Assembly (NCBI GenBank): GCA_902779125.1
Contig: CACZAC010000007.1
Span: forward strand, 1 to 64,000
Length of the DNA stretch: 64,000 bases
Direction: 5' to 3'
Source: an uncultured Bacteroidales bacterium
GTDB lineage: Bacteria; Bacteroidota; Bacteroidia; Bacteroidales; Muribaculaceae
Below, in pieces: positions 1 through 64,000 of this stretch. The translations under genes were made by a program, and so were the position numbers. The first letter of the stretch is position 1; each line of letters starts with the position of its first letter. The notes below the pieces were generated by a model. The model was given only the letters and a program-made list of their open reading frames with translations. It was not told the origin of the DNA and searched no databases.

Positions 1-243
1 GGTCGGCTCGGTGATGAGCACAATCGGCATGCCTTGCGGAGTGTAGCCCTGCGAGAAGTCGGTGCGCTTGGTCGCCATGCGCACGTCATGGCTGTAGAAT
101 AGCTGCTCGATCCACCGGGCCTGCTCCATGGTCAGGCCCGAAGTCTCGACCTCGTACAGCTTCTCGTTCTGCTGGTTGTAGAACGTGGAGATTCGGTTCG
201 TCACCGCTATCGAGCGGTCAACCTTGGGCTTGTGCGTGGTCAC
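1..243 (-). CDS. Unidentified partial protein cut by the window edge
   Basis: The minus strand is open from about 258 to base 1, giving at least 80 residues with ordinary codon use, including TNRISTFYNQQNEKLYEVE and ARWIEQLFYSHDVRM. A stop at 259-261 closes the frame upstream. The only likely start is a GTG at 241-243, about 40 nt past the dus stop, with no clear ribosome site. I do not recognise the family with confidence; WIEQLFYSHDV reminds me of C-terminal parts of larger Bacteroidales proteins. It may therefore be a 5'-truncated remnant rather than a whole small gene. The C-terminus lies outside the window. Confidence 0.5.
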   Translation of the reverse strand, partial: MTTHKPKVDRSIAVTNRISTFYNQQNEKLYEVETSGLTMEQARWIEQLFYSHDVRMATKRTDFSQGYTPQGMPIVLITEPT

Positions 244-281
244 TGCTTGGCTGACTTGTCAGTGAATGCCGCCCCAGATAT

Positions 282-1259
282 TTATGAAATGATTTCTTGG
301 TCATTGTCTTCGGCCTTGGCAGTCAGGGCGTTCTCGACGTCGGAGAGGGCGGCGGTGGCGGCGTTCTGGTATTGGTCGAGGGTGCGGGACTTGCGGATGG
401 CCTTGAAGAGTTTGTGGCCTGTGCCAGGCAGGAAGGTCTGCCAGATGTCCTGCAGGTGGCGCACCAGTTGGGCCTCGCCGCCGTTGAGTTGCTCGGTGTA
501 GCCTTCTACCAGCAGGTCGTGGAAGCGGCGGTAGTCGTCGGGCGTGGCGTCAGGAGTGAACATGCCGGGATTGGCGGCCAGGCCGCTGCCCACCATCACG
601 GCTGCAAGGGTGGGGTAGCGCTGGATGGTTTGCTCGATGTCCTCGATGGTGCGCAGGCTGCCGTTATAGACAACTGGCCATGCCGAAGCGGCAAGCAGGG
701 CATCGAACTGCTCCATGTCGAGTTCGCCTTTGTATTGCTGTTTGCCTGTGCGGGGATGGATGGCGATGTTGACAGGCTTGATGATGTCCATTATGGGCAG
801 GATGTCGCGCCACTGGTCGTTGCGGTCCCAACCGATGCGCATTTTCACGCTATACTCCACGTCTTCGACTGTTGCAAGGGCCTTAAAGAGCGCCTCGACA
901 AGGTCGGGATAGGCGAGCATGCCCGAGCCCTTGCGGTGCAGGGCGATGGGCGGGAACGGGCAACCCAGGTTGATGTCGATGCGGCGATAGCCCATCTGGC
1001 GGAGGGCGTCCACCATCATTAGGGCGTGGTCGGGTTGGCAGGCGAGAATCTGGGGAATGAGCGTGATGCCCTGGTTGCGCTCGGGGTCCACGTCACGCAG
1101 GTCCTTGCGCCTCACCTCGCCATGCTCCACACGCATAAATGGCGCATAATAGGCGGTCACACCGCCAAACACTTCGTGTTGCGCCATGCGCCACACGTTA
1201 TCGGTCACACCTTGCAGCGGTGCCGCAAGCACTGGTATCTTGATGTCGTTCATATTCAT
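282..1259 (-). CDS. dus: tRNA-dihydrouridine synthase family protein
   Basis: FMN- and NADPH-dependent enzyme that reduces specific uridines in the tRNA D-loop. The 325-residue protein shows the Dus TIM barrel: APLQGVTD (13-20) at the flavin site, INLGCP with the catalytic Cys near residue 100, KMRIGW (139-144), HPRT (168-171) and the phosphate-binding strand VMVGSGL (221-227). Length is normal for the family. The start ATG shares one base with the TAA stop of the upstream sialidase gene (TAATG), so the two genes are probably translationally coupled. A second in-frame ATG lies two codons inside. Which Dus subfamily it belongs to cannot be settled by eye. Confidence 0.9.
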   Translation of the reverse strand: MNMNDIKIPVLAAPLQGVTDNVWRMAQHEVFGGVTAYYAPFMRVEHGEVRRKDLRDVDPERNQGITLIPQILACQPDHALMMVDALRQMGYRRIDINLGCPFPPIALHRKGSGMLAYPDLVEALFKALATVEDVEYSVKMRIGWDRNDQWRDILPIMDIIKPVNIAIHPRTGKQQYKGELDMEQFDALLAASAWPVVYNGSLRTIEDIEQTIQRYPTLAAVMVGSGLAANPGMFTPDATPDDYRRFHDLLVEGYTEQLNGGEAQLVRHLQDIWQTFLPGTGHKLFKAIRKSRTLDQYQNAATAALSDVENALTAKAEDNDQEIIS

Positions 1260-2614
1260 TATTTAATATTGGTGTATCTGCCGTCGGTTATGTTTTTTAT
1301 GGTTAGAGTCTTGTAAATCAAGTCGTAGGCCGACGTGCTGTTGTTGTCGTTGCAGTCCTCGAGGAAGAAGGCGATATTGCCGTCGGTGGTGGCAATCATC
1401 GTAGAGTAGGCCGAATAGTTTTCGGTTATCTGGTAGCACTTCCAGCCCCATGTGAAATCGAGGGGCTCATCATAGTCACTGCTGTCGAGCAGTTCCTTAT
1501 AGTAGATGCTTACCCGCTGACGCCCCTTGCCCCGCGGTACCGACTGCAATGCCAGGTGGACGTGGCGGCCATCGCTGGTGCGCATCGCGGGCACGATGAG
1601 CAATTCACCATTGCAGGAACAGTCCTCGCTGTAGGTGCCTGATTCCGGGTCGTTGCTGACGGTCATCTCGCCCCATGAGCGTGTAGCGTAATCGTAGATG
1701 TTAAAGAGTCTGCCATTGGTGGCGGTCTGCTTGGAGCGGCAACTCAGCAGCACATTGCCATTGGGCAACTCCTCGACTTTTGCTTCATCGCCAAATGGGG
1801 CCGTTGTCGGTCTGGCCTCAGGACCACCCAGGGCTTGCCATGTCTGCCCGAAGTCGTCGCTGTACAAGACAAGACTGCCAACACCTACAGGAGTACATAT
1901 CGCCGAGTAGATGCGGTAATGGCTGCCCTGCTTGATGTGACTGCTCTGGCAGATGCGTCCGCTGGAGAAGAACAGGGCGTTTACCTCGGGGTAATCGGCA
2001 AAGATGCCGTAGATGTCGCTTGTCACCTCTTGGCCAGTCCAAGTCGTGCCGTTATCGTCGCTCGTGTAGCGTCCCACAAGCAAAGGATTGGTCAAGGTCG
2101 AGGCAAGGAATCCCTGTTTGCCTGAGGCACACATGATGAGTAGTTTGCCAGTTTCACGGTCGGCTATCGCTGCGGCATCACCGTGGCTATTGTTGAAGCC
2201 CTGCTGACGCATGTTGCCGTCGGCAATGATGAAGGTGCTGCCCCAGGTCGTGCCGCCGTCATCGCTGACTCTGCCCACGATGTCGATGCCCTGGTTGCCG
2301 CCGATGTCGGAGTCGCTGCTGTGCCTGTCGTCGGCAATGGCGAGCAGCCTGCCGTCACTCATCTGCACAATCGCTGGAATGCGGTAGTAGTGACGGGGTG
2401 TGAGATTGGTGTCAAACACGGTCACCGGATCGGCATTGGGCTCGTCGGGAGGCGTGGGAATTGTGTTGCCCACGATTACGCGTACCACCTCGTTCACGTC
2501 GGCAATGCTTACTTCGCCGTCGCCGTTTACGTCACCATAGACGCCCTGTGCGCTGCCTGCCAGAGAGAGCAGCGCTGCCAGTAACAATGCGCCTGATTGT
2601 AGAAACTTCTTCAT
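1259..2614 (-). CDS. Secreted exo-alpha-sialidase (GH33-like, BNR repeats) with half dockerin
   Basis: Predicted to release terminal sialic acid from host glycans outside the cytoplasm. The 451-residue protein starts with a signal peptide (about 1-24), followed directly by one dockerin/EF-hand loop, GDVNGDGEVSIADVNEVV (27-44). The catalytic propeller begins with the sialidase YRIP motif (77-80, the Arg binding the carboxylate) and DDRHSSDSDIG (95-105). Asp boxes of the form SDDGGTTW, SDDNGTTW and SDDFGQTW follow. Having a single calcium loop rather than the usual two is notable. The gene is first in a two-gene unit with dus and has its own Bacteroidetes-type promoter. No nan catabolic genes occur in the window. 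Confidence 0.88.
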   Translation of the reverse strand: MKKFLQSGALLLAALLSLAGSAQGVYGDVNGDGEVSIADVNEVVRVIVGNTIPTPPDEPNADPVTVFDTNLTPRHYYRIPAIVQMSDGRLLAIADDRHSSDSDIGGNQGIDIVGRVSDDGGTTWGSTFIIADGNMRQQGFNNSHGDAAAIADRETGKLLIMCASGKQGFLASTLTNPLLVGRYTSDDNGTTWTGQEVTSDIYGIFADYPEVNALFFSSGRICQSSHIKQGSHYRIYSAICTPVGVGSLVLYSDDFGQTWQALGGPEARPTTAPFGDEAKVEELPNGNVLLSCRSKQTATNGRLFNIYDYATRSWGEMTVSNDPESGTYSEDCSCNGELLIVPAMRTSDGRHVHLALQSVPRGKGRQRVSIYYKELLDSSDYDEPLDFTWGWKCYQITENYSAYSTMIATTDGNIAFFLEDCNDNNSTSAYDLIYKTLTIKNITDGRYTNIK

Positions 2615-2654
2615 GTGCTCAAGTCGTTTGAATCGTTATTCTTGTGCTATGATG

Positions 2655-2683
2655 CCTATCGATTGAGTCGTTCTGTCGATAGG
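2655..2683 (-). promoter_or_regulatory. Hairpin in the sialidase 5' leader
   Basis: An 8-bp perfect inverted repeat (CCTATCGA / TCGATAGG, 13-nt loop) lies between the predicted transcription start and the sialidase ATG. It could affect leader stability or translation. No riboswitch class is recognised. Confidence 0.4.
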
Positions 2684-2699
2684 CTCATGTCATACCCTA

Positions 2700-2730
2700 C
2701 AAAAATAGAAGTATTATTTCATTCCTACAA
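2700..2730 (-). promoter_or_regulatory. Bacteroidetes-type promoter for sialidase-dus
   Basis: On the minus strand the -7 box TATTTTTG (2700-2707) is preceded by a TTG -33 box (2728-2730) with a 20-nt spacer, matching TTTG-N19-20-TAnnTTTG. It predicts a start near 2694 and a leader of about 80 nt. Confidence 0.6.
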
Positions 2731-2843
2731 GTTTTAACGCCAAAACTGCATCTAATCTTGACTTTAGCTCTCGTAATTGGGAGCGGAATACGACGCCTGC
2801 CGAGTCGATTTGTATTGCAGTAAAAAACTTTTTTCGAAAAAAA

Positions 2844-2875
2844 TTTGGTCAGTTCGGGAATTGGTTGTACCTTTG
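2844..2875 (+). promoter_or_regulatory. Promoter of the tRNA-Met gene
   Basis: TTTG (2844-2847), a 20-nt spacer and TACCTTTG (2868-2875): an essentially ideal Bacteroidetes promoter. It ends about 18 bases before the mature tRNA 5' end. Confidence 0.7.
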
Positions 2876-2893
2876 CAGTCGCTTTTAGCAAAT

Positions 2894-2967
2894 GGCGGGA
2901 TAGCTCAGTCGGTTAGAGCGTCGGATTCATAACCCGGAGGTCCTGAGTTCAATTCTCAGTCCCGCTA
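2894..2967 (+). tRNA. tRNA-Met (anticodon CAT)
   Basis: The cloverleaf can be drawn by hand. The acceptor stem pairs GGCGGGA with TCCCGCT (one G-T pair), with discriminator A at 2967. The D-arm is GCTCAGTCGGTTAGAGC. The anticodon loop is TTCATAA, giving CAT, and the T-arm is CTGAG/TTCAATT/CTCAG. CCA is not encoded. The anticodon stem lacks the run of three G-C pairs of initiator tRNA, favouring elongator Met. A lysidine-modified Ile2 tRNA also has CAT and is not excluded. The last anticodon-stem pair is an A-C mismatch. Confidence 0.9.
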
Positions 2968-2970
2968 CAT

Positions 2971-3004
2971 TCAAGGGGTCGCACCAAATGGTGCGGCCCC
3001 TTGA
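2971..3004 (+). terminator. Hairpin after tRNA-Met
   Basis: A 15-bp inverted repeat (arms starting TCAAGGGG and ending CCCCTTGA, one G-T pair, AAAT loop) starts 3 bases after the tRNA. There is no good T-run; instead a heptad array begins at the next base. Confidence 0.65.
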
Positions 3005-3034
3005 AGTTTAGAGTTTAGGGTTTAGAGTTTAGAG
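3005..3034 (+). repeat. Heptad array, AGTT orientation (left inverted arm)
   Basis: Four 7-nt units (AGTTTAG type) plus AG. It is a perfect inverted copy of 3550-3579 and begins immediately after the post-tRNA hairpin. Confidence 0.9.
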
Positions 3035-3088
3035 AGCCAGCGGTTTTCTTCTATCAGTCTCGTTATGTCTTTGCCTCTGGAGAAGTCC

Positions 3089-3469
3089 TCAGTCACTATC
3101 CTTTTGGGATTTAGAAGCGTAACTGTTGCGCAAACCGCTGATTAAACGAGATGTTTCAAAGAAAAGAGGCTTGATTGCTTCTAAATCATCGAGAGAAATG
3201 TAATTCAACTCTACAGCAATCTGCAATTGACAATAAGTTTCTAATAATGAGCCATAGGAAATCTCAAGAAAATGGATTTTCTCTTTCACTGATACCCGTC
3301 CTGTTCCTTCGGCAATATTCGATGGTACAGATATCGCAGCTCTCCTTATTTGGCTACTAAGGGCATATTGCTCATATTGAGGGAATTTGTTGACAATCTG
3401 ATAAACGGCTACAGCCAGTTCCTTGGCTTTTTGCCATGCTGTTAATTTTTCAAACTGATAAGAATCCAT
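3089..3469 (-). CDS. Four-helix-bundle protein (S23/IVP family)
   Basis: A 126-residue soluble all-helical protein with the family's N-terminal signature FEKLTAWQKAKELAVAVY (6-23) and the central RRAAISVPSNIAEG (about 42-55). Members were first described as proteins encoded in 23S rRNA intervening sequences. They are structurally related to the Avd accessory protein of diversity-generating retroelements, and stand-alone copies are common in Bacteroidetes. The biochemical role is unknown. Here the gene is isolated, lies inside a 30-bp inverted repeat, and has heptad-like sequence just before its ATG (about 3474-3487). A+T content looks higher than in neighbouring genes, consistent with acquisition. 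No reverse transcriptase or rRNA is nearby. Confidence 0.88.
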   Translation of the reverse strand: MDSYQFEKLTAWQKAKELAVAVYQIVNKFPQYEQYALSSQIRRAAISVPSNIAEGTGRVSVKEKIHFLEISYGSLLETYCQLQIAVELNYISLDDLEAIKPLFFETSRLISGLRNSYASKSQKDSD

Positions 3470-3498
3470 ATTCTCTAAACTCTAACAATAAAAATAAG

Positions 3499-3542
3499 CA
3501 GCAATTCTTTAGCTCTTTACCATGCTGCTGGCCTTTCAAACC
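3499..3542 (-). pseudogene. Decayed N-terminal copy of the four-helix-bundle gene
   Basis: Read on the minus strand, this segment gives F-E-R-P-A-A-W-stop-R-A-K-E-L-L. It aligns with F-E-K-L-T-A-W-Q-K-A-K-E-L-A of the intact gene downstream. Both copies are preceded by similar AATTCTCTAAACTC-like sequence. It appears to be a duplicated start region with an in-frame TAA. It is too short to say whether the rest was deleted or never copied. Confidence 0.55.
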
Positions 3543-3549
3543 ACTAATT

Positions 3550-3579
3550 CTCTAAACTCTAAACCCTAAACTCTAAACT
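3550..3579 (-). repeat. Heptad array, AACT orientation (right inverted arm)
   Basis: Exact reverse complement of 3005-3034. Its outer end meets the 37-base palindrome at 3579. Confidence 0.9.
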
Positions 3580-3615
3580 TGTACATGTAAAATGCGCCGC
3601 ATTTTACATGTACAA
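3579..3615 (-). terminator. 37-base near-perfect palindrome over the DUF4954 stop codon
   Basis: Arms of 18 bp (TTGTACATGTAAAATGCG and its reverse complement) around a single C. The DUF4954 stop codon (3604-3606) lies inside the right arm, so the last residues are encoded by the hairpin. It could end transcription, but no T-run follows on the minus strand. It may instead be part of the adjacent repeat element. Confidence 0.6.
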
Positions 3616-5460
3616 TTTCTGGTTTTCGAAGTCGACCTCGCGGTCGAGGAGGGTTACGAAGTCGTCGAGGACGTCGCGGTCGATATCGCCAAGGGTGTAC
3701 TCGTTCTCGGCATCCTCGCGGATGAGGGCAATCCATTCGCGACGGGCGGTGACGTAATCCTGATGGATGCGGGCCACAGCCTCGTCGGTCAATTCGGTGA
3801 TTCCGTAATAGTCTAGAATGACGCGATAGCTCCATGACCATCGCAACTCGTTGTAGTTGGCGTCAATCTCCTTGAAACGGGCATTAACGGCTTCGATGGT
3901 GTCGAGGCGTCCGTTGATGATATCGTCGATAATCTGTTCCTCAGCGCTTTGAGGCATGAGCAGACCCATTAGGTCAATCCAATTGCCTTCGCCGTCGCTG
4001 GAGACGGGAGGTATGGGTTTGTGGCGTTTGAGCACGGCGCCCATGTAGATACGCAATGCCATGTCGTAGTACTTGATGCCCTTGTGCAGCAACGGAGCCT
4101 TGATGACATACTCGTGGTAATTGTAGGTGCTCACATTGTCGCCACTTGCGGCACGCAGGTTCTCGAGAATCTTTTTGCCTCGCAGCACCTCGCTGATGGT
4201 GAACGGGCTTAGCCAGTCAAAGTTGACCACGCTGCGGTGCTCCCCACGATAGCGCTTGTCACGCTTGGGCCACTTGCGGATGTCGCGGTACAGGCCCACG
4301 GTGGCGAAGTTGCGACCCGGTTTCAGGTACATGGTGTCGCCATAAGCAATCAGGTAGGAGAAAGGCAGGTCGCGCGTGTCGGGGTGATACATCAGTTTGC
4401 CGAACAGGACGCTGAACGAGCCGATGTTGGCGGGCAGCAGCAGATAGGCGCCACTGGCGGTCTTGCAGCCGCGTTCCAGGGCTCCGTGGTGCATGGGTCC
4501 CATCTTGTAGGCATGGTTGCTGAAGTTGGTTGCCGAGCCCGCATTATAGAACGAGAACATGGCACCGATGAGCAGCGAACTCTTGTGGTGACTCACCGTG
4601 AACGGACCACAGAAGGCCGCACACGCCTCTCCGTTGGACATATAGCTGTTGGCGAAAAAGACACTGCTGGCAGCTGTGAAGCCGTTCTCCAGGTGGCAGG
4701 ATTCACCCACGAAGCAGTCGGTCAGCTTGACGCTGCCCGTGAGACGTGATCCGCCACTGATGATGGTGTTTTCACAGATGACGCCCGTGCGAATGATGAT
4801 AGGATTCTCCATTGTGCTTCTGATGGTGCAGTTGCTCAATCGAGACACGCCGCAAATCTGGCATCCGTCATCGACGATGGTGTTGATGATGACACCCGTG
4901 TTGATGATGCGCACATTGTCGCCGATGGTGCTGCACTCGGGACGCGATGCCGCTACCGATTGCTCTACCATCCGCTTGATGGCTTCCATCATGGGCTTGT
5001 TATCGCCGTGCTTGACCATGAGGGCGGCAAGTTGGCTGTTCAGTTCGTTGAGCAGCAACAGGTTGCCGTCCCCCACCTCGTTAAGCACTGCTATTGTGTG
5101 TCCTTGACCGTAATTGGGTTTGCGCACGGTGTCGATGGTGCTGACATTGGAAATGTAGCACCCGTCACCGATGTTGACTCTATTCAAGTAGTTGCCGATG
5201 TTCTCGATCAGGCATCCGTCACCGATGGTCACGTTGCGCAGCGTGGCATTATAGATGCCACAGTTCTTGACAAAGCCCTCAGTAATCTCGACAGTACCTT
5301 CGCTGCCGCCTAGACGTGCCCAACCATAGAATTGCACGCGATGGCAGCGCTTGGTGTCAAAGTCATCAGTTACTTGTATCTCGTTCCAATCTTGAGCCCA
5401 ACAGTCGTTTCTTTTCAAGGCATCGATTTGTTGGTCTGTAAGGTGTCTGTATTCTTTCAT
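3604..5460 (-). CDS. DUF4954 family protein with left-handed beta-helix
   Basis: A 618-residue cytoplasmic-looking protein with no signal peptide. Residues about 60-290 contain hexapeptide-like repeats (VTIGDGCLIENIG, VNIGDGCYISNVS, STIGDNVRIINTGVII) typical of left-handed parallel beta-helix proteins such as sugar-nucleotide acyltransferases. The full length and order match the Bacteroidales DUF4954 family, whose substrate is not established; nucleotidyl- or acyl-transferase-like activity is only an inference from the fold. The last codons overlap a long palindrome. A TACCTTTG -7 box lies at 5490-5497. Confidence 0.82.
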   Translation of the reverse strand: MKEYRHLTDQQIDALKRNDCWAQDWNEIQVTDDFDTKRCHRVQFYGWARLGGSEGTVEITEGFVKNCGIYNATLRNVTIGDGCLIENIGNYLNRVNIGDGCYISNVSTIDTVRKPNYGQGHTIAVLNEVGDGNLLLLNELNSQLAALMVKHGDNKPMMEAIKRMVEQSVAASRPECSTIGDNVRIINTGVIINTIVDDGCQICGVSRLSNCTIRSTMENPIIIRTGVICENTIISGGSRLTGSVKLTDCFVGESCHLENGFTAASSVFFANSYMSNGEACAAFCGPFTVSHHKSSLLIGAMFSFYNAGSATNFSNHAYKMGPMHHGALERGCKTASGAYLLLPANIGSFSVLFGKLMYHPDTRDLPFSYLIAYGDTMYLKPGRNFATVGLYRDIRKWPKRDKRYRGEHRSVVNFDWLSPFTISEVLRGKKILENLRAASGDNVSTYNYHEYVIKAPLLHKGIKYYDMALRIYMGAVLKRHKPIPPVSSDGEGNWIDLMGLLMPQSAEEQIIDDIINGRLDTIEAVNARFKEIDANYNELRWSWSYRVILDYYGITELTDEAVARIHQDYVTARREWIALIREDAENEYTLGDIDRDVLDDFVTLLDREVDFENQKLYM

Positions 5461-5489
5461 GAGTTAGACATTTTTTAATAAATGTGGCG

Positions 5490-5497
5490 CAAAGGTA
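5490..5497 (-). promoter_or_regulatory. -7 box for the DUF4954 gene
   Basis: TACCTTTG on the minus strand about 30 bases before the ATG. The best TTG-like -33 candidate (5522-5524) is a little too far away, at 24 nt. Confidence 0.45.
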
Positions 5498-5580
5498 GTA
5501 TGAATGTACAGTATAATAAGACAATCCCCATCATTTTAATATTTGATAGGGATTGTAAAAGTTTTTTTAGCATTTTCCGA

Positions 5581-5645
5581 TGCGAGCGTTGCTCGCAGTT
5601 TAGAGTTTAGAGGGTAACCGCCAATTCCTAACTCCTAAATCCTCA
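5581..5645 (+). repeat. Hairpin plus inverted heptad array
   Basis: GCGAGC-GTT-GCTCGC (5582-5596) runs straight into AGTTTAG units (5597-5612). A short centre and AACT-orientation units (AATTCCT, AACTCCT, AAATCCT) follow, up to the GH125 stop codon. Confidence 0.75.
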
Positions 5646-7106
5646 CTAGTCAAGGCAGTGGATGAGCAGGTCGGTCTTGCCGTTGTCGATGAGGTGGATG
5701 ACCAGTTCGCCGAAGAGGGTGTTCTGCCAGGCGAACCAGGCACGGGTGTATTTCTGGGGGTTGTCCTTGTGGAACGACTCGTGCATGAAGCCGGTGCCAG
5801 CATCGGTGGTGAGCAGTTGTCTCATGCACCATGCAATTTCGGCATCGTCTTGGGCGGTAAAGGCCTTCATCATGATGCTCATGGGCCAGATGAGGTTATA
5901 GGCCGTGTGAGCCCCGCCGATTCCCTCGCATGCCGTGCCCTTGAAGAAGCAAGGATTATCCTCGCTCCAGACAAAGCGGCGCGTGTTGAGGTAGATGGGG
6001 TCATCCATGGGCACATCGCCCAGATAGCCCATTGCCAACAGGCTGGGCACATTGGCGTCGTCGGCGAGGACTCGTCCGCCCCAGCCGTCCACCTCGTAGG
6101 CGTAGATTTTGCCGTATTTGGGATGGTCCACGATGGCATACTTGTGCAGGGCATCCTCCACCTCCTGGGCGAGGGTGCGGCACTGGTCGGCTAGCAGGTA
6201 GTCATGGTTCACTTTTTGAAGGATTTCACCCGCCTTGCGCAGCGAGTTGACAGCCATGAAGTTGCTGGGCACCAGGAAAGGCAGCACCGTGGCGTCGTCG
6301 CTGGGACGGAAACACGACACAATCAGTCCGACGGGGTTTACGGGAGGTCCCCAGCCATACCATGTGAGTGACGATTTGGCATCGATATCGCGGCGCATGA
6401 ACTTGTAGGGACCCTTGTCGCCGTTCTTGCGCTGTTGCTCCTTGAAGGTGCGCAACACCGCCTGCATTGCCTCGACCCAGAGGTCGCCGAAGATGCTGTC
6501 GTCGCCCGTTACCAACCAGTACTCATAGGCCAAGCGGATGGGGTAACACAGCGAGTCAATCTCGTACTTGCGCTCATGCAGTTCAGGCTTCATGTCGGTC
6601 AGGTCTTCCTGCCACTGGCTGCCTGTCGGGCCGTCGTTGAAGGCGTTGGCATAGGGGTCCAGAACGATGCACTTGAGTTGGCGCAGGATGACGCCGCGCA
6701 GCATGTGGCGCAGTTTCTCGTCCTTGTTGGCATACTTGACGTAGGGCCACACTTGGGCACCGCTGTCGCGCAACCACATCGCGTGGATGTCACCCGTATA
6801 TACAAATGTGTCGTCATCGCCGTCGTCAGTCAGGCGGTAATGCACCGTGCTGTCGAGCGTGTTGGGGAAGCAGTTTTCAAACATCCACGCCAACCGCGGA
6901 TTGCCCTTGATTTTCTTCAGCACTTCTTTGATGCGTTTCTCGATAATCACACTGGTGAACAGCCGTTCCTCGGCGGGCGGGCGTTTGGTGACATAGGTCG
7001 AGGTTGCGTCACTCACTACCGCGGTGTAGCGCGGATGCACATCGGCAGTAGCCGGTAATACGGCGGCCACCGCTACAATACTTAATATAAGGTGTCTCAG
7101 TTTCAT
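5646..7106 (-). CDS. GH125 exo-alpha-mannosidase, exported
   Basis: Predicted to hydrolyse alpha-1,6-linked mannose from glycans; GH125 enzymes are metal-independent and inverting. From the ATG at 7106 the protein is 486 residues with a signal peptide ([21 protein letters not shown]). A longer reading to 7133 starts upstream of the predicted transcription start, so 7106 is preferred. GH125 hallmarks include [37 protein letters not shown] (containing an expected catalytic Asp) and the C-terminal [10 protein letters not shown]-type segment. It forms a single-gene unit between repeats and probably belongs to periplasmic N-glycan or mannan breakdown. Confidence 0.9.
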
Positions 7107-7130
7107 AGTTTTGTGGGTTGTTTCCTCTTG

Positions 7131-7162
7131 CAAAGGTAATCATTATTCTCCAATCGTCCAAA
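7131..7162 (-). promoter_or_regulatory. Promoter of the GH125 gene
   Basis: Minus-strand TTTG (7159-7162), a 20-nt spacer and TACCTTTG (7131-7138). The predicted start is near 7125, which decides in favour of the ATG at 7106. Confidence 0.65.
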
Positions 7163-7182
7163 TTGAGTCATCTAAATCAAGG

Positions 7183-7247
7183 CATCCGCACTCCTGAATA
7201 ATGGAATGCGGATGACCCTCTAAACTCTAAACACTAAACCCTAAACT
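7183..7247 (-). repeat. Hairpin and 30-base heptad array after the LRR gene
   Basis: Array 7218-7247 is, on the minus strand, AGTTTAG-GGTTTAG-TGTTTAG-AGTTTAG-AG: the same 30-base design as 3005-3034 with three changes. An 8-bp hairpin (CATCCGCA / TGCGGATG, 7183-7214) lies just downstream of it and may end transcription of the LRR gene. Confidence 0.7.
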
Positions 7248-7263
7248 GCGAGTAACACGAGCA

Positions 7264-9885
7264 TTACCAGCTGTCGCTCAGCAGGTAGTCGATGAGGGCG
7301 GTTACGTCGGCGATGTTCACGGAACCATCGATGTTGCAGTCGGCAGAGTCATTGCCGGAAGTGTTGCCACTGAGCAACAGATCAATGAGTGCGGTCACGT
7401 CAGCGATGGTCACACTGCCATCACTATTCACGTCACCACGCAGGGTCGCTGTCAGGTCCATCCAGGCAGAACCGTTGTACTTCTTGGGCATCCAGTACTT
7501 GTTGGTGGCTGTGGTGATTTGGGCGGCGGTCATCGCATTGTTCTCGCCAGTGTGGTAGATGACACGTAAAGTGCCCGGGTTGCTGGTCGAGCGCGTGGGT
7601 AGGCTGTTCACCAGGATGTTCATGCCCGAGCCGGTGATCTTATTCTTGTAGCATTCGATCGTCGTGAGAGCGCTGCACCCTGATACGTTGAGCGAGGTCA
7701 ACTGGTTTCCGTTACATTTGAGGGTGGTCAGTTTGGTCTTATTGTTCACACTCAGCGTGGAGAAATTACAGTCATTGAGATTCAGTGAGGTGATGTTGGT
7801 ACAGTCGTTAAGACCAGTGACGGCCGTCAGGTTGGCATTATCGCCTGCACCCAGTTGGGTCAAAGCGACACAACCGGTGACATTCAATGTGGTCAAGGCG
7901 TCGCCAGTGCATACGAGCGAGGTAAGCGCCGTATTGTATGAAACGTCAAGGTCTTTAAGCTGTCTCTTGTACGTGAGACTCAACGAGGTTAGCCTATTGC
8001 TGGCAGCGTGGATAGTGGCGATGTTGGTGGCGTTTGAGAGGGGTAAACTGGTGATGGCGCATTCATTACAAGTCAGATTGGTCAAGGCAGTGCAGTCGGC
8101 CAGACCCGTGATGGTGGTCAGATTGTAATTATAGAAACAACGCAGGTCGGTCAAGGCGGTGCATCCCGTTACTGAAAGCGTGGTCAGCTTATTGCTGCTG
8201 CAAAGAAGGAAGTTGAGCGACGAGCAATTGTTGGCATAGAGGGTGGTCAATATGCTGTTGTCCCTGACGACAAGTGTTGTCATTTGCGGATTGTTATAGC
8301 AGTGGACGGCCGTCAGCTTGCTCTTGTTTGTCAAGGTGAGTGAAGTGAGTTTAGTGTCATAGCAATTGATCCAATTCAGGTTATTCATATTGTTGGCAAC
8401 GTCCAAATTGGAAATGGCGGTGTGGTGGCAGCTGAACTTCTCCATTGTTGCAGCACAATCTGCAAGACCCGTGATGTTGCTGAGGTTGGTGTTATAATAA
8501 CAATCAAAGTCAGTTAGCGCAGTATTTCCGGTCACGTTCAACGAAGTCAAAGCGCAGCCGAAACACTGCAGGATGGTCATCGTTGGGCAATAGGAGATAT
8601 TCAGGGTTTTCAGGGCTGAGCGGTCGTACAGGTTGAAATGGGTGAACTTGTTACTGGAGCAGTTCACTGTCTGCAGGTTGGGTGTACTGGAAGCGAATGA
8701 AATCGACGTCAGCTTGTTGTTGTTACAGTAGAGCGTCTGCAGGGCAGTCAGGTTCGACAGGTTGAGCGTCGTCAAGTTGTTGGTCGCGCAGTCCAGATAG
8801 GTGAGCTTGGTGCAGTTGTTCACATTGAGCGACGTCATCCCGTTGTTGTAGCAACTGAGGTATGTAAGGTTGGTGTTGCTGCTAAGGTTGAGTGACGTGA
8901 GGTCGTTGTTGTTGCAATAGAGCGTCTTCAGGTAGGGCATCTTTTCGATACCTGTTATATCGTACATACCCAGGCCGTGCAGGTCAAGATTTGTCAGGTT
9001 CTGCACTTCGGTCGGCGTCACGTATCCCTTGGGATAGAGATAAAGCATGTAGTTCTTGAAGTTGGGGTCAGGGAAGTTGGTGGCATTGATGATGAACGCA
9101 TAGTTGTCGCTGACATAAACGTCCTGGTACTTGATGCGGTTGCCGTCCTTGTCCAGGAAGGACCCGGCACTGTTGCTGGCATAGGCGCCTATGGGAGCCA
9201 AGACGGTCTCGTTACCAAAAAACGCAAAACCCTGAATACTTGTAGCGATAGAGTAGTCGGCATTGTTGGTGGCCTTGAACGTGATGTGGCTGGATTCATG
9301 GAATTTCACACCATAGAGCCTTCTCAATGCATTCTCGGGAGAATACAATTCGGCAGTTACATCATAAAACTCCACAAAGTAACCTGATTGCAGCTGACCC
9401 GAGGATTCGGCACCTTCAATCGCGGGACACTTTGTGGTGCTGATATTGAATTTTCCTGGGCCGACAATTTGAAGCGTGTGATTGTCGCCTGCCATAAAGA
9501 TGGCTCCTTCGTTGACGCCAGTGACGTTGACCACAGAACTTGACGACGGAGCGTACAAGTAGGTGTCGCACTCGGAGCGTATAGGTGCTTTGTTGGTGGT
9601 CTTGAGGGTGCAGGTACCGACGAATTTTACAGTCAGTCCCGAGCAGCCTGTGTTGAGCAGGGCGCGTTCGCTGCCACTGGTGAGATTGATGGTGACGTTG
9701 GTCATCGTCAGCGTCTTGGTCGAGTTGTTATAGGTTACCGATCCGCTGATATTCGTGCCCGTAACTCCAGAGGCATTGTCACTGGTGACATTCACACCGG
9801 CAACCTTAATGCCATAGTTGGTGGCAGCCTGTGCGGCTAGCCCTGCCAGCAGCACGATCATGAGTAAAGAGTATAGCTTTTTCAT
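7264..9885 (-). CDS. Secreted leucine-rich-repeat protein with C-terminal dockerin
   Basis: An 873-residue protein with a signal peptide (MKKLYSLLMIVLLAGLAAQA). The N-terminal beta-rich region (about 25-260) is Ser/Thr/Asn-rich. A long LRR array (about 290-780) has a 20-23-residue period of the form TALTxLxCxxNxLTSLxVS, close to Listeria-internalin or BspA-like surface repeats. The C-terminus holds a complete type I dockerin-like pair, GDVNSDGSVTIADVTALID and CNIDGSVNIADVTALIDYL. It is probably surface-exposed and adhesive or ligand-binding; no catalytic domain is visible. The coding sequence is internally repetitive, so copy number may vary between strains. Confidence 0.85.
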   Translation of the reverse strand: MKKLYSLLMIVLLAGLAAQAATNYGIKVAGVNVTSDNASGVTGTNISGSVTYNNSTKTLTMTNVTINLTSGSERALLNTGCSGLTVKFVGTCTLKTTNKAPIRSECDTYLYAPSSSSVVNVTGVNEGAIFMAGDNHTLQIVGPGKFNISTTKCPAIEGAESSGQLQSGYFVEFYDVTAELYSPENALRRLYGVKFHESSHITFKATNNADYSIATSIQGFAFFGNETVLAPIGAYASNSAGSFLDKDGNRIKYQDVYVSDNYAFIINATNFPDPNFKNYMLYLYPKGYVTPTEVQNLTNLDLHGLGMYDITGIEKMPYLKTLYCNNNDLTSLNLSSNTNLTYLSCYNNGMTSLNVNNCTKLTYLDCATNNLTTLNLSNLTALQTLYCNNNKLTSISFASSTPNLQTVNCSSNKFTHFNLYDRSALKTLNISYCPTMTILQCFGCALTSLNVTGNTALTDFDCYYNTNLSNITGLADCAATMEKFSCHHTAISNLDVANNMNNLNWINCYDTKLTSLTLTNKSKLTAVHCYNNPQMTTLVVRDNSILTTLYANNCSSLNFLLCSSNKLTTLSVTGCTALTDLRCFYNYNLTTITGLADCTALTNLTCNECAITSLPLSNATNIATIHAASNRLTSLSLTYKRQLKDLDVSYNTALTSLVCTGDALTTLNVTGCVALTQLGAGDNANLTAVTGLNDCTNITSLNLNDCNFSTLSVNNKTKLTTLKCNGNQLTSLNVSGCSALTTIECYKNKITGSGMNILVNSLPTRSTSNPGTLRVIYHTGENNAMTAAQITTATNKYWMPKKYNGSAWMDLTATLRGDVNSDGSVTIADVTALIDLLLSGNTSGNDSADCNIDGSVNIADVTALIDYLLSDSW

Positions 9886-10036
9886 AATATTTACTGGTGC
9901 CTCCTGACGTCCCCCGAATTTGGCATTAAAGTATTAGTAAATGAAAAGCGCAGGGACATTGTTTGCCAATTGGGGACAACACGCTTTTATCTATGTGCTC
10001 CGTGAAAGTACGGATGGAACAGAACATCTCTCGCCG

Positions 10037-10068
10037 CAAATATAGCATATTCCTTTGAAATAAGCAAA
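10037..10068 (-). promoter_or_regulatory. Promoter of the LRR gene
   Basis: Minus-strand TTTG (10065-10068), a 20-nt spacer and TATATTTG (10037-10044). The leader is about 145 nt. Confidence 0.65.
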
Positions 10069-10138
10069 TGTTTTTACACTTTTTCTACCAATAATGTAAA
10101 TAATCGTCATTTGAAAATGAAAAAATACTTTCAAAATC

Positions 10139-10169
10139 TTGCAGTAAATCAAAAAAGAGATTAAATTTG
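10139..10169 (+). promoter_or_regulatory. Promoter ending 5 nt before the ATG of the coiled-coil gene
   Basis: TTG (10139-10141), a 20-nt spacer and TAAATTTG (10162-10169). The start codon is at 10175, so the predicted transcript begins at or within a base or two of the ATG and would be leaderless. Confidence 0.6.
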
Positions 10170-10174
10170 CGGCT

Positions 10175-11407
10175 ATGAGAGTGAAAAGCATCATGTTGAG
10201 TCTGCTGGCGTGTTTTGCGTTAGCAATCAATGCCCAGGAAGCTGATGATAACGTCCCTGTCGAGTGGTTTCTCCATGAGGTGGTGGGAGACGCATTTGTA
10301 CAAGGTAATGCCTTTGAGTACTACTACACGCCCAGCGCCAGTGACACAAGGCAGCAGATTGCCTCGGGCAATGTGACCTACTTCCTGAACACGCCCCAGG
10401 GGCTTAGCCGCAAGCGGACGTGCGACCTAATCGATCGTATTATGGCAAGCTATGACGGTGTCAGGGCCATGAACGACTGGCAAGCTACCGGCACCACCCA
10501 TTGGAAGGAGTTTCGCTGTGAGCGCAACAAATTCCATTTCAGCGTCAAGGACAAAGCGCTGGAAGACGGCACCTATTATGTGAGTGTGACCGAGACCGCC
10601 AACGCCTACAAGACGCTGGGAAAATCCAAGCAAGAGAACAAGCAGGAAAAGCCTGCTGCCTCCAAGCGTGGAGCGCGCAGTGACCGCAGGCCCGTCGTGC
10701 TGCCCGATGAGGGTGAAGACAAGCAAACTGCTCTCGGGTCAGTCCTGACAGACGAACAACTGACCGAGGAGAACAGCGAAGAGATTTCGCGTGAACAAGA
10801 ACGACTCAATCGACGAGAGCGGGAGGCAGCCAAACGTCTGGAACGGGAGAAGCAACGTGAGCAGGCAAAAGCCGAGAAAGAAGCACAACGCAAGCGCCAG
10901 GCCGAAGAGAAAAAAGCCAAAAAGGAGCAAGAGGCTCTGAAGAAAGAACAGGAGAAGCAGTTGAGGCTCGAGGAACGTCAGCGGCAGGCCGAAGAGCGTC
11001 AACAGCAAGCCCTTGCCCGCCAGGAGGAGAAAAAACAGCGTCAACGCCAAGCCGCCTACGACGCCAGCAAATACCACTACAGCGACGTGGCTTTGTGGTT
11101 GAGTGACAAGTATGACTTCACGCAGACTGGCGGCGGCGAGAATGCCCTCACCATGTTCACGGTAGCCATCAAGGACATCGACATGGTCAAACTTGCTATC
11201 AAGAACGCGCTCAAGGGCAGTAACGCGCGCATGGCGATGCCGTGGCGCATGGGCAGCCTGGAGGGCACCATCGAGACCGGTTACAGCATCGATGGCCACG
11301 TTCTCGTCTTTGTTATCGGCAGCAACGATAGCGGCAACATCACGTTGACCATCATCGAGATGGACAATGAGGAATTTGCTGCCTTCAAGCAGAATGTCTT
11401 CCAGTAG
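10175..11407 (+). CDS. Exported protein with long charged coiled coil, function unknown
   Basis: A 410-residue protein with a signal peptide (MRVKSIMLSLLACFALAINA). An N-terminal globular part (about 22-145) includes QGLSRKRTCDLIDRIMASYDGVRAMNDWQATGTTHWKEF. A very charged Glu/Lys/Arg/Gln stretch (about 190-295) is predicted to be a coiled coil. The C-terminal domain (about 298-410) starts YHYSDVALWLSDKYDF. I do not recognise either globular domain. The start is fixed at 10175 because the next Met (10193) would remove the basic n-region of the signal peptide. The gene is monocistronic, divergent from the LRR gene, and may be leaderless. Confidence 0.75.
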   Translation: MRVKSIMLSLLACFALAINAQEADDNVPVEWFLHEVVGDAFVQGNAFEYYYTPSASDTRQQIASGNVTYFLNTPQGLSRKRTCDLIDRIMASYDGVRAMNDWQATGTTHWKEFRCERNKFHFSVKDKALEDGTYYVSVTETANAYKTLGKSKQENKQEKPAASKRGARSDRRPVVLPDEGEDKQTALGSVLTDEQLTEENSEEISREQERLNRREREAAKRLEREKQREQAKAEKEAQRKRQAEEKKAKKEQEALKKEQEKQLRLEERQRQAEERQQQALARQEEKKQRQRQAAYDASKYHYSDVALWLSDKYDFTQTGGGENALTMFTVAIKDIDMVKLAIKNALKGSNARMAMPWRMGSLEGTIETGYSIDGHVLVFVIGSNDSGNITLTIIEMDNEEFAAFKQNVFQ

Positions 11408-11482
11408 CCGTAGTTTTGCGCGCTATGAAGGAAAAATAGATAGCAAGAATGCATGTAATATGTGTTTTTTAGCCCATTTGAG

Positions 11483-11512
11483 TTGCAATTTGCAAAAATA
11501 TTAGTATCTTTA
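11483..11512 (+). promoter_or_regulatory. Probable promoter of the GH13 gene
   Basis: TTG (11483-11485), a 19-nt spacer and TATCTTTA (11505-11512), which differs from TAnnTTTG only at the last base. Confidence 0.45.
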
Positions 11513-11550
11513 CCGCCAATAATTCATTAAACCGATAAAATGACAGCATT

Positions 11551-12909
11551 ATGACAAAGAAAATGTTATCACTTTTATTAGTCGCCCTGCTGGTGGCGCT
11601 ATTCGTGGCATGTGACCCCAAGAACAATCGTGCAACGCTTGTAAGCGATGGGTTTGAAGTGCCCGAAGTGGCTGACGTGGTACTTTATCAGGTCAATCCT
11701 CGTGTGTTTGCTCCGTCCAATTCTTTAAAGGCGGTTACAGCCCGTCTGGATACCATCGCTGATTTGGGCGTGAACATGTTGTGGATCATGCCGATTTATC
11801 CGATTGGCGAGGAGAAGAGCAAGAATTCTCCTTATTCGGTGAAGGATTATAAGGCCATAGCTCCGGAATTTGGCACCATCAAGGACCTGCAGGAACTTGT
11901 AGAGGCGTGTCACGAACGCGGTATGGGCGTCATCCTGGACTGGGTTGCCAACCATACGGCATGGGACAACGAGTGGCTCAAGCAACATCCCGACTGGTAC
12001 ACTCACGACTCGACGGGCAACATTATCTTCCCTCCTGGTACCGACTGGACTGATGTCGCTGACCTCAACTATGACAACAAGGATATGCGTGCTGCCATGA
12101 TTGATGCGATGCGGTTTTGGGTGGATAGTGTCGGTGTCGACGGTTTCCGTTGCGATGTGGCCGACCAGGTGCCGGTAGACTTCTGGCGGGAAGCCATTAC
12201 GAGCCTACGCGTTGCCGCCAATCCCCGCAAGCTCATCATGCTTGCCGAGGGTTCCAACCCTGAGAACTTTGTGGCTGGCTTTGACTTGAACTACGCTTGG
12301 GAATTCATGGGTGCCATTGCCGAGGTAATGAAAGACGGAGCCAAGGTGGGCAAACTGATTGAAGCAGATAAGCACGAGTATGCTGACCTGACTCAAGACA
12401 AATACAAGCTGCGCTTCACAACCAATCATGATGAGGCTACCAAGGCATCGCCGATTACACTCTATGGCGGTCCACGTGCATCGATGGCAGCCTTTGTTGC
12501 CACTACCATGCTGCACGGCGGCATGCTCGTTTACGGCTCGCAGGAAGTGGGGTATCCCGAAACCATCAACTTCTTCCATTATGTGCCTGTAAACTGGAAT
12601 GCCAATCCCGACATGCGCGAAGAGTACAAGAAACTCATTGCCATTTACAATGCACATCCGTCATTGCGCAGCAGTGGTAAGGTACTCCCATTTGACGATG
12701 ATCAGAACAATGTGCTGTGTGTCGAGCGCGTGCTCAACAACGACAATGTACTCGTGATGGTCAATGTCAGGGGCGATGCCCACAGTTACCAGCTCCCGGC
12801 TATGTGGGCTAACAGGACAGCCACCGACCTGATGACCGGTGAGAGCATCGAACTGAAGGAATGGTTCCCGATGAAACCTTATCAGTACATGCTGTTGTCC
12901 TACAAATGA
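11551..12909 (+). CDS. GH13 alpha-amylase-family lipoprotein
   Basis: A 452-residue alpha-glucan hydrolase or transglycosylase. The lipobox LVALFVAC places a lipid-anchored Cys at 21, so it probably sits in the outer or inner membrane facing the periplasm or surface. The GH13 signature regions are in order: DWVANHT (130-136), GFRCDVAD with the nucleophile Asp 202, the acid/base Glu 233 in LAEGSN, and TNHDE with the stabiliser Asp 294. A short beta-sandwich domain ends the protein. It is not in a sus-type cluster here; the neighbours are unrelated. Exact linkage specificity cannot be read from the motifs. A strong terminator follows. Confidence 0.9.
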   Translation: MTKKMLSLLLVALLVALFVACDPKNNRATLVSDGFEVPEVADVVLYQVNPRVFAPSNSLKAVTARLDTIADLGVNMLWIMPIYPIGEEKSKNSPYSVKDYKAIAPEFGTIKDLQELVEACHERGMGVILDWVANHTAWDNEWLKQHPDWYTHDSTGNIIFPPGTDWTDVADLNYDNKDMRAAMIDAMRFWVDSVGVDGFRCDVADQVPVDFWREAITSLRVAANPRKLIMLAEGSNPENFVAGFDLNYAWEFMGAIAEVMKDGAKVGKLIEADKHEYADLTQDKYKLRFTTNHDEATKASPITLYGGPRASMAAFVATTMLHGGMLVYGSQEVGYPETINFFHYVPVNWNANPDMREEYKKLIAIYNAHPSLRSSGKVLPFDDDQNNVLCVERVLNNDNVLVMVNVRGDAHSYQLPAMWANRTATDLMTGESIELKEWFPMKPYQYMLLSYK

Positions 12910-12954
12910 TGCCCTTGCCATGATGGCGCTGGCTGAAATAGCCAGAAAAGATTC

Positions 12955-12993
12955 AGGGTTAATTGGTCTAAATGGACTGATTAACCCTTTTTG
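12955..12993 (+). terminator. Intrinsic terminator of the GH13 gene
   Basis: AGGGTTAAT / ATTAACCCT stem (12955-12963 and 12980-12988) followed by TTTTT. Confidence 0.75.
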
Positions 12994-13091
12994 GTGGCCA
13001 ATTTTACTGAAAATAAGTCTATAAATGTTAAATAAAGTTAACAAACTGCGTTTTCTTGCTTGAAAATTATGTTTAATAACATATTTAGCAG

Positions 13092-13252
13092 TAATTTTGC
13101 GCCAGATTTAATGATGCAAGCAATCGTTGCCGTGAGGCATGAGGTTATTGTGAAAAGGTTAAGATTTAGTTTTAAGGTTTATGTTAATGGTATTAGAGGT
13201 TAATTAGATTTTTTCAAAAATGATCCACGGCGCGAGTCGGGGATTTTTTTTT
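13092..13252 (+). ncRNA. Candidate small RNA between GH13 and moxR
   Basis: The 520-base stretch 12910-13429 holds no gene. Inside it, a -7 box TAATTTTG (13092-13099; -33 box weak) precedes about 145 bases. These end in an intrinsic terminator: a 9-bp stem with one mismatch (13223-13231 and 13236-13244), a GCGA tetraloop and nine T (13244-13252). No ORF or known RNA family is recognised. It could instead be a leader or attenuator for the moxR operon. Confidence 0.4.
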
Positions 13253-13259
13253 GTTGGGC

Positions 13260-13301
13260 AAACGCCTGTCAAAGCCGCTATATGGTTATTGGCAGGCGTT
13301 T
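13260..13301. other. 13-bp hairpin upstream of moxR
   Basis: AAACGCCTGTCAA pairs with TTGGCAGGCGTTT (one G-T) around a 16-nt loop. No T-run follows on the plus strand; on the minus strand it is followed by the A/T run of the preceding terminator. Role unknown. Confidence 0.5.
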
Positions 13302-13379
13302 CTCAGATATGTGTTAAGCTTTTAACAATATATGTGTTAAATTAACGTGTTTTTCACGCGGGGGTGTTGGGTAAAGATG

Positions 13380-13387
13380 TATTTTTG
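13380..13387 (+). promoter_or_regulatory. -7 box for the moxR-bat operon
   Basis: TATTTTTG, 42 bases before the moxR ATG. The -33 region is weak. An A-rich stretch (AAAGAAAAAAC) sits directly before the start codon. Confidence 0.5.
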
Positions 13388-13429
13388 CACGTTGTTATTT
13401 AAGACCATTAAAGAAAAAACTATATTGTT

Positions 13430-14425
13430 ATGGCAGAAACAGTCAATATCAGGGAATTAAATGACCTGATTGCAAGTAAAAGTAATTTTGTGAACATGAT
13501 CCGTCAGGGCATGGATCAGACCATCGTGGGCCAGAAACATCTTGTGGATTCGTTGCTCATCGCGTTGCTCGCCAACGGGCACGTGCTGCTTGAGGGTGTA
13601 CCTGGCTTGGCCAAGACCAAGGCCATCAGCACACTGGCATCACTGATCGACGCCCGCTTCTCTCGCATCCAGTTCACTCCCGACTTGCTCCCTGCCGATG
13701 TGGTGGGAACCATGATTTACAGCATCAAAAAGGAGCAGTTCGAGGTCAAGAAGGGTCCGGTATTTGCCAACTTTGTCCTCGCCGACGAGATTAACCGTGC
13801 ACCTGCCAAGGTGCAGAGCGCTTTGCTCGAAGCCATGCAGGAGCGCCAGGTTACCATCGGTGAACAGACTTTCCGTCTTGATGACCCCTTCCTGGTGCTT
13901 GCCACCCAGAACCCCATTGAACAGGAGGGCACCTATCCGTTGCCCGAGGCCCAGGTGGACCGTTTCCTGATGAAGGTGCTCATCGGCTATCCCAGCAAGA
14001 GCGAGGAGAGTGAGATTATCAAGATGAACATTGCTCCTGACCTCGTGCAGGTGCGCCCGATGGTAACGCCCGCCGACATCGTTGACACCCGCAAGGTGGT
14101 TCAGCAGATTTACATCGACGAGAAAATCCAGAAGTATATAGTGGACATCGTGTTCGCTACCCGTTTCCCTGCCGACTACGGCATGAACGACCTCAAGAGC
14201 ATGATTTCGTTTGGCGCTTCGCCCCGTGCATCCATCAATATGGCGCTGGCATCGAGGGCTTATGCTTTCTTGCGCAACCGTGGCTATGTCATCCCCGAGG
14301 ATGTGCGCGCTATCTGCCACGACGTGATGCGTCACCGTCTGGGTCTGACCTACGAGGCCGAGGCCAACAACATCACCAGCGACGAAATCATCAGCAACAT
14401 TCTGGACAAGATTGCAGTACCTTAA
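13430..14425 (+). CDS. moxR: MoxR-family AAA ATPase
   Basis: A 331-residue AAA+ chaperone-like ATPase. Walker A is GVPGLAKT (56-63), Walker B is VLADEIN (116-122), and sensor-type motifs include LATQNPIEQEGTYPLPEAQVDRF. MoxR ATPases work with von Willebrand A (MIDAS) proteins, often to assemble or activate enzymes or envelope complexes. Here it is the first gene of a co-directional set with a DUF58 gene and bat genes, the classic Bacteroides aerotolerance arrangement. The intergenic space to DUF58 (112 nt) is filled by an inverted pair of heptad arrays. Confidence 0.92.
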   Translation: MAETVNIRELNDLIASKSNFVNMIRQGMDQTIVGQKHLVDSLLIALLANGHVLLEGVPGLAKTKAISTLASLIDARFSRIQFTPDLLPADVVGTMIYSIKKEQFEVKKGPVFANFVLADEINRAPAKVQSALLEAMQERQVTIGEQTFRLDDPFLVLATQNPIEQEGTYPLPEAQVDRFLMKVLIGYPSKSEESEIIKMNIAPDLVQVRPMVTPADIVDTRKVVQQIYIDEKIQKYIVDIVFATRFPADYGMNDLKSMISFGASPRASINMALASRAYAFLRNRGYVIPEDVRAICHDVMRHRLGLTYEAEANNITSDEIISNILDKIAVP

Positions 14426-14530
14426 CAGTTAATGGAGAATAGTTTATAGTTAATAGTTTGAGGCTGATGGTTGCACATTTCTAATGAGCATGACAAAACT
14501 ATTCACTGTTAACTATTAACTGTTCACTAG
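14426..14530. repeat. Inverted heptad arrays between moxR and the DUF58 gene
   Basis: The left arm (about 14426-14461) is in AGTT orientation (TAGTTTA, TAGTTAA, TAGTTTG). After a centre of about 35 bases, the right arm (about 14496-14530) is in AACT orientation (AACTATT, CACTGTT, AACTATT, AACTGTT, CACT). Confidence 0.75.
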
Positions 14531-14537
14531 ATAATCA

Positions 14538-15416
14538 ATGGATACTAATGAACTGTTGCGCAAGGTCCGCAAGATTGAAATCAAGACCAAGGGCCTGTCG
14601 CAGAACATATTTGCCGGTGAGTACCACTCGGCCTTCAAGGGCAGGGGTATGACCTTCAGCGAGGTGCGCGAGTACCAGTATGGTGACGACGTGCGCGACA
14701 TCGACTGGAACGTCACGGCTCGTTACAACCGCCCCTATGTGAAGGTGTATGAGGAAGAGCGCGAACTCACGGTGATGCTGCTCGTGGACGTATCCGGGAG
14801 CAAGGATTTCGGTGCTGTGGGTGTCGCCAAGCGTGAGATGATGGCCGAAATAGGTGCCACTATAGCCTTCTCGGCTATCGAGAACAACGACAAGGTGGGC
14901 GTCATCTTCTTCAGCGACAAGATTGAGAAGTTTATCCCGCCCAAGAAAGGACGCAAGCACATTCTGCTTGTCATTCGCGAATTGCTTGACTTCCAGCCCG
15001 AGAACACTGGTACCGATATCAATATGGCCCTGGAATATATGACCAGCGCCTTGAAGAAACGCTGCACCACCTTTGTGGTGAGCGACTTCATCGACGAGCA
15101 TGACTACAGCAAGGCCCTCTCCATTGCCAACCACAAGCACGACGTCATCGCAGTGCAGGTCTATGACAAGCGTGAGGCAAAGTTGCCCGACGTGGGATTG
15201 ATGCGAATGCGTGATGCCGAGCGAGGCTCTGTGCGCTGGGTCAATACCAGCAGCAAGCGCGTGCGTGACTCCTATAGCCGCTGGTGGTATAACCAGCAGC
15301 AGGCGGTCAACGGCACGCTGCAGCGTTGCAATGTGGATATGGCCAGCGTGGCGACCGACGAGGATTATGTCACCGCCCTGATGGGGCTGTTCAAGAACCG
15401 TGGAGTTAGAAGTTAG
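14538..15416 (+). CDS. DUF58 domain protein of the Bat operon
   Basis: A 292-residue protein with the DUF58 signature YQYGDDVRDIDWNVTAR (47-63) and an embedded VWA-like fold. A MIDAS-like D-V-S-G-S begins at residue 84. It is usually the partner of MoxR ATPases. There is no signal peptide. The C-terminal Gly-Val-Arg-Ser-stop is written by a heptad array (GGAGTTAGAAGTTAG), so the repeat seems to supply the end of the gene. The next gene starts 22 bases later. Confidence 0.9.
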   Translation: MDTNELLRKVRKIEIKTKGLSQNIFAGEYHSAFKGRGMTFSEVREYQYGDDVRDIDWNVTARYNRPYVKVYEEERELTVMLLVDVSGSKDFGAVGVAKREMMAEIGATIAFSAIENNDKVGVIFFSDKIEKFIPPKKGRKHILLVIRELLDFQPENTGTDINMALEYMTSALKKRCTTFVVSDFIDEHDYSKALSIANHKHDVIAVQVYDKREAKLPDVGLMRMRDAERGSVRWVNTSSKRVRDSYSRWWYNQQQAVNGTLQRCNVDMASVATDEDYVTALMGLFKNRGVRS

Positions 15417-15432
15417 AACTGACAACTGAAAA
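15402..15432. repeat. Heptad array across the DUF58 stop codon
   Basis: AGTT-orientation units (GGAGTTA, GAAGTTA) switch to AACT units (GAACTGA, CAACTGA). The array covers the last codons of DUF58 and the spacer to the next gene. Confidence 0.75.
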
Positions 15433-15438
15433 CCAAAA

Positions 15439-16392
15439 ATGTCGCAGAAAGTGAAATATATCGTGATGACCGCCGTCGTGCTGCTTGCCGCGTCAACGGC
15501 TTGGGGCGGAAATGTCACGTTCAAGGCGCGGCTCGACAGTGTCACGCTGCTTATGGGCAAGACCACCGCATTGCACCTGGAGATTACCCAGGACAAGGAC
15601 GCGCGGGGTTTCTTTCCCGGTGAGCAGTTAGATACCCTCAACGCAATGGTCGAGATTGCCGAGCGACCTGCCGCCGACACGACCGACCTGGGCAACAACC
15701 GCATCCAGATCAACCGTGACCTGATTATCCAGAGTTTTGATTCGGGAATGTGGATTATCAAGCCCATCCCATACGTTGTAAATGGTGATACCGCCTATTG
15801 CAACCAGTTATCGCTCAAGGTGTTGCCTGTCAATGTGAGCCAAATGAAGGATATCCACGACATCAAACCCGTCGAGGACGTCCCCTTCAACTTGCTGGAC
15901 TGGCTGCCTGACTATTGGTGGGCATGGTTGCTGGCACTGTTGCTTATCGGTGCAGGCTTCTGGGCTTATCGCAAGTATTACAAGAAGGGCATCAATCCAT
16001 TGAAACCCACTAAGAAGCGTCTGCCGCCCTACGAGGAAGCGATGATTAACCTGCAGAATCTGAAGGCTGCCCAGTTGTGGCAGAACGGACAGGAGAAGGA
16101 GTACTTCACTGGTCTGACCGACATCCTGCGTGTGTATATCGACCGCCGTTTCCACATCAATGCCGTGGAGATGACCTCGTCGCAGATTATTGACACCTTG
16201 AAGGAGAACAAAGAGACCAAGGCGGTTAACGAGCAGCTCGAGATGATTCTCGAGGTGGCTGACATCGTGAAGTTTGCCAACGCCCGTCCGCTTGCCGACG
16301 ACAACGAGGTCGCTTATCAGCGTGCCGTGAATTTTGTCGAGGCGACGCGCCCCGTTGAACAACCCGAAAAGAAGGAGGAGGTGAAGGAATGA
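15439..16392 (+). CDS. Membrane-anchored BatD-like protein of the Bat operon
   Basis: A 317-residue protein with a signal peptide (about 1-23), a beta-rich extracytoplasmic domain (about 24-145), and one transmembrane segment, WWAWLLALLLIGAGFWAYRKYY (about 161-182). A cytoplasmic helical tail ends Glu/Lys-rich. Position and architecture match the small gene found between DUF58 and batA in Bacteroides operons, which resembles a short BatD. The tail contains YFTGLTDILRVYIDRRFHINAVEMTSSQI, a pattern shared with the cytoplasmic end of BatD proteins. The stop overlaps the batA start (ATGA). Confidence 0.8.
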   Translation: MSQKVKYIVMTAVVLLAASTAWGGNVTFKARLDSVTLLMGKTTALHLEITQDKDARGFFPGEQLDTLNAMVEIAERPAADTTDLGNNRIQINRDLIIQSFDSGMWIIKPIPYVVNGDTAYCNQLSLKVLPVNVSQMKDIHDIKPVEDVPFNLLDWLPDYWWAWLLALLLIGAGFWAYRKYYKKGINPLKPTKKRLPPYEEAMINLQNLKAAQLWQNGQEKEYFTGLTDILRVYIDRRFHINAVEMTSSQIIDTLKENKETKAVNEQLEMILEVADIVKFANARPLADDNEVAYQRAVNFVEATRPVEQPEKKEEVKE

Positions 16393-17384
16393 TGAACCTT
16401 GCTCACCCAGGATGGCTATGGCTGCTGCCCGTGCTGATGATACCTCTCATCGCATGGTACGTCTATAGTCAGGACAAGAATGAACCCGAGATGAACGTGT
16501 CATCAACGCGTGCGTTTGACGGCATGGGCACGAGTTGGAAGGTATGGCTCAAGCACCTGTCATTTGCCCTCAAGATGGGAGCGTTGGCATGTCTCATTAT
16601 TATACTGTGCCGCCCGCAGACTAAGGACAGTTGGTCAACCAGCGATGTGGAGGGTACCGACATTGTCATTGCCCTCGACGTGTCCACCAGTATGCTCGCC
16701 AAGGATTTCTCTCCAAACCGTTTTGAGAGTGCCAAGCGGGTGGCAACCCAGTTTGTGAGCGGCCGTGACCATGACAACATCGGCCTGGTGCTGTTTGCAG
16801 GCGAGAGCTTTACTCAGGTGCCCATGACCATGGACAATGCAACGCTCGTCAATGCCATCGGAATGACCGAGGTTGGCGTGTTGGAGGACGGTACTGCCAT
16901 CGGTGACGGCATTGCTACCGCCATCAACCGCATCCGTGACGGCAAGGCCAAGAGCAAGAGCATCATCCTGCTCACCGACGGTTCCAACAATACAGGTGTG
17001 GTGGCACCCAACACAGCCGCCGACATCGCCCGCAAGTATGGCATCAAGATTTACACCATCGGCGTGGGCAGCAACGGCACTGCCGAGTATCCCGTTGCTA
17101 TCGACTATGCCGGCAATATCCAGTATCAGCGTATGCCCGTGGTCATTGATGAGGCTACCTTGAAGACCATCGCCTCGAAGACGGGCGGCAAGTACTTCCG
17201 TGCCACTTCGGGCAGTGTGCTGCGCAGCATCTTCAAGGAAATCGACCAATTGGAGAAGACCCACATGGACGTGCAGCGCTTCACCCACACCGAAGACCAC
17301 TACGAGCCGTGGGCACTGCTCTTGCTCGGGTTGCTGCTGCTGAGCCTGCTGATGGACTTCACCTTGTTAAGGCATATCCCTTGA
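16389..17384 (+). CDS. batA: BatA, membrane VWA-domain protein
   Basis: A 331-residue protein with an N-terminal membrane segment (MMNLAHPGWLWLLPVLMIPLIAWYV), a second at about 58-78, and a C-terminal one (about 308-325). These frame a VWA domain with MIDAS D-V-S-T-S near residue 98 and LLTDGSNNTG. In Bacteroides fragilis, Bat proteins contribute to tolerance of oxygen and oxidative stress; the molecular role is unresolved. The start is ATG 16389 (overlapping the previous stop) or ATG 16392, which aligns better with BatB (MINFAHPQYF). A heptad array fills the gap to batB. Confidence 0.92.
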   Translation: MMNLAHPGWLWLLPVLMIPLIAWYVYSQDKNEPEMNVSSTRAFDGMGTSWKVWLKHLSFALKMGALACLIIILCRPQTKDSWSTSDVEGTDIVIALDVSTSMLAKDFSPNRFESAKRVATQFVSGRDHDNIGLVLFAGESFTQVPMTMDNATLVNAIGMTEVGVLEDGTAIGDGIATAINRIRDGKAKSKSIILLTDGSNNTGVVAPNTAADIARKYGIKIYTIGVGSNGTAEYPVAIDYAGNIQYQRMPVVIDEATLKTIASKTGGKYFRATSGSVLRSIFKEIDQLEKTHMDVQRFTHTEDHYEPWALLLLGLLLLSLLMDFTLLRHIP

Positions 17385-17401
17385 GTTTTACCCTTTGGCT
17401 G

Positions 17402-17459
17402 AAAACTGAAAACTGAAAACTGACAACTAGAAACTAGGGACTAGAAACTGGAAACTAAG
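17402..17459 (+). repeat. Heptad array between batA and batB
   Basis: Eight AACT-orientation units in a row (AACTGAA, AACTGAA, AACTGAC, AACTAGA, AACTAGG, GACTAGA, AACTGGA, AACTAAG), ending two bases before the batB ATG. Confidence 0.85.
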
Positions 17460-17461
17460 AT

Positions 17462-18532
17462 ATGATCAATTTTGCTCATCCGCAATATTTCTACCTGCTG
17501 CTCCTGCTGCCCGCACTGGTGCTGCTGTTCCTGTGGAACCGCAATGACCGCAAGCGGCGGTTGCAGCGCTATGGAAAGCGCACTTCCATCGAGCCGTTGA
17601 TGCCCGAGGTGTCGCGCTACAAGCCGTGGATTAGACTTGTACTGGAACTGCTGTTGCTCACGATGGTCATCGTGGTACTTGCCCGTCCCCGTGCCGGCTC
17701 CAGCAAGACAACTACACAGGTCCATGGCATCGAGGTGATGGTCGCTGTTGACGTGTCCAACTCGATGAATGCGTCAAGCACCGATAACCCGCAGGATGTG
17801 AGTCGCTTGCAGCGCTCCAAGATGATTCTGCAGAAGCTCATCGACCGCCTAGACAATAATAAGGTGGGTCTTATCGTGTTTGCAGGCAATGCCTACATGC
17901 AGATGCCCATGACCAGTGACGCCGCATCGGCCAAGCTGTTCCTGAATGGTATCAGCACCAGTATGGCGCCTACTCAAGGCACTGCAATCGGCGCAGCCAT
18001 TAATCTGGCGCTTAACGGTTTTTCTCAAAGCAAAAAATCACAGAAAGCCATCATCATTATCACCGATGGCGAGAACTTTGAGGACGACGCAGTCGGTGCC
18101 GCCAAGGAAGCCGCCAAACTCGGTGTACAGGTCAATGTGATCGGTGTGGGCTCTACTAATGGCGCTCCCATACCCATGGAAGGAGGCTACCTGACCGACG
18201 ACAATGGCAACCCCGTGACCACCTATCTCAACGAGAAGATGGCCCAGGAGATTGCCGAGGCGGGCAAGGGCGTCTATATTTCAGGAACGGCATCTGATGC
18301 CGTATCGACCCTGCAGGAAACGCTTGACAAACTCGCCAAGAGCGACCTGGCTGCTGTGAGCTATACTCAACACGATGAGCAGTTCCCCGTGTTTGCCACG
18401 CTGGCGCTGTTGTTGCTGTTGGCGCTGCTGCTCTTGCTCGAACGCAAGAATCCGTGGCTCAAGAAGTACAATTTCTTTACAAAGGACAAGAAAAACAATA
18501 CTATTAAGAATGAGACTCAACAAGATAAATAA
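17462..18532 (+). CDS. batB: BatB, membrane VWA-domain protein
   Basis: A 356-residue paralogue of BatA with the same layout: N-terminal segment (FAHPQYFYLLLLLPALVLLFLW), second helix (about 60-78), VWA domain with MIDAS D-V-S-N-S near residue 97 and IITDGEN, and a C-terminal helix (about 309-323). Its last 23 bases overlap the start of batC in another frame, suggesting tight co-translation. It is expected to form an inner-membrane complex with BatA and the TPR protein BatC. Confidence 0.92.
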   Translation: MINFAHPQYFYLLLLLPALVLLFLWNRNDRKRRLQRYGKRTSIEPLMPEVSRYKPWIRLVLELLLLTMVIVVLARPRAGSSKTTTQVHGIEVMVAVDVSNSMNASSTDNPQDVSRLQRSKMILQKLIDRLDNNKVGLIVFAGNAYMQMPMTSDAASAKLFLNGISTSMAPTQGTAIGAAINLALNGFSQSKKSQKAIIIITDGENFEDDAVGAAKEAAKLGVQVNVIGVGSTNGAPIPMEGGYLTDDNGNPVTTYLNEKMAQEIAEAGKGVYISGTASDAVSTLQETLDKLAKSDLAAVSYTQHDEQFPVFATLALLLLLALLLLLERKNPWLKKYNFFTKDKKNNTIKNETQQDK

Positions 18533-19361
18533 GCATCTGGTGGCTATGATGCTGCTTGCTGTCATGGCAATGGGCGTTTCTCTGCCCGTACAGGCTGGGG
18601 ACAAGGGACCCAAGATGACCAAGCAGGAGCGAGTGTGCCTGCGCAACGGCAACAAGCTGTATGAGAAAAAGCGCTATGCCGAGGCCGAGGTCGAGTACCG
18701 CAAGGCCTTGCAGGCCAATCCGGCTAGCGAAAAAGCACAGTTCAACCTCGCAACTGCACTCATGCGTCAAGGAAGTGTCACCGCACAGGAAAACGACGAC
18801 AAGAATCCGATGAAGCAGGCCGAGGGTATCTTGACCAATCTGGCCAAGGGCGCACAGGACAAGCAACTGCGCGGTAAAGCCAGTTATGACTTGGGCAACA
18901 TCGCCTATGGCCGTCAAGACTATGACAAGGCAGTAGAGTTCTACAAACATGCCCTGCGCTGCAACCCTGATGACAACCAGGCGCGTCAAAACCTGCGCTT
19001 GGCTCAGCTCAAGAAGCAGCAACAGGACAAAAACAAGGATAAGAATCAAGACAACAAGGACCAGAACAAGAACCAAAATAAAGACCAAAATAAGGACCAA
19101 AACAAAGATCAGAATAAGGACCAGAATAAAGACCAGAATAAGGATCAAAACAAGGACCAAAACCAAGATAAGCAAGACCAAAACCAGAATCAGCAGAATC
19201 AGGATAAACAACAGCAACAGCAAGGCGGCATGAGCCAGCAGAACGCCGAACAGGTGCTCAAGGCCATGCAGGACCGTGAACGTGCCACCCAGCAGCGCAT
19301 CAACGCCCAGCAGGCTCAGCAACAGCGCCATGAGCGTCAGCGCACCAACAAGAAGTGGTAA
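18510..19361 (+). CDS. batC: BatC, periplasmic TPR protein with Asn/Lys/Asp/Gln tract
   Basis: The start is placed at ATG 18510, inside the 3' end of batB, because it gives a signal peptide (MRLNKINKHLVAMMLLAVMAMGVSLPVQA). A longer reading from 18375 is simply batB sequence in the wrong frame. The mature protein carries TPR units (about 45-165: RNGNKLYEKKRYAEAEVEYRKAL and YDLGNIAYGRQDYDKAVEFYKHAL). A low-complexity hydrophilic tract follows (about 170-240), with seven perfect Asn-Lys-Asp-Gln repeats. It ends in a basic, Gln-rich tail. TPR proteins of Bat operons probably scaffold the VWA proteins. Length is 283 residues. Confidence 0.88.
   Translation: MRLNKINKHLVAMMLLAVMAMGVSLPVQAGDKGPKMTKQERVCLRNGNKLYEKKRYAEAEVEYRKALQANPASEKAQFNLATALMRQGSVTAQENDDKNPMKQAEGILTNLAKGAQDKQLRGKASYDLGNIAYGRQDYDKAVEFYKHALRCNPDDNQARQNLRLAQLKKQQQDKNKDKNQDNKDQNKNQNKDQNKDQNKDQNKDQNKDQNKDQNKDQNQDKQDQNQNQQNQDKQQQQQGGMSQQNAEQVLKAMQDRERATQQRINAQQAQQQRHERQRTNKKW
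19077..19160 (+). repeat. Seven tandem 12-bp units in batC (Asn-Lys-Asp-Gln)
   Basis: The units differ at third positions (AAT/AAC, AAA/AAG, GAC/GAT, CAA/CAG) yet encode the identical tetrapeptide. This suggests an old array kept at the protein level rather than a fresh slippage product. Confidence 0.9.
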
Positions 19362-19375
19362 TTATCATACTCTGT

Positions 19376-19400
19376 GAGAACTGGCAACTGATAAAAGTCA
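19376..19400 (+). repeat. Short heptad array before batD
   Basis: GAACTGGCAACTGATAAAAG: two to three AACTNNN units in the 39-base batC-batD spacer, reaching the batD start codon. Confidence 0.55.
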
Positions 19401-21218
19401 ATGAAGCGAATCATCAACATAGCAATCCTGCTCTTGACGACCGTGATGGCGGTACAGGCGACATCGTTTACCGTCGAGGCGCCGCGCCAGGTTGTCGAGG
19501 GCAATAAGTTCAATGTCACTTTTGTGCTCAACAACGGTGAGGGTAGCAGTTTCACGCCTCCCGAGGTGACGGGGGCCAAGCTTATCTATGGTCCCAGCGT
19601 GTCGCACAGTTACAGCTCATCGTGGGTCAACGGCAAGTCAAGTAGCAGCTCGACTGAGGAGTACACCATGATTTATAAGGCTACCGCTACCGGCAAGTGC
19701 CACATTGGTGCCGCATCGATTGTGGTGGGTGGTAAGCGCATGGCTACCAAGGCTTTCACCATTGAGGTATTGCCGTCGGGCAGTCATGCCAATACCCAGT
19801 CGCAGCGGCAGACCACACCTGGAGCCCCTACGCCTTACAGCGACCCCATGACGCAGACTGCCGACAAGGCGGTGAGCGGCAAGGACCTGTTTGTGCGCAT
19901 CGAGATGTCCAAACCGCGCGTCTATGAGCAACAGGCTGTCGTGTGCACCATCAAATTGTACACCAAGTACCAGATTTCGCAGTTTATGCCCACCATACAG
20001 CCCTCGTTCGATGGCTTCTTGATTGAGGAGATTCCCGTTCAGCCTGCTTTGAACAAGGTTGAGACCTTGAATGGGGAGCGATACATGACAGCAATCCTCA
20101 AGCAGTGCATCCTCTATCCGCAGCAGAGTGGCAACCTCACCATTTCTTCTGGCAACTATGATGTGAGTGTGGTTCAGTTCGACACGTTCCGCAGCATCTT
20201 TGGTTCCATCTCCAAACCTGTCGAGAAGGACCTCAAGGTGACCAGCAACAAGGCAACGGTCCACATTCTGCCATTGCCTGACCCCAAGCCCGCCTCGTTC
20301 ACAGGTGCTGTGGGGCGCTTCAACGTCACCACCGACCTCAAACCCGCTAACGGCTTCAAGACCTATAGTGCTGCAACCTACCGCTATATCATCAGTGGTA
20401 CGGGCAACATCAAGTACATCAAGGCTCCCGAGGTCAAATTCCCTGACCAGTTTGATGTCTATGACCCTAAGACCGACGTCCAAGTCAACGACGGCGCCGG
20501 TGACATGAGCGGCAGGGTTGTGATGGACTACACCTTTATCCCGCAATATGCAGGCGAGTTTGAAATTCCGGCGAGTGAGTTTTCCTATTTTGACCCTGAC
20601 GCAGGCAAGTATGTCACAGTCAACGTGCCCGCCCGTCACCTCACTGTAGCTAAGGGCGAGGGACAGCCCAGTAACCACTATCGCATGAAAAATATGGACA
20701 TCCGTCCCATCAAGAGCGGTGACCTGGGCTTGAAAAAGTCTCACGGCTACATCGTGGACAGTTGGGCTTACTGGTTGTGGTTTATCTTGCCGTTGCTGGC
20801 GCTCGTGGCACTGTTGCTGTATTACCGCAAGCAACTGAAGGAGCGTGCCGATGTGCGCCGCATGCGTTCCAAGCGTGCCAGCAAGGTGGCTCAGCGCCGT
20901 CTCAAGGCTGCCCGTGGCTTTGCTTCGCGTGGTGACCGCAGCGGCTTCTATGCCGAGATGCTGAGTGCCCTGTGGGGCTACATGAGTGACAAACTGTCGA
21001 TTCCCGTGAGCGAACTGAGCAAGGATAATATCAATGCCGAGCTGGAACAGTACGGCATCGACGAGCAATTGCGCCAGGAGTCGATGGCACTCATCGACAA
21101 GTGTGAGTTTGCCCAGTATGCTCCTGAACTGGCTTCAGGCGATATGAACGCTGTGCTCGACGAGGCAGCAGGCATTATCGACCGACTGGAAAGCGTGAAA
21201 AGAAAAGTGAGGAGTTAA
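19401..21218 (+). CDS. batD: BatD, large exported membrane-anchored protein
   Basis: A 605-residue protein with a signal peptide (MKRIINIAILLLTTVMAVQA) and several beta-sandwich units, typical of BatD (ARQVVEGNKFNVTFVLNN-like start, FTPPEVTGAKLIYGPSVSHSYS). It has a late transmembrane segment (SWAYWLWFILPLLALVALLLYY, about 452-473) and a basic cytoplasmic helical tail. The order matches Bacteroides BatD. The C-terminal Val-Arg-Ser-stop is encoded by GTGAGGAGTTAA, the first units of the following heptad array, as in the DUF58 gene of the same operon. Confidence 0.9.
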   Translation: MKRIINIAILLLTTVMAVQATSFTVEAPRQVVEGNKFNVTFVLNNGEGSSFTPPEVTGAKLIYGPSVSHSYSSSWVNGKSSSSSTEEYTMIYKATATGKCHIGAASIVVGGKRMATKAFTIEVLPSGSHANTQSQRQTTPGAPTPYSDPMTQTADKAVSGKDLFVRIEMSKPRVYEQQAVVCTIKLYTKYQISQFMPTIQPSFDGFLIEEIPVQPALNKVETLNGERYMTAILKQCILYPQQSGNLTISSGNYDVSVVQFDTFRSIFGSISKPVEKDLKVTSNKATVHILPLPDPKPASFTGAVGRFNVTTDLKPANGFKTYSAATYRYIISGTGNIKYIKAPEVKFPDQFDVYDPKTDVQVNDGAGDMSGRVVMDYTFIPQYAGEFEIPASEFSYFDPDAGKYVTVNVPARHLTVAKGEGQPSNHYRMKNMDIRPIKSGDLGLKKSHGYIVDSWAYWLWFILPLLALVALLLYYRKQLKERADVRRMRSKRASKVAQRRLKAARGFASRGDRSGFYAEMLSALWGYMSDKLSIPVSELSKDNINAELEQYGIDEQLRQESMALIDKCEFAQYAPELASGDMNAVLDEAAGIIDRLESVKRKVRS

Positions 21219-21298
21219 AAGTGAGGAGTTAGAAGTTAGGAGTTAAAACTGACGACTGAAAACTGAAAACTGAAAACTGACGACTGACAACTGAAAAA
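21208..21298. repeat. Large inverted heptad array between batD and batE
   Basis: The left arm in AGTT orientation (GGAGTTA, AAAGTGA, GGAGTTA, GAAGTTA, GGAGTTA) overlaps the batD stop. The right arm in AACT orientation (AACTGAC, GACTGAA, AACTGAA, AACTGAA, AACTGAC, GACTGAC, AACTGAA) ends at the batE start. Confidence 0.85.
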
Positions 21299-21300
21299 AA

Positions 21301-22071
21301 ATGAAACAAGTCATCATTACCATATTGTTAGCTGTGTTGGCATTGCCCATTTTGGCCAATAATGCCAACATCGACCGCGCTAACCAAGCCTACAAGCAGG
21401 AACTCTATAATGAGGCGCTGAAACTCTATCTGCAGGAGGCTGAAAAGACCGGCGTTTCGTCGGCGCTGTACTGCAACATCGGCGACACCTATTATCGCCT
21501 CAAGGACAACGTGCATGCTGTGCTCTTCTATGAGCGCGCTTTGCTGCTTGACCCGTCAAACAGTGACGCGAGGTTTAACTTGGAGTTCGTGCGCGGCAAG
21601 ATGCAGTTGCCTGATGATGCGGGCGACTCGTGGTTCAGCAACTGGGTAGATCAGACGGTGAGCCACTTGTCGAGCAATACCTGGGCTATCATTGCCATCA
21701 TCACCTTCCTGCTGTTCCTGGCAGGTGTGGCTGTCTATCTGTTCATGGACAATGTGCTGATGAGGAAGATTGGTTTCTTTGGCGGTGCGGTGCTGATGGT
21801 GGCGTGCATCCTGGCCAATCTGGCTGCCTTCCATGTCTATAACAAGGCTACAGCTGGCAACGGTGCTATCATCATGCCTGAAATTGTGACCTTGAGTAAA
21901 GCACCGCGAGAGCCTCGTGACAAGGACCAAGAAGCTTTCCAACTGCGACAAGGTACACGAGTTGAGATTGTCGATACCATTTCCGATGGTGCCAATGGCA
22001 AGTGGTTGCAGGTTTCTACTGCAGGCGGTCACAAGGCATGGCTCAATGCCAAGGACGTCGAGGTGATTTAG
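21301..22071 (+). CDS. batE: BatE, TPR and SH3-like membrane protein
   Basis: A 256-residue protein with a signal peptide (about 1-19) and two TPR units (about 23-95: NQAYKQELYNEALKLYLQEAEK and CNIGDTYYRLKDNVHAVLFYERALLLDPSN). Two transmembrane segments follow (about 127-148 and 157-176). A C-terminal bacterial SH3-like domain (about 195-256) ends GKWLQVSTAGGHKAWLNAKDVEVI. This is the standard BatE layout and closes the operon; a hairpin follows the stop codon. Confidence 0.9.
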   Translation: MKQVIITILLAVLALPILANNANIDRANQAYKQELYNEALKLYLQEAEKTGVSSALYCNIGDTYYRLKDNVHAVLFYERALLLDPSNSDARFNLEFVRGKMQLPDDAGDSWFSNWVDQTVSHLSSNTWAIIAIITFLLFLAGVAVYLFMDNVLMRKIGFFGGAVLMVACILANLAAFHVYNKATAGNGAIIMPEIVTLSKAPREPRDKDQEAFQLRQGTRVEIVDTISDGANGKWLQVSTAGGHKAWLNAKDVEVI

Positions 22072-22113
22072 TCCATTGCGCTAATGCGCAATGGAAGTTT
22101 AGAGATTAGAGGA
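22072..22113 (+). repeat. Hairpin followed by heptad units after batE
   Basis: TCCATTGCGC-TAAT-GCGCAATGGA (22072-22095), a perfect 10-bp stem, abuts AGTTTAGAGATTAGAGG (22096-22112). The hairpin begins at the base after the batE stop codon and may end the bat transcript, though it lacks a T-run. Confidence 0.7.
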
Positions 22114-22144
22114 ATTACGGCAAGACGCAAAAAACAAGAAACTG

Positions 22145-22810
22145 ATGCTAGAGTACTTGAACGACATTGATACTGATGCCCTGTTGGCTGTGAACGGCCT
22201 GCATGACATGTTCCAGGACGCTTTCTGGTGGATGGTGTCTGCCAAGTGGTCATCGGCACTGTTGTTGCTGGCACTGGTGTGGATATTGTTGCGCCAGAAC
22301 CGCCGTCATGCCTTGCTTGTGCTGGCTATGTTGGGATTAACCGTACTGGTCGCCGACCAGGTGTCGTCAGGACTCATCAAGCATCTTGTGGAGCGTTTGC
22401 GTCCCACCCATGACCCCTCGCTTGACAATATGGTTCACGTTATCAACGGTTATCGCGGTGGCATGTACGGCTTTGTGTCGAGCCATGCCGCCAATTTCTT
22501 TGCTGTCGCCACATTTATATCCCTTATCATGCGTCATCGGCTGGTAACCTGCTCATTGTTCACATGGGCGTTGCTGCAGTGCTACAGCCGCGTCTATCTG
22601 GGAGTCCACTATCCGGGCGACATCATGGGCGGCATCGTCGTTGGCGTGCTAGCCGGCTGGCTCGTGTGGCGCTTGATGTGTTGGATTCAGCACCGTTGGC
22701 GCCTTCCTCGAGGCCACTACACTCGCCCTGACGCAACTCTTATGGCCTCATCGGTCGCCGTCACCATTATAGGCCTCCTCACTGCAGCCCTCATCACCAT
22801 CAACATCTGA
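22145..22810 (+). CDS. PAP2-family membrane phosphatase
   Basis: A 221-residue polytopic membrane protein with the three PAP2 phosphatase motifs: KHLVERLRPTH (about 76-86), SSHAANFF (about 109-116, with Ser-Ser-His-Ala replacing the usual Pro-Ser-Gly-His) and SRVYLGVHYPGD (about 148-159). Likely substrates are lipid phosphates such as undecaprenyl pyrophosphate or lipid A phosphates; motifs alone do not decide. It follows the bat operon by 73 bases. Confidence 0.88.
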   Translation: MLEYLNDIDTDALLAVNGLHDMFQDAFWWMVSAKWSSALLLLALVWILLRQNRRHALLVLAMLGLTVLVADQVSSGLIKHLVERLRPTHDPSLDNMVHVINGYRGGMYGFVSSHAANFFAVATFISLIMRHRLVTCSLFTWALLQCYSRVYLGVHYPGDIMGGIVVGVLAGWLVWRLMCWIQHRWRLPRGHYTRPDATLMASSVAVTIIGLLTAALITINI

Positions 22811-22843
22811 AAGCGCTAAATGGGCTTTTTTGTTGGGATTATT

Positions 22844-22874
22844 TTTGTGAATTGGATAAAATGTCGTATCTTTG
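22844..22874 (+). promoter_or_regulatory. Promoter of the small DNA-binding-like gene
   Basis: TTTG (22844-22847), a 19-nt spacer and TATCTTTG (22867-22874). The predicted start near 22880 rules out a longer reading that begins at 22872. Confidence 0.7.
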
Positions 22875-22928
22875 GGGGAAATTACTGATATACTGCAATT
22901 TTCACACAACAATCATAAAGAATCGCTT

Positions 22929-23189
22929 ATGTCGAGGACCATCACATTCAATGAACTGAGACGCATCAAAAATCGTCTTCCCGAAGGCTCCATCCATGCT
23001 ATCGCCGACAAACTCAACCTGCCGGTTCAGTCGGTGCGCAACTATTTTGGCGGGTCAAATTATGAGTTCGGGACCAATATGGGCTTCCACTTGGAGCCTG
23101 GCCCCGATGGTGGACTGGTCGTGCTTGACGACCCTCAAATTCTTGACATGGCTCTCGAGATTCTCGAGCAAGCGGGCACTAACAGTTAA
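22929..23189 (+). CDS. Small protein with HTH-like N-terminus, possible DNA-binding regulator
   Basis: An 86-residue soluble protein from ATG 22929. Residues about 1-40 (TFNELRRIKNRLPEGSIHAIADKLNLPVQSVRNYFGG) read like a helix-turn-helix in which AIADKLNLPVQSVRNYF would be the turn and recognition helix. The rest is acidic. Similar short proteins occur widely in Bacteroidales, usually labelled DNA-binding; no target is known. Its last codons (Asn-Ser-stop) run into a heptad array, AACAGTTAATAGTTAATAG. Confidence 0.7.
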   Translation: MSRTITFNELRRIKNRLPEGSIHAIADKLNLPVQSVRNYFGGSNYEFGTNMGFHLEPGPDGGLVVLDDPQILDMALEILEQAGTNS

Positions 23190-23274
23190 TAGTTAATAGT
23201 TGGCATCAGTCATGACTCTAACTTCTAACTCCTGACTCCTCATTCCTAACTCCTAACTCTTAATTCCTCACTCA
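23181..23274. repeat. Inverted heptad array before the universal stress gene
   Basis: Left arm of AGTT units (CAGTTAA, TAGTTAA, TAGTTGG), a short centre, then AACT-orientation units (AACTTCT, AACTCCT, GACTCCT, CATTCCT, AACTCCT, AACTCTT, AATTCCT, CACTCAC). It reaches to three bases before the next ATG. Confidence 0.85.
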
Positions 23275-23276
23275 CT

Positions 23277-24386
23277 ATGGACTGCAACAAGAATAACAAC
23301 AACGATCCCAACCGGTTGATTACCGTCGCTATTCACACGTTTGACCGTGCGGTGGATTTAAAGAATACCCTTGAGGAAGAAGGTATCGAGGTGAAACTGC
23401 ACAATGTCAACCTCGACGAGAAAGTGCTCGGTTCGGGGGTGAGGGTGCGTATCCGTGAGCGTGACCTGCCGTTGGCGCTGCAGATTATCGAGTCGCCCGA
23501 GACCACAACGAGCGATCAGCGCTGTGTGTTGTTGCCGGTGGACTTCGGTAAGTACTCGCTTAAATCGGTCAAACTGGGAATGGAATATGCCCGTCGCAGT
23601 CGTGGGCGTGTCGTTCTGTTGCACAGCTACATCAATGAGCGCCACACGATGTCGTTGCCCTTTGGTAGTGACCGCTATGAAAGCCCCGAGGATGATTTCA
23701 AGAACATCAAGAAAACCGCTCTTCAGCGCATGGACGAGTTTGAGCAGATGCTCAAGGAGAAAATCGCTGCCGGCGAGTTACCTAAGGTGAAAATCGAGAC
23801 CAAGGTGACCGAGGGTATCCCCGAGGAGCAGATTCTGCATTATGCGCGCAAGTATGACGTGGCGCTTATCGTGATGGGAACCAGTGGCACCAACCGACGT
23901 CGTCAGAATCTCATCGGCAGTGTGGCTGGCGAGGTGATGGATGCCTGTAAATTCCCTATTTTCACCGTGCCCATCGGCATGCCTGACGTGGGTTTGACCG
24001 ACATCACCCATGTGGCGTTTTTCTCCAACCTTGTCCAGCAGGATTTGATTTCGTTTGACCGCTTCGCGCGCTTGTTCAATATGCGTGGCGTGGAGATTAC
24101 CATTATCCCCGTGGTCGATAAGAAAGAGCGCCGGCTGGTGGACCAGTCATTGCAGCAACTGGTGAAATACTGCCGTGACCACTATCCCGAGTGTACCTTC
24201 AAGACCAAGCGCATTGCAGCCAAGACCTTTATGGACAGCTTCGCTCAATTCGCCAAAGACGAGAATATCCAGCTCATCGCTGTCCCCAACAAGAAATCCA
24301 GCATCTTCTCGCGTCTGTTCAACCCCAGCATCGCCCACCGTGTCCTGTTCCAGACCGACACACCCATGCTCGTCGTGCCTGTGTAA
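23277..24386 (+). CDS. Tandem universal stress protein with DUF2007-like N-terminus
   Basis: A 369-residue cytoplasmic protein. Residues about 14-72 (LITVAIHTFDRAVDLKNTLEEEGIEVKLHNVN) resemble the small DUF2007 signalling domain. The first UspA domain (about 82-230) carries the ATP-binding pattern GTSG-TNRRRQNLI-GSVAGEVM followed by PIFTVP. A second UspA-like domain (about 237-369) lacks an obvious nucleotide loop. It probably binds ATP and acts in stress adaptation; placement after the aerotolerance operon is suggestive only. Confidence 0.85.
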   Translation: MDCNKNNNNDPNRLITVAIHTFDRAVDLKNTLEEEGIEVKLHNVNLDEKVLGSGVRVRIRERDLPLALQIIESPETTTSDQRCVLLPVDFGKYSLKSVKLGMEYARRSRGRVVLLHSYINERHTMSLPFGSDRYESPEDDFKNIKKTALQRMDEFEQMLKEKIAAGELPKVKIETKVTEGIPEEQILHYARKYDVALIVMGTSGTNRRRQNLIGSVAGEVMDACKFPIFTVPIGMPDVGLTDITHVAFFSNLVQQDLISFDRFARLFNMRGVEITIIPVVDKKERRLVDQSLQQLVKYCRDHYPECTFKTKRIAAKTFMDSFAQFAKDENIQLIAVPNKKSSIFSRLFNPSIAHRVLFQTDTPMLVVPV

Positions 24387-24410
24387 TGCGTTATTCCGTT
24401 AGGATTCCTA

Positions 24411-25529
24411 ATGCAACGATTCCAGTCCAAGCCCCATTATGATATCCTTGACGGGTTGCGCGGTGTCGCAGCCCTGATGGTGATTGTGTATCATGTGTTT
24501 GAGTGTTTTGACTGGACACCAGTTCCCCACGGTTATCTTGCCGTGGATTTCTTTTTTGTGCTCTCGGGATTTGTTATCGGATATGCCTATGACAGCCGCT
24601 GGAATGAAGGACTCACGGTAGGGAATTTTTTCAGGCGTCGCCTCATTCGCCTGCATCCGATGGTTGTTATCGGAGCCGTCATGGGGGCCTTGTGCTTTTT
24701 CATGCAGGGCAGTGTCCGTTGGGATGGTTCGCATGTTTCAGTGGGGTGGGTGATGGTCGCCATGCTGATGGGGATGCTGATGTTGCCTTTATGGCCAGGA
24801 GCAGCAGCCGATGTGCGCGGCAATGGCGAAATGTTCCCCTTGAATGGACCGACGTGGTCGCTGTTTTTTGAATACATCGGCAATATACTATACGCGCTGC
24901 TACTGCGCCGCTTACCTACAAAGTGGCTGGCTGTGCTGGCTGCTGTGTCGGGCTCGTTGTTGGCTTATATTGCAGTGGGAGATGGATATCTGGGCGTGGG
25001 ATGGTCGATGGATGACGGAGGCCTGTGGACGGGACTGGTACGCATGCTGTTCCCTTACACAATGGGTATGCTCATGGCACGGGTGTTCCGTCCGTTGAAA
25101 GGAGTAGGGGGGACTTTCTGGTTGTGTGCTGTCATCATTTTCCTGGTGGGTTGCCTGCCGCTCACGTTTGGCGACTTGCAGCCATGGCAGAATGGCTTGT
25201 ATGACGCTTTGTGTGTCATTCTGGTGTTCCCGTGCCTTGTGTGGCTGGGAGCTTCACAGTTGGCAGTTGGTGGCATCACGCGGCGTGTGAGTCATTTCTT
25301 GGGAGAACTGAGTTATCCGCTATATGCTGTCCATTACCCCTTGATGTATCTCTTCTATGCCCACATCGGCTTTGACGGCAATCTCGTGCCTATTGCCAGG
25401 ATGAATGACGTGTGGCCTGTTGCCATTGCTCTGCCCGTGGCTTGCATCCTGCTGGCATGGCTCTGCTGGCGCTTCTATGACCGCCCCGTGCGCCGCTACC
25501 TCATGAAAGCAAGCAGGATAAATAGTTAG
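24411..25529 (+). CDS. Acyltransferase-3 family membrane protein
   Basis: A 372-residue protein with about ten transmembrane helices. The N-terminal pattern LDGLRGVAALMVIVYHVFECF and LAVDFFFVLSGFVIGYAY is typical of OafA/Acyl_transf_3 enzymes, which O-acylate cell-surface glycans or lipids; the His in VYHVF is the expected key residue. The gap to the universal stress gene is 24 bases. The protein ends Ile-Asn-Ser-stop encoded by ATAAATAGTTAG, another AGTTA-type ending. Confidence 0.88.
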   Translation: MQRFQSKPHYDILDGLRGVAALMVIVYHVFECFDWTPVPHGYLAVDFFFVLSGFVIGYAYDSRWNEGLTVGNFFRRRLIRLHPMVVIGAVMGALCFFMQGSVRWDGSHVSVGWVMVAMLMGMLMLPLWPGAAADVRGNGEMFPLNGPTWSLFFEYIGNILYALLLRRLPTKWLAVLAAVSGSLLAYIAVGDGYLGVGWSMDDGGLWTGLVRMLFPYTMGMLMARVFRPLKGVGGTFWLCAVIIFLVGCLPLTFGDLQPWQNGLYDALCVILVFPCLVWLGASQLAVGGITRRVSHFLGELSYPLYAVHYPLMYLFYAHIGFDGNLVPIARMNDVWPVAIALPVACILLAWLCWRFYDRPVRRYLMKASRINS

Positions 25530-25638
25530 GACGACAAAATAAGGCAAGGTCGTCCGTTGTCAAAGAATCGTTGTAAAAGTTGTTTTTTTAGTGTGTACAC
25601 ATTTTTGTACACATTTTCGTGTAGGCCACTGTGGACCA

Positions 25639-25941
25639 TTATTTCGTGAAGGCCATGAGGATGGTCCAGCACAGGGCGAGCAAGGCGAACAGTGACGACA
25701 GCGCGTAGAGCTGGCGACGGATGTAACGGCGTTCGGGACGCATAAAGCTGCCCCTGGTGAACGTGAAGGCCACCATGAACAGGAAACAATCGTCCACATA
25801 GCCCACGACGCCCTTGTGGTCAAAGTCGCCGGGCCACACCAGGTAGGCGATGGCCGCCACCATCAGCACGATACCAATCACGCGGCACGCCTTTAACTGT
25901 GCACTAACGGGCATCTTCTCTTGTTTCTCTTTCTTCTCCAT
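25639..25941 (-). CDS. Small membrane protein, DUF1232/YkvA-like
   Basis: From the ATG at 25941 (a GTG at 25953 gives four more residues), 100 residues. Three hydrophobic segments are visible (VIGIVLMVAAIAYLVWP, a middle FLFMVAFTFTRG segment and LSSLFALLALCWTILMAF). The core WPGDFDHKGVVGYVDDCFLFMVAF resembles the DUF1232 pattern (Pro/Gly-Asp...GYxDD), common in small bacterial membrane proteins of unknown function. It lies convergent to the acyltransferase gene. Confidence 0.65.
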   Translation of the reverse strand: MEKKEKQEKMPVSAQLKACRVIGIVLMVAAIAYLVWPGDFDHKGVVGYVDDCFLFMVAFTFTRGSFMRPERRYIRRQLYALSSLFALLALCWTILMAFTK

Positions 25942-26042
25942 ATTCCTTATCACTTATTAGTTGGTATTTATGAATTAATCTTGGAAAAACGTTGAAAATC
26001 GGGAGTACTACTCCGCATTCTCATTGAAAAATAGTCGTGCAA

Positions 26043-26061
26043 ACGTCGGCAGAGCCGACGT
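26043..26061 (-). terminator. Hairpin downstream of tex
   Basis: ACGTCGGC-AGA-GCCGACGT, a perfect 8-bp stem about 30 bases after the tex stop on the minus strand. A TATTTTTC run lies about 10 bases further. Confidence 0.5.
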
Positions 26062-26089
26062 CCACTGGACAAGGCACCGCGGTCGAGGT

Positions 26090-28228
26090 TTACTTGGGCT
26101 GTTCCACGCCCTTCATTGACAAGGCGATGCGGCCACGGTCGTGGTCGATGCTGGAAACGACGACACGAACGTGCTGATGGACGTGGACTTGTCGTGCGGC
26201 AGGGATGCCACGCTGGGGCATCTGCGAAACGTGGACAAGGCCGTCCTTGTGGATGCCCAGGTCAACAAAGGCGCCGAACTGCGTCACGTTGGTGACAATA
26301 CCGTTCAATTCCATGCCTTCGCGCAGGTCCTTGATGTCGTTGACGTTCTCGTCAAATTCCCATACCTGAACTGTCGAGCGTGGATCGCGTCCGGGTTTTT
26401 CCAATTCACTCATGATGTCGCGCAAGGTGGGCTCACCCACGTCCTTGGACAGGTAGCGTTGCAGGTCGATTTTCTCTCGCTGTGCCTTGTCCTTAATCAG
26501 GTCGGCGATGCTGCATCCGCAGTCATGTGCCATTTGCTCCACCAGGGCATAACGCTCGGGGTGGACGGCACTGTTGTCCAGCGGATTGTCGCTCTCGGGC
26601 ACACGCAGGAAGCCTGCTGCTTGTTCAAACGTCTTGGGACCCAGTTTGGGGACCTTGAGCAACTGGTGCCGTGATGTGAAATGCCCGTTGGTGGCACGGT
26701 AATCGACGATATTCTGTGCGAGTGTGGGCCCCAGACCGGCAATATAGGTCAGCAGTTCCTTGGAGGCTGTGTTGACATTCACGCCCACACTGTTCACGCA
26801 GCTCTGCACGGTGAAATCCAGCGCTTCCTTGAGACGTGTCTGGTCCACATCGTGCTGATACTGTCCCACACCGATGGATTTCGGGTCTATCTTTACTAGT
26901 TCGGCAAGGGGGTCGAGCAATCGTCGCCCGATGGAAACGGCACCGCGCACGGTCACGTCCTTATCGGGGAACTCGTCGCGGGCAATCTTGCTGGCGCTGT
27001 AGATGGATGCACCGTTCTCGCTCACGACAAACACGTCGATATTGCGGCGGTAACGGATTTTCTTCAGGAAACGCTCGGTCTCACGGCTTGCCGTGCCGTT
27101 GCCGAGGGCGATAGCATCGATTTTGTAGGCCTCGGTCAGCGTCTGTATCTTTTTGGTCGCTCCAGCAATGTCGTTGTGCGGTGCGGTGGGGTAGATGACG
27201 TCGTTGTGCAGCAGGTTGCCCTGCTCGTCAAGGCAGACCACCTTGCAGCCTGTGCGGAATCCCGGGTCAACGGCCAACACACGCTTACGGCCCAACGGGG
27301 GCGCAAACAGCAGCTGACGCACGTTTTGAGCAAAGGTTTCAATCGCCTCATCGTCGGCTTTCTCCTTGGCTGCAGAGGCGAATTCTGTTTCAATCGACGG
27401 CTTGACCAGGCGCTTGAAGCTGTCCTCGGCAGCTTCCTCGACCAGTTGCGATGCTTCGCCGTTGCCCTTGACTACGATGCGGGCGATATTGTCGAGTGTG
27501 CGGTCGTCGTTGATTTCGATGCCCACCTTAAGGAAACCTTCTTTCTCTCCACGGCGGATGGCCAGCAGCTGGTGGCTGGACACGCGCTTGAGCGGCATCG
27601 AGTACTCATAGTAGTTCTCATAGTTTCGGCCTTCAATCTCTTTTCCCTTGACGTAGTGGGACACCAGTCGCGCGTCATACTTGAAGCCGCGTCTCACGGT
27701 GTTGCGCACTGCCTCGTTCTCGCTTACCCACTCGGCGATGATGTCTTGAGCCCCGGTGATGGCGGCATCGGTATCGGGCACCTTGTCGCCGTCAACAAAC
27801 TGTCGGGCACGCTCCTCAATGTTGCCGCCGCGCTGTGCCATGATGATTTTGGCGAGCGGTTCCAGACCCAACTGGCGGGCAGCCTCGGCGCGTGTTTTGC
27901 GCTTGGGTTTAAAGGGCAGGTAGATGTCTTCCAGCATGTTGGCATCCCAGCAGTTGTTGATGCGGTCGGCCAGCTCTGGTGTGAGTTTGTCCTGCGCCTC
28001 GATGGTCTTGAGGATGGTGGCACGGCGTTTTTCCAGTTCACGGTAATAGCGCAAGCGCTGGTCGATGGACTGGATGGAAAAGTCGTCAAGGTTGCCAGTC
28101 ATCTCCTTGCGGTAACGGCTGATGAAAGGAATGGTCGCTCCGTCATCGAGAAGATTGACGGTGCCTGCCACTTGGTTGATGGGTATGTTGAGCTCTTGGG
28201 AAATGAGCGTCGATAGTTTGTCGGCCAT
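26090..28228 (-). CDS. tex: Tex family RNA-binding transcription accessory protein
   Basis: A 712-residue cytoplasmic protein. The helical N-terminus (LSTLISQELNIPINQVAGTVNLLDDGATIPFISRYRKEMTG) is the Tex hallmark. It is followed by a YqgF/RNase H-like domain (RVLAVDPGFRTGCKVVCLD, about 313-331), helix-hairpin-helix units (LLTYIAGLGPTLAQNIVDYR and PKLGPKTFEQAAGF), and a C-terminal S1 domain (GIVTNVTQFGAFVDLGIHKDGLVHVSQM, about 655-682). Tex proteins bind nucleic acid and influence transcription, but their precise role is not settled. It is last in a minus-strand trio with the metallophosphoesterase and acyltransferase, separated by heptad arrays. Confidence 0.93.
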   Translation of the reverse strand: MADKLSTLISQELNIPINQVAGTVNLLDDGATIPFISRYRKEMTGNLDDFSIQSIDQRLRYYRELEKRRATILKTIEAQDKLTPELADRINNCWDANMLEDIYLPFKPKRKTRAEAARQLGLEPLAKIIMAQRGGNIEERARQFVDGDKVPDTDAAITGAQDIIAEWVSENEAVRNTVRRGFKYDARLVSHYVKGKEIEGRNYENYYEYSMPLKRVSSHQLLAIRRGEKEGFLKVGIEINDDRTLDNIARIVVKGNGEASQLVEEAAEDSFKRLVKPSIETEFASAAKEKADDEAIETFAQNVRQLLFAPPLGRKRVLAVDPGFRTGCKVVCLDEQGNLLHNDVIYPTAPHNDIAGATKKIQTLTEAYKIDAIALGNGTASRETERFLKKIRYRRNIDVFVVSENGASIYSASKIARDEFPDKDVTVRGAVSIGRRLLDPLAELVKIDPKSIGVGQYQHDVDQTRLKEALDFTVQSCVNSVGVNVNTASKELLTYIAGLGPTLAQNIVDYRATNGHFTSRHQLLKVPKLGPKTFEQAAGFLRVPESDNPLDNSAVHPERYALVEQMAHDCGCSIADLIKDKAQREKIDLQRYLSKDVGEPTLRDIMSELEKPGRDPRSTVQVWEFDENVNDIKDLREGMELNGIVTNVTQFGAFVDLGIHKDGLVHVSQMPQRGIPAARQVHVHQHVRVVVSSIDHDRGRIALSMKGVEQPK

Positions 28229-28229
28229 T

Positions 28230-28283
28230 TTTTAGTTGTCAGTTTCAGTTGTCAGTTTTTAGTCCTAACTCCTCACTTTTAGT
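28230..28283. repeat. Heptad arrays between metallophosphoesterase and tex
   Basis: AGTT units (TAGTTGT, CAGTTTC, AGTTGTC, AGTTTTT) followed by AACT units (TAACTCC, TCACTTT), filling the whole 50-base spacer. Confidence 0.8.
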
Positions 28284-29454
28284 GTTTTTTTCGAAGGGTG
28301 ATAACGGTGATTTCGGGTGTGGCGCCGATGCGCATGGGTGGACCCACCATGCCTGTGCCGATGTTTACATAAAGCCAACGGTTACCCTCGTTGTAGGCTC
28401 CGCCCCATTCGGGGTAGCGCAGGCATGCCGGTGACCAGCGCCAGTTGCCCAATGTGAGCATAATCTGCCAAGCGTGGGTGTGTCCCGCCAGCATCAGGTC
28501 AATATTGCTGTTGGTCAGCGTGTTGGCGCGCCATGCATAGGGGTTGTGTTGCAACTCGATTTTGAAGTTGCCATCATTCAGCCCACTGTAGGCTTTGGCG
28601 AGGTTACCACGCTTTTCAAACGGGTGGTCGCCGAAGTTCTCGGTTCCGATGAGCACTATCTGCTGGTCACCGCGGCTGATGATGGCATAGTCATCGTTTA
28701 GCAACCGCCAGCCCGCCTTTTCTTGCAGGTCACACAGGGCCTTGCGGTCAGCGAGTTTGTCGCTCTCATTCTTCCAATTCACATAGTTGTCGTAGTCGTG
28801 ATTGCCTAGCACCGAGAACACGCCGTCGGGCGCATGCAACTGAGCCAGCAGGTCACGGTAGGGCAGGGCTTCATCGGTCTTGCGGCTCACAAGGTCACCC
28901 GTGAAGCAAATCATGTCAGGATGCAGGTTGTTGATGGTCTGTATCTGCCGCTCGACAATGGCAGTGCGTCCGTTGTAGGTGCCCAGGTGGGCGTCGCTCC
29001 ACTGCACGATGCGGTAGCCGTCGAAGGCATCGGGCAAGCGGTCAAATGCCAGCTCCACCTCTTTCACTTCGATTTTGCCAGGCGTGACGACTGCTCCCCA
29101 CCACATCACGCCGAACACGAGTGCCGCGACAACAAAGGCGCACACCGTCATCCACCGTTGCTTGATGAGTCGTCCGATGCCATATATCAGCGTTCCCAGC
29201 GCTACGGGCGCTAGAATGGCAAAGAAGGTATAGAGCATGTATTGTCCCGCGACGAAGGTGCTGTTGGAGGTCGTGGCATCGCTTAGGGGCATGACTGCTA
29301 CACCGGTAGCAAGTCCGGCGGTGAATATCGTCAGCACGGCGTTGAACCATGAGGACCAACGGTATCCAGTGCGACGCAGCCGTCGGCAGATATAAACGTC
29401 CATGGCGATGCAGAGCACCGCCACGACGATTAATCCTAACCAGTGAATCTTCAT
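28279..29454 (-). CDS. Membrane-anchored metallophosphoesterase (YaeI-like)
   Basis: A 391-residue protein. Four N-terminal transmembrane helices (about 5-22, 36-58, 70-93 and 103-123) are followed by a calcineurin-like phosphoesterase domain. Its motifs are in order: SDAHLG (DxH), CFTGDLVSR (GD), VLGNHDYD (GNHD) and MLAGHTHAWQI (GHTH). The two-metal site appears complete. Relatives act on UDP-diacylglucosamine or other phosphoesters at the membrane; the substrate here is not determined. Confidence 0.88.
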   Translation of the reverse strand: MKIHWLGLIVVAVLCIAMDVYICRRLRRTGYRWSSWFNAVLTIFTAGLATGVAVMPLSDATTSNSTFVAGQYMLYTFFAILAPVALGTLIYGIGRLIKQRWMTVCAFVVAALVFGVMWWGAVVTPGKIEVKEVELAFDRLPDAFDGYRIVQWSDAHLGTYNGRTAIVERQIQTINNLHPDMICFTGDLVSRKTDEALPYRDLLAQLHAPDGVFSVLGNHDYDNYVNWKNESDKLADRKALCDLQEKAGWRLLNDDYAIISRGDQQIVLIGTENFGDHPFEKRGNLAKAYSGLNDGNFKIELQHNPYAWRANTLTNSNIDLMLAGHTHAWQIMLTLGNWRWSPACLRYPEWGGAYNEGNRWLYVNIGTGMVGPPMRIGATPEITVITLRKKH

Positions 29455-29460
29455 CCTTTT

Positions 29461-29530
29461 TTAGCTTTCAGTTTTCAGTTGTCAGTTTTCAGTTGTCAGT
29501 TTAACTCCTAACTTCTAACTCCTAACCCAA
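29461..29530. repeat. Inverted heptad array between acyltransferase and metallophosphoesterase
   Basis: Five CAGTTNN units (CAGTTTT, CAGTTGT alternating) meet AACTCCT, AACTTCT, AACTCCT, AACCC. The switch point is CAGTTTAACTCC. Confidence 0.85.
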
Positions 29531-29534
29531 CTAA

Positions 29535-30716
29535 TTACTTGGTTGCTTCCAGGTAGTTGCTCAGCGGGTTGCTGTACATCTGCAACATCTTGTTGTACAT
29601 GTAGAAACGGTCAGCTTCGCTCAGCTTGATGCCCTCGGTCTTGTCAATCTGGCTTGAGAGGTACTGTTCGAATGCCTCGCGTTCCTCCTGCGTGTATTTG
29701 TCGGCAAAGTGCTTGTCGTCAAACAGGATGTCATGGGCGATGTAGTTGGTCTTGTAAATCTTGTAGTTCTGATGGATGGCGTGGTCGATGATAGCGCACA
29801 CGCGGTCCACCTCGAGGAACTTGTCGAGACCCTCGGGAATATTGTCCAACTCCTCGTTGATGCAGGGTGTGAAGGCATAGTGCACCTCGCCCTTGTGGCC
29901 GATGATGCCGGTCTTCATGCTGATGAGGTCATCCTCGGGCGCCTTGCGCCAGTTGGGATTCTTGCTCTTGCACAGGAACTCCTTGGCCTTGAGGTAGTCG
30001 TTCGGGTCATACTCATAGCTGATGGAGATGGGTGCGATGTTCAGTTCCTTGAGGCTCTCGATGAACGACTTGTCGCGGTTGCCGTAGGCGAGCATCTTAA
30101 TCAGGCTCTCCTGCGTGCGGTCGTTGCTGTCCTTGCAGCGGCCCTCGCGCTGTGCAATCCACAGCGAGGAACGCTTCTGCTCGACAGCAAAGTGCATGTA
30201 TCCCGATAGCTGCACGGCGGCAGTCAACGTCTGGATGCGGCCCAGGTTGCGCTTCACGATAAAGCTCTTGTTCATGCGCACCAGTTTGGTAATCCAGTCA
30301 TAGATGAGCAGGTTGTTGCCGATGGCGATTTCGCACGCGTCGCGGCCGCCCTTGATGAGCAGGTAGCTCAGCTGTGCCGAGTCGAGCACGATGTCGCGAT
30401 GATTGGTGACAAAGGTGTAAGGCACTTCCTTGTCCAGATTTTCGGTACCGCTCGTGGTGAGCGTCGTGCCCGTCTTGGCCATCAGACCCTCGATAAAGGG
30501 CTTCATCACCTTGACCTGGAACTCGTGTTTGGAGTTGATGCCCAGCAGTACATGCTTGAGCTCAGAGTACTTGTAGTTAGGCAATGCCATAGCCACAATT
30601 TTTTGGAAACCGGGCTCTTGAACCAGGATGGTCATTGCAGTCTGGAAATCCTTGTCAGGAATCGGGCAGATGTCCTGATACTCCACAGGAATGGGAATGT
30701 TCTCGTTCTCTATCAT
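29535..30716 (-). CDS. PlsC-like acyltransferase (lipid biosynthesis)
   Basis: The start is ATG 30716 (MIENENIPIPVEYQD); a reading from 30749 adds unconserved residues. The 393-residue protein carries TNHRDIVLDSAQLSYLL (about 104-120), a variant of the glycerolipid acyltransferase His-x4-Asp motif, and later substrate-loop-like SLWIAQREGRCKDSNDRTQ. It is probably a 1-acyl-glycerol-phosphate-type acyltransferase or a related Bacteroidetes lipid acyltransferase, cytoplasmic or peripheral. It is first of the trio with metallophosphoesterase and tex. Confidence 0.8.
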   Translation of the reverse strand: MIENENIPIPVEYQDICPIPDKDFQTAMTILVQEPGFQKIVAMALPNYKYSELKHVLLGINSKHEFQVKVMKPFIEGLMAKTGTTLTTSGTENLDKEVPYTFVTNHRDIVLDSAQLSYLLIKGGRDACEIAIGNNLLIYDWITKLVRMNKSFIVKRNLGRIQTLTAAVQLSGYMHFAVEQKRSSLWIAQREGRCKDSNDRTQESLIKMLAYGNRDKSFIESLKELNIAPISISYEYDPNDYLKAKEFLCKSKNPNWRKAPEDDLISMKTGIIGHKGEVHYAFTPCINEELDNIPEGLDKFLEVDRVCAIIDHAIHQNYKIYKTNYIAHDILFDDKHFADKYTQEEREAFEQYLSSQIDKTEGIKLSEADRFYMYNKMLQMYSNPLSNYLEATK

Positions 30717-30784
30717 AGTGGTTTGAGTGATTTTATGGAGACGCCTCAACGCCCCTCAGGTTAGTTTCATTCTTCTTTAACCCA

Positions 30785-30792
30785 CAAAGATA
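30785..30792 (-). promoter_or_regulatory. -7 box for the acyltransferase-tex unit
   Basis: TATCTTTG on the minus strand about 70 bases before the ATG at 30716. No good -33 box at the usual distance. Confidence 0.45.
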
Positions 30793-30799
30793 ACATTTT

Positions 30800-31090
30800 T
30801 CCACAATAAATGCACCCGCCCAACACAATTTTTACAAGAAAACCCAAGAAATAAGCGTAAATAACAGCCCCCAGCATCCAGACCGCACATTGCCCATCGT
30901 CGATCGCATCATCCCCAAATCGGTGTTCCCTCATCTTCCAGAATCAGGAGAAAAAGAGCGCATGGCGCCAGGTTTGGGCATTGCAAACATGAAAATAGAG
31001 GACAGACTTCATAATAATTCCAGATTCTATTCGTTATATTCATAATTAACTTGAATATCTAGGAGAAGAATCATTATTTTAACACTAACA
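30800..31090. other. Intergenic region without recognised gene
   Basis: About 290 bases between divergent genes. I see no ORF of substance, no TAnnTTTG box for the plus-strand lipoprotein gene and no repeat. The part next to that gene is A/T-rich and ends in an AACACTAACAAAAA leader. Confidence 0.6.
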
Positions 31091-31094
31091 AAAA

Positions 31095-31862
31095 ATGGAT
31101 TTTACTATGAAGAAGATGCTGTTGCTTTTGGCCGTTGCATTGACAATGCCTTTTGTTTTCATTTCATGCGATGACGACAAAAACGAACCTGCGGTTCACG
31201 ATAATCATGAGTATGTTGACCTGGGCCTGCCCAGCGGAACGCTGTGGGCGACGTGCAACGTTGGCGCCGACTGTCCCGAGGAATATGGCGACTACTTCGC
31301 TTGGGGCGAGACCACACCCAAGGATGTATATGAATGGCAAAACTACAAATGGGCTCATTGGGTCTATGACACCATTAGCGATCATTTTTATCATCTTGTG
31401 GAAGAGAGGTGGTTTAAGTACTCTAATTGGAGTTGGATAAATAATACTTCGGTCGAGGGAGATGGCAAGACAGAGCTTGAACTTGAAGACGATGCAGCAT
31501 ACGTGAACATGGGTTCTAACTGGCGCATGCCGACACTGGAACAGTTGCAAGAGCTGGTGGAAAAATGCAACTGGGAACGGACTCAGAAAAACGGAGTGAA
31601 TGGTTATTTGGTAACCGGTCGCAATGGCAAATCCATATTCCTTCCCGCTGCAGGCGGCCGCTCAAGTCGTCTCTATCACGATGGCAGGTGCGCCTACTAT
31701 TGGTCACGCACACGCTGCTCCAGCGACAAGCTCACTATCGAAGCGGCAGACCAGGGCGACGCCTATATCCTGTTCTTTAATGAATGGGGTGAACAGGAGA
31801 TATGGTACGACAGCCGCTACGTCGGCAACACTATCCGTGCCGTACGCGCCACCCGTAAATAG
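31095..31862 (+). CDS. Lipoprotein with FISUMP-like domain
   Basis: A 255-residue protein. The better start may be ATG 31107 (MKKMLLLLAVALTMPFVFISC), giving a lipobox ending FISC followed by Asp residues; such a lipoprotein is likely membrane-anchored. The body begins HEYVDLGLPSGTLWATCNVGA and continues DYFAWGETTP, NWRMPTLEQLQELVEKCNW and FLPAAGG, ending YVGNTIRAVRATRK. This matches the Fibrobacter succinogenes major paralogous (FISUMP-type) domain seen in many Bacteroidales surface proteins. Function is unknown, probably extracellular binding. A terminator follows. Confidence 0.8.
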   Translation: MDFTMKKMLLLLAVALTMPFVFISCDDDKNEPAVHDNHEYVDLGLPSGTLWATCNVGADCPEEYGDYFAWGETTPKDVYEWQNYKWAHWVYDTISDHFYHLVEERWFKYSNWSWINNTSVEGDGKTELELEDDAAYVNMGSNWRMPTLEQLQELVEKCNWERTQKNGVNGYLVTGRNGKSIFLPAAGGRSSRLYHDGRCAYYWSRTRCSSDKLTIEAADQGDAYILFFNEWGEQEIWYDSRYVGNTIRAVRATRK

Positions 31863-31895
31863 AATTAAAACCGTCTTCTCAACTCATACGCGGTT

Positions 31896-31932
31896 GGTTG
31901 ATTTACCCATGCGGCAAATCAACCGCTTTTTT
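31896..31932 (+). terminator. Terminator of the FISUMP-like lipoprotein gene
   Basis: GGTTGATTT / AAATCAACC stem (31896-31904 and 31916-31924), then GC and a run of six T. Confidence 0.75.
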
Positions 31933-32007
31933 ATGGGTACTTACAATAAACAGAAAAACAAGCAGCATTGAGTAAAAGCCCCTCAATCGATTAGGTTGCA
32001 ACATAAC

Positions 32008-32068
32008 TTCACTTAGGAAGAAGTGAAATACCAACTCCAAGTTATTAATTATCAATAATTTAGAGTTG
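32008..32068. other. Two hairpins between convergent genes
   Basis: TTCACTT-AGGAAG-AAGTGAA (32008-32027) and a longer A/T-rich fold bounded by CAACTC (32032-32037) and GAGTTG (32063-32068). They could end rluD transcription on the minus strand. Confidence 0.4.
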
Positions 32069-32120
32069 TTTTTGTTGTATTTATTGTTTTCCCTTTATCT
32101 TTTCGTTGGAAATATGGTTA

Positions 32121-33221
32121 TTATTTGCTGGCGAGGTTGTGGGCGTAGTCTTCCCACTTGGTGATGAGGGCGGCCATGTCGGCAGGGAGGTCGCTGTCGA
32201 AGTCCATCTGCTCGCCGGTCTCGGGATGGACGAAGCCGAGGGTCTTGGCGTGGAGGGCCTGGCGGGGGCACAGTTCGAAGCAGTTGTGGATGAATTGGGC
32301 GTAGCTGGAAGAGCGGTTGCCGCGCAGAATCTGGTCGCCGCCGTAGCGGGCATCGTTGAACAGCGGATGCCCGATGTGCTTCATGTGGACACGGATTTGG
32401 TGGGTGCGGCCTGTTTCCAGCTGGCAGCGCACGACGGCCACGTGGGCGAGGTTTTCGACGGTGTGCCAGTGGGTGACAGCGTGTTTACCTTGGTCTCCGT
32501 CAGGGAAAACCTTCATGAGCACACGGTCGCGCGGGTCGCGTCCGATGTTGCCCGTCACGGTGCCGTCCTCCTGCTTCATTTCGCCCCACACGACGGCAAT
32601 GTACTGACGCTTGGTCGATTTCTTGAAAAACTGTGCGCCTAGTGATGTCTTGGCATTGGGCGTCTTGGCAATGACGAGCAGGCCGCTGGTGTCCTTGTCG
32701 ATGCGGTGAACGAGGCCCAGGCGAGGGTCGGTCACGTCATAGTCGGGGTTGTCCTTGAAATGCCATGCCAAAGCGTTGACAAGCGTACCGTCGAAGTTGC
32801 CGTGACCTGGATGCACCACCATGCCGGCGGGCTTGTTGACCACCATCAGGCTGGCGTCTTCATAGACGATATTCAAGGGGATGTCCTGAGCGACGATTTC
32901 ACACTCATAGCGAGGTCTGTCCATCACAACGCTGATGACGTCGCCGGGATGAACGCGGTAGTTGCTCTTGACGGGGCGGCCGTTGACGCGGATGCATTGC
33001 GCCTCGGCGGCGTTCTGCACACGGTTGCGGCTGGTGCCCTTGATGCGTTCTACCAGATACTTGTCGATGCGCAGCAATACCTGGCCTGGCTCCACCACAT
33101 AGTGGTAGTGCTCCCAGTAGTCTCGCCCGTCCTCGGTAAAGTCGGGCTCGCTATAATCATATTGAATTTCGTGGCTACCTGCTTCCAGTTCGGCATCAAG
33201 CAGCTCATCGTCAAGTGCCAT
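32121..33221 (-). CDS. rluD: RluD-family 23S rRNA pseudouridine synthase
   Basis: A 366-residue enzyme with a family N-terminal S4 domain (LLRIDKYLVERIKGTSRNRVQNAAEAQCIRVNGRPVKSNYRVHPGD, about 50-95). The catalytic domain includes VNKPAGMVVHPGHGN and the active-site HRIDKDTSGLLV (catalytic Asp in RIDKD, near residue 175). It converts uridines of 23S rRNA helix 69 to pseudouridine in well-studied homologues. An acidic N-terminal extension (about 1-45) is typical of Bacteroidetes versions. The start is six bases from the PASTA gene stop, forming a conserved pair. Confidence 0.9.
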   Translation of the reverse strand: MALDDELLDAELEAGSHEIQYDYSEPDFTEDGRDYWEHYHYVVEPGQVLLRIDKYLVERIKGTSRNRVQNAAEAQCIRVNGRPVKSNYRVHPGDVISVVMDRPRYECEIVAQDIPLNIVYEDASLMVVNKPAGMVVHPGHGNFDGTLVNALAWHFKDNPDYDVTDPRLGLVHRIDKDTSGLLVIAKTPNAKTSLGAQFFKKSTKRQYIAVVWGEMKQEDGTVTGNIGRDPRDRVLMKVFPDGDQGKHAVTHWHTVENLAHVAVVRCQLETGRTHQIRVHMKHIGHPLFNDARYGGDQILRGNRSSSYAQFIHNCFELCPRQALHAKTLGFVHPETGEQMDFDSDLPADMAALITKWEDYAHNLASK

Positions 33222-33227
33222 GACTGG

Positions 33228-34052
33228 TCAGTTTTTCTTCTTGTCCTTGTCCGAGGATTTCTTGTCCTGGTCTTTTTTCTTGTCCTTGTCAGACTTCTTC
33301 TCGTCCTTCTTGGTGTCGCGCTTTTCCTGAGATTCCTGGTTGCGGCGTTCCTGCTCGGCGCGGGCCTGGGCTTCCTTCATCTCCTGCTCATAGGTCTCCT
33401 GGGCATCCTTGTAGTTGGCCTCGTCGATGGAGTCCATCAGCGCGGGATCGATAACCTGCTCAGGGTTCAAATCCACAATAGAGCCGTCACCAACGATAAT
33501 CTTGATTTGGCTGTTCACACTGACAGGTGTGTTGGGAGCCACGTTGTGGCCGTTAACGGTAACTTGCAGGATGAGTCCGCCCATCTCGCTAGGAACACTG
33601 TCGATATCCACATGCTTGTAGCCCATCGCTTTTAACATGGCGGCACCTTGTCGTCCAGGCAGGTCAACCAGTTTGGGTAAGGGTATGATGGGGGCGTGCA
33701 TTGCGTTCACGCTCAGGTAGATGATACGGATTTTCTTGATATAGGATTTGGCTTTGGGGTCCTGGTCGATGACCGTGCCGGGCTTATAGTTCTCATAGAA
33801 CGTGGTCGAGTCACTGATTTCCCAACGCAGTCCAGCGTCATCGAGGATTTCGATGGCTTTCTCCAATGGCATATTGCGCACGTCAGGCACCTGCACCTGC
33901 TGGCCATGGGAAGTGAATACGTCGATAAACAGCAGGGCAATATAGCCCAACGCCACAAGTGCCAGTGCCATCAGGACAGAATTGACCAGGATGGGATGGC
34001 GGTCACGAAAGCGGGTAAAGCCGCCCGTATTGTTGTCGTTATTATTGCTCAC
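33228..34052 (-). CDS. PASTA-domain membrane protein
   Basis: A 274-residue protein with one N-terminal transmembrane helix (ILVNSVLMALALVALGYIALLFI, about 21-43) and two to three PASTA repeats in the periplasm (about 52-190: VQVPDVRNMPLEKAIEILDDAGLRWEI, PGTVIDQDPKA, PLPKLVDLPGRQGAAMLKAMGY). The C-terminal tail is highly charged Lys/Asp/Glu. PASTA domains bind peptidoglycan fragments in other bacteria; no kinase domain is attached here. The only start that fits is GTG at 34052. A good promoter lies just upstream. Confidence 0.88.
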   Translation of the reverse strand: MSNNNDNNTGGFTRFRDRHPILVNSVLMALALVALGYIALLFIDVFTSHGQQVQVPDVRNMPLEKAIEILDDAGLRWEISDSTTFYENYKPGTVIDQDPKAKSYIKKIRIIYLSVNAMHAPIIPLPKLVDLPGRQGAAMLKAMGYKHVDIDSVPSEMGGLILQVTVNGHNVAPNTPVSVNSQIKIIVGDGSIVDLNPEQVIDPALMDSIDEANYKDAQETYEQEMKEAQARAEQERRNQESQEKRDTKKDEKKSDKDKKKDQDKKSSDKDKKKN

Positions 34053-34080
34053 GGTGAGTTGTTTTATTGGTTATAATCTG

Positions 34081-34111
34081 CAAAGGTAGTGTTTTTCGGT
34101 GGCAAAACAAA
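34081..34111 (-). promoter_or_regulatory. Promoter of the PASTA-rluD pair
   Basis: Minus-strand TTTG (34108-34111), a 19-nt spacer and TACCTTTG (34081-34088). Confidence 0.65.
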
Positions 34112-34149
34112 CATGCCACCCTGATTTTTTTCAGATTTGAAAAAAATGC

Positions 34150-34157
34150 TATCTTTG
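34150..34157 (+). promoter_or_regulatory. -7 box 9 nt before the ATG of the hypothetical gene at 34167
   Basis: TATCTTTG. The T-rich -33 region is imperfect. A start of transcription around 34162-34165 would give a leader of at most five bases. Confidence 0.5.
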
Positions 34158-34166
34158 CGGGAAGAT

Positions 34167-34607
34167 ATGGAACAGGATTTTGATAAAGTAACGGAACGGT
34201 TGTTGGAAGCGCCCTATTGGGTGATTGATTTCCTGCCGATGCAGGTACCACAGGAGAGTCGTGGCCAATTTTTTGCCATTGAGCAGCATTATTTGACAGG
34301 AGCAAGGCATGAACGCTTGTGCCGCCAGTTTGCCGATGTGCTGCTGAAACTGAATTGCTACCATGACCTGTTGGTAAGCCGCGATGGTGGCGATGAATGG
34401 CTTTATCCTGACCCCGGGATGCTGGAAAAGTGGCTGACTGAAAGTCTGCAAAACGGACACCTGTGCGTCTTGATTGACGATGGCGAGGCTCTGATTACTG
34501 CCAGTGGCGGCGACACCAATCTTACCCTTTACAACCCGTCGCCGGTCTTGCTTGAATTGGTCCGACAGCTTGCTACTGCTGCAGGCCTCTTCCTCTGGCA
34601 GCCCTAA
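34167..34607 (+). CDS. Hypothetical cytoplasmic protein
   Basis: A 146-residue protein from ATG 34167 (MEQDFDKVTERLLEAPYWVIDFLPMQVP). A longer reading from a TTG at 34137 would start upstream of the promoter box. No signal peptide or transmembrane helix. Visible segments are SRGQFFAIEQHYL, ADVLLKLNCYHDLLVS and a beta-rich C-terminus with LCVLIDDGEALITASGGDTNLTLYNPSPVLLELV. I do not recognise the family. It is divergent from the PASTA gene and probably nearly leaderless. Confidence 0.7.
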   Translation: MEQDFDKVTERLLEAPYWVIDFLPMQVPQESRGQFFAIEQHYLTGARHERLCRQFADVLLKLNCYHDLLVSRDGGDEWLYPDPGMLEKWLTESLQNGHLCVLIDDGEALITASGGDTNLTLYNPSPVLLELVRQLATAAGLFLWQP

Positions 34608-34642
34608 GGAAATCCATTAAATATTTGAATAATCCGCCGAAA

Positions 34643-34726
34643 TTGTTGATTCGAAACAACAACTTTTGAAAATTTTGTTGATTTCATTCAACAATTTTTC
34701 AATTTTTTGTTGATAAGAACCAACAA
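34643..34726 (+). promoter_or_regulatory. Three evenly spaced 20-bp dyads upstream of the ATPase gene
   Basis: Dyads of the form TTGTTG-N8-CAACAA begin at 34643, 34675 and 34707, exactly 32 bp apart (about three helical turns, so on one DNA face). Spacers are A/T-rich (CTTTTGAAAATT, TTTTTCAATTTT). The third dyad lies over and between the -33 and -7 boxes. This looks like an operator array, possibly for autoregulation. Confidence 0.75.
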
Positions 34727-34740
34727 AACAGCTACCTTTG
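34710..34740 (+). promoter_or_regulatory. Promoter of the DUF4143-type ATPase gene
   Basis: TTG (34710-34712), a 20-nt spacer and TACCTTTG (34733-34740); it fixes the downstream ATG 34762 as start. Confidence 0.7.
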
Positions 34741-34761
34741 CAGCACAAAAACTATCAAGAT

Positions 34762-35967
34762 ATGGATATTCAAGAATTATACACCAATAGTTATCGACTT
34801 GTTTCTCAAATGACTACTGAGCGTAAGCGTTACCTTTACGATCAGTTGCCTTGGGAAACACGAATGCTCTGCATACGTGGTGCACGTGGAGTGGGCAAGA
34901 CCACCTTGCTATTGCAGCGTATTGCTGAAGCATTTCCCGCAGGAAGTAATCAGGCTCTGTATGTTTCTCTAGATGAATTGTGGTTCAACGAGAATCGTTT
35001 AATCGATTTGGCCGAGTACCATTATACGCATGGCGGTACACACCTATTCCTTGACGAAGTGCATCGTTACCCTCAAGACTCATGGGCACAAGAAATCAAG
35101 AACATCTATGACCGTTATCCAGGTTTCCATGTCGTGTTCACAGGATCTTCCGTCTTGAAAATTGACCAATCCAAAGCCGACTTGTCTCGTCGTTGCCTTT
35201 TCTTCACCATGCAAGGACTCTCATTCCGTGAATACCTTGATTTCAATGGCATCGCTCGATTTGAACCAACTACACTCGATCAAATTTTGGGCCATCATGT
35301 TAATCTGGCTATGGCGATTACCAGTAAAGTGCATGTATTACAGTATTTTGAGGAATACTTGCGCCATGGGTATTATCCTTTCTATCATGAGCTGACCCAG
35401 GGGTACGAGATGGCTTTACGACAGATGGTAGTGAACGTCATTGAGCAAGATATCCCTCAAGCCGAATCAGTAGAGCTGAACACGATTAACCGCATCAAGC
35501 GATTGCTCTCTCTGATTGCCAAAACTTCTCCTTTTACAGTCAACGTGAGCCGCATTGCCAACACACTGGAATGCGACCGACAGACGGTACATAAACTATT
35601 GCGCACAATGCAAAGAGCGTCTCTCATCAATATGCTGTTTAAAGGGAAAAGCAATATGCAGCAAATGATCAAACCCGAGAAAGTATATCTCGAAAATACC
35701 AACTTGATGTTCGCCTTGGCAAGCGATATCAATATTGGGAATATACGCGAGACATTCTTCTCCAATCAGTTATTCAGTGCCCACGAGTTAAGTTTCAGCG
35801 GCAATGGTGACTTCATGATTGATAATACCTATATAATTGAGGTGGGTGGCCATCGCAAATCCTATGAACAAATCAAAGATATGCCTAACAGTTACCTTGC
35901 CGCTGATGATATCGAAATTGGTAATGGCAATCGTATTCCCCTATGGCTCTTTGGGTTCTTGTATTAA
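34762..35967 (+). CDS. AAA-family ATPase with DUF4143-type C-terminus
   Basis: A 401-residue cytoplasmic protein. Walker A is GARGVGKTT (40-48), Walker B is HLFLDEVHRYP (94-104), and a sensor-like VFTGSSVLK follows. The C-terminal half contains a helical winged-helix-like segment (RIANTLECDRQTVHKLLRTMQRASLI) and ends with a nuclease-like VYLENTNLMFAL / FMIDNTYIIEVGGHRKSYEQIKD region. This order fits the large prokaryotic AAA_14/DUF4143 family, whose function is not settled and which often occurs in many copies per genome. Codon use looks more A/T-rich than its neighbours. Preceded by a striking three-dyad array. Confidence 0.88.
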   Translation: MDIQELYTNSYRLVSQMTTERKRYLYDQLPWETRMLCIRGARGVGKTTLLLQRIAEAFPAGSNQALYVSLDELWFNENRLIDLAEYHYTHGGTHLFLDEVHRYPQDSWAQEIKNIYDRYPGFHVVFTGSSVLKIDQSKADLSRRCLFFTMQGLSFREYLDFNGIARFEPTTLDQILGHHVNLAMAITSKVHVLQYFEEYLRHGYYPFYHELTQGYEMALRQMVVNVIEQDIPQAESVELNTINRIKRLLSLIAKTSPFTVNVSRIANTLECDRQTVHKLLRTMQRASLINMLFKGKSNMQQMIKPEKVYLENTNLMFALASDINIGNIRETFFSNQLFSAHELSFSGNGDFMIDNTYIIEVGGHRKSYEQIKDMPNSYLAADDIEIGNGNRIPLWLFGFLY

Positions 35968-35991
35968 TCAATTATAAGTCAATATTTTATC

Positions 35992-36013
35992 TATTGCGAA
36001 AATTTTCGCAATA
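35992..36013. promoter_or_regulatory. 22-bp perfect palindrome before the cation-efflux gene
   Basis: Core TTGCGAAAATTTTCGCAA with A/T on either side. It lies between the ATPase stop and the CDF start. It could be a regulator binding site or a short terminator stem; no T-run follows. Confidence 0.55.
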
Positions 36014-36052
36014 TCATAAATAAAACCAGGGACTAAAACAAAAAACCAAATC

Positions 36053-37156
36053 ATGGATCGTTCTTCACAGATTATAAGGACCAGTTGGATTGGCATCATC
36101 GCCAATGTGTTGTTGGCCGCATTTAAGGCAGGAGTGGGCGTGTTGGCCAGTTCGGTGGCCATCATCATGGATGCCGTGAACAACCTGAGCGACGCGCTCT
36201 CGAGCGTCATCACCATCGTAGGCACCAAACTCTCGCAGCGCCCCGCCGACAGGAAACACCCCTTCGGATTCGGGCGCATCGAGTACTTCAGTGCCATCAT
36301 CATTGCCGTGATTGTGCTCTCGGCTGGCGTGACTTCGCTTATAGAGTCTGTCAAAAAAATCATTGAGCCGACTACACCTACTTATACCACCACGACACTC
36401 ATCGTCATCATCGTGGCGATTGTGGTGAAACTCGTGCTGGGCAGATATGTCAAGTCGCAGGGAGAGAAACTCAAGAGCGACGCACTCATCGCCTCGGGTT
36501 CCGATGCCTTGTTCGATGCCATCATCACTTTGGCGACACTCATCTCGGCTGGTGTAATGCTGTTGTGGAATGTTTCGCTCGACGGCATCCTGGGAGCCCT
36601 CATCTCGCTGGTCATCATCAAGGCTGGTATCGAGATGCTGGCTTCGCCAGTCAACGAGCTACTCGGCGCCAAGATTTCTCCCGAACTGTTGTCACAAATC
36701 AAGCGAGAGGTCGGTGAACATGAAGAGGTGCGCGGTGTGTTTGACATCATCCTGCACAACTACGGCCCTGACGTGCAAATCGGGTCGCTCCATATCAATG
36801 TCCTCGACACAATGAACGCCCATCAGATTCACGGCCTGACGCGCCGCATCAGCGAGGAGATGTTTGACCGGCATGGCATTATCATGACCGTCGGCGTGTA
36901 TGCCGTCGCCACAGGCGATAACAAGCGCGCTCAGTTGCAGCACACCCTCATGCAGGCCGCAGCGGCCCATGAACATGTCACCCAAGTTCACGGCTTCTAC
37001 TATTTTGAGGACGAAAAACGTGTTTCAATCGATATTGTCCCCGACCTTACCATCCACGACGATGCCGCATTTATCGAGGAACTGCGGGCCGAACTTCAGC
37101 CCCTTGTCCCCGACGACACAGTATCCATCGTCATCGACCACAACTACAGCGAGTAG
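36053..37156 (+). CDS. Cation diffusion facilitator (metal efflux) transporter
   Basis: A 367-residue protein with six transmembrane helices in the first ~200 residues. Metal-site segments are AIIMDAVNNLSDALSS (helix 2) and SDALIASGSDALFDAIITL (helix 5), both with the paired Asp pattern of CDF proteins. The cytoplasmic domain begins PVNELLGAKISPELLSQIKREV and has a longer-than-usual C-terminal extension (about 290-367) of ferredoxin-like character. It is predicted to export a divalent metal such as Zn, Fe or Mn using proton exchange; the specific metal is unclear. The upstream palindrome could bind a regulator. Confidence 0.9.
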   Translation: MDRSSQIIRTSWIGIIANVLLAAFKAGVGVLASSVAIIMDAVNNLSDALSSVITIVGTKLSQRPADRKHPFGFGRIEYFSAIIIAVIVLSAGVTSLIESVKKIIEPTTPTYTTTTLIVIIVAIVVKLVLGRYVKSQGEKLKSDALIASGSDALFDAIITLATLISAGVMLLWNVSLDGILGALISLVIIKAGIEMLASPVNELLGAKISPELLSQIKREVGEHEEVRGVFDIILHNYGPDVQIGSLHINVLDTMNAHQIHGLTRRISEEMFDRHGIIMTVGVYAVATGDNKRAQLQHTLMQAAAAHEHVTQVHGFYYFEDEKRVSIDIVPDLTIHDDAAFIEELRAELQPLVPDDTVSIVIDHNYSE

Positions 37157-37162
37157 TAATGC

Positions 37163-37205
37163 TCGCTGCGTTCGCAGTTTAGAGTTTAGTGGTTAGAGTT
37201 TAGAG
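37163..37205 (+). repeat. 30-base heptad array after the cation-efflux gene
   Basis: 37176-37205 reads AGTTTAG-AGTTTAG-TGGTTAG-AGTTTAG-AG, the same 30-base design as 3005-3034. It is preceded by CTGCG-TT-CGCAG (37167-37178), a small hairpin that meets the first unit. Confidence 0.8.
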
Positions 37206-37235
37206 AAGCATTCGCACATCATTAAATGCTACAAT

Positions 37236-37291
37236 AACTGAACCATCTGAAAAATCTGAGTTAATTCTCAGAACATTCAGATGGTTCAGTT
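37236..37291. terminator. Nested hairpin between convergent genes
   Basis: Outer 15-bp perfect stem AACTGAACCATCTGA (37236-37250) with its complement (37277-37291). Inside it is a second stem, TCTGAG-TTAATT-CTCAGA. It can serve both the cation-efflux gene (plus) and the GH2 gene (minus). Confidence 0.7.
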
Positions 37292-37311
37292 GTTTAAATC
37301 AGTTCCAATTG

Positions 37312-40434
<3,123 letters not shown>

Positions 40435-41199
40435 TTAATGTGAGTTACGAAGGTATTCTTCGGCTCGGGCAAGGTCCTCAGGCGTGTCGATGCCGATGGT
40501 AGCCGTGGTGGTGATACCCGCTTTGATGGTGTAGCCGTTCTCAAGCCAGCGCAACTGTTCCAGTGATTCGGCAAGTTCCAGAGGCGACTGCGGCAAGCGC
40601 GTGATTTCGGCCAAAACGCTGGCGCGATAAGCATACATGCCCACATGGGTGTAGTATTGTGCCATTCTGGGCCATTCTTCACGCTCTTTGCCCCGTATGA
40701 AAGGAATGACCGAGCGCGAGAAGTAGCGGGCACGCATCTGGCTGTCCAGCACCACCTTGGGCGAATTGGGATTTTCCAATTCGCTGTAGGGACGGCTGGC
40801 GTCAAACGGACGCACCAGAGTAGCGATGTCGGTCCCAGCATCGTCGAAGCACGCCATGATGGCCTGCAGCTGGTCGGGCTGGATAAATGGCTCGTCGCCC
40901 TGGATGTTGATAATGACATCCTCACCACCACCGTTTTTCAGGTATGCCTCCTGACAACGGTCGGTGCCGCTGCGGTGCTCAGTGCTCGTCATCACCGCCT
41001 TGCCGCCAAAGCCCTCCACAGCCGCCATAATACGGTCATCATCGGTAGCGACAATCACGCGGTCAAGCACCTTGCTCACCTGGGTATATACCCGTTCTAT
41101 CATCATCTTGCCGCCTAGCATAGCCAGCGCCTTCCCAGGAAACCTAGTCGAGGCAAACCTCGCCGGTATAATCCCAATAAATGTCAATCCTTTATCCAT
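40435..41199 (-). CDS. kdsB: 3-deoxy-manno-octulosonate cytidylyltransferase
   Basis: CMP-Kdo synthetase: activates Kdo with CTP for lipopolysaccharide inner-core synthesis, in the cytoplasm. The hallmark start FIGIIPARFASTRFPGKALA is followed by VIVATDD, EHRSGTDRCQEA and INIQGDEPFI motifs, all as in KdsB. From ATG 41199 the protein is 254 residues, the usual length; ATG 41202 adds one Met and a reading to 41220 adds unconserved residues. Confidence 0.94.
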   Translation of the reverse strand: MDKGLTFIGIIPARFASTRFPGKALAMLGGKMMIERVYTQVSKVLDRVIVATDDDRIMAAVEGFGGKAVMTSTEHRSGTDRCQEAYLKNGGGEDVIINIQGDEPFIQPDQLQAIMACFDDAGTDIATLVRPFDASRPYSELENPNSPKVVLDSQMRARYFSRSVIPFIRGKEREEWPRMAQYYTHVGMYAYRASVLAEITRLPQSPLELAESLEQLRWLENGYTIKAGITTTATIGIDTPEDLARAEEYLRNSH

Positions 41200-41212
41200 C
41201 ATCAGTGAGTTA

Positions 41213-41283
41213 AAAAACAACTAAAACAACGATGCCCACTTAATATTGTATGGAAGATTGTCTCAGTTGTTTATGTTGTTTTT
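41213..41283. repeat. 18-bp imperfect inverted repeat between LUD and kdsB genes
   Basis: Left arm AAAAACAACTAAAACAAC (41213-41230), right arm GTTGTTTATGTTGTTTTT (41266-41283), two mismatches, 35-base loop. On the minus strand it ends in a purine/pyrimidine-biased AAC run, not T. Function unclear. Confidence 0.5.
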
Positions 41284-41321
41284 AATTATCAAATTAATAT
41301 GTTGTTGTTGATTCATTCTTT

Positions 41322-41960
41322 TTAGTAGCCCCAGTTCTCGCCGACGAGGATGACGGTGTGGCGGTGGGCAGGGAAACTGTTGCGGGTGAAATGGACGTAG
41401 TTGCAGATGCATTGCGGGCTGTTGCAGTTGTGGCACACGCCGTCGAGACGGCAGGGCGTGTCGCAGCCCAAGCGAGCGGTGTTGATGGGCGCGGCAATGT
41501 TGCGGGCACGGGCAAGAGCGGCCTCGATGGTAGGTGCCACCTTGTTCATCCCAATGACGTGGATCACGTTGTGTGGTCCCCAAGTGATAGCAGCAACGCG
41601 GTTCCCTCGTCCGTCGATGTTGACGATGATGCCGTCTTGGGTGATGGCATTGGCGCTGGTGAGGAAGTAATCCACGTTCATCGCATCGAGGTAGCACTGG
41701 CGCGTCTGCTCGGGTGTCTCAGCTAAGTCACGGTTGATGACCTTGTAGCAGCCGCTGTCGATGATGCGCTGTGTGAGCCCCATCTCGCGTATGGTCTGTG
41801 ACCCGCCCCAGCTGACGCTGCTGCCTTCGGGCATGAGTGACTTGACAAGTGCAATGGCCTCCTCGGCAGTAGCACAGTAGTGGGCATTAAAGTGGCGGCG
41901 CTCCAGATGCTTAATGATGCGACCAGCCAGCAATTCGTTATGGATTTCAATAGGTGTCAT
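41322..41960 (-). CDS. LUD-domain protein (LutC/YkgG-like)
   Basis: A 212-residue soluble protein with the lactate-utilisation (LUD/DUF162) fold: SVSWGGSQTIREMGL, NVDYFLTSANAITQDGIIVNIDGRGNRVAAITWGPHNVIHVIGMNKV. A C-terminal cysteine cluster, C-x3-C-x5-C-x2-C-x4-C-x-C (CDTPCRLDGVCHNCNSPQCIC), suggests metal or iron-sulfur binding. This subfamily usually stands alone, as here, without lutA/lutB. A role in organic-acid or redox metabolism is inferred only. Confidence 0.85.
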   Translation of the reverse strand: MTPIEIHNELLAGRIIKHLERRHFNAHYCATAEEAIALVKSLMPEGSSVSWGGSQTIREMGLTQRIIDSGCYKVINRDLAETPEQTRQCYLDAMNVDYFLTSANAITQDGIIVNIDGRGNRVAAITWGPHNVIHVIGMNKVAPTIEAALARARNIAAPINTARLGCDTPCRLDGVCHNCNSPQCICNYVHFTRNSFPAHRHTVILVGENWGY

Positions 41961-41990
41961 ATTTATTTAAGATATTGTGAAAAGATTATA

Positions 41991-43034
41991 CTAACATTCA
42001 TTGAGTAAGTGGTCGACTTTTGCCGCAATGTCTTGGCAGGCGGGCAGCATTTCCTTATAATGTTCTGGGAGTTCACTGGAAATGCTGTATGTGGCGACAC
42101 CGATGGGCGATGAGCTGTGACGTAATGCGTATTCAACAATCGTGCGATTCTTTGATTTGCAGATGATGATGCCGATTGACGGATTCTCGTGAGGCAATTT
42201 CACCGTTTCGTCAAGTACATTCAGGTAGAACTCCATCTTGCCTTTATATTCAGGCTTGAAATCGCCTACTTTCAATTCTATTGCCACCATTGCCTGTATT
42301 CGTCTGCTATAAAGCAGCAGGTCTATAAAATACTCTTGCCCGCCAACCTCAAGACGATACTGATTGCCAATGAAAGAAAAATCATGTCCAAATTCCATCA
42401 AGAACGCTCGAATGTTGCGAACTATTGCTGTTTCCAAGTCATGTTCGGAATGATCACCAGCAATATCCAGAAAAGACAGTGAATAATCATCACGTAATGC
42501 TAATACGGCTTGTTGTTTGATGGTATCTGGCAATGTTTGGTTATAATTACTTTGGCCAAGTAAATAGTTCTCGAATGCTTTTGCTTCAATCTGATGGAGA
42601 AGTACATTTTTTGTCCATCCAAAGCGCTTGGTAGCAAGGATGTAAAAACGGCGTTCCTGCGTATCTTTGCACTTTGTGAGTATCAGGATATGTTTAGTCC
42701 AACTAATTTCACCAACCAATGGTTGGAGAATTACATTGGATTGATACTCAGAGTAAAAACGAGCCATATCACGCAGATTAGAGACACCGAATCCTTGTAT
42801 CCCTGGGAATTCCTTTTGGATATCCTTTGACAGATTTTCAACTACAGATTTTCCCCATCCAAGTGCTTTCTGGCGCTCGGTGATTTGCCGGCCGATATCC
42901 CAATAAAGGGAAATCATTTCTTTGTTGACAGCCCGCATGACATCATACTGCGCACTGCGAATGCGACGCATGATATCGTCACGAAAGTTCAGATATTCGC
43001 TTGGGTTGTTTGTTATTTGGTTATCAGAATCCAT
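41991..43034 (-). CDS. DUF1016 / PDDEXK nuclease-domain protein (YhcG-like)
   Basis: A 347-residue cytoplasmic protein. The N-terminal DUF1016 region (about 15-160) includes SLYWDIGRQITERQKALGWGKSVVENLSKDIQKEFPGIQGFGVSNLRDMARFY. A PDDEXK nuclease fold follows, with the metal-binding pattern D in FIDLLLY and E-x-K in AIELKVGDF (about residues 235-258). Family members are linked to restriction-modification loci or occur alone. Here there is no methylase, so it is an orphan. It is more A/T-rich than flanking genes, hinting at horizontal acquisition. Confidence 0.88.
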   Translation of the reverse strand: MDSDNQITNNPSEYLNFRDDIMRRIRSAQYDVMRAVNKEMISLYWDIGRQITERQKALGWGKSVVENLSKDIQKEFPGIQGFGVSNLRDMARFYSEYQSNVILQPLVGEISWTKHILILTKCKDTQERRFYILATKRFGWTKNVLLHQIEAKAFENYLLGQSNYNQTLPDTIKQQAVLALRDDYSLSFLDIAGDHSEHDLETAIVRNIRAFLMEFGHDFSFIGNQYRLEVGGQEYFIDLLLYSRRIQAMVAIELKVGDFKPEYKGKMEFYLNVLDETVKLPHENPSIGIIICKSKNRTIVEYALRHSSSPIGVATYSISSELPEHYKEMLPACQDIAAKVDHLLNEC

Positions 43035-43049
43035 TAGATTGTTCGAATT

Positions 43050-43517
43050 TTAGAAGAGGTCGATGAGTTTCAGGGAACCCCAAATGATGGCGGCGTAGCG
43101 CAGCAGTTTGCCGATGGTCATGGTCAAGAGCACAATCCACACGTTGGAGCGTACATAGCCTAGCGCAACGCTGATGGCAGTGCCCAGCATGGGAATGAAG
43201 GCGAAGAATCCCATCCAAGCACCGCGGTTGTGCATGAAATGCAGGGCACGGTTGAGTTTTTCCTCGCTGACGTGGGCATATTTCTCAATCCATTCAATTT
43301 TTCCCAAGTGCCCCAGATAGTAACAAGTCATGCCGCCGCTCACGTTGCCCGCCAGAGCCACAAACAGACTGGTAACGGGATCCATGTGCAACGGTCCTAC
43401 ACAGGCGATGACAAGAGCCTCGCTGCTGAACGGAACAATACTACCAGCTAGGAACGATCCCAGAAACAGTCCGAGAAAGCCCCATTGGGTGAAAAATTGA
43501 ATGAGTGTTTCGAGCAT
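43050..43517 (-). CDS. Small DedA/YqaA-like (VTT) membrane protein
   Basis: A 155-residue integral membrane protein with about four helices. The pattern GLFLGSFLAGSIVPFSSEALVIA, AGNVSGGMTCYYLGHLG and FFAFIPMLGTAISVALGYVRSN matches the YqaA/SNARE-associated (VTT) family, implicated in lipid flipping in other branches. Function in this subfamily is not established. The neighbouring genes are unrelated. Confidence 0.85.
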   Translation of the reverse strand: MLETLIQFFTQWGFLGLFLGSFLAGSIVPFSSEALVIACVGPLHMDPVTSLFVALAGNVSGGMTCYYLGHLGKIEWIEKYAHVSEEKLNRALHFMHNRGAWMGFFAFIPMLGTAISVALGYVRSNVWIVLLTMTIGKLLRYAAIIWGSLKLIDLF

Positions 43518-43563
43518 TTAGAATAGGTGTGAAAAGTTAGGTGTTAGTAATCTTGCTGAAAAC

Positions 43564-44700
43564 TTACTTAAACAACTGTTGCGTGAAAATCACCAGATAG
43601 TCGCGCCAGTTGGCCCACTCGTGACCGGCGCCGCTCTCGTGGTAGGTGTAGCGCAGGCGATTCTTGTCGAGCATTTTCCTGAATTCGGCATTGTCCTTGT
43701 AGAGGAAATCCTTTTCACCGATACCCATCCAGTACAGTTTAGGGCGCTGCTTGAATTGGGTAATCAGTTTGGCCTCGATGTCGTCATAAATCTTGCTCTT
43801 GCCGTTGTCCATGCGGTTAATGGCTGGTGAGAACAGTCCGACGTAAGCAAAATCTTCGGGCTGGTTAGCGCTGATATAAAGTGAGTGGTAGCCGCCCATC
43901 GACAAGCCAGCGATGGCGCGGTAACGCTTGGCAGGACGGGTACGGTAGTTATTATCCACCCAGTTCATGATGTCTTTGAAACTTTCCTCAAATGCGCCGT
44001 CCATCCAATGCTTGTGGGCAAATGTGGGTTGCACATTACCTAGGGCACTCATGTTGGAGGCGGCTTGTTCATCAATGTTGCCGTTGGGCATCACGACAAT
44101 CATCGGTTCGGCTTTGCCTTCAGCAATGAGGTTGTCGAGGATTTGTGCTGTACGGCCCTGTTCCAGCCATACCGTTTCATCGCCACCCGAGCCATGCAAG
44201 AGATAGAACACGGGATACTTTTGGCGACTAAGTTCGTAACCTGGCGGCAGATAAATCATCATTCGGCGTGTGGTGCCCAGGGTAGGGGAGTCATACCATA
44301 CGGCTCTGACTTCGCCATGCGGCACGTCGTGAGTAGCCATGGGGCAGTCGCCCTTGGGGTCGAGCACAAAAGTGTTCATTACGCTCTTGACATCACGCAG
44401 CGTGTGGGCGTTCTCGTTGTCGAGCACCTTCATGCCATCGACGAGAAAATAGTACATATACAGGTCTGGTTTCAAGCCGTGCAGGGTAATGCTCCAGGTC
44501 TCATTGCCTTGGCGTTTCATCAGCGTATCCAGGCGCGAGTCAATAATCAGTTGCACGGTATCGGCACCCGGTGCCTTCACTCTGAAGGTCACCGTTCCGT
44601 CCTTGGTAATGTCTGGACTGCTGACAGATGGGGCAAACTGCCCTTGAGCGCTCAATGTGAGCACCACTAGCGTAAAAATCAAGAGGAAATAGCGTTTCAT
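43564..44700 (-). CDS. Exported esterase with N-terminal E-set domain (CE1-like)
   Basis: A 378-residue protein with a signal peptide (MKRYFLLIFTLVVLTLSAQG). The N-terminal carbohydrate-type E-set domain (about 25-115) ends FVLDPKGDCPM. The alpha/beta-hydrolase esterase domain carries YPVFYLLHGSGGDETVW and the nucleophile elbow GLSMGGYHSL, with the expected C-terminal His in the AGHEWANWRDYL segment. It resembles feruloyl or acetyl esterases acting on plant or host glycans; substrate is not determined. It has its own promoter. Confidence 0.88.
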   Translation of the reverse strand: MKRYFLLIFTLVVLTLSAQGQFAPSVSSPDITKDGTVTFRVKAPGADTVQLIIDSRLDTLMKRQGNETWSITLHGLKPDLYMYYFLVDGMKVLDNENAHTLRDVKSVMNTFVLDPKGDCPMATHDVPHGEVRAVWYDSPTLGTTRRMMIYLPPGYELSRQKYPVFYLLHGSGGDETVWLEQGRTAQILDNLIAEGKAEPMIVVMPNGNIDEQAASNMSALGNVQPTFAHKHWMDGAFEESFKDIMNWVDNNYRTRPAKRYRAIAGLSMGGYHSLYISANQPEDFAYVGLFSPAINRMDNGKSKIYDDIEAKLITQFKQRPKLYWMGIGEKDFLYKDNAEFRKMLDKNRLRYTYHESGAGHEWANWRDYLVIFTQQLFK

Positions 44701-44725
44701 AATAAAGTCAGTTGAATTGTTTCGG

Positions 44726-44756
44726 CAAATTTACATCAATTGCCCCGTAATTCAAA
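44726..44756 (-). promoter_or_regulatory. Promoter of the esterase gene
   Basis: Minus-strand TTTG (44753-44756), a 19-nt spacer and TAAATTTG (44726-44733). Its upper half lies in the loop of the terminator hairpin of the preceding gene. Confidence 0.6.
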
Positions 44757-44773
44757 ATGATTGCGGGGCAATT
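44738..44773 (-). terminator. Terminator hairpin of the DUF169 gene
   Basis: AATTGCCCCG / CGGGGCAATT, a perfect 10-bp stem, 18 bases past the DUF169 stop. It overlaps the esterase promoter. Confidence 0.65.
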
Positions 44774-44791
44774 CACATTATATAACATGTT

Positions 44792-45496
44792 TTACAGGCG
44801 TGCCTTGACACGTTCCCAGGCGTGGGAACCGAACAGGAAACACTCCCTCATCGTACCTGTCATCACCTTGAAGCGGCTCATTGGAACGGTGAAACTCAAT
44901 TCGTCTTTGCCTACCCAGGGGCGTACCGACGGGTCGAACAGTCCGAGAAAGCAGCGATGACCACCGCGAGAGTTCTCGACCACGGCCATCGATACCACCG
45001 TACTGCAACCTGACCCGAATTGAGCAACCACGGCATCTGCCTCGTTGCTGTCATAGAATGCCCATCCGCACAGCCCCGACAGTGCGTCGGGAGTGGCGTA
45101 GAACATCACGCCCTCAAACCCCTCGAGTGACTCTGCTTGGTCTGCCCTTATAAAGTTCAGGTAGCGTTTGGTGGCGCGGGGCATTTCCAGATTCTTGACA
45201 TAGTCGGCAACCATCTCGGGCGTGCGTTTGTATTTTTCGGTCAACGACACGAAGTTAGGTACCCGCTCGGGCATATCGCTGAAGCCTGTGTACAATTTGC
45301 CGCCACCACAGCCGATGACATCGGTACTTAGCGCCACTGGCGTACCTTCACGCGCTGCCTGCAACCCCTTGAAAAAGCATCCCCCGATTTTGGCTGTCTG
45401 TGCCACTGGCGTGTCGCTATAGCCGAACAACAAGGGCAACTGTGCGTTATCACCGAACGCTTCCCGATAATTCTCAATAAACTCCTTCAATTCCAT
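44792..45496 (-). CDS. DUF169 family protein
   Basis: A 234-residue soluble protein with the DUF169 pattern: LPLLFGYSDTPVA, GCFFKGLQAAREGTPVALSTDVIGCGGGKLYTGF, FVSLTEKYKRTPEMVADYV and a C-terminal FKVMTGTMRECFLFGSHAW. Conserved Cys residues in IGCGGGKLYTG are notable. The family's role is unknown; it is common in anaerobes. It is transcribed divergently from the small DUF6440-like gene. Confidence 0.85.
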   Translation of the reverse strand: MELKEFIENYREAFGDNAQLPLLFGYSDTPVAQTAKIGGCFFKGLQAAREGTPVALSTDVIGCGGGKLYTGFSDMPERVPNFVSLTEKYKRTPEMVADYVKNLEMPRATKRYLNFIRADQAESLEGFEGVMFYATPDALSGLCGWAFYDSNEADAVVAQFGSGCSTVVSMAVVENSRGGHRCFLGLFDPSVRPWVGKDELSFTVPMSRFKVMTGTMRECFLFGSHAWERVKARL

Positions 45497-45535
45497 ATTG
45501 CATCCTTCCTGTTTTGGTTAGTCCATAAATCATTG

Positions 45536-45573
45536 CAAATATAAGTATTATTTCCAAATAATGATTATCTTTG
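45536..45573. promoter_or_regulatory. Divergent -7 boxes for DUF169 and DUF6440-like genes
   Basis: TATATTTG on the minus strand (45536-45543) and TATCTTTG on the plus strand (45566-45573), only 22 bases apart. Their -33 regions must overlap, so the two genes may be co-controlled. Confidence 0.5.
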
Positions 45574-45604
45574 CAGTATCAAGTAATAAAAACAATTATA
45601 ACGT

Positions 45605-45799
45605 ATGGGCAAGGAACCGAAAAGATTTGTATGGCGAGACAGGGAGATGAAAGGTATCTGCAACGAGGCAATAGTTATTGTTGACACCGTGACCGGCGTG
45701 AACTACCTTTTTGTGACTCGAGGAAATGGTGCCGGATTGACCCCATTGATTGACGAGAACGGCAAACCTATCGTCACCCGAGTCATCGTCGAGGACTAA
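45605..45799 (+). CDS. Small DUF6440-like protein
   Basis: A 64-residue protein, MGKEPKRFVWRDREMKG..., with the compact motif VDTVTGVNYLF and GAGLTPLIDENGKP characteristic of short DUF6440-type proteins. No signal peptide. Role unknown. The gene has its own promoter box and a strong terminator, supporting expression as a monocistronic unit despite its size. Confidence 0.78.
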   Translation: MGKEPKRFVWRDREMKGICNEAIVIVDTVTGVNYLFVTRGNGAGLTPLIDENGKPIVTRVIVED

Positions 45800-45823
45800 G
45801 TATTGACATTGATAGTTTAAACG

Positions 45824-45861
45824 AGATAGCACGAGCCGATATTTGCAGGCTCGTGCTATCT
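45824..45861. terminator. Terminator between DUF6440-like and dcu genes
   Basis: AGATAGCACGAGCC / GGCTCGTGCTATCT, a 14-bp perfect stem with a 10-base loop, followed by TTAGTCTTG on the plus strand. It probably serves both convergent genes. Confidence 0.75.
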
Positions 45862-45911
45862 TAGTCTTGAGTGTGATATTTCTCTAGTCACTCATATTCA
45901 ATCCCTAAGGT

Positions 45912-47375
45912 TTAAATCCAACCCATGGAGTGGTAGAGGAAGGCAATGAGGTAGCCGGCTACACATGCCACAATGGTGTGAACCAGACCAGGCATCATGA
46001 ACGAGTGGTTCAACAGGTACTTGCCGATGACGGTAGTGCCCGTGCGGTCGAAGTTCACGGTAGCGATATCCGAGGGATAGTTGGGGATAAAGAAGTAGCC
46101 GTAAACCGAGGGTAACACGCCCAGCAGAATCCAGCCGTCAATGCCAAGTCCATAGGCAAGCGGCAGCATGGAAACGACCACAGCACCCTGGGAGTTGACG
46201 AGCACCGAAACCAGGAAGAAGGCAAAGGCAATCGACCACGGGTAATGCTCTACCATGCCTGCCAGCATCTCCTGTATCTCGCCTAGATAGTTAGCGAAGT
46301 AGGTGTCGGCGAGCCAAGCGATACCATAGATGGCGACAACGGCAACCATACCGCTCTGCCAAACGGGACCAGAGATGGCCTTTTTGGGCTTTGCCTTGCA
46401 GAAAATAATCATCAACGCAGCAGCGGTAATCATCACAATCTGGATGACGAGGTTCATTTTTAATGGAGTGGGATGCGTTTTGGTCAAGCCTTCAACAGCG
46501 ATGCCCAACTTGGCCAACTGGTCGGCAGTGATGGTCACACGCGAGCCGATGAGTTCAACGGTGGCATCACCATCAATGGCTTTGATGGTGTCGTAAGCAG
46601 GCAACAGGTCTTGGAAGATAGCAAAGAACACAATCACCAACAGGGCGCCGAAGAAGATATATACGGCGCGCTTGCTCTCGGGAGCAATCTTCTTGTCGAG
46701 GGTGGTGGCATTGCTTCCGTAGATGTACTCTCGCTGGGCCGGGTCGGCAATCTTTTTCTGGAACTCGGGATCCTTATCCAGGTCTTTACCACGCTTATAG
46801 GAAGCAATCGAGGCGACTATGATACCCAGCAGACAGGCGGGAATGGTCACCATCAGCACCTGTGGGATGGTAACATTATAGCCGTTAGAGCCCGAGATGG
46901 TGATAAATGCCACGACAGCAGCAGCGATGGGCGAACAGGTGATACCAATCTGGGATGCGATACTTGCGATACCGCAAGGGCGCTCTGGACGAATGCCTTT
47001 CTTGATGGCGATGTCGCAGATAATGGGCATCAGCGTGTAAACAACGTGACCCGTACCAACGAGCACCGTCAGGAAGAAGGTGCACAGCGGAGCAAGGAAG
47101 GTGATGCGGTCGGGATGCTTACGCAGCATCTTCTCTGCCAACTGGATGAGCCAGTCCATACCGCCCGAGGCCTGCATGATACCAGCGCAGGTGACGGCGG
47201 CGATGATAATGTAAATCACGTCGGTAGGCGGATTACCCGGTTTCATACCGAAGCCAAACACAAGGATAGCCAAACCGATGCCCGAAATGGCACCTAGGGC
47301 AAGGCTACCGTATCGCGAGCCGAGCCACAATGCGCCCAGCACGATACAGAGTTGAATGATCATAATTAATGACAT
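45912..47375 (-). CDS. Anaerobic C4-dicarboxylate transporter (Dcu family)
   Basis: A 487-residue inner-membrane transporter with 11-12 predicted helices. The Dcu signature includes GIGLAILVFGFGMKPGNPPTDVIYIIIAAVTCAGIMQASGG and FLTVLVGTGHVVYTLMPIICDIAIKKGIRPERP. It exchanges fumarate, aspartate or malate for succinate during anaerobic fumarate respiration. The loop around 210-330 is longer than in E. coli DcuB. It is downstream of the porin gene, separated by 53 bases containing a short heptad array. Confidence 0.9.
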   Translation of the reverse strand: MSLIMIIQLCIVLGALWLGSRYGSLALGAISGIGLAILVFGFGMKPGNPPTDVIYIIIAAVTCAGIMQASGGMDWLIQLAEKMLRKHPDRITFLAPLCTFFLTVLVGTGHVVYTLMPIICDIAIKKGIRPERPCGIASIASQIGITCSPIAAAVVAFITISGSNGYNVTIPQVLMVTIPACLLGIIVASIASYKRGKDLDKDPEFQKKIADPAQREYIYGSNATTLDKKIAPESKRAVYIFFGALLVIVFFAIFQDLLPAYDTIKAIDGDATVELIGSRVTITADQLAKLGIAVEGLTKTHPTPLKMNLVIQIVMITAAALMIIFCKAKPKKAISGPVWQSGMVAVVAIYGIAWLADTYFANYLGEIQEMLAGMVEHYPWSIAFAFFLVSVLVNSQGAVVVSMLPLAYGLGIDGWILLGVLPSVYGYFFIPNYPSDIATVNFDRTGTTVIGKYLLNHSFMMPGLVHTIVACVAGYLIAFLYHSMGWI

Positions 47376-47389
47376 GTCGTTTTGTTTTT

Positions 47390-47414
47390 TAGTTGCTAGT
47401 TGCTAGTCACTAGC
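47390..47414. repeat. Short heptad array between porin and dcu genes
   Basis: TAGTTGC, TAGTTGC, TAGTCAC: three AGTT-orientation units. Confidence 0.6.
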
Positions 47415-47428
47415 TGTATGGTTTATAA

Positions 47429-48556
47429 TTAATAGCGAATGGAGACTTGAACAAACACGGTGCTGTAGTCGGGTTTGGCAAGTGCGCGGTCGTGGGTAAA
47501 GCAATACTCGGTCTGCACTTCAAGGTACTTGCAGAAGCGGTAGTTAAGACCCACCTCATAGTTGGTCTTGGCCGCCACGCTCGAAGCAGTGGGGCGGTAC
47601 AGGTCATAGCGCGCCTTGGCCATCAGTTTGTCCTTTACCACCGGCACGATGGCGAGGGCATATATACCGTCGCTCTTGTCGTTGGCAACCTCGTTACCGT
47701 TCTTGTCGGTATAGGTTTTGATAGTGAGGTCGTTGGCATCAGCAGCCTTCTGGTAGGTGGTGGCGAAGCCGCGACCTGTCGAGTGGATATACTCGGTGCG
47801 CAACTGCAGGTCGCCTTTCTTGTACTCGGCACTGAAAGCATAGCGATGCTGGCGCAGGCTCACGGTCTGGCCGCCTCCCTTACGGGCGAAGGAGCCCTCC
47901 CAGCCGAAGGCGCCGATACGCATGCCCGCGATGGGCATAACCCAAGCGCCGCCGATGATGTCCTTGCGCTCATCCACGTCCTTGACATTGATGCCCTGGC
48001 CATTGAATACGCCCACCTGGTAGTGCAACAGGTTACGTCCGCTGCTGGTCTTGAGGAAATCGCCCTGGAACTGCAGACCGATGTCACGGCCATTGCTTGC
48101 ATGCATACCCGTGCGGTCGCTGAAGCCAGCCAACTTGCTGACGGGCTGCGAATAACCCATGAAGCCCTGGTCAATGGGATTCATCGGATTCTCGTAGGTG
48201 AACGGGCGTTTGAACTGACCAAATTTCACGCGGAAGAACTCCAGTTTCTGCCATTCCATGAAGTAGTCCACCAGTCTGGGGCTACTGCCCAGTGTTGTGG
48301 GATTGCCATTGATTTGGCCCTGGATTTTATAATAGAAATCATCTAGGATACGGCCCTCGATTGATGCCCTGACAAGCCTCAGGTCAAACGAGTTGCTGTT
48401 ACCGCTATCTTGGAATGTGGCTTGATAAGAGGCCATGGCGAAGCCGCTGAATTTGGGCGGTGTAAAAAGCTGTTTCTTGCCACTCTGCTCCTGTGCCAGC
48501 ATGGGCAACAGTATAATGGATGCAAGGAGCGTAATAAAAAGTCGTTTTGTCATCAT
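47429..48556 (-). CDS. OprO/OprP-type outer-membrane porin
   Basis: A 375-residue protein with a signal peptide (MMTKRLFITLLASIILLPMLAQ), then an amphipathic beta-barrel ending in a C-terminal aromatic/charged strand (VQVSIRY). Features such as YYKIQGQINGNPTTLGSSPRLVDYFMEWQ and VKFGQFKRPFTYENPMNPIDQGFMG fit the phosphate-selective porin O/P family. In Bacteroidetes these often act as general anion porins. Being just upstream of the Dcu gene, it may pass dicarboxylates across the outer membrane (inference). A TATATTTG -7 box lies at 48595-48602. Confidence 0.87.
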   Translation of the reverse strand: MMTKRLFITLLASIILLPMLAQEQSGKKQLFTPPKFSGFAMASYQATFQDSGNSNSFDLRLVRASIEGRILDDFYYKIQGQINGNPTTLGSSPRLVDYFMEWQKLEFFRVKFGQFKRPFTYENPMNPIDQGFMGYSQPVSKLAGFSDRTGMHASNGRDIGLQFQGDFLKTSSGRNLLHYQVGVFNGQGINVKDVDERKDIIGGAWVMPIAGMRIGAFGWEGSFARKGGGQTVSLRQHRYAFSAEYKKGDLQLRTEYIHSTGRGFATTYQKAADANDLTIKTYTDKNGNEVANDKSDGIYALAIVPVVKDKLMAKARYDLYRPTASSVAAKTNYEVGLNYRFCKYLEVQTEYCFTHDRALAKPDYSTVFVQVSIRY

Positions 48557-48594
48557 GTTAATGAGTTTTTTAAGGGTTAATTTTCATTTCGGCA

Positions 48595-48602
48595 CAAATA
48601 TA
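48595..48602 (-). promoter_or_regulatory. -7 box for the porin-dcu pair
   Basis: TATATTTG on the minus strand, 39 bases before the porin ATG; no clear -33 box. Confidence 0.45.
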
Positions 48603-48708
48603 GCCATTTTCTTTAAAAACATCACCATAATCCGTTGTTTTTTCCTAAGAATCCTTAGTTTTTTAAATATTAAGGTCGAATTGCCCATGTTTTCTGCATC
48701 TTATTTCG

Positions 48709-48736
48709 TTGTGTCAATAAATTGTAATTACCTTTG
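48709..48736 (+). promoter_or_regulatory. Promoter of the repeat-protein gene
   Basis: TTG (48709-48711), a 17-nt spacer (short) and TACCTTTG (48729-48736). Confidence 0.5.
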
Positions 48737-48764
48737 CAATGACAAAACTTAACAGTTGGAAAAT

Positions 48765-49211
48765 ATGGAACATTTAATGCGAAATATAATCAAGGTTGTC
48801 TTGACTCTGCTTCTTTTTATCGTTGTGAGTGGAGCACAGATGGGACAGGCTCAGACGATACGTGACAAGAACAACTCGATGATAGCCAGAATCGAACATG
48901 ACGGCACCGTGAGGAACAGCAGCAATTCTTACGTTGCCCGCATCGGCAGCAATGGCGACATCCGTGACAGCAGCAATAGGTTGATTGGAACCATTAGCAG
49001 CGACGGAACCGTGCGTGACAACAATAATTCTTTTATCGGTAAAATCGAGAGCGATGGCACCGTGCGCAACCGCAACAATTCCTATATGGGACGAATCTAT
49101 CAAGACGGCACTGTCAGGGACAGCAGCAATAGTACCATTGGCTACGCAAAGGATGTTCCCGTGCAATATGCTGCCATCTATTTCTTTTTTGACCTCATCA
49201 CAGCAAAATGA
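48765..49211 (+). CDS. Exported small repeat protein (beta-flower-like)
   Basis: The start is ATG 48765 or, more convincing for a signal peptide, ATG 48777 (MRNIIKVVLTLLLFIVVSGAQMGQAQ); a TTG at 48756 also opens the frame. Mature protein: about six copies of a 17-residue unit, of the form IRDSSNRLIGTISSDGTV. Such short Asp-Gly-Thr-Val repeats suggest a closed beta-structure like the 5-fold beta-flower proteins described from Bacteroides, but I cannot confirm the assignment. Probably periplasmic. No neighbours hint at function. Confidence 0.75.
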   Translation: MEHLMRNIIKVVLTLLLFIVVSGAQMGQAQTIRDKNNSMIARIEHDGTVRNSSNSYVARIGSNGDIRDSSNRLIGTISSDGTVRDNNNSFIGKIESDGTVRNRNNSYMGRIYQDGTVRDSSNSTIGYAKDVPVQYAAIYFFFDLITAK

Positions 49212-49291
49212 TGTTAAGCCTTGGAGCACTTTATCCCATAGTGCTTGAAATGGTGGTTTTCTGTAGGGTTAGAAATTTTGAGCAATTTTTA

Positions 49292-49323
49292 TTTGCTGGA
49301 TGAAAGGTTTGTGTGTATATTTG
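49292..49323 (+). promoter_or_regulatory. Promoter of the sorted secreted protein
   Basis: TTTG (49292-49295), a 20-nt spacer and TATATTTG (49316-49323). Confidence 0.65.
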
Positions 49324-49373
49324 CAAATATTCTTAATTAGTTTTCATTTTTAACATTAACAACCATCTCAATT

Positions 49374-50951
49374 ATGAAGAAAATTGCTCTTTTATTATTT
49401 GCTGCTGTCTTGTCGATGGCGGTAAACGCATACCAGGTGCAAACCGTGCAATTGCCCAAGCCTGCCCAAGGCAAGGCACACCCCACCTTCAATGCACCTC
49501 GTGCCGAATTCTCCCCCTCATTGAGGGCGGGAACCCCAAAACTCAACGATGCAGCCGTGACACCTCCCGCCACACTCGAAACCCAGCGCTATCGCTTGAA
49601 TGCCTATATCTTTGACGGCTCAAGTTGGGAAGTGGTGGACCGCATGTTGCAGATTGGTATTGACGGCAGCGACGTCTACTTGCAGGGCTTCAGCGTCTAT
49701 ATGCCCGAGGCTTGGATTAAGGGAACGCTAAATGAAGACTTCACTCAAGTCACCTTCCCCTCTCAGTACTTCGGCAGCCTGTACGGCAACGACCTCTATT
49801 TCTACCCGGTGTCGCCAACAGAAGATGGATATGTGCCTATCGATGCTGTGTTCAACTTCGATGAGCGTGCTGATGTCTTTTTCCTGGACCAGGAGCAGGT
49901 ATGTTACATCCTTGAGAATGCTTATGCCGACCATGTGGGTTGGTACTATATGTATGACAGTGAGATGTCCATCACGCCCGATGCCAATACCGTTGAGGTA
50001 CCCGAAGGTCTGGAGACCCAGCCTTATTTGCTGACAGGTTTCTACATGGGCTATTATGAAGACATCGGTGAATGGTTCGAAGGTGAGCCTCTGATGCTTG
50101 TTGCCCAAGTGGGCTTTGATGGCGACGACATCTATGTGCAGGGTCTGTGCTCTTATCTGCCCAAAGCGTGGGTAAAAGGTCATCGCGAGGGTGACAGCTA
50201 TGTCTTTGACAATGGCCAGTACTTCGGTCCGTTCGTGTTCGGTGGCGAAGTTTATCCGCTTTATTTCATGGGCTGCACTCCCGAGACCAACGACGCCGAG
50301 CTGTTTACCTTGACGCCCGATCCCGAGACAGGAGCCCTTGTTCCTGAGCAGTGGTATGGCATCTGCGCCGACGCTGTGGAAGTGAATTGGTATGACTTGT
50401 TGGGTCATGTCATGCTCACGCCGATGGCTGACGAACCTGCTGTTCCCGCTGACCCCAGTGTGGCGTATTACGAGTACTATGATGAAGATGAATTTGGCTT
50501 CTTGGTTCTCGACATTCCCGTGACCGACGTTGATGGCAAGCCCCTGTTGATTGACAAGCTGGGCTATCAGCTTTTCTGCGACTATGGCGAGGGCGCCGAG
50601 CCTTACATCTTCTGGGCCGATATCTATGGCTTAGAAGATGACCAGACAGTCATCCCCTATACCTTCAACGACGACATGAACTTCCTGGTGGGCGGTCAGC
50701 TGGTAGTGGTTTACTTTATTGGTCCTGACATCCAGCGCATCGGTGTTCAGAGCGTTTATGAGGGTGGAGGCGAGACCAATCTTTCAGAAATTGGCTGGTA
50801 TGACCTCAACACGACTTCAATCACCTCAATTACAGCTGATGACAACAAGTCAGTTGAGTACTATAACCTGATGGGCCGTCGTGTCGATGCCGCTAACCTG
50901 ACCCCCGGCATCTATGTGACCAGCGATGGCCGCAAGATTCTTGTCAAGTGA
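49374..50951 (+). CDS. Secreted protein with C-terminal sorting-type domain
   Basis: A 525-residue protein with a signal peptide (MKKIALLLFAAVLSMAVNA). Two related beta-rich modules are visible: VYLQGFSVYMPEAWIKG (about 95-120) and VQGLCSYLPKAWVKG (about 255-275), each with RYR/PYLL-like starts and an FGxxY pattern, so an internal duplication. The C-terminus (SVEYYNLMGRRVDAANLTPGIYVTSDGRKILVK) matches the Bacteroidetes T9SS type A-like sorting signal pattern. No catalytic motif is recognised. Whether this species has a working type IX system cannot be told from the window. Confidence 0.82.
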   Translation: MKKIALLLFAAVLSMAVNAYQVQTVQLPKPAQGKAHPTFNAPRAEFSPSLRAGTPKLNDAAVTPPATLETQRYRLNAYIFDGSSWEVVDRMLQIGIDGSDVYLQGFSVYMPEAWIKGTLNEDFTQVTFPSQYFGSLYGNDLYFYPVSPTEDGYVPIDAVFNFDERADVFFLDQEQVCYILENAYADHVGWYYMYDSEMSITPDANTVEVPEGLETQPYLLTGFYMGYYEDIGEWFEGEPLMLVAQVGFDGDDIYVQGLCSYLPKAWVKGHREGDSYVFDNGQYFGPFVFGGEVYPLYFMGCTPETNDAELFTLTPDPETGALVPEQWYGICADAVEVNWYDLLGHVMLTPMADEPAVPADPSVAYYEYYDEDEFGFLVLDIPVTDVDGKPLLIDKLGYQLFCDYGEGAEPYIFWADIYGLEDDQTVIPYTFNDDMNFLVGGQLVVVYFIGPDIQRIGVQSVYEGGGETNLSEIGWYDLNTTSITSITADDNKSVEYYNLMGRRVDAANLTPGIYVTSDGRKILVK

Positions 50952-50976
50952 TTTGACTTAACAACGTGAAATATAA

Positions 50977-51009
50977 CAGCCCCTGTTGCAGTTCATGTAG
51001 CAGGGGCTG
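50977..51009 (+). terminator. Terminator of the sorted protein gene
   Basis: CAGCCCCTG / CAGGGGCTG stem (50977-50985 and 51001-51009) with a 15-base loop; A/T-rich flank but no T-run. Confidence 0.6.
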
Positions 51010-51023
51010 ATTGTGAAAGATTA

Positions 51024-51055
51024 TTTGCTTCTGTCGGGAATAATTCATAAATTTG
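51024..51055 (+). promoter_or_regulatory. Promoter of the BspA-like gene
   Basis: TTTG (51024-51027), a 20-nt spacer and TAAATTTG (51048-51055). Confidence 0.65.
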
Positions 51056-51090
51056 CGGTCGAGAAACCAATCTAGATATAGAATTTGAAT

Positions 51091-52932
51091 ATGAAAACCA
51101 GACAATTGCTGAAATGCTTGATGGTGTTGCTGCTCACTGTGGCAACCGTGATGCCTGCCACTGCACAGTATGGTAGCCGTGGAGACAAGCGCTATCGTGA
51201 CCGTTACAGCCGCGCCGACTCCTATGGCGACGTCGTTGAAGTGCGCCTGAACAATCCCGGCACCCTTGAGGAGAAGGTGCCCGCTGGCATGGTGGAAAAG
51301 GTGCGCCTGCTGCATGTTGAGGGTCCAATGGACTCTAAGGACTTTGAGTTCATCAAGAAACTGTGTAAGCGTTCGCGTTGTGTCGATAACCACGACCGCA
51401 AAGTCGATAACTACCTCGACTTGGAATTGGAGCGTGCACGCATCATGAGTGCTGGCACCAAAGGATTGTTTGGCAACAATGGTGAACGCGATGTGCTGGG
51501 AGATGCCTTGGCTCATTGCAGTCACCTGCGCTCCATCGTGCTGCCCGAGCGCACCAAGCGCATCGGCAATGGCGCCCTGCGTGGATGCAGCGACCTTGAA
51601 GAGGTCATCATGCCGTCAACAGTGAGGACCATTGGCGATAATGCCTTCAGCAATTGCAATAAGTTGGAATATATCATGCTGAGTGAGGGACTGGAAAGCA
51701 TTGGTGAAGAATGCTTTAGTTCTTGCTCTCGTTTGAAATCCATCACCCTGCCGCGCTCCCTCACCGAAATCGGCGACAAAGCCTTTCAGGAAACTGGCTT
51801 GCAGCGTGTGAACCTGCCTAGAGGACTGATGACGCTAGGCGCTGCAGCATTCGATGAAACGCCGCTCATCCTGCTCGACTTGCCCGCTTCGGCCAAGATT
51901 GTGGACAACAACCTGGGTACGATGAAGAAACTGGAAGAAATCACTGTTGAGAACGGCAGCCGTTATTACACCTACGAAGACGGAGTGCTCTATGACAACA
52001 CGGGACAAGTGCTGTTGTGCTGCCCTGCTGCACGCACGGGCTCTTTCGTCGTTCCCGATGGCGTGGAAGCAATTGCTTGGAATGCTTTTGCCTACTCGCA
52101 ACTCTCTAGCGTCGATATCACCGACGGTGTGACAACAATCGGCTCGTCGGCTTTTTATAATTGCCCCCAGTTGCGCACTGTCAACATTCCTGGCAGCGTC
52201 AAGGAAATCGGCGGGGCGGCATTTTATGGCTGTAGCCATTTGCAGCAAGTGGATTTAGCTCAAGTTAGAAAGCTTGGCAAAAGGGCGTTCCAGGACTGCA
52301 AGGCTCTGGGAACGGTCATCGCCGAGAATTTAGGTGTTGTGCCCCAATCGGCCTTTGAGAGTTGCACGGCGCTCACTTCGGTCAAGTTGTCGTCTGATAT
52401 CAACACTATCGGTGAACACGCCTTCAAGAATTGCAAGGCATTGTCCCAGATTACCTTGCCCGCCATGCTGACAACCCTCAATAAGGAGGCCTTCGAGAAC
52501 TGTGCATTGACTTCACTGAAGTTGCCTGGCTCCTTGGTAACCATCGGTGAGCGGGCGTTCAAGAACTGCAAGGGTTTGACAAGCGTTACCGTACCCGACG
52601 TTTGTGTCACGATTGATAAAGAGGCCTTTCGCGAGTGCTCGTCATTGGCCGAGGTGAATCTTGGCAAGGGTTTGTGCTTCTTGGGTGACAACGCACTGCG
52701 TGAGACCGCCATCACCACACTCGTTATCCCCGAGACTGTGACCGAGATAGGCAAAAAAGTTGCCGAGAAGTGCAAGAGCCTGACACGCATCGAGTGCCAT
52801 GCCGTGTTGCCGCCTAAGCTCAACGCTGTGAGCAACAACAAGGTAGAGTTGCATGTGCCTGCCGAATCGGTAAACGCCTATCGTAGCGCCAAGAACTGGA
52901 AAAACTTCAAAACGATTCTCCCCCTGGAGTGA
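51091..52932 (+). CDS. BspA-type leucine-rich-repeat surface protein
   Basis: A 613-residue protein from ATG 51091 (MKTRQLLKCLMVLLLTVATVMPATAQ signal); a TTG at 51085 adds two residues. An unusual basic segment (about 25-45, RGDKRYRDRYSRAD) precedes a Treponema pallidum/BspA-type LRR_5 array (about 140-600) with units such as TIGDNAFSNCNKLEYIMLSEGLESIGEECFSSC. A break (about 280-315) forms a small non-repeat module. Likely a surface or periplasmic binding protein; no anchor or sorting signal is seen. Confidence 0.87.
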   Translation: MKTRQLLKCLMVLLLTVATVMPATAQYGSRGDKRYRDRYSRADSYGDVVEVRLNNPGTLEEKVPAGMVEKVRLLHVEGPMDSKDFEFIKKLCKRSRCVDNHDRKVDNYLDLELERARIMSAGTKGLFGNNGERDVLGDALAHCSHLRSIVLPERTKRIGNGALRGCSDLEEVIMPSTVRTIGDNAFSNCNKLEYIMLSEGLESIGEECFSSCSRLKSITLPRSLTEIGDKAFQETGLQRVNLPRGLMTLGAAAFDETPLILLDLPASAKIVDNNLGTMKKLEEITVENGSRYYTYEDGVLYDNTGQVLLCCPAARTGSFVVPDGVEAIAWNAFAYSQLSSVDITDGVTTIGSSAFYNCPQLRTVNIPGSVKEIGGAAFYGCSHLQQVDLAQVRKLGKRAFQDCKALGTVIAENLGVVPQSAFESCTALTSVKLSSDINTIGEHAFKNCKALSQITLPAMLTTLNKEAFENCALTSLKLPGSLVTIGERAFKNCKGLTSVTVPDVCVTIDKEAFRECSSLAEVNLGKGLCFLGDNALRETAITTLVIPETVTEIGKKVAEKCKSLTRIECHAVLPPKLNAVSNNKVELHVPAESVNAYRSAKNWKNFKTILPLE

Positions 52933-52995
52933 TTTCTAAGTAAAGGGTAGAGTCCGGTTATAGCGACTATAGTAAAGCAGGAAACAAGTCACCAG

Positions 52996-53997
52996 ATGGA
53001 TAATAACGCATCTTTTACCACGGCGTTGTTGAGGTGGTTTGCGCATTATGGGCGCGAACTGCCGTGGCGTGGCATCGGTGATGCTTATGGCATCTGGGTG
53101 AGCGAGGTTATCCTGCAACAGACGCGCATCGACCAGGGGACGGCCTACTGGCACCGTTTCATGCAACGGTTTCCCACGGTCGAGGCGTTAGCCAGCGCTA
53201 GTGAGGATGAGGTGCTGCGCCAGTGGCAAGGGCTGGGTTACTACAGCCGCGCCCGCAACATGCACGTCGCCGCGCGTCAGATTGTCGAGCAGGGCGGTTT
53301 CCCGCGCACCATCGAGGGTTTGCGTGCCTTGAAAGGGGTGGGGGACTATACTGCCGCCGCGGTGGGGTCGATGGCATTTAATCTGCCTGCTGCCGCCGTT
53401 GATGGCAACGTCTATCGTGTCCTCGCCCGTCACTATGGCATCGATGTGCCCATCAACACCACGCGCGGCAAGCATAGCTTTGAGGAACTGGCCAATGAAC
53501 TGTTGCCGCGTGACAAGGCATCGGATTTTAACCAGGCGATGATGGATTTTGGCGCCACGTGGTGCACACCACGTTCACCGCGGTGCCTGGATTGCCCTGT
53601 TGCTGATACTTGTGATGCCCTGCGCACGGGGCGCGTTGACCAGTTGCCTGTTAAGGAAAAGAAACTGAAAGTGAGAGAACGCCGTTTCTCTTACGTCTAT
53701 GTGCGCCATGACGGGATGACCGCTCTGCACCGCCGCCCCGCGGGAGATATCTGGCAAGGTCTATGGGAACCGTTGTTTATTGAGGATGCTCCCTTGCCCG
53801 ATTTGGGCTGTCCGTTAACCTTGGTAGCCAGTGGTGTAAAACATGTGCTCACCCACCGCGTCCTTCTGGCCGACTTTTATCTTGCAGAACCGTCATCACG
53901 TCCTGACTTACCCCCCGACTATATATGGATAAAAGAGCGGGAGATAGGCGACTACGCCCTCCCCCGCTTGGTGATAAAATTGATAGACCAACTGTAA
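52996..53997 (+). CDS. mutY: A/G-specific adenine DNA glycosylase
   Basis: Removes adenine mispaired with 8-oxoguanine (base-excision repair). The 333-residue protein has catalytic Glu 37 in SEVILQQT, a helix-hairpin-helix (LKGVGDYTAAAV), essential Asp 136 in AAVDGNV, and a complete 4Fe-4S loop C190-x6-C197-x2-C200-x5-C206. The C-terminal NUDIX-like domain reads the lesion. No operon partner; it converges with the lipoprotein gene 12 bases away. Confidence 0.95.
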   Translation: MDNNASFTTALLRWFAHYGRELPWRGIGDAYGIWVSEVILQQTRIDQGTAYWHRFMQRFPTVEALASASEDEVLRQWQGLGYYSRARNMHVAARQIVEQGGFPRTIEGLRALKGVGDYTAAAVGSMAFNLPAAAVDGNVYRVLARHYGIDVPINTTRGKHSFEELANELLPRDKASDFNQAMMDFGATWCTPRSPRCLDCPVADTCDALRTGRVDQLPVKEKKLKVRERRFSYVYVRHDGMTALHRRPAGDIWQGLWEPLFIEDAPLPDLGCPLTLVASGVKHVLTHRVLLADFYLAEPSSRPDLPPDYIWIKEREIGDYALPRLVIKLIDQL

Positions 53998-54009
53998 TAA
54001 ACGCTGATA

Positions 54010-54450
54010 TCAGTTTCCGGGAATCTCTTTGGGATTGATATCATAGAGGTAAGTCCTCAATTTTTCTCTCTGCTTGACGACATTGCCAACCTTTACTCCA
54101 CGCATCAGGCTGAACAGGCAGGTGATGTGGTCGTAGGGCTCGCCTTGATACATCTGGCAATACTCCTGGTATTCCTTGTCACAAGCAGCGAGAACCGCAC
54201 TGTCATCACCCTGCTGGTTGGGTGTCGGATAGACTGTGCGGATGGTTTCCTTCATGCGCTTGATAGGGCTGAAGTACTGTTGGGCAATTGTGCTGGAGCC
54301 ATTCACGAGAAACTCTTGCTCAACTTCCAGATAATAGTCGATGGTCGTCGATGACGGCTCGTCATTGCCACATGATGCCAATGACGCCATAGTGCCTATA
54401 AGCAATAGCGAGAACACAAGTCCCCGCCACTGTTTAAAATGATGCTTCAT
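54010..54450 (-). CDS. Small lipoprotein of unknown function
   Basis: A 146-residue protein with a lipobox (LLLIGTMASLASC, Cys 27) and a helical mature part (EYQEYCQMYQGEPYDHITCLFSLMRGVKVG). No recognised domain. Its start is seven bases from the end of the EF-hand protein gene, forming a two-gene unit. The C-terminus YLYDINPKEIPGN is hydrophilic. Confidence 0.7.
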   Translation of the reverse strand: MKHHFKQWRGLVFSLLLIGTMASLASCGNDEPSSTTIDYYLEVEQEFLVNGSSTIAQQYFSPIKRMKETIRTVYPTPNQQGDDSAVLAACDKEYQEYCQMYQGEPYDHITCLFSLMRGVKVGNVVKQREKLRTYLYDINPKEIPGN

Positions 54451-54456
54451 GCCTCG

Positions 54457-54804
54457 TTATTTCTGATCGTTGCTGTTCTCGTCAACGGCTTCTTGTACAT
54501 CATCGATGTCAGGATCGCCGGTTTTGGTCTCAAGCGCTTCTTTCATCAGACGGTCAATGTCGATTTTCTGGGCGGGAGCACGGTTGATGGCATTGGCTTC
54601 CAAGGCCTGGTCGATAAGGGTGGCAGCATCGGCGATAGAGAGCATGCCGTCGTTGTTGGCGTCAAGATTAGAAGCCATCAGAGTAGCAGGCTGATCGATG
54701 CCCAGCAGTGCGTTGATGCATCTGTCAACCATGGGGAAATCGCTGGCATTAGCAGCAAAACCCATAGCAACAACACAGAAGAGCAGTGTAAAGATTTTCT
54801 TCAT
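54457..54804 (-). CDS. Small exported protein with dockerin-like EF-hand
   Basis: A 115-residue protein with a signal peptide (MKKIFTLLFCVVAMGFAANA). One calcium-loop motif, NLDANNDGMLSIADAATLIDQAL (about 46-68), resembles a single dockerin half, followed by a Lys/Asp/Glu-rich tail. With the sialidase and LRR protein, it is the third protein in the window with this module. The promoter is excellent. It is probably co-transcribed with the lipoprotein. Confidence 0.75.
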   Translation of the reverse strand: MKKIFTLLFCVVAMGFAANASDFPMVDRCINALLGIDQPATLMASNLDANNDGMLSIADAATLIDQALEANAINRAPAQKIDIDRLMKEALETKTGDPDIDDVQEAVDENSNDQK

Positions 54805-54851
54805 AATAATATCCTTTCCTTTTTAGTAGTTTTACATTCGTTTGATTGTTG

Positions 54852-54882
54852 CAAAGATATTGCAATTCATCGATACATGCAA
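54852..54882 (-). promoter_or_regulatory. Promoter of the EF-hand/lipoprotein pair
   Basis: Minus-strand TTG (54880-54882), a 20-nt spacer and TATCTTTG (54852-54859). Confidence 0.65.
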
Positions 54883-54965
54883 GTTTTTGTAGAGAAATAT
54901 GCGATGCTTAACGTTTAATTCAAATAAAGTGAACTTTTTTATACTAGGTTTGCGCTTTTTTTTCG

Positions 54966-54973
54966 TAATTTTG
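54966..54973 (+). promoter_or_regulatory. -7 box for nadE
   Basis: TAATTTTG, 41 bases before the ATG at 55007; the -33 element is unclear. Confidence 0.45.
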
Positions 54974-55006
54974 CAAGTTAAACCAAATGAAACGATAGCT
55001 AAGGAT

Positions 55007-56995
55007 ATGTCAAAGACAAGCAAGAAAGCAGTTGTTGACTATGGTATGGTGCGTGTGGCAGCTGTTGTGCCTCAGGTAAATGTCGCCGATGTTGACGACA
55101 ATGTGGCTCACATGATTGAGAGCATTGACGAGGCCGTCAAGGCTGGTGCCCACATCGTGGTCTTGCCCGAATTGTGTGTGACGGGATACACTTGTGCCGA
55201 CCTGTTCGGCAATGAGTTGTTGCTCGACGCTGCCGAGCAGGCGTTGATTACCCTGAGTGACCATTACAAGGATACGCCGGTAATGACGGTTGTGGGTGCT
55301 CCCTTGCGCTGCAGTGGCCATCTGTTCAATTGTGCTGTGGTGCTCAATCACGGCGAGATGTGGGTGGTGCCCAAGACCTATATCCCCAACTACAAGGAGT
55401 TCTACGAGAAACGGTGGTTTACCACGAGTAATATCACCGCCATTGCCAGTAAGGACAGCATCACGGTGGGCGACGAAGAAGTGCCTTTCGGCACCCATCA
55501 GATTTTTGAGGCTGGACGTGCCCGCGTGGCAGTGGAAATCTGTGAGGACCTGTGGGTACCTGCTCCGCCCAGCAGTATTGCAGCCATTAACGGTGCCAAC
55601 GTCATCGTCAATCTGTCGGCGAGCAACGAACTTATCGGCAAGCACACTTATCTGATGGACCTGGTCAAGCACCAGAGTGCCCATTGCATTGCCGCCTATG
55701 TCTATGCCTCTTGTGGCTATGGCGAATCGACGACCGACCTCGTCTTTGGCGGCAACGCCGTTATTGCCGAGAACGGCAAGATGCTTGCCGAGGGGCAACG
55801 TTTCACGACTCGGGCCCAGATGTCCATTGCCGATATCGATATTGCCGCTCTCGAGAACGAACGCCGCATCAACGGCAGCTTTGCCGACAGTATGGTGCAG
55901 TTCGGTACTCCCTTTGAGCGCGTGCCTATGGTGGTAAACGGTCCGTTGGACTATGAGAAAATGGAATTACTGCGCCCCGTGCGCCGCCTGCCTTTTGTGC
56001 CTCTCGAGGACGACCGCCTCACTGCCCGCTGCGAGGAAATCATTGCTATCCAGACCGAGGGCCTGATGCGTCGTTTGGACTTCACCGGCATCAAGACGAT
56101 AGTCGTTGGTGTATCGGGAGGATTGGACTCGACGCTAGCCTTGTTGGTCGCTGTGCGGGCATTTGACCGCATGGGGCGTGACCGCAAGGACATCCACGCT
56201 ATCACGATGCCGGGCTTCGGTACAACAGACCGCACTTACACCAATGCCTGTGAGATGGTCAAGTCGCTGGGCGTAACATTGCATGAAATCAGCATCGCTG
56301 CTGCTGTGACCCAGCACTTTAAGGACATCGGCCACGATGCCAACAACCACGACGTGACCTACGAGAACAGCCAGGCACGTGAACGCACCCAAATCCTGAT
56401 GGACTTCTCGAACAAGATTAACGGTCTCGTGCTCGGTACTGGCGACTTGTCGGAACTGGCGTTGGGTTGGGCAACCTACAACGGCGACCACATGTCGATG
56501 TACAATGTCAACGTGAGCATTCCCAAGACGCTGGTGCGCCATCTAGTGCGCTGGTTCGCCTCATCGCTTGATGACGGTACTGAAAAAGGTAAGGCCATCC
56601 GTGCTACCCTGCTCGATGTGCTCGATACTCCCATCAGCCCGGAGTTGACGCCTGCTGCCAAAGACGGTACTATCTTGCAGGTGACCGAGGATATAGTGGG
56701 ACCCTATGAGTTGCATGACTTCTTCCTTTTCAATATGCTGCGCTATGGCTTCACGCCAGTCAAACTCTACTTCTTGGCCCGTAAGGCCTTCAAAGGAGAA
56801 TATGACAATGCGACGATAAAAAAATGGCTGCGCACCTTCTGTAAACGCTTCTTCGGACAGCAGTTCAAACGCTCGTGTCTGCCCGATGGCCCCAAGGTGG
56901 GTAGTGTCTCTCTGTCGCCACGTGGAGACTGGCGCATGCCCAGTGATGCCTCGTCAAGGCTGTGGCTGGCTCAGTGTGACGAATTGCCCGAGTGA
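55007..56995 (+). CDS. nadE: Glutamine-dependent NAD+ synthetase
   Basis: Converts nicotinate adenine dinucleotide to NAD+ using ammonia from glutamine. The start is ATG 55007 (MSKTSKKAVVDYG); a longer reading lies upstream of the -7 box. The N-terminal nitrilase/glutaminase domain has Glu 55 (VVLPELCVTGY), Lys 123 (VVPKTYIPNYK) and Cys 179 (AVEICED). The C-terminal synthetase carries the PP-loop SGGLDS (370-375). Length is 662 residues, as in other fused NadE enzymes. Confidence 0.95.
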   Translation: MSKTSKKAVVDYGMVRVAAVVPQVNVADVDDNVAHMIESIDEAVKAGAHIVVLPELCVTGYTCADLFGNELLLDAAEQALITLSDHYKDTPVMTVVGAPLRCSGHLFNCAVVLNHGEMWVVPKTYIPNYKEFYEKRWFTTSNITAIASKDSITVGDEEVPFGTHQIFEAGRARVAVEICEDLWVPAPPSSIAAINGANVIVNLSASNELIGKHTYLMDLVKHQSAHCIAAYVYASCGYGESTTDLVFGGNAVIAENGKMLAEGQRFTTRAQMSIADIDIAALENERRINGSFADSMVQFGTPFERVPMVVNGPLDYEKMELLRPVRRLPFVPLEDDRLTARCEEIIAIQTEGLMRRLDFTGIKTIVVGVSGGLDSTLALLVAVRAFDRMGRDRKDIHAITMPGFGTTDRTYTNACEMVKSLGVTLHEISIAAAVTQHFKDIGHDANNHDVTYENSQARERTQILMDFSNKINGLVLGTGDLSELALGWATYNGDHMSMYNVNVSIPKTLVRHLVRWFASSLDDGTEKGKAIRATLLDVLDTPISPELTPAAKDGTILQVTEDIVGPYELHDFFLFNMLRYGFTPVKLYFLARKAFKGEYDNATIKKWLRTFCKRFFGQQFKRSCLPDGPKVGSVSLSPRGDWRMPSDASSRLWLAQCDELPE

Positions 56996-57066
56996 AAATA
57001 ACATCTTTTAAGTTTGACAGGACTACGGTGGCATCGGATTTGCAGTACAGGCGCTAAAACTGGTCA

Positions 57067-60000
57067 ATGAATATCTCGAAAGGAACATACAACGTGTTGC
57101 GCAGTGTGGTAGTGACCGCATTGGTTGCTGTCGTTGCCCTCTTTGCACTGCTATATCTGTTGCTGCTGTTGCCTCCGGTACAGGAACGCTTGTGTCAAAA
57201 AGGTGAAAAAGCATTGAGCGAATTCCTGGAAACCGAGGTCAAGATAGGCTCTGTCTCGATAACACCTTTCAATCAGCTGGAACTCAATGATGTTTTAGTC
57301 AAAGACCAGCAGGGTGGCTCGTTGCTCGCTATCGATAAATTGGGGGCAGGCATCAGTCTCAAGGAACTGATAACTGACCACCGCATCGTTATCACCTATG
57401 GCGAAATCATCGGTCTGAACGGTCATGTGACGCGCCCCGACAAAGATAGTCCCACCAATCTGCAATTCATTATCGATGCCTTCAAACCCAAGGAAGACAA
57501 GCCTCCTAAGCCGTTTGATGTGCAAGTGAAGACGGTGGTGATACGCCAATCGGCTTTGGCCTATGATGTGCTTGACCAACCTCGCAAGCCCGGCCGTTTC
57601 GACCCCAACCATTTGGCAGTGAGTAACCTGCGTGCCGATTTGACGCTCCCGCAGCTCAAGAACAACGACTTTGATATCAGGGTGAAGCGCCTCTCATTTG
57701 ATGAGGGCAGTGGATTGTCGCTCAAGCGCTTGTCCACCAATGTGCATATCACCGATAATGCTCTTGACGTCCAGGACATCAAGCTGCAGTTACCTAATAG
57801 CGATATACGCCTGGATGACCTGCATCTGGAGTATTCCTCGCTCAAGAACTTAGGGCAGGAACTGCGGCAGATGCCGTTGAGCATAAGCACCCCTGGCAGC
57901 ACCATCACCCCGTCGGATTTGGCAGCCTTTGCTCCGGAACTTAAGAAATTCAATGAACCGTGGGACATCACGACAACTGTTGTACGTGACGGCTCACGCA
58001 TTGAGGTGCCGGTTCTGAGCCTTCGCTCGGACGATGGAGGCCTCACGCTCAACGCCCGAGGCGGCATGACGCTACCCACCAGTGGCGGATACCGCTCGCT
58101 GGACTTGGACCGCATCAACCTGAACGCCTCGGCTGGCAAACTGTCTCAACTCACCAATCTCGTTCCCAAACTTTCGCCACAGGCCCGTGGTATCATCTCG
58201 CGCTGCGGCAACGTGAGCATCGACGGTGAGTTGCACAACCGCCCTAGCCAAACAACGTTTAACGGCAAGGTGGGAACCTCGCTGGGAAATGCCGACCTGA
58301 ACGGCTCTTTGGCACAACAGGCTGGCACCAACCGTTTCACGGGCCATGTCAAGACCGAGGGCTTGAATCTGGGAAGCCTGCTGGACAAGCATGACTTGCT
58401 GGGGCAGGTTGCCATCGATGCCCAGGTGGACGCTTTGATGGCCGGCAAAGACGTGTCGGGGCATCTGCAGGGACACATCCCGTTTATCGACTTCAAGGGT
58501 GCACGCTACCACGACATTACCGCCGATGTGGACAAGCAGGGTAACGATTTTACGGGTATGCTGTCGATGAATGATGTCAATGGCCGCATCAAGCTTGACG
58601 GCAAAGCAGTGCTCAATGGCGAGAACTCCAATTATGACATTAATGTGGAAACAAGCGGGCTGAATCTTGCCCGCTTGGGACTCACCGACAAATATCCCGA
58701 TCACCGACTGGAAGCGACAGCCACAGCCTCGTTCTGGGGCAACTCGCCCGATAATGTGTCGGGCCACCTCGAAGTCAACGATTTCGCTTTTGTTAACAAC
58801 GAGGGCAAGGGGTTGAAATTCAATCATCTGCAGGTCAATGCCGACAATAGTCCCGATGACAAAATCATCAGCATCGAGAGCGACCACTTGGATGGCTTCA
58901 TTTCGGGTGAATATGACTTCAAGACAATTGTGCCCACGGTCAAGCACCTGTTGGCAGGCACCTTCCCGGAGTACTTTGGTGACTACGCCAATTATACCCA
59001 CGATGGCTTGCCCAACAACTTGCGCCTGAATCTCGTCGTCAATCCCGACGAGACGCTGCATGAGATGCACAACCTGCCTTTCCGCCTGGCTTACCGCACC
59101 ATTATCGAGGGTAACCTCAACGAGAGTGACAAGACATTTGACCTGGTGGTAGATGCCCCGTTAATTGTGCAGGGCAACAACAAGGTCATCGAGCAAACGC
59201 GCTTGTTGGTTGAGTTGGATAGCATCAACGACAGGGTCGTGATGAACCTGCAGTCGAGTTATCCTGCCAAGAAGGGCATGATAGACCTCAACTTTGATGC
59301 CAGTGGCCAGAACAACACCATTGATGCTAACCTGGCATGGCGCATGCCCCTCGAGCATGATTTCCATGGCAACCTCAACTTGACGGGATTGCTCAACCGC
59401 GGCACCGATGGCGGTCTTAAGGCCGATATTGACATCCACCCGTCGCAGCTGGTATTTAACGATACCATCTGGGAAGTACAGAGGGGTCGTATCGGCATTG
59501 AAAACGGTGTAATTGAGGTGGAGAATCTTGCTGGCGGCCGCCACGACCAGTTCATCCATATCAACGGAACGGTATCGCATGACCCCGACGATGAACTGTG
59601 CCTCGAGATGAATGACTTGAATCTGGACTATATTTTTGAGACACTGGCTATCGACCATGTGGACTTCGGTGGCAGGGCGACCAGCAAGGTGTTTGCCAGA
59701 GACCTGCTGTCAGGTAATCCGCGGCTGTACACTCCTAGCCTGAACATCAAGAACATCTCTTATAACGGCTGCGTCATGGGCGACCTTGACATCGCTGTAA
59801 ATTACGACAATGACACGCGCGGCATCATGGTTACAGGTGACATCAATCAGCCCAATGGACGCAAGAGCCAGCTCGACGGTGGCATTTATGTCGCCGACGA
59901 CTCGCTTTACATCGAGTTTGACACCGACCACGCCAATGTCGCCTTCCTGAAACCCTACATGGAGGCCTTTACCAGTGACGTGCAGGGCGAAATGTCGGGC

Positions 60001-61686
60001 AAGGCTACCTTGTTCGGTAATTTCCACACCATCAACCTGAAGGGTGACGTAGTGGCCGACTCGCTGCGGTTCCTGATAGACTATGTGAACTGCTATTATA
60101 CCGCCAGCAACGCGCCCATACACATTGTTCCCGACTATATCGAGTTCAAGAGCATCCCCATCCACGACCGTGATGGCCACGAGGCGAAATTGGGCGGATG
60201 GCTCAAGCATGACGCCTTCCACGACCCGGAATTCAAGTTTGCCATTACCGATGCACGCAATTTCTTGAGCTACGATACCAACCCGACTATCAATCCCGAT
60301 TGGTACGGCACTATCTACGGCAATGGCTCCTGCTTTGTTGAGGGTGGCCCAGGTATCGTCAACATCAGTGTCAACATGTCGTCGGCACCGCACAGCAAGT
60401 TCACGCTGGTGATGAGCGATACCGAGCAAGCCGACAATTATGACTTCATTACCTTCCGTGACCGCAATGCGCCTGCCATCCAAGAATCTGAGCAGGAAAT
60501 CGATTCGGTGGATTTGGTTCTCAGCCAGCTGAAGCAGCAGGTGAAACAGGAGGTGAACACCGAGCCGAGCGCCTATAATATCGACCTGCAAGGCGATATT
60601 ACGCCCGATTTGGCGCTCACCGTGATAATGGACCCCGTCGGCGGCGACCGCATCAAGGCAACGGGCAGTGGTCACATGCGCCTCACCTATAACAACAATG
60701 GTGAGTTGGAAACTTACGGCAAATATACCCTTGACAAGGGTACCTATAATTTCACGTTGCAGGATGTTATCCTCAAGGACTTTACCATCCGCGACGGCAG
60801 CAGTATCAGTTTCCAGGGCGACCCCTATGCCGCCATACTTGACCTGGAGGCCCTCTACACGCTGAATGCCAACATCCGCGACCTGGACGAGTCCTTCGCT
60901 GAGGACCCCGACCTGAAACGTACCAGTGTGCCTGTTCTTGCCGTGCTGCGTGCCAAGGGTATCATCAGCCAACCTGACATATCCTTTGACTTGGAGTTCC
61001 CGTCACTCACCGCCGAGGCTCACAATAAGGTCAAGAGCATCATCAGTACCGATGAGATGATGAACCGCCAGATTATCTACCTGTTGGCACTCAACCGCTT
61101 CTATACACCTGAGTACATGGGAACCTCGGCTCACCAGAACGAGTTCCTCACTTCGGTGGCCTCATCGACCATCGCGGGCCAGTTGAGTAACATCTTGGGC
61201 AAGATGTCCGAGAACATCTCCATTGCACCCAATGTGAGAACCAACAAGGGTGACTTCAGTGATGTCGAGGTCGATGTCGCCCTTTCCAGCCAGTTGCTCA
61301 ATAACCGCTTGTTGCTCAACGGCAATTTCGGATATAGGGACAATACTTACAACACGACCAACACCAATTTCATTGGTGACTTTGACCTGGAATACCTGCT
61401 CAACAGCAAGGGTTCTATCCGCCTGAAGGCCTATAACCACTTCAATGATCAGAATTACTACCTGCGCAACGCGTTGACCACCCAGGGCGTGGGTATTGTG
61501 TGGAAACACGACTTCGACAAGCCCAAGGCGAGGAAGAAGGAAAAACAACTCAATGTGCCGGGCTCCAAGGAGGACAGTGTGCCCGGCCGGATTCAATCAC
61601 CTGAGCAGAACGGTGACACCAGTGTGCGTTACCCTGTTCCCATGGTCACGTTGCGTTCAGCCCATTCACCCTCAATCGACAGATGA
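57067..61686 (+). CDS. tamB: TamB/YtfN-like envelope transport protein (DUF490)
   Basis: A 1539-residue protein with one N-terminal membrane anchor (VVVTALVAVVALFALLYLLLLLPPV, about 14-38). A very long beta-helical/AsmA-like periplasmic body includes AsmA-like starts (VKIGSVSITPFNQLELNDVLVKD). The C-terminal DUF490 domain (about 1190-1480) ends with YLLALNRFYTPEY and GNFGYRDN-type strands. TamB-like proteins span the periplasm and move lipids or help outer-membrane protein assembly. No TamA partner is adjacent. Its stop codon overlaps the DUF4421 start (ATGA). Confidence 0.9.
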   Translation: MNISKGTYNVLRSVVVTALVAVVALFALLYLLLLLPPVQERLCQKGEKALSEFLETEVKIGSVSITPFNQLELNDVLVKDQQGGSLLAIDKLGAGISLKELITDHRIVITYGEIIGLNGHVTRPDKDSPTNLQFIIDAFKPKEDKPPKPFDVQVKTVVIRQSALAYDVLDQPRKPGRFDPNHLAVSNLRADLTLPQLKNNDFDIRVKRLSFDEGSGLSLKRLSTNVHITDNALDVQDIKLQLPNSDIRLDDLHLEYSSLKNLGQELRQMPLSISTPGSTITPSDLAAFAPELKKFNEPWDITTTVVRDGSRIEVPVLSLRSDDGGLTLNARGGMTLPTSGGYRSLDLDRINLNASAGKLSQLTNLVPKLSPQARGIISRCGNVSIDGELHNRPSQTTFNGKVGTSLGNADLNGSLAQQAGTNRFTGHVKTEGLNLGSLLDKHDLLGQVAIDAQVDALMAGKDVSGHLQGHIPFIDFKGARYHDITADVDKQGNDFTGMLSMNDVNGRIKLDGKAVLNGENSNYDINVETSGLNLARLGLTDKYPDHRLEATATASFWGNSPDNVSGHLEVNDFAFVNNEGKGLKFNHLQVNADNSPDDKIISIESDHLDGFISGEYDFKTIVPTVKHLLAGTFPEYFGDYANYTHDGLPNNLRLNLVVNPDETLHEMHNLPFRLAYRTIIEGNLNESDKTFDLVVDAPLIVQGNNKVIEQTRLLVELDSINDRVVMNLQSSYPAKKGMIDLNFDASGQNNTIDANLAWRMPLEHDFHGNLNLTGLLNRGTDGGLKADIDIHPSQLVFNDTIWEVQRGRIGIENGVIEVENLAGGRHDQFIHINGTVSHDPDDELCLEMNDLNLDYIFETLAIDHVDFGGRATSKVFARDLLSGNPRLYTPSLNIKNISYNGCVMGDLDIAVNYDNDTRGIMVTGDINQPNGRKSQLDGGIYVADDSLYIEFDTDHANVAFLKPYMEAFTSDVQGEMSGKATLFGNFHTINLKGDVVADSLRFLIDYVNCYYTASNAPIHIVPDYIEFKSIPIHDRDGHEAKLGGWLKHDAFHDPEFKFAITDARNFLSYDTNPTINPDWYGTIYGNGSCFVEGGPGIVNISVNMSSAPHSKFTLVMSDTEQADNYDFITFRDRNAPAIQESEQEIDSVDLVLSQLKQQVKQEVNTEPSAYNIDLQGDITPDLALTVIMDPVGGDRIKATGSGHMRLTYNNNGELETYGKYTLDKGTYNFTLQDVILKDFTIRDGSSISFQGDPYAAILDLEALYTLNANIRDLDESFAEDPDLKRTSVPVLAVLRAKGIISQPDISFDLEFPSLTAEAHNKVKSIISTDEMMNRQIIYLLALNRFYTPEYMGTSAHQNEFLTSVASSTIAGQLSNILGKMSENISIAPNVRTNKGDFSDVEVDVALSSQLLNNRLLLNGNFGYRDNTYNTTNTNFIGDFDLEYLLNSKGSIRLKAYNHFNDQNYYLRNALTTQGVGIVWKHDFDKPKARKKEKQLNVPGSKEDSVPGRIQSPEQNGDTSVRYPVPMVTLRSAHSPSIDR

Positions 61687-62873
61687 TGGTAAAGCGGTTT
61701 CTCATAGGGTTGCTGGTTGCATTTTGCAGCAGTGTGATGATATGTGCTGCACAGGAAAATGTTACTCTGGAAGTAGATAGCATTGTCGTCGCACCCGCTA
61801 CCGTTGACACCCTTGCCGTGCGTCTCGACAGTGTAGCCATGGCACTGGACAGTATTCCGCTCAAGGAGCGCTGGAAAAAGCAGATTTTCAGGCAGGGATG
61901 GAACATCAACGACACGAGCATTCTGTATCCTAAGTTTATTGATTTCTGTTTTAAGGGTTACCGTTGGGCCAATTACATGTTCAATTACTATGATACCACC
62001 TATGTGGAGAATCCCGGAAAATACACGGGTCGCAAGTGGAAAGTCATGGTCAAGAACAACAACTGGATTGATTTCTACAGTGGTCATCTGAGCAACTGGA
62101 AGACCCCAATCCAGATGAACAGTGATGTCACGTCGCTCTTCGGTTTCCATATTTCGGGCATGGGCTTGAGTTTTACCTATATGTTCAACGTGCGAGACCT
62201 GCTGGCAGGCAACTTCATCCGCAACCGCAGGCTTCAGTTCTCGTTTACCACGTCGCGCATCTTTGTCGAGGCCTATTACCGCAAGAACGACGAGAGTACG
62301 GTACACATCAACCGCCTTGGCAGATGGTTAGGCAGCAGGATTTTCCCTGGGCTCAAGCGCGAGGGCTATGGACTGGATGCCTATTATATCTTTAACCACA
62401 CCCACTATTCCCAGGCGGCTGCCTACTGCTTCTCCAAGTATCAGAAGCGCAGTTCCGGCTCATTACTCACGGGCATCTACCTGAGCCATCAGGACGTGGT
62501 CATGGACTTGAGCAAATTGGACGATGACCTCAAGAAATATCTGCCCGACAAGGTGACTGATTACCGTTTCCGTTACCGTGACTTCGGATTCATGTTTGGT
62601 TATGGCTACAGTTGGGTTTTCCATCATGGCTGGCTCTATAACATTACGGTGGCACCAAGCATCGGCTACCGTCACAGTTTCCCCAACTCCATCGACGGCA
62701 AGCGGTCGCTCTTGTCCACCAATCTGACGGCTAAAATGGCGCTGGTGCGTACGGCGGGCAACTTCTTCTATGCTTTCAATTTCAACCATGAGGGACATTG
62801 GTACCAGAGCCGTCTGCACAGTTTCTACAATAGCTATAGCAACTTCGACCTCTCAGCGGGATTCCGCTTCTGA
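61683..62873 (+). CDS. DUF4421 family outer-membrane protein
   Basis: A 396-residue protein with a signal peptide (MMVKRFLIGLLVAFCSSVMICA). The mature part is amphipathic and aromatic-rich, likely an outer-membrane beta-barrel (DFYSGHLSNWKTPIQMNSDVTSLFGFHISGMGLSFTYMF, ending FDLSAGFRF). The pattern matches DUF4421, a Bacteroidetes family of unknown function. ATG 61683 overlaps the tamB stop, so it is co-transcribed and coupled with tamB; a partnership in envelope assembly is a reasonable inference. Confidence 0.85.
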   Translation: MMVKRFLIGLLVAFCSSVMICAAQENVTLEVDSIVVAPATVDTLAVRLDSVAMALDSIPLKERWKKQIFRQGWNINDTSILYPKFIDFCFKGYRWANYMFNYYDTTYVENPGKYTGRKWKVMVKNNNWIDFYSGHLSNWKTPIQMNSDVTSLFGFHISGMGLSFTYMFNVRDLLAGNFIRNRRLQFSFTTSRIFVEAYYRKNDESTVHINRLGRWLGSRIFPGLKREGYGLDAYYIFNHTHYSQAAAYCFSKYQKRSSGSLLTGIYLSHQDVVMDLSKLDDDLKKYLPDKVTDYRFRYRDFGFMFGYGYSWVFHHGWLYNITVAPSIGYRHSFPNSIDGKRSLLSTNLTAKMALVRTAGNFFYAFNFNHEGHWYQSRLHSFYNSYSNFDLSAGFRF

Positions 62874-62882
62874 AAAAATTAC

Positions 62883-62890
62883 TACCTTTG
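62883..62890 (+). promoter_or_regulatory. -7 box for tsaD
   Basis: TACCTTTG ten bases after the DUF4421 stop; the -33 box would fall inside that gene and is weak. Confidence 0.55.
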
Positions 62891-62895
62891 CACCC

Positions 62896-62945
62896 TCAAA
62901 CTGAAAACTGACAACTGAAAACTGAGAACTGAGAACTGACAACTG
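62896..62945 (+). repeat. Heptad array forming the tsaD leader
   Basis: Seven AACT units (AACTGAA, AACTGAC, AACTGAA, AACTGAG, AACTGAG, AACTGAC, AACTG) run without interruption from near the predicted transcription start to the ATG. Confidence 0.85.
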
Positions 62946-63962
62946 ATGAGTGTAACGATATTAGGTATAGAATCGTCGTGCGACGACACGTCGGCAGCGG
63001 TATTGCGCGATACCGTGCTGTTGAGTAATGTCATTGCTAGCCAGCGGGTCCATGAGGCTTACGGTGGCGTGGTGCCCGAGTTGGCTTCGCGTGCCCACCA
63101 GCAGAACATCGTGCCCGTCGTGAGCGAGGCCATACGTCAGGCGGGCATCGACCGCAAGGATATCGATGCCATCGCATTCACACGCGGTCCCGGTCTGCCC
63201 GGATCGCTTCATGTGGGCACCTCTTTTGCCAAGGGCTTGGCACTGGCGCTCGACATTCCGCTGGTTGATGTGAACCACCTGCATGGTCATGTGCTTTCCC
63301 ACTTCGTCAAGGAGGACCCCGATGCCGAGGTGCCTGAATTCCCTTATCTGTGCCTGCTCATCAGCGGCGGTAATTCGCAGATTATCAAGGTTAATTCACC
63401 CCGTGATATGGAGGTGCTGGGACAGACCATCGACGATGCTGCTGGCGAGGCATTCGACAAGTGTGCCAAGGTCATGGGTCTGCCTTATCCTGGTGGCCCC
63501 GTCATCGACCGTCTGGCAGCCGAGGGCAACGCTAAAGCCTTTAAGTTTGCCAAACCTCATGTCGATGGCTATAACTACAGCTTCAGCGGTTTGAAGACCT
63601 CGTTCCTCTACACCCTGCGCGATGCCCTTAAGGAAAATCCCAATTTCATCGAGGAGAACAAGGCTGATTTGGCCGCTTCGCTGCAACGCACCATCATCGA
63701 GATTCTGATGGACAAGTTCGGCAAGGCAATCAAGGACACTGGCATACGGACCATCGCCATCGGCGGCGGTGTGTCGGCCAACAGTGGTATGCGTGCCGCA
63801 GTCGAGGATTACGCCCGCCGTCACCGTCTCAAGGCTTTCATCCCGAAACGTGTCTTCACGACCGACAATGCCGCCATGATAGCCATCGCCGGCCACTACA
63901 AATTCCTCGACAAAGACTTCTGCGACATCACCGCTCCCCCCTTCCAGCGAGTCATCATCTGA
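62946..63962 (+). CDS. tsaD: tRNA N6-adenosine threonylcarbamoyltransferase
   Basis: Transfers threonylcarbamoyl to A37 of tRNAs reading ANN codons (t6A), with TsaB/TsaE partners not in the window. The 338-residue protein has the family start ILGIESSCDDTSAAV, metal-binding His residues in HLHGH (111 and 115), and GGGVSANSGMR in the C-terminal half. Length is typical. A terminator follows the stop codon. Confidence 0.95.
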   Translation: MSVTILGIESSCDDTSAAVLRDTVLLSNVIASQRVHEAYGGVVPELASRAHQQNIVPVVSEAIRQAGIDRKDIDAIAFTRGPGLPGSLHVGTSFAKGLALALDIPLVDVNHLHGHVLSHFVKEDPDAEVPEFPYLCLLISGGNSQIIKVNSPRDMEVLGQTIDDAAGEAFDKCAKVMGLPYPGGPVIDRLAAEGNAKAFKFAKPHVDGYNYSFSGLKTSFLYTLRDALKENPNFIEENKADLAASLQRTIIEILMDKFGKAIKDTGIRTIAIGGGVSANSGMRAAVEDYARRHRLKAFIPKRVFTTDNAAMIAIAGHYKFLDKDFCDITAPPFQRVII

Positions 63963-63989
63963 AAAAAGCCTCCTTTTTGGAGACTTTTT
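63963..63989 (+). terminator. Terminator of tsaD
   Basis: AAAAGCCTCC-TTTTT-GGAGACTTTT, one mismatch in the stem, with a T-run at the end. Confidence 0.75.
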
Positions 63990-64000
63990 AAAAGAGATAA

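Follow-up and report, generated by a model that had tools for sequence, protein, structure and literature searches.

S23 genes enclosed by inverted heptad arrays in several phyla suggest an undescribed kind of mobile element

An S23 gene between inverted heptad arrays

The 64,000-nucleotide stretch of Muribaculaceae DNA analysed here, which we call the window, carries between a tRNA-Met gene and a DUF4954/DUF6819 gene a short unit in which a small gene is enclosed by two inverted arrays of a 7-nt repeat. The features of this site, and the solitary arrays with the same repeat elsewhere in the window, are as follows.

2894..2968, + strand: tRNA-Met (CAT), left neighbour of the site (ARAGORN)
2970..3005: left outer hairpin, terminator-like; the empty-site genome G002 has a similar stem
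3004..3034: left heptad array, AGTTTAG x4.3, reading inward on the + strand
3089..3469, - strand: S23/IVP four-helix-bundle gene, 126 aa (PF05635, TIGR02436)
3470..3485: inner partial array ATTCTCTAAACTCTAA, a direct repeat directly upstream of the S23 start
3496..3540, - strand: about 15 codons left of a second S23 N-terminus (BLOSUM comparison)
3550..3579: right heptad array, exact reverse complement of the left one
3576..3618: right outer hairpin, overlapping the DUF4954 gene at its 3' end
3604..5460, - strand: DUF4954/DUF6819 gene, right neighbour of the site (profile match)
5597..5647: solitary inverted array pair with AGTTTAG and GTTAGGA units, missing there in several congeners
7218..7247: solitary AGTTTAG array
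37176..37205: solitary AGTTTAG array

The initial annotation of this DNA had described a small element shaped by perfect inverted repeats, and its account of the architecture largely holds. The two 30-bp stretches 3005-3034 and 3550-3579 are reverse complements without a mismatch, with 4.3 heptads each, and the arms can be extended to 3004-3046 and 3538-3580 with a 91% match. The S23 gene is the longer of two listed ORFs of at least 40 aa between the arrays, and in profile searches its product matched PF05635 at 1e-35 (above the cut-off) and TIGR02436 at 5e-35 and matched no transposase. Hairpins are present at both outer edges, and no target-site duplication could be recognised at the site, both as previously described. 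The decayed second S23 copy of the annotation has been reduced to a fragment: the reading at 3496-3540 scores 49 against the N-terminal residues of S23, where the best of 100 shuffles scores 35, whereas on the left side of the element the similarity is at shuffle level (34 vs 35), and a full second copy is not supported. The right hairpin is a composite. The DUF4954 gene provides the outer arm with its native end, and the inner arm is an inverted copy of that end; the four genomes in which the site is empty (see below) have the same gene end without this inner arm. When the element is folded as RNA together with its outer hairpins, the arrays are predicted to pair in one long stem enclosing the gene (z -13.5 vs 20 shuffles).

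Two further observations concern arrays in the window. A GCATCCGC motif considered as a mark of inner array edges found no support in the window, with five sites there and one of them no more than 30 nt from an array. A fourth unit, AACTGAA/AACTGAC, forms arrays at 17399-17457, 21245-21297, 29458-29502 and 62898-62946; S23 elements with a similar unit were found at loci L011 and L013, the latter identical with L083, and none was found in the window's genome.

Inverted arrays at S23 genes in several phyla

Each gene was scored by comparing 250 bases on its upstream side with 250 bases on its downstream side for the best inverted match, with a threshold of 30. In the window, 4 of 47 ORFs have an upstream/downstream inverted match of at least 30, with the S23 gene at the top (66) and two of the other three (3604-5460 and 5646-7106) adjoining AGTTTAG arrays. 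We sampled 80 S23 loci from several phyla and 92 from the window's genome and its relatives; 2 of these 172 had short flanks, leaving 170. The threshold was reached by 115 of 170 (47/80 from several phyla; 68/90 from the window's genome and relatives), a count that still holds some or all of the duplicated loci (L013/L083, L028/L090, L036/L156, L169/L170), as do the site tree and the shuffled-flank, hairpin-edge and residue-conservation data. With the four duplicates removed, 112 of 166 distinct loci are at threshold (46/78; 66/88), and the 54 without strong inverted flanks at this cut-off count against reading the S23 genes as parts of a mobile element.

The same score is seldom reached by controls. 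When arms were swapped between elements, so that an upstream arm met a downstream arm from elsewhere, 35 of 1660 combinations were at threshold, and of 170 shuffled flanks none was. For the 73 of the 80 loci that had a usable ATG ORF and 200-nt flanks, 43 of 73 S23 genes were at threshold with 200-base flanks, compared with 12 of the 377 remaining ORFs at these loci (Fisher p 2e-29); this is the enrichment of inverted heptad arrays at S23 genes elsewhere that the initial annotation had put forward as a test. The 12 high-scoring control ORFs themselves include three S23 genes, one GxxExxY gene and one REP-Tyr-transposase match below cut-off. Plain chance is rejected by the ORF controls, the swapped arms and the shuffles.

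The pattern is a general one. Five family matches were found in the window's genome, and all three full-length S23 genes among them lie between inverted 7-nt arrays whose units differ. The class of L089, a locus from a Hydrogenophilales genome (Gammaproteobacteria in GTDB), has the family in 77 of 369 genomes; 19 of 29 loci read were at threshold, or 23 of 34 with five more, one of which is L089 again (L263 is the same locus as L089, because its genome has one match). In the class of G065, loci L268 and L292 have arms of GGGAATA/GGGAGTA, and on cyanobacterial plasmids 6 of 10 S23 loci are at threshold.

Some observations stand beside this survey. The window's genome has, at L004 and L005, longer divergent S23-like proteins with no heptad arms close by, which we excluded from the S23 set. 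In Desulfobulbaceae, locus L111 has heptad-like inverted arms also around two non-S23 ORFs. G393:C1, from a 1.5-Mb genome in the class of G065, holds 11 weak family matches, several with identical scores. A search of phages with one cyanobacterial S23 query gave no match.

Repeat units and the S23 protein

The arms are arrays of one period and very many sequences. Within the range 5-12, the best period is 7 in 195 of 224 S23 arms, and the 112 elements with period-7 arms carry 78 different units; in these 112 elements the strand that reads inward is poor in C (8.5% C vs 32% G). The unit is related to the protein it encloses. In a comparison that included all 10 cyanobacterial loci and excluded elements without period-7 arms, the mean distance between units was 3.2 for proteins less than 45% identical, 2.0 at 55-65%, 1.5 at 65-80% and 0.33 above 80% (Mantel p 0.001). 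Only a weak correlation is left among protein pairs below 60% identity (r -0.07, p 0.018), and therefore much of the signal comes from close relatives. Unit and S23 protein diverge together, mainly among relatives.

The protein itself is strongly constrained at six positions, Q40, R43, S47, N51, E54 and E77, which are 98-100% conserved in 177 S23 rows; the two acidic residues among them would fit an active site. S23 has a sequence homologue with a solved structure. Lin et al. 2006, cited in a passage of PMC4990558, describe a homologue as a homopentameric ring. The passages of the literature that were retrieved report no enzyme activity for S23.

The window's site in related genomes

The end of the DUF4954 protein served as query against the genus (41 genomes), of which 34 gave a match, and 30 loci were read; in 17 genomes the tRNA-Met lies beside the DUF4954 gene as it does in the window, and only these sites were taken as comparable. 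Twelve of the 17, including the window's genome G000, have S23 there, G002, G019, G026 and G064 are empty, and G006 retains just a piece of array. The empty sites proposed as a check on the initial annotation thus exist. In the next intergenic gap (5461-5645 in the window), some congeners have solitary inverted pairs and others have none. As a separate observation, REP-like palindromes flank a protein at L082:9536-10072 that scores 53.5 bits against the REP-associated tyrosine transposase model, below the cut-off of 80, and the gap beside DUF4954 in G006 contains a palindrome like them.

In the tree, the site's S23 proteins group as a single clade (support 88/86), with a single origin in 87% of bootstrap trees, and the most likely history is therefore one old arrival. 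Recent movement at the window's own site is rejected by the same single clade, and the window's copy is most likely an old, vertically kept resident. The copy in G021 has been inverted in place, and those of G020, G021 and G032 have a different unit, with the two arms of each alike. For 10 of the 12 site genes (45 pairs, 18 of them without finite dS), the median dN/dS over the 27 finite pairs is 0.082, with dS often >1, which points to strong purifying selection on the S23 protein at this site.

If the stem-closed S23 message were simply an RNA device that controls its own processing or expression, the unit would be a domesticated, non-mobile cassette, and the strength of the predicted stem, the vertical inheritance and the low dN/dS (0.08) at the window's site would all be accounted for. 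The Coxiella 23S rRNA element, which also combines S23 with terminal repeats, is cut by RNase III according to a passage of PMC4990558. Two sets of observations oppose this explanation, namely the presence and absence of elements at seven plasmid sites, one of them with an exact duplication, and the solitary arrays of the same unit across genomes, which control of a single message leaves unexplained. We regard a purely regulatory role as decidedly unlikely.

Filled and empty sites on cyanobacterial plasmids

At seven sites, plasmids with an S23 element were compared to plasmids without one. Site 1 is filled in Trichormus variabilis and Scytonema and empty in Tolypothrix PCC 7601 and Nostoc carneum. 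Five bases, GTAAT, are exactly doubled around the element; a strict rule recognises this duplication in 2 of 4 pairings, with a one-base difference in the right flank blocking the other two. The arrays are missing in the empty state, and both arms and the gene arrive together. At site 4, in Nostoc, TTCTA lies on both sides with an adjacent one-base difference, a duplication that is near-exact by eye and uncounted by the strict rule. None of the other five sites has a clean duplication, and the resulting tally of an exact duplication by rule at one of seven sites is counted against mobility. The elements occupy gaps within gene clusters, and at site 7 the insertion seems to have truncated the upstream gene at its end. 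No single element was seen in a fresh burst of many copies.

Three S23 elements (L235, L239, L242) lie in CRISPR clusters: in Picosynechococcus PCC 7003 an S23 element stands between cas10 and cmr3, with none in PCC 7002, and in Anabaena sp. 90 and Pseudanabaena galeata one stands between cas6 and cas4.

Mobility, which the initial annotation had proposed for the unit in the window, therefore has a mixed outcome: presence and absence with a 5-bp duplication is seen at one plasmid site, but the window's own copy is old and mostly vertically inherited. Inverted ends and a duplication of about 5 bp are also what a classical transposon would leave, and the elements could be ordinary MITEs or IS remnants that a known, unlinked transposase mobilises, S23 being a passenger. 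Known transposases recognise fixed ends, and on this explanation one would have to account for a single gene family in several phyla associated with 78 units in 112 elements, while control genes rarely lie between such arms. We consider such a passenger role for S23 highly improbable.

Solitary arrays and the resident S23

The window's genome contains many arrays without a gene. The pattern GTTTAGNGTTTAGNGTTTAG, which represents the GTTTAG unit, has 85 matches in G000 and up to 105 in its relatives, and the reversed pattern has 0 in all 41 genomes; overlapping matches were counted separately, and the counts are therefore of pattern matches and not of separate arrays. The 12 genomes with the site's S23 have 3-105 matches, compared with 41, 0, 0, 0, 0, 2 and 0 in seven close genomes without it (Mann-Whitney p 0.002), a comparison of per-genome counts that is confounded by relatedness and in which the seven include G009 and G035, where the tRNA was not seen beside the gene. 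The four empty-site genomes have 0, 0, 0 and 2 matches. Against the association stand G006, which has the array remnant and 41 matches, and G022, outside the close group, with 22; no S23 of the GTTTAG unit was found in either.

Two other units were counted in the same way, and these counts too are confounded by relatedness. The three highest counts of AATGCAC belong to G008 and G028, whose S23 arms have this unit, and to G010, in which the pattern lies 82 nt from an S23; 11 matches in G034, where no AATGCAC S23 was found, count against. For AGTCCC, three carriers are high, yet seven genomes without a known AGTCCC S23 have at least 10 matches, which is therefore evidence against a strict rule that ties arrays to S23. 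The REP-like relation suggested by the initial annotation, with arrays in genomes that hold the matching S23, is thus supported by pattern counts for two units and is weaker for the third.

The exceptions bear on an explanation in which a host process independent of S23, such as slippage, end repair or another enzyme, makes the arrays, and S23 genes merely settle there. Arrays without S23 are common in the window, and some genomes have many arrays and no known S23 of that unit. Hairpins of at least 8 bp are present at 14 of 140 array edges vs 1 of 258 control positions further out, which resembles end processing; seven of the 14 edges belong to the window's site and two to a single locus that appears twice in the set, and the hairpins therefore represent only seven separate loci (the window and six others). 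However, arms match within an element and seldom between elements, the unit tracks the S23 protein among relatives, and close relatives without the site's S23 are mostly without its arrays. At plasmid site 1, moreover, the empty state has no arrays for a gene to settle into, and arms and gene arrive as one. On balance we find a host origin of the arrays rather unlikely.

A parallel arrangement around GxxExxY genes

S23 may not be alone in this arrangement. Genes of the GxxExxY family (TIGR04256; loci L205-L234) have inverted flanks of at least 30 in 22 of 30 loci, compared with 65 of 870 swapped arms and 0 of 150 shuffles, and the best period of their arms is 9 in 30 of 44. One such gene that was checked matches the PDDEXK_3 profile. 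GxxExxY nuclease-family genes between arrays of units of about 9 nt appear, by these scores, to be a system parallel to that of S23. In 61 genomes, both families occur in 42, S23 alone in 8, GxxExxY alone in 2 and neither in 9. Since 8 genomes have S23 alone, S23 seems not to need the GxxExxY nuclease, and a dependence on that nuclease in trans is rejected.

How the elements may move

The association of S23 genes with inverted heptad arrays of differing units in several phyla suggests an undescribed kind of mobile element. We think it reasonably probable that the unit in the window belongs to it, as a REP/RAYT-like mobile element with heptad-array ends in which S23 is the only protein. We infer that S23 recognises the heptads. 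As a homologue of a homopentameric ring, it would recognise its own heptads at both ends of the element and draw these ends together, and insertion would occur mostly in intergenic gaps via a staggered cut that can leave a duplication of about 5 bp. Arrays of the same unit without a gene would then spread as non-autonomous copies. At the RNA stage, the two arrays would form a long stem enclosing the gene, as in 23S rRNA intervening sequences, and cutting of this stem by RNase III, which outside rRNA is our extrapolation, would let operons tolerate the insert. Given the array stem, movement by an RNA route is also possible.

A more far-reaching version holds that S23 is itself an enzyme of a new class, one for end-joining or transposition of DNA or RNA. 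In that version a pentameric four-helix bundle, with the invariant polar residues Q40, R43, S47, N51, E54 and E77, would read its own 7-nt unit, and both the rRNA intervening sequences and the heptad arrays found in Bacteroidota, cyanobacteria and Gammaproteobacteria would originate from it, with the GxxExxY genes as a parallel. We offer this as a speculation that is unlikely to be right. If the S23 elements are mobile, they would provide a concrete role for a large S23/IVP family of unassigned function, which includes the solved structure 2GSC, the product of XCC0516.

Comparison with known systems

RAYT/REP systems combine a small gene in inverted terminal repeats with many short cognate repeats elsewhere in the genome, and RAYTs are Y1 transposases with palindromic REPs. 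The unit in the window resembles them in its small gene, its inverted ends and the cognate repeats dispersed through its genome (85 matches), but it differs in its protein, a four-helix bundle, and in its ends, which consist of tandem heptads. Profile searches with the S23 protein returned S23/IVP-type matches and weak Avd matches, and none to a Y1 tyrosine transposase. With IS elements and MITEs the unit shares terminal inverted repeats, here exact over 30 bp, whereas unlike an IS it contains no recognisable transposase. The likeness to the Avd protein of DGRs is that of a related four-helix-bundle family, and the S23 protein falls below the profile cut-offs (Avd 27.3 vs 80 bits; bAvd 20.9 vs 40).

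Cyanobacterial STRRs are another kind of heptameric repeat array. Heptad arrays have been described in Xanthomonas (GGGAATC), Nostoc (GGGGATT) and Beggiatoaceae (TAACTGA), often in convergent pairs in Xanthomonas, in passages of PMC4692102 and PMC4679880. These are intergenic 7-nt tandem arrays like those of the window, but the passages tie them to no gene family or mobile element and name no source for them. A family of mobile elements built on S23 may explain such scattered 7-base arrays in bacterial genomes, and would offer a possible origin where these passages give none.

The nearest known kind of element is the rRNA intervening sequence, whose own mechanism is unproven. In Coxiella, as described in passages of PMC4990558, the 23S rRNA intervening sequence has an S23 ORF, 28-bp terminal inverted repeats that form a stem, and heptameric direct repeats, GACAGAT, upstream of the ORF; its mobility was proposed by earlier authors quoted there. 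Beyond Coxiella, the passages retrieved from open-licence articles in PubMed Central, including PMC8934634 and PMC4853749, draw no link between S23 and heptad arrays. The window's unit shares with the intervening sequences of Coxiella and Leptospira an S23 ORF in terminal inverted repeats that close a predicted stem, as well as heptads. It differs in its location, since intervening sequences sit in 23S rRNA helices and this unit is intergenic, between tRNA-Met and the DUF4954 gene, with a heptad of its own, and in the many more arrays of the same AGTTTAG unit that its genome holds. If the mobile-element reading is true, the 23S rRNA intervening sequences would belong to a general mobile-element family that is bounded by tandem repeats, not by fixed sequences.
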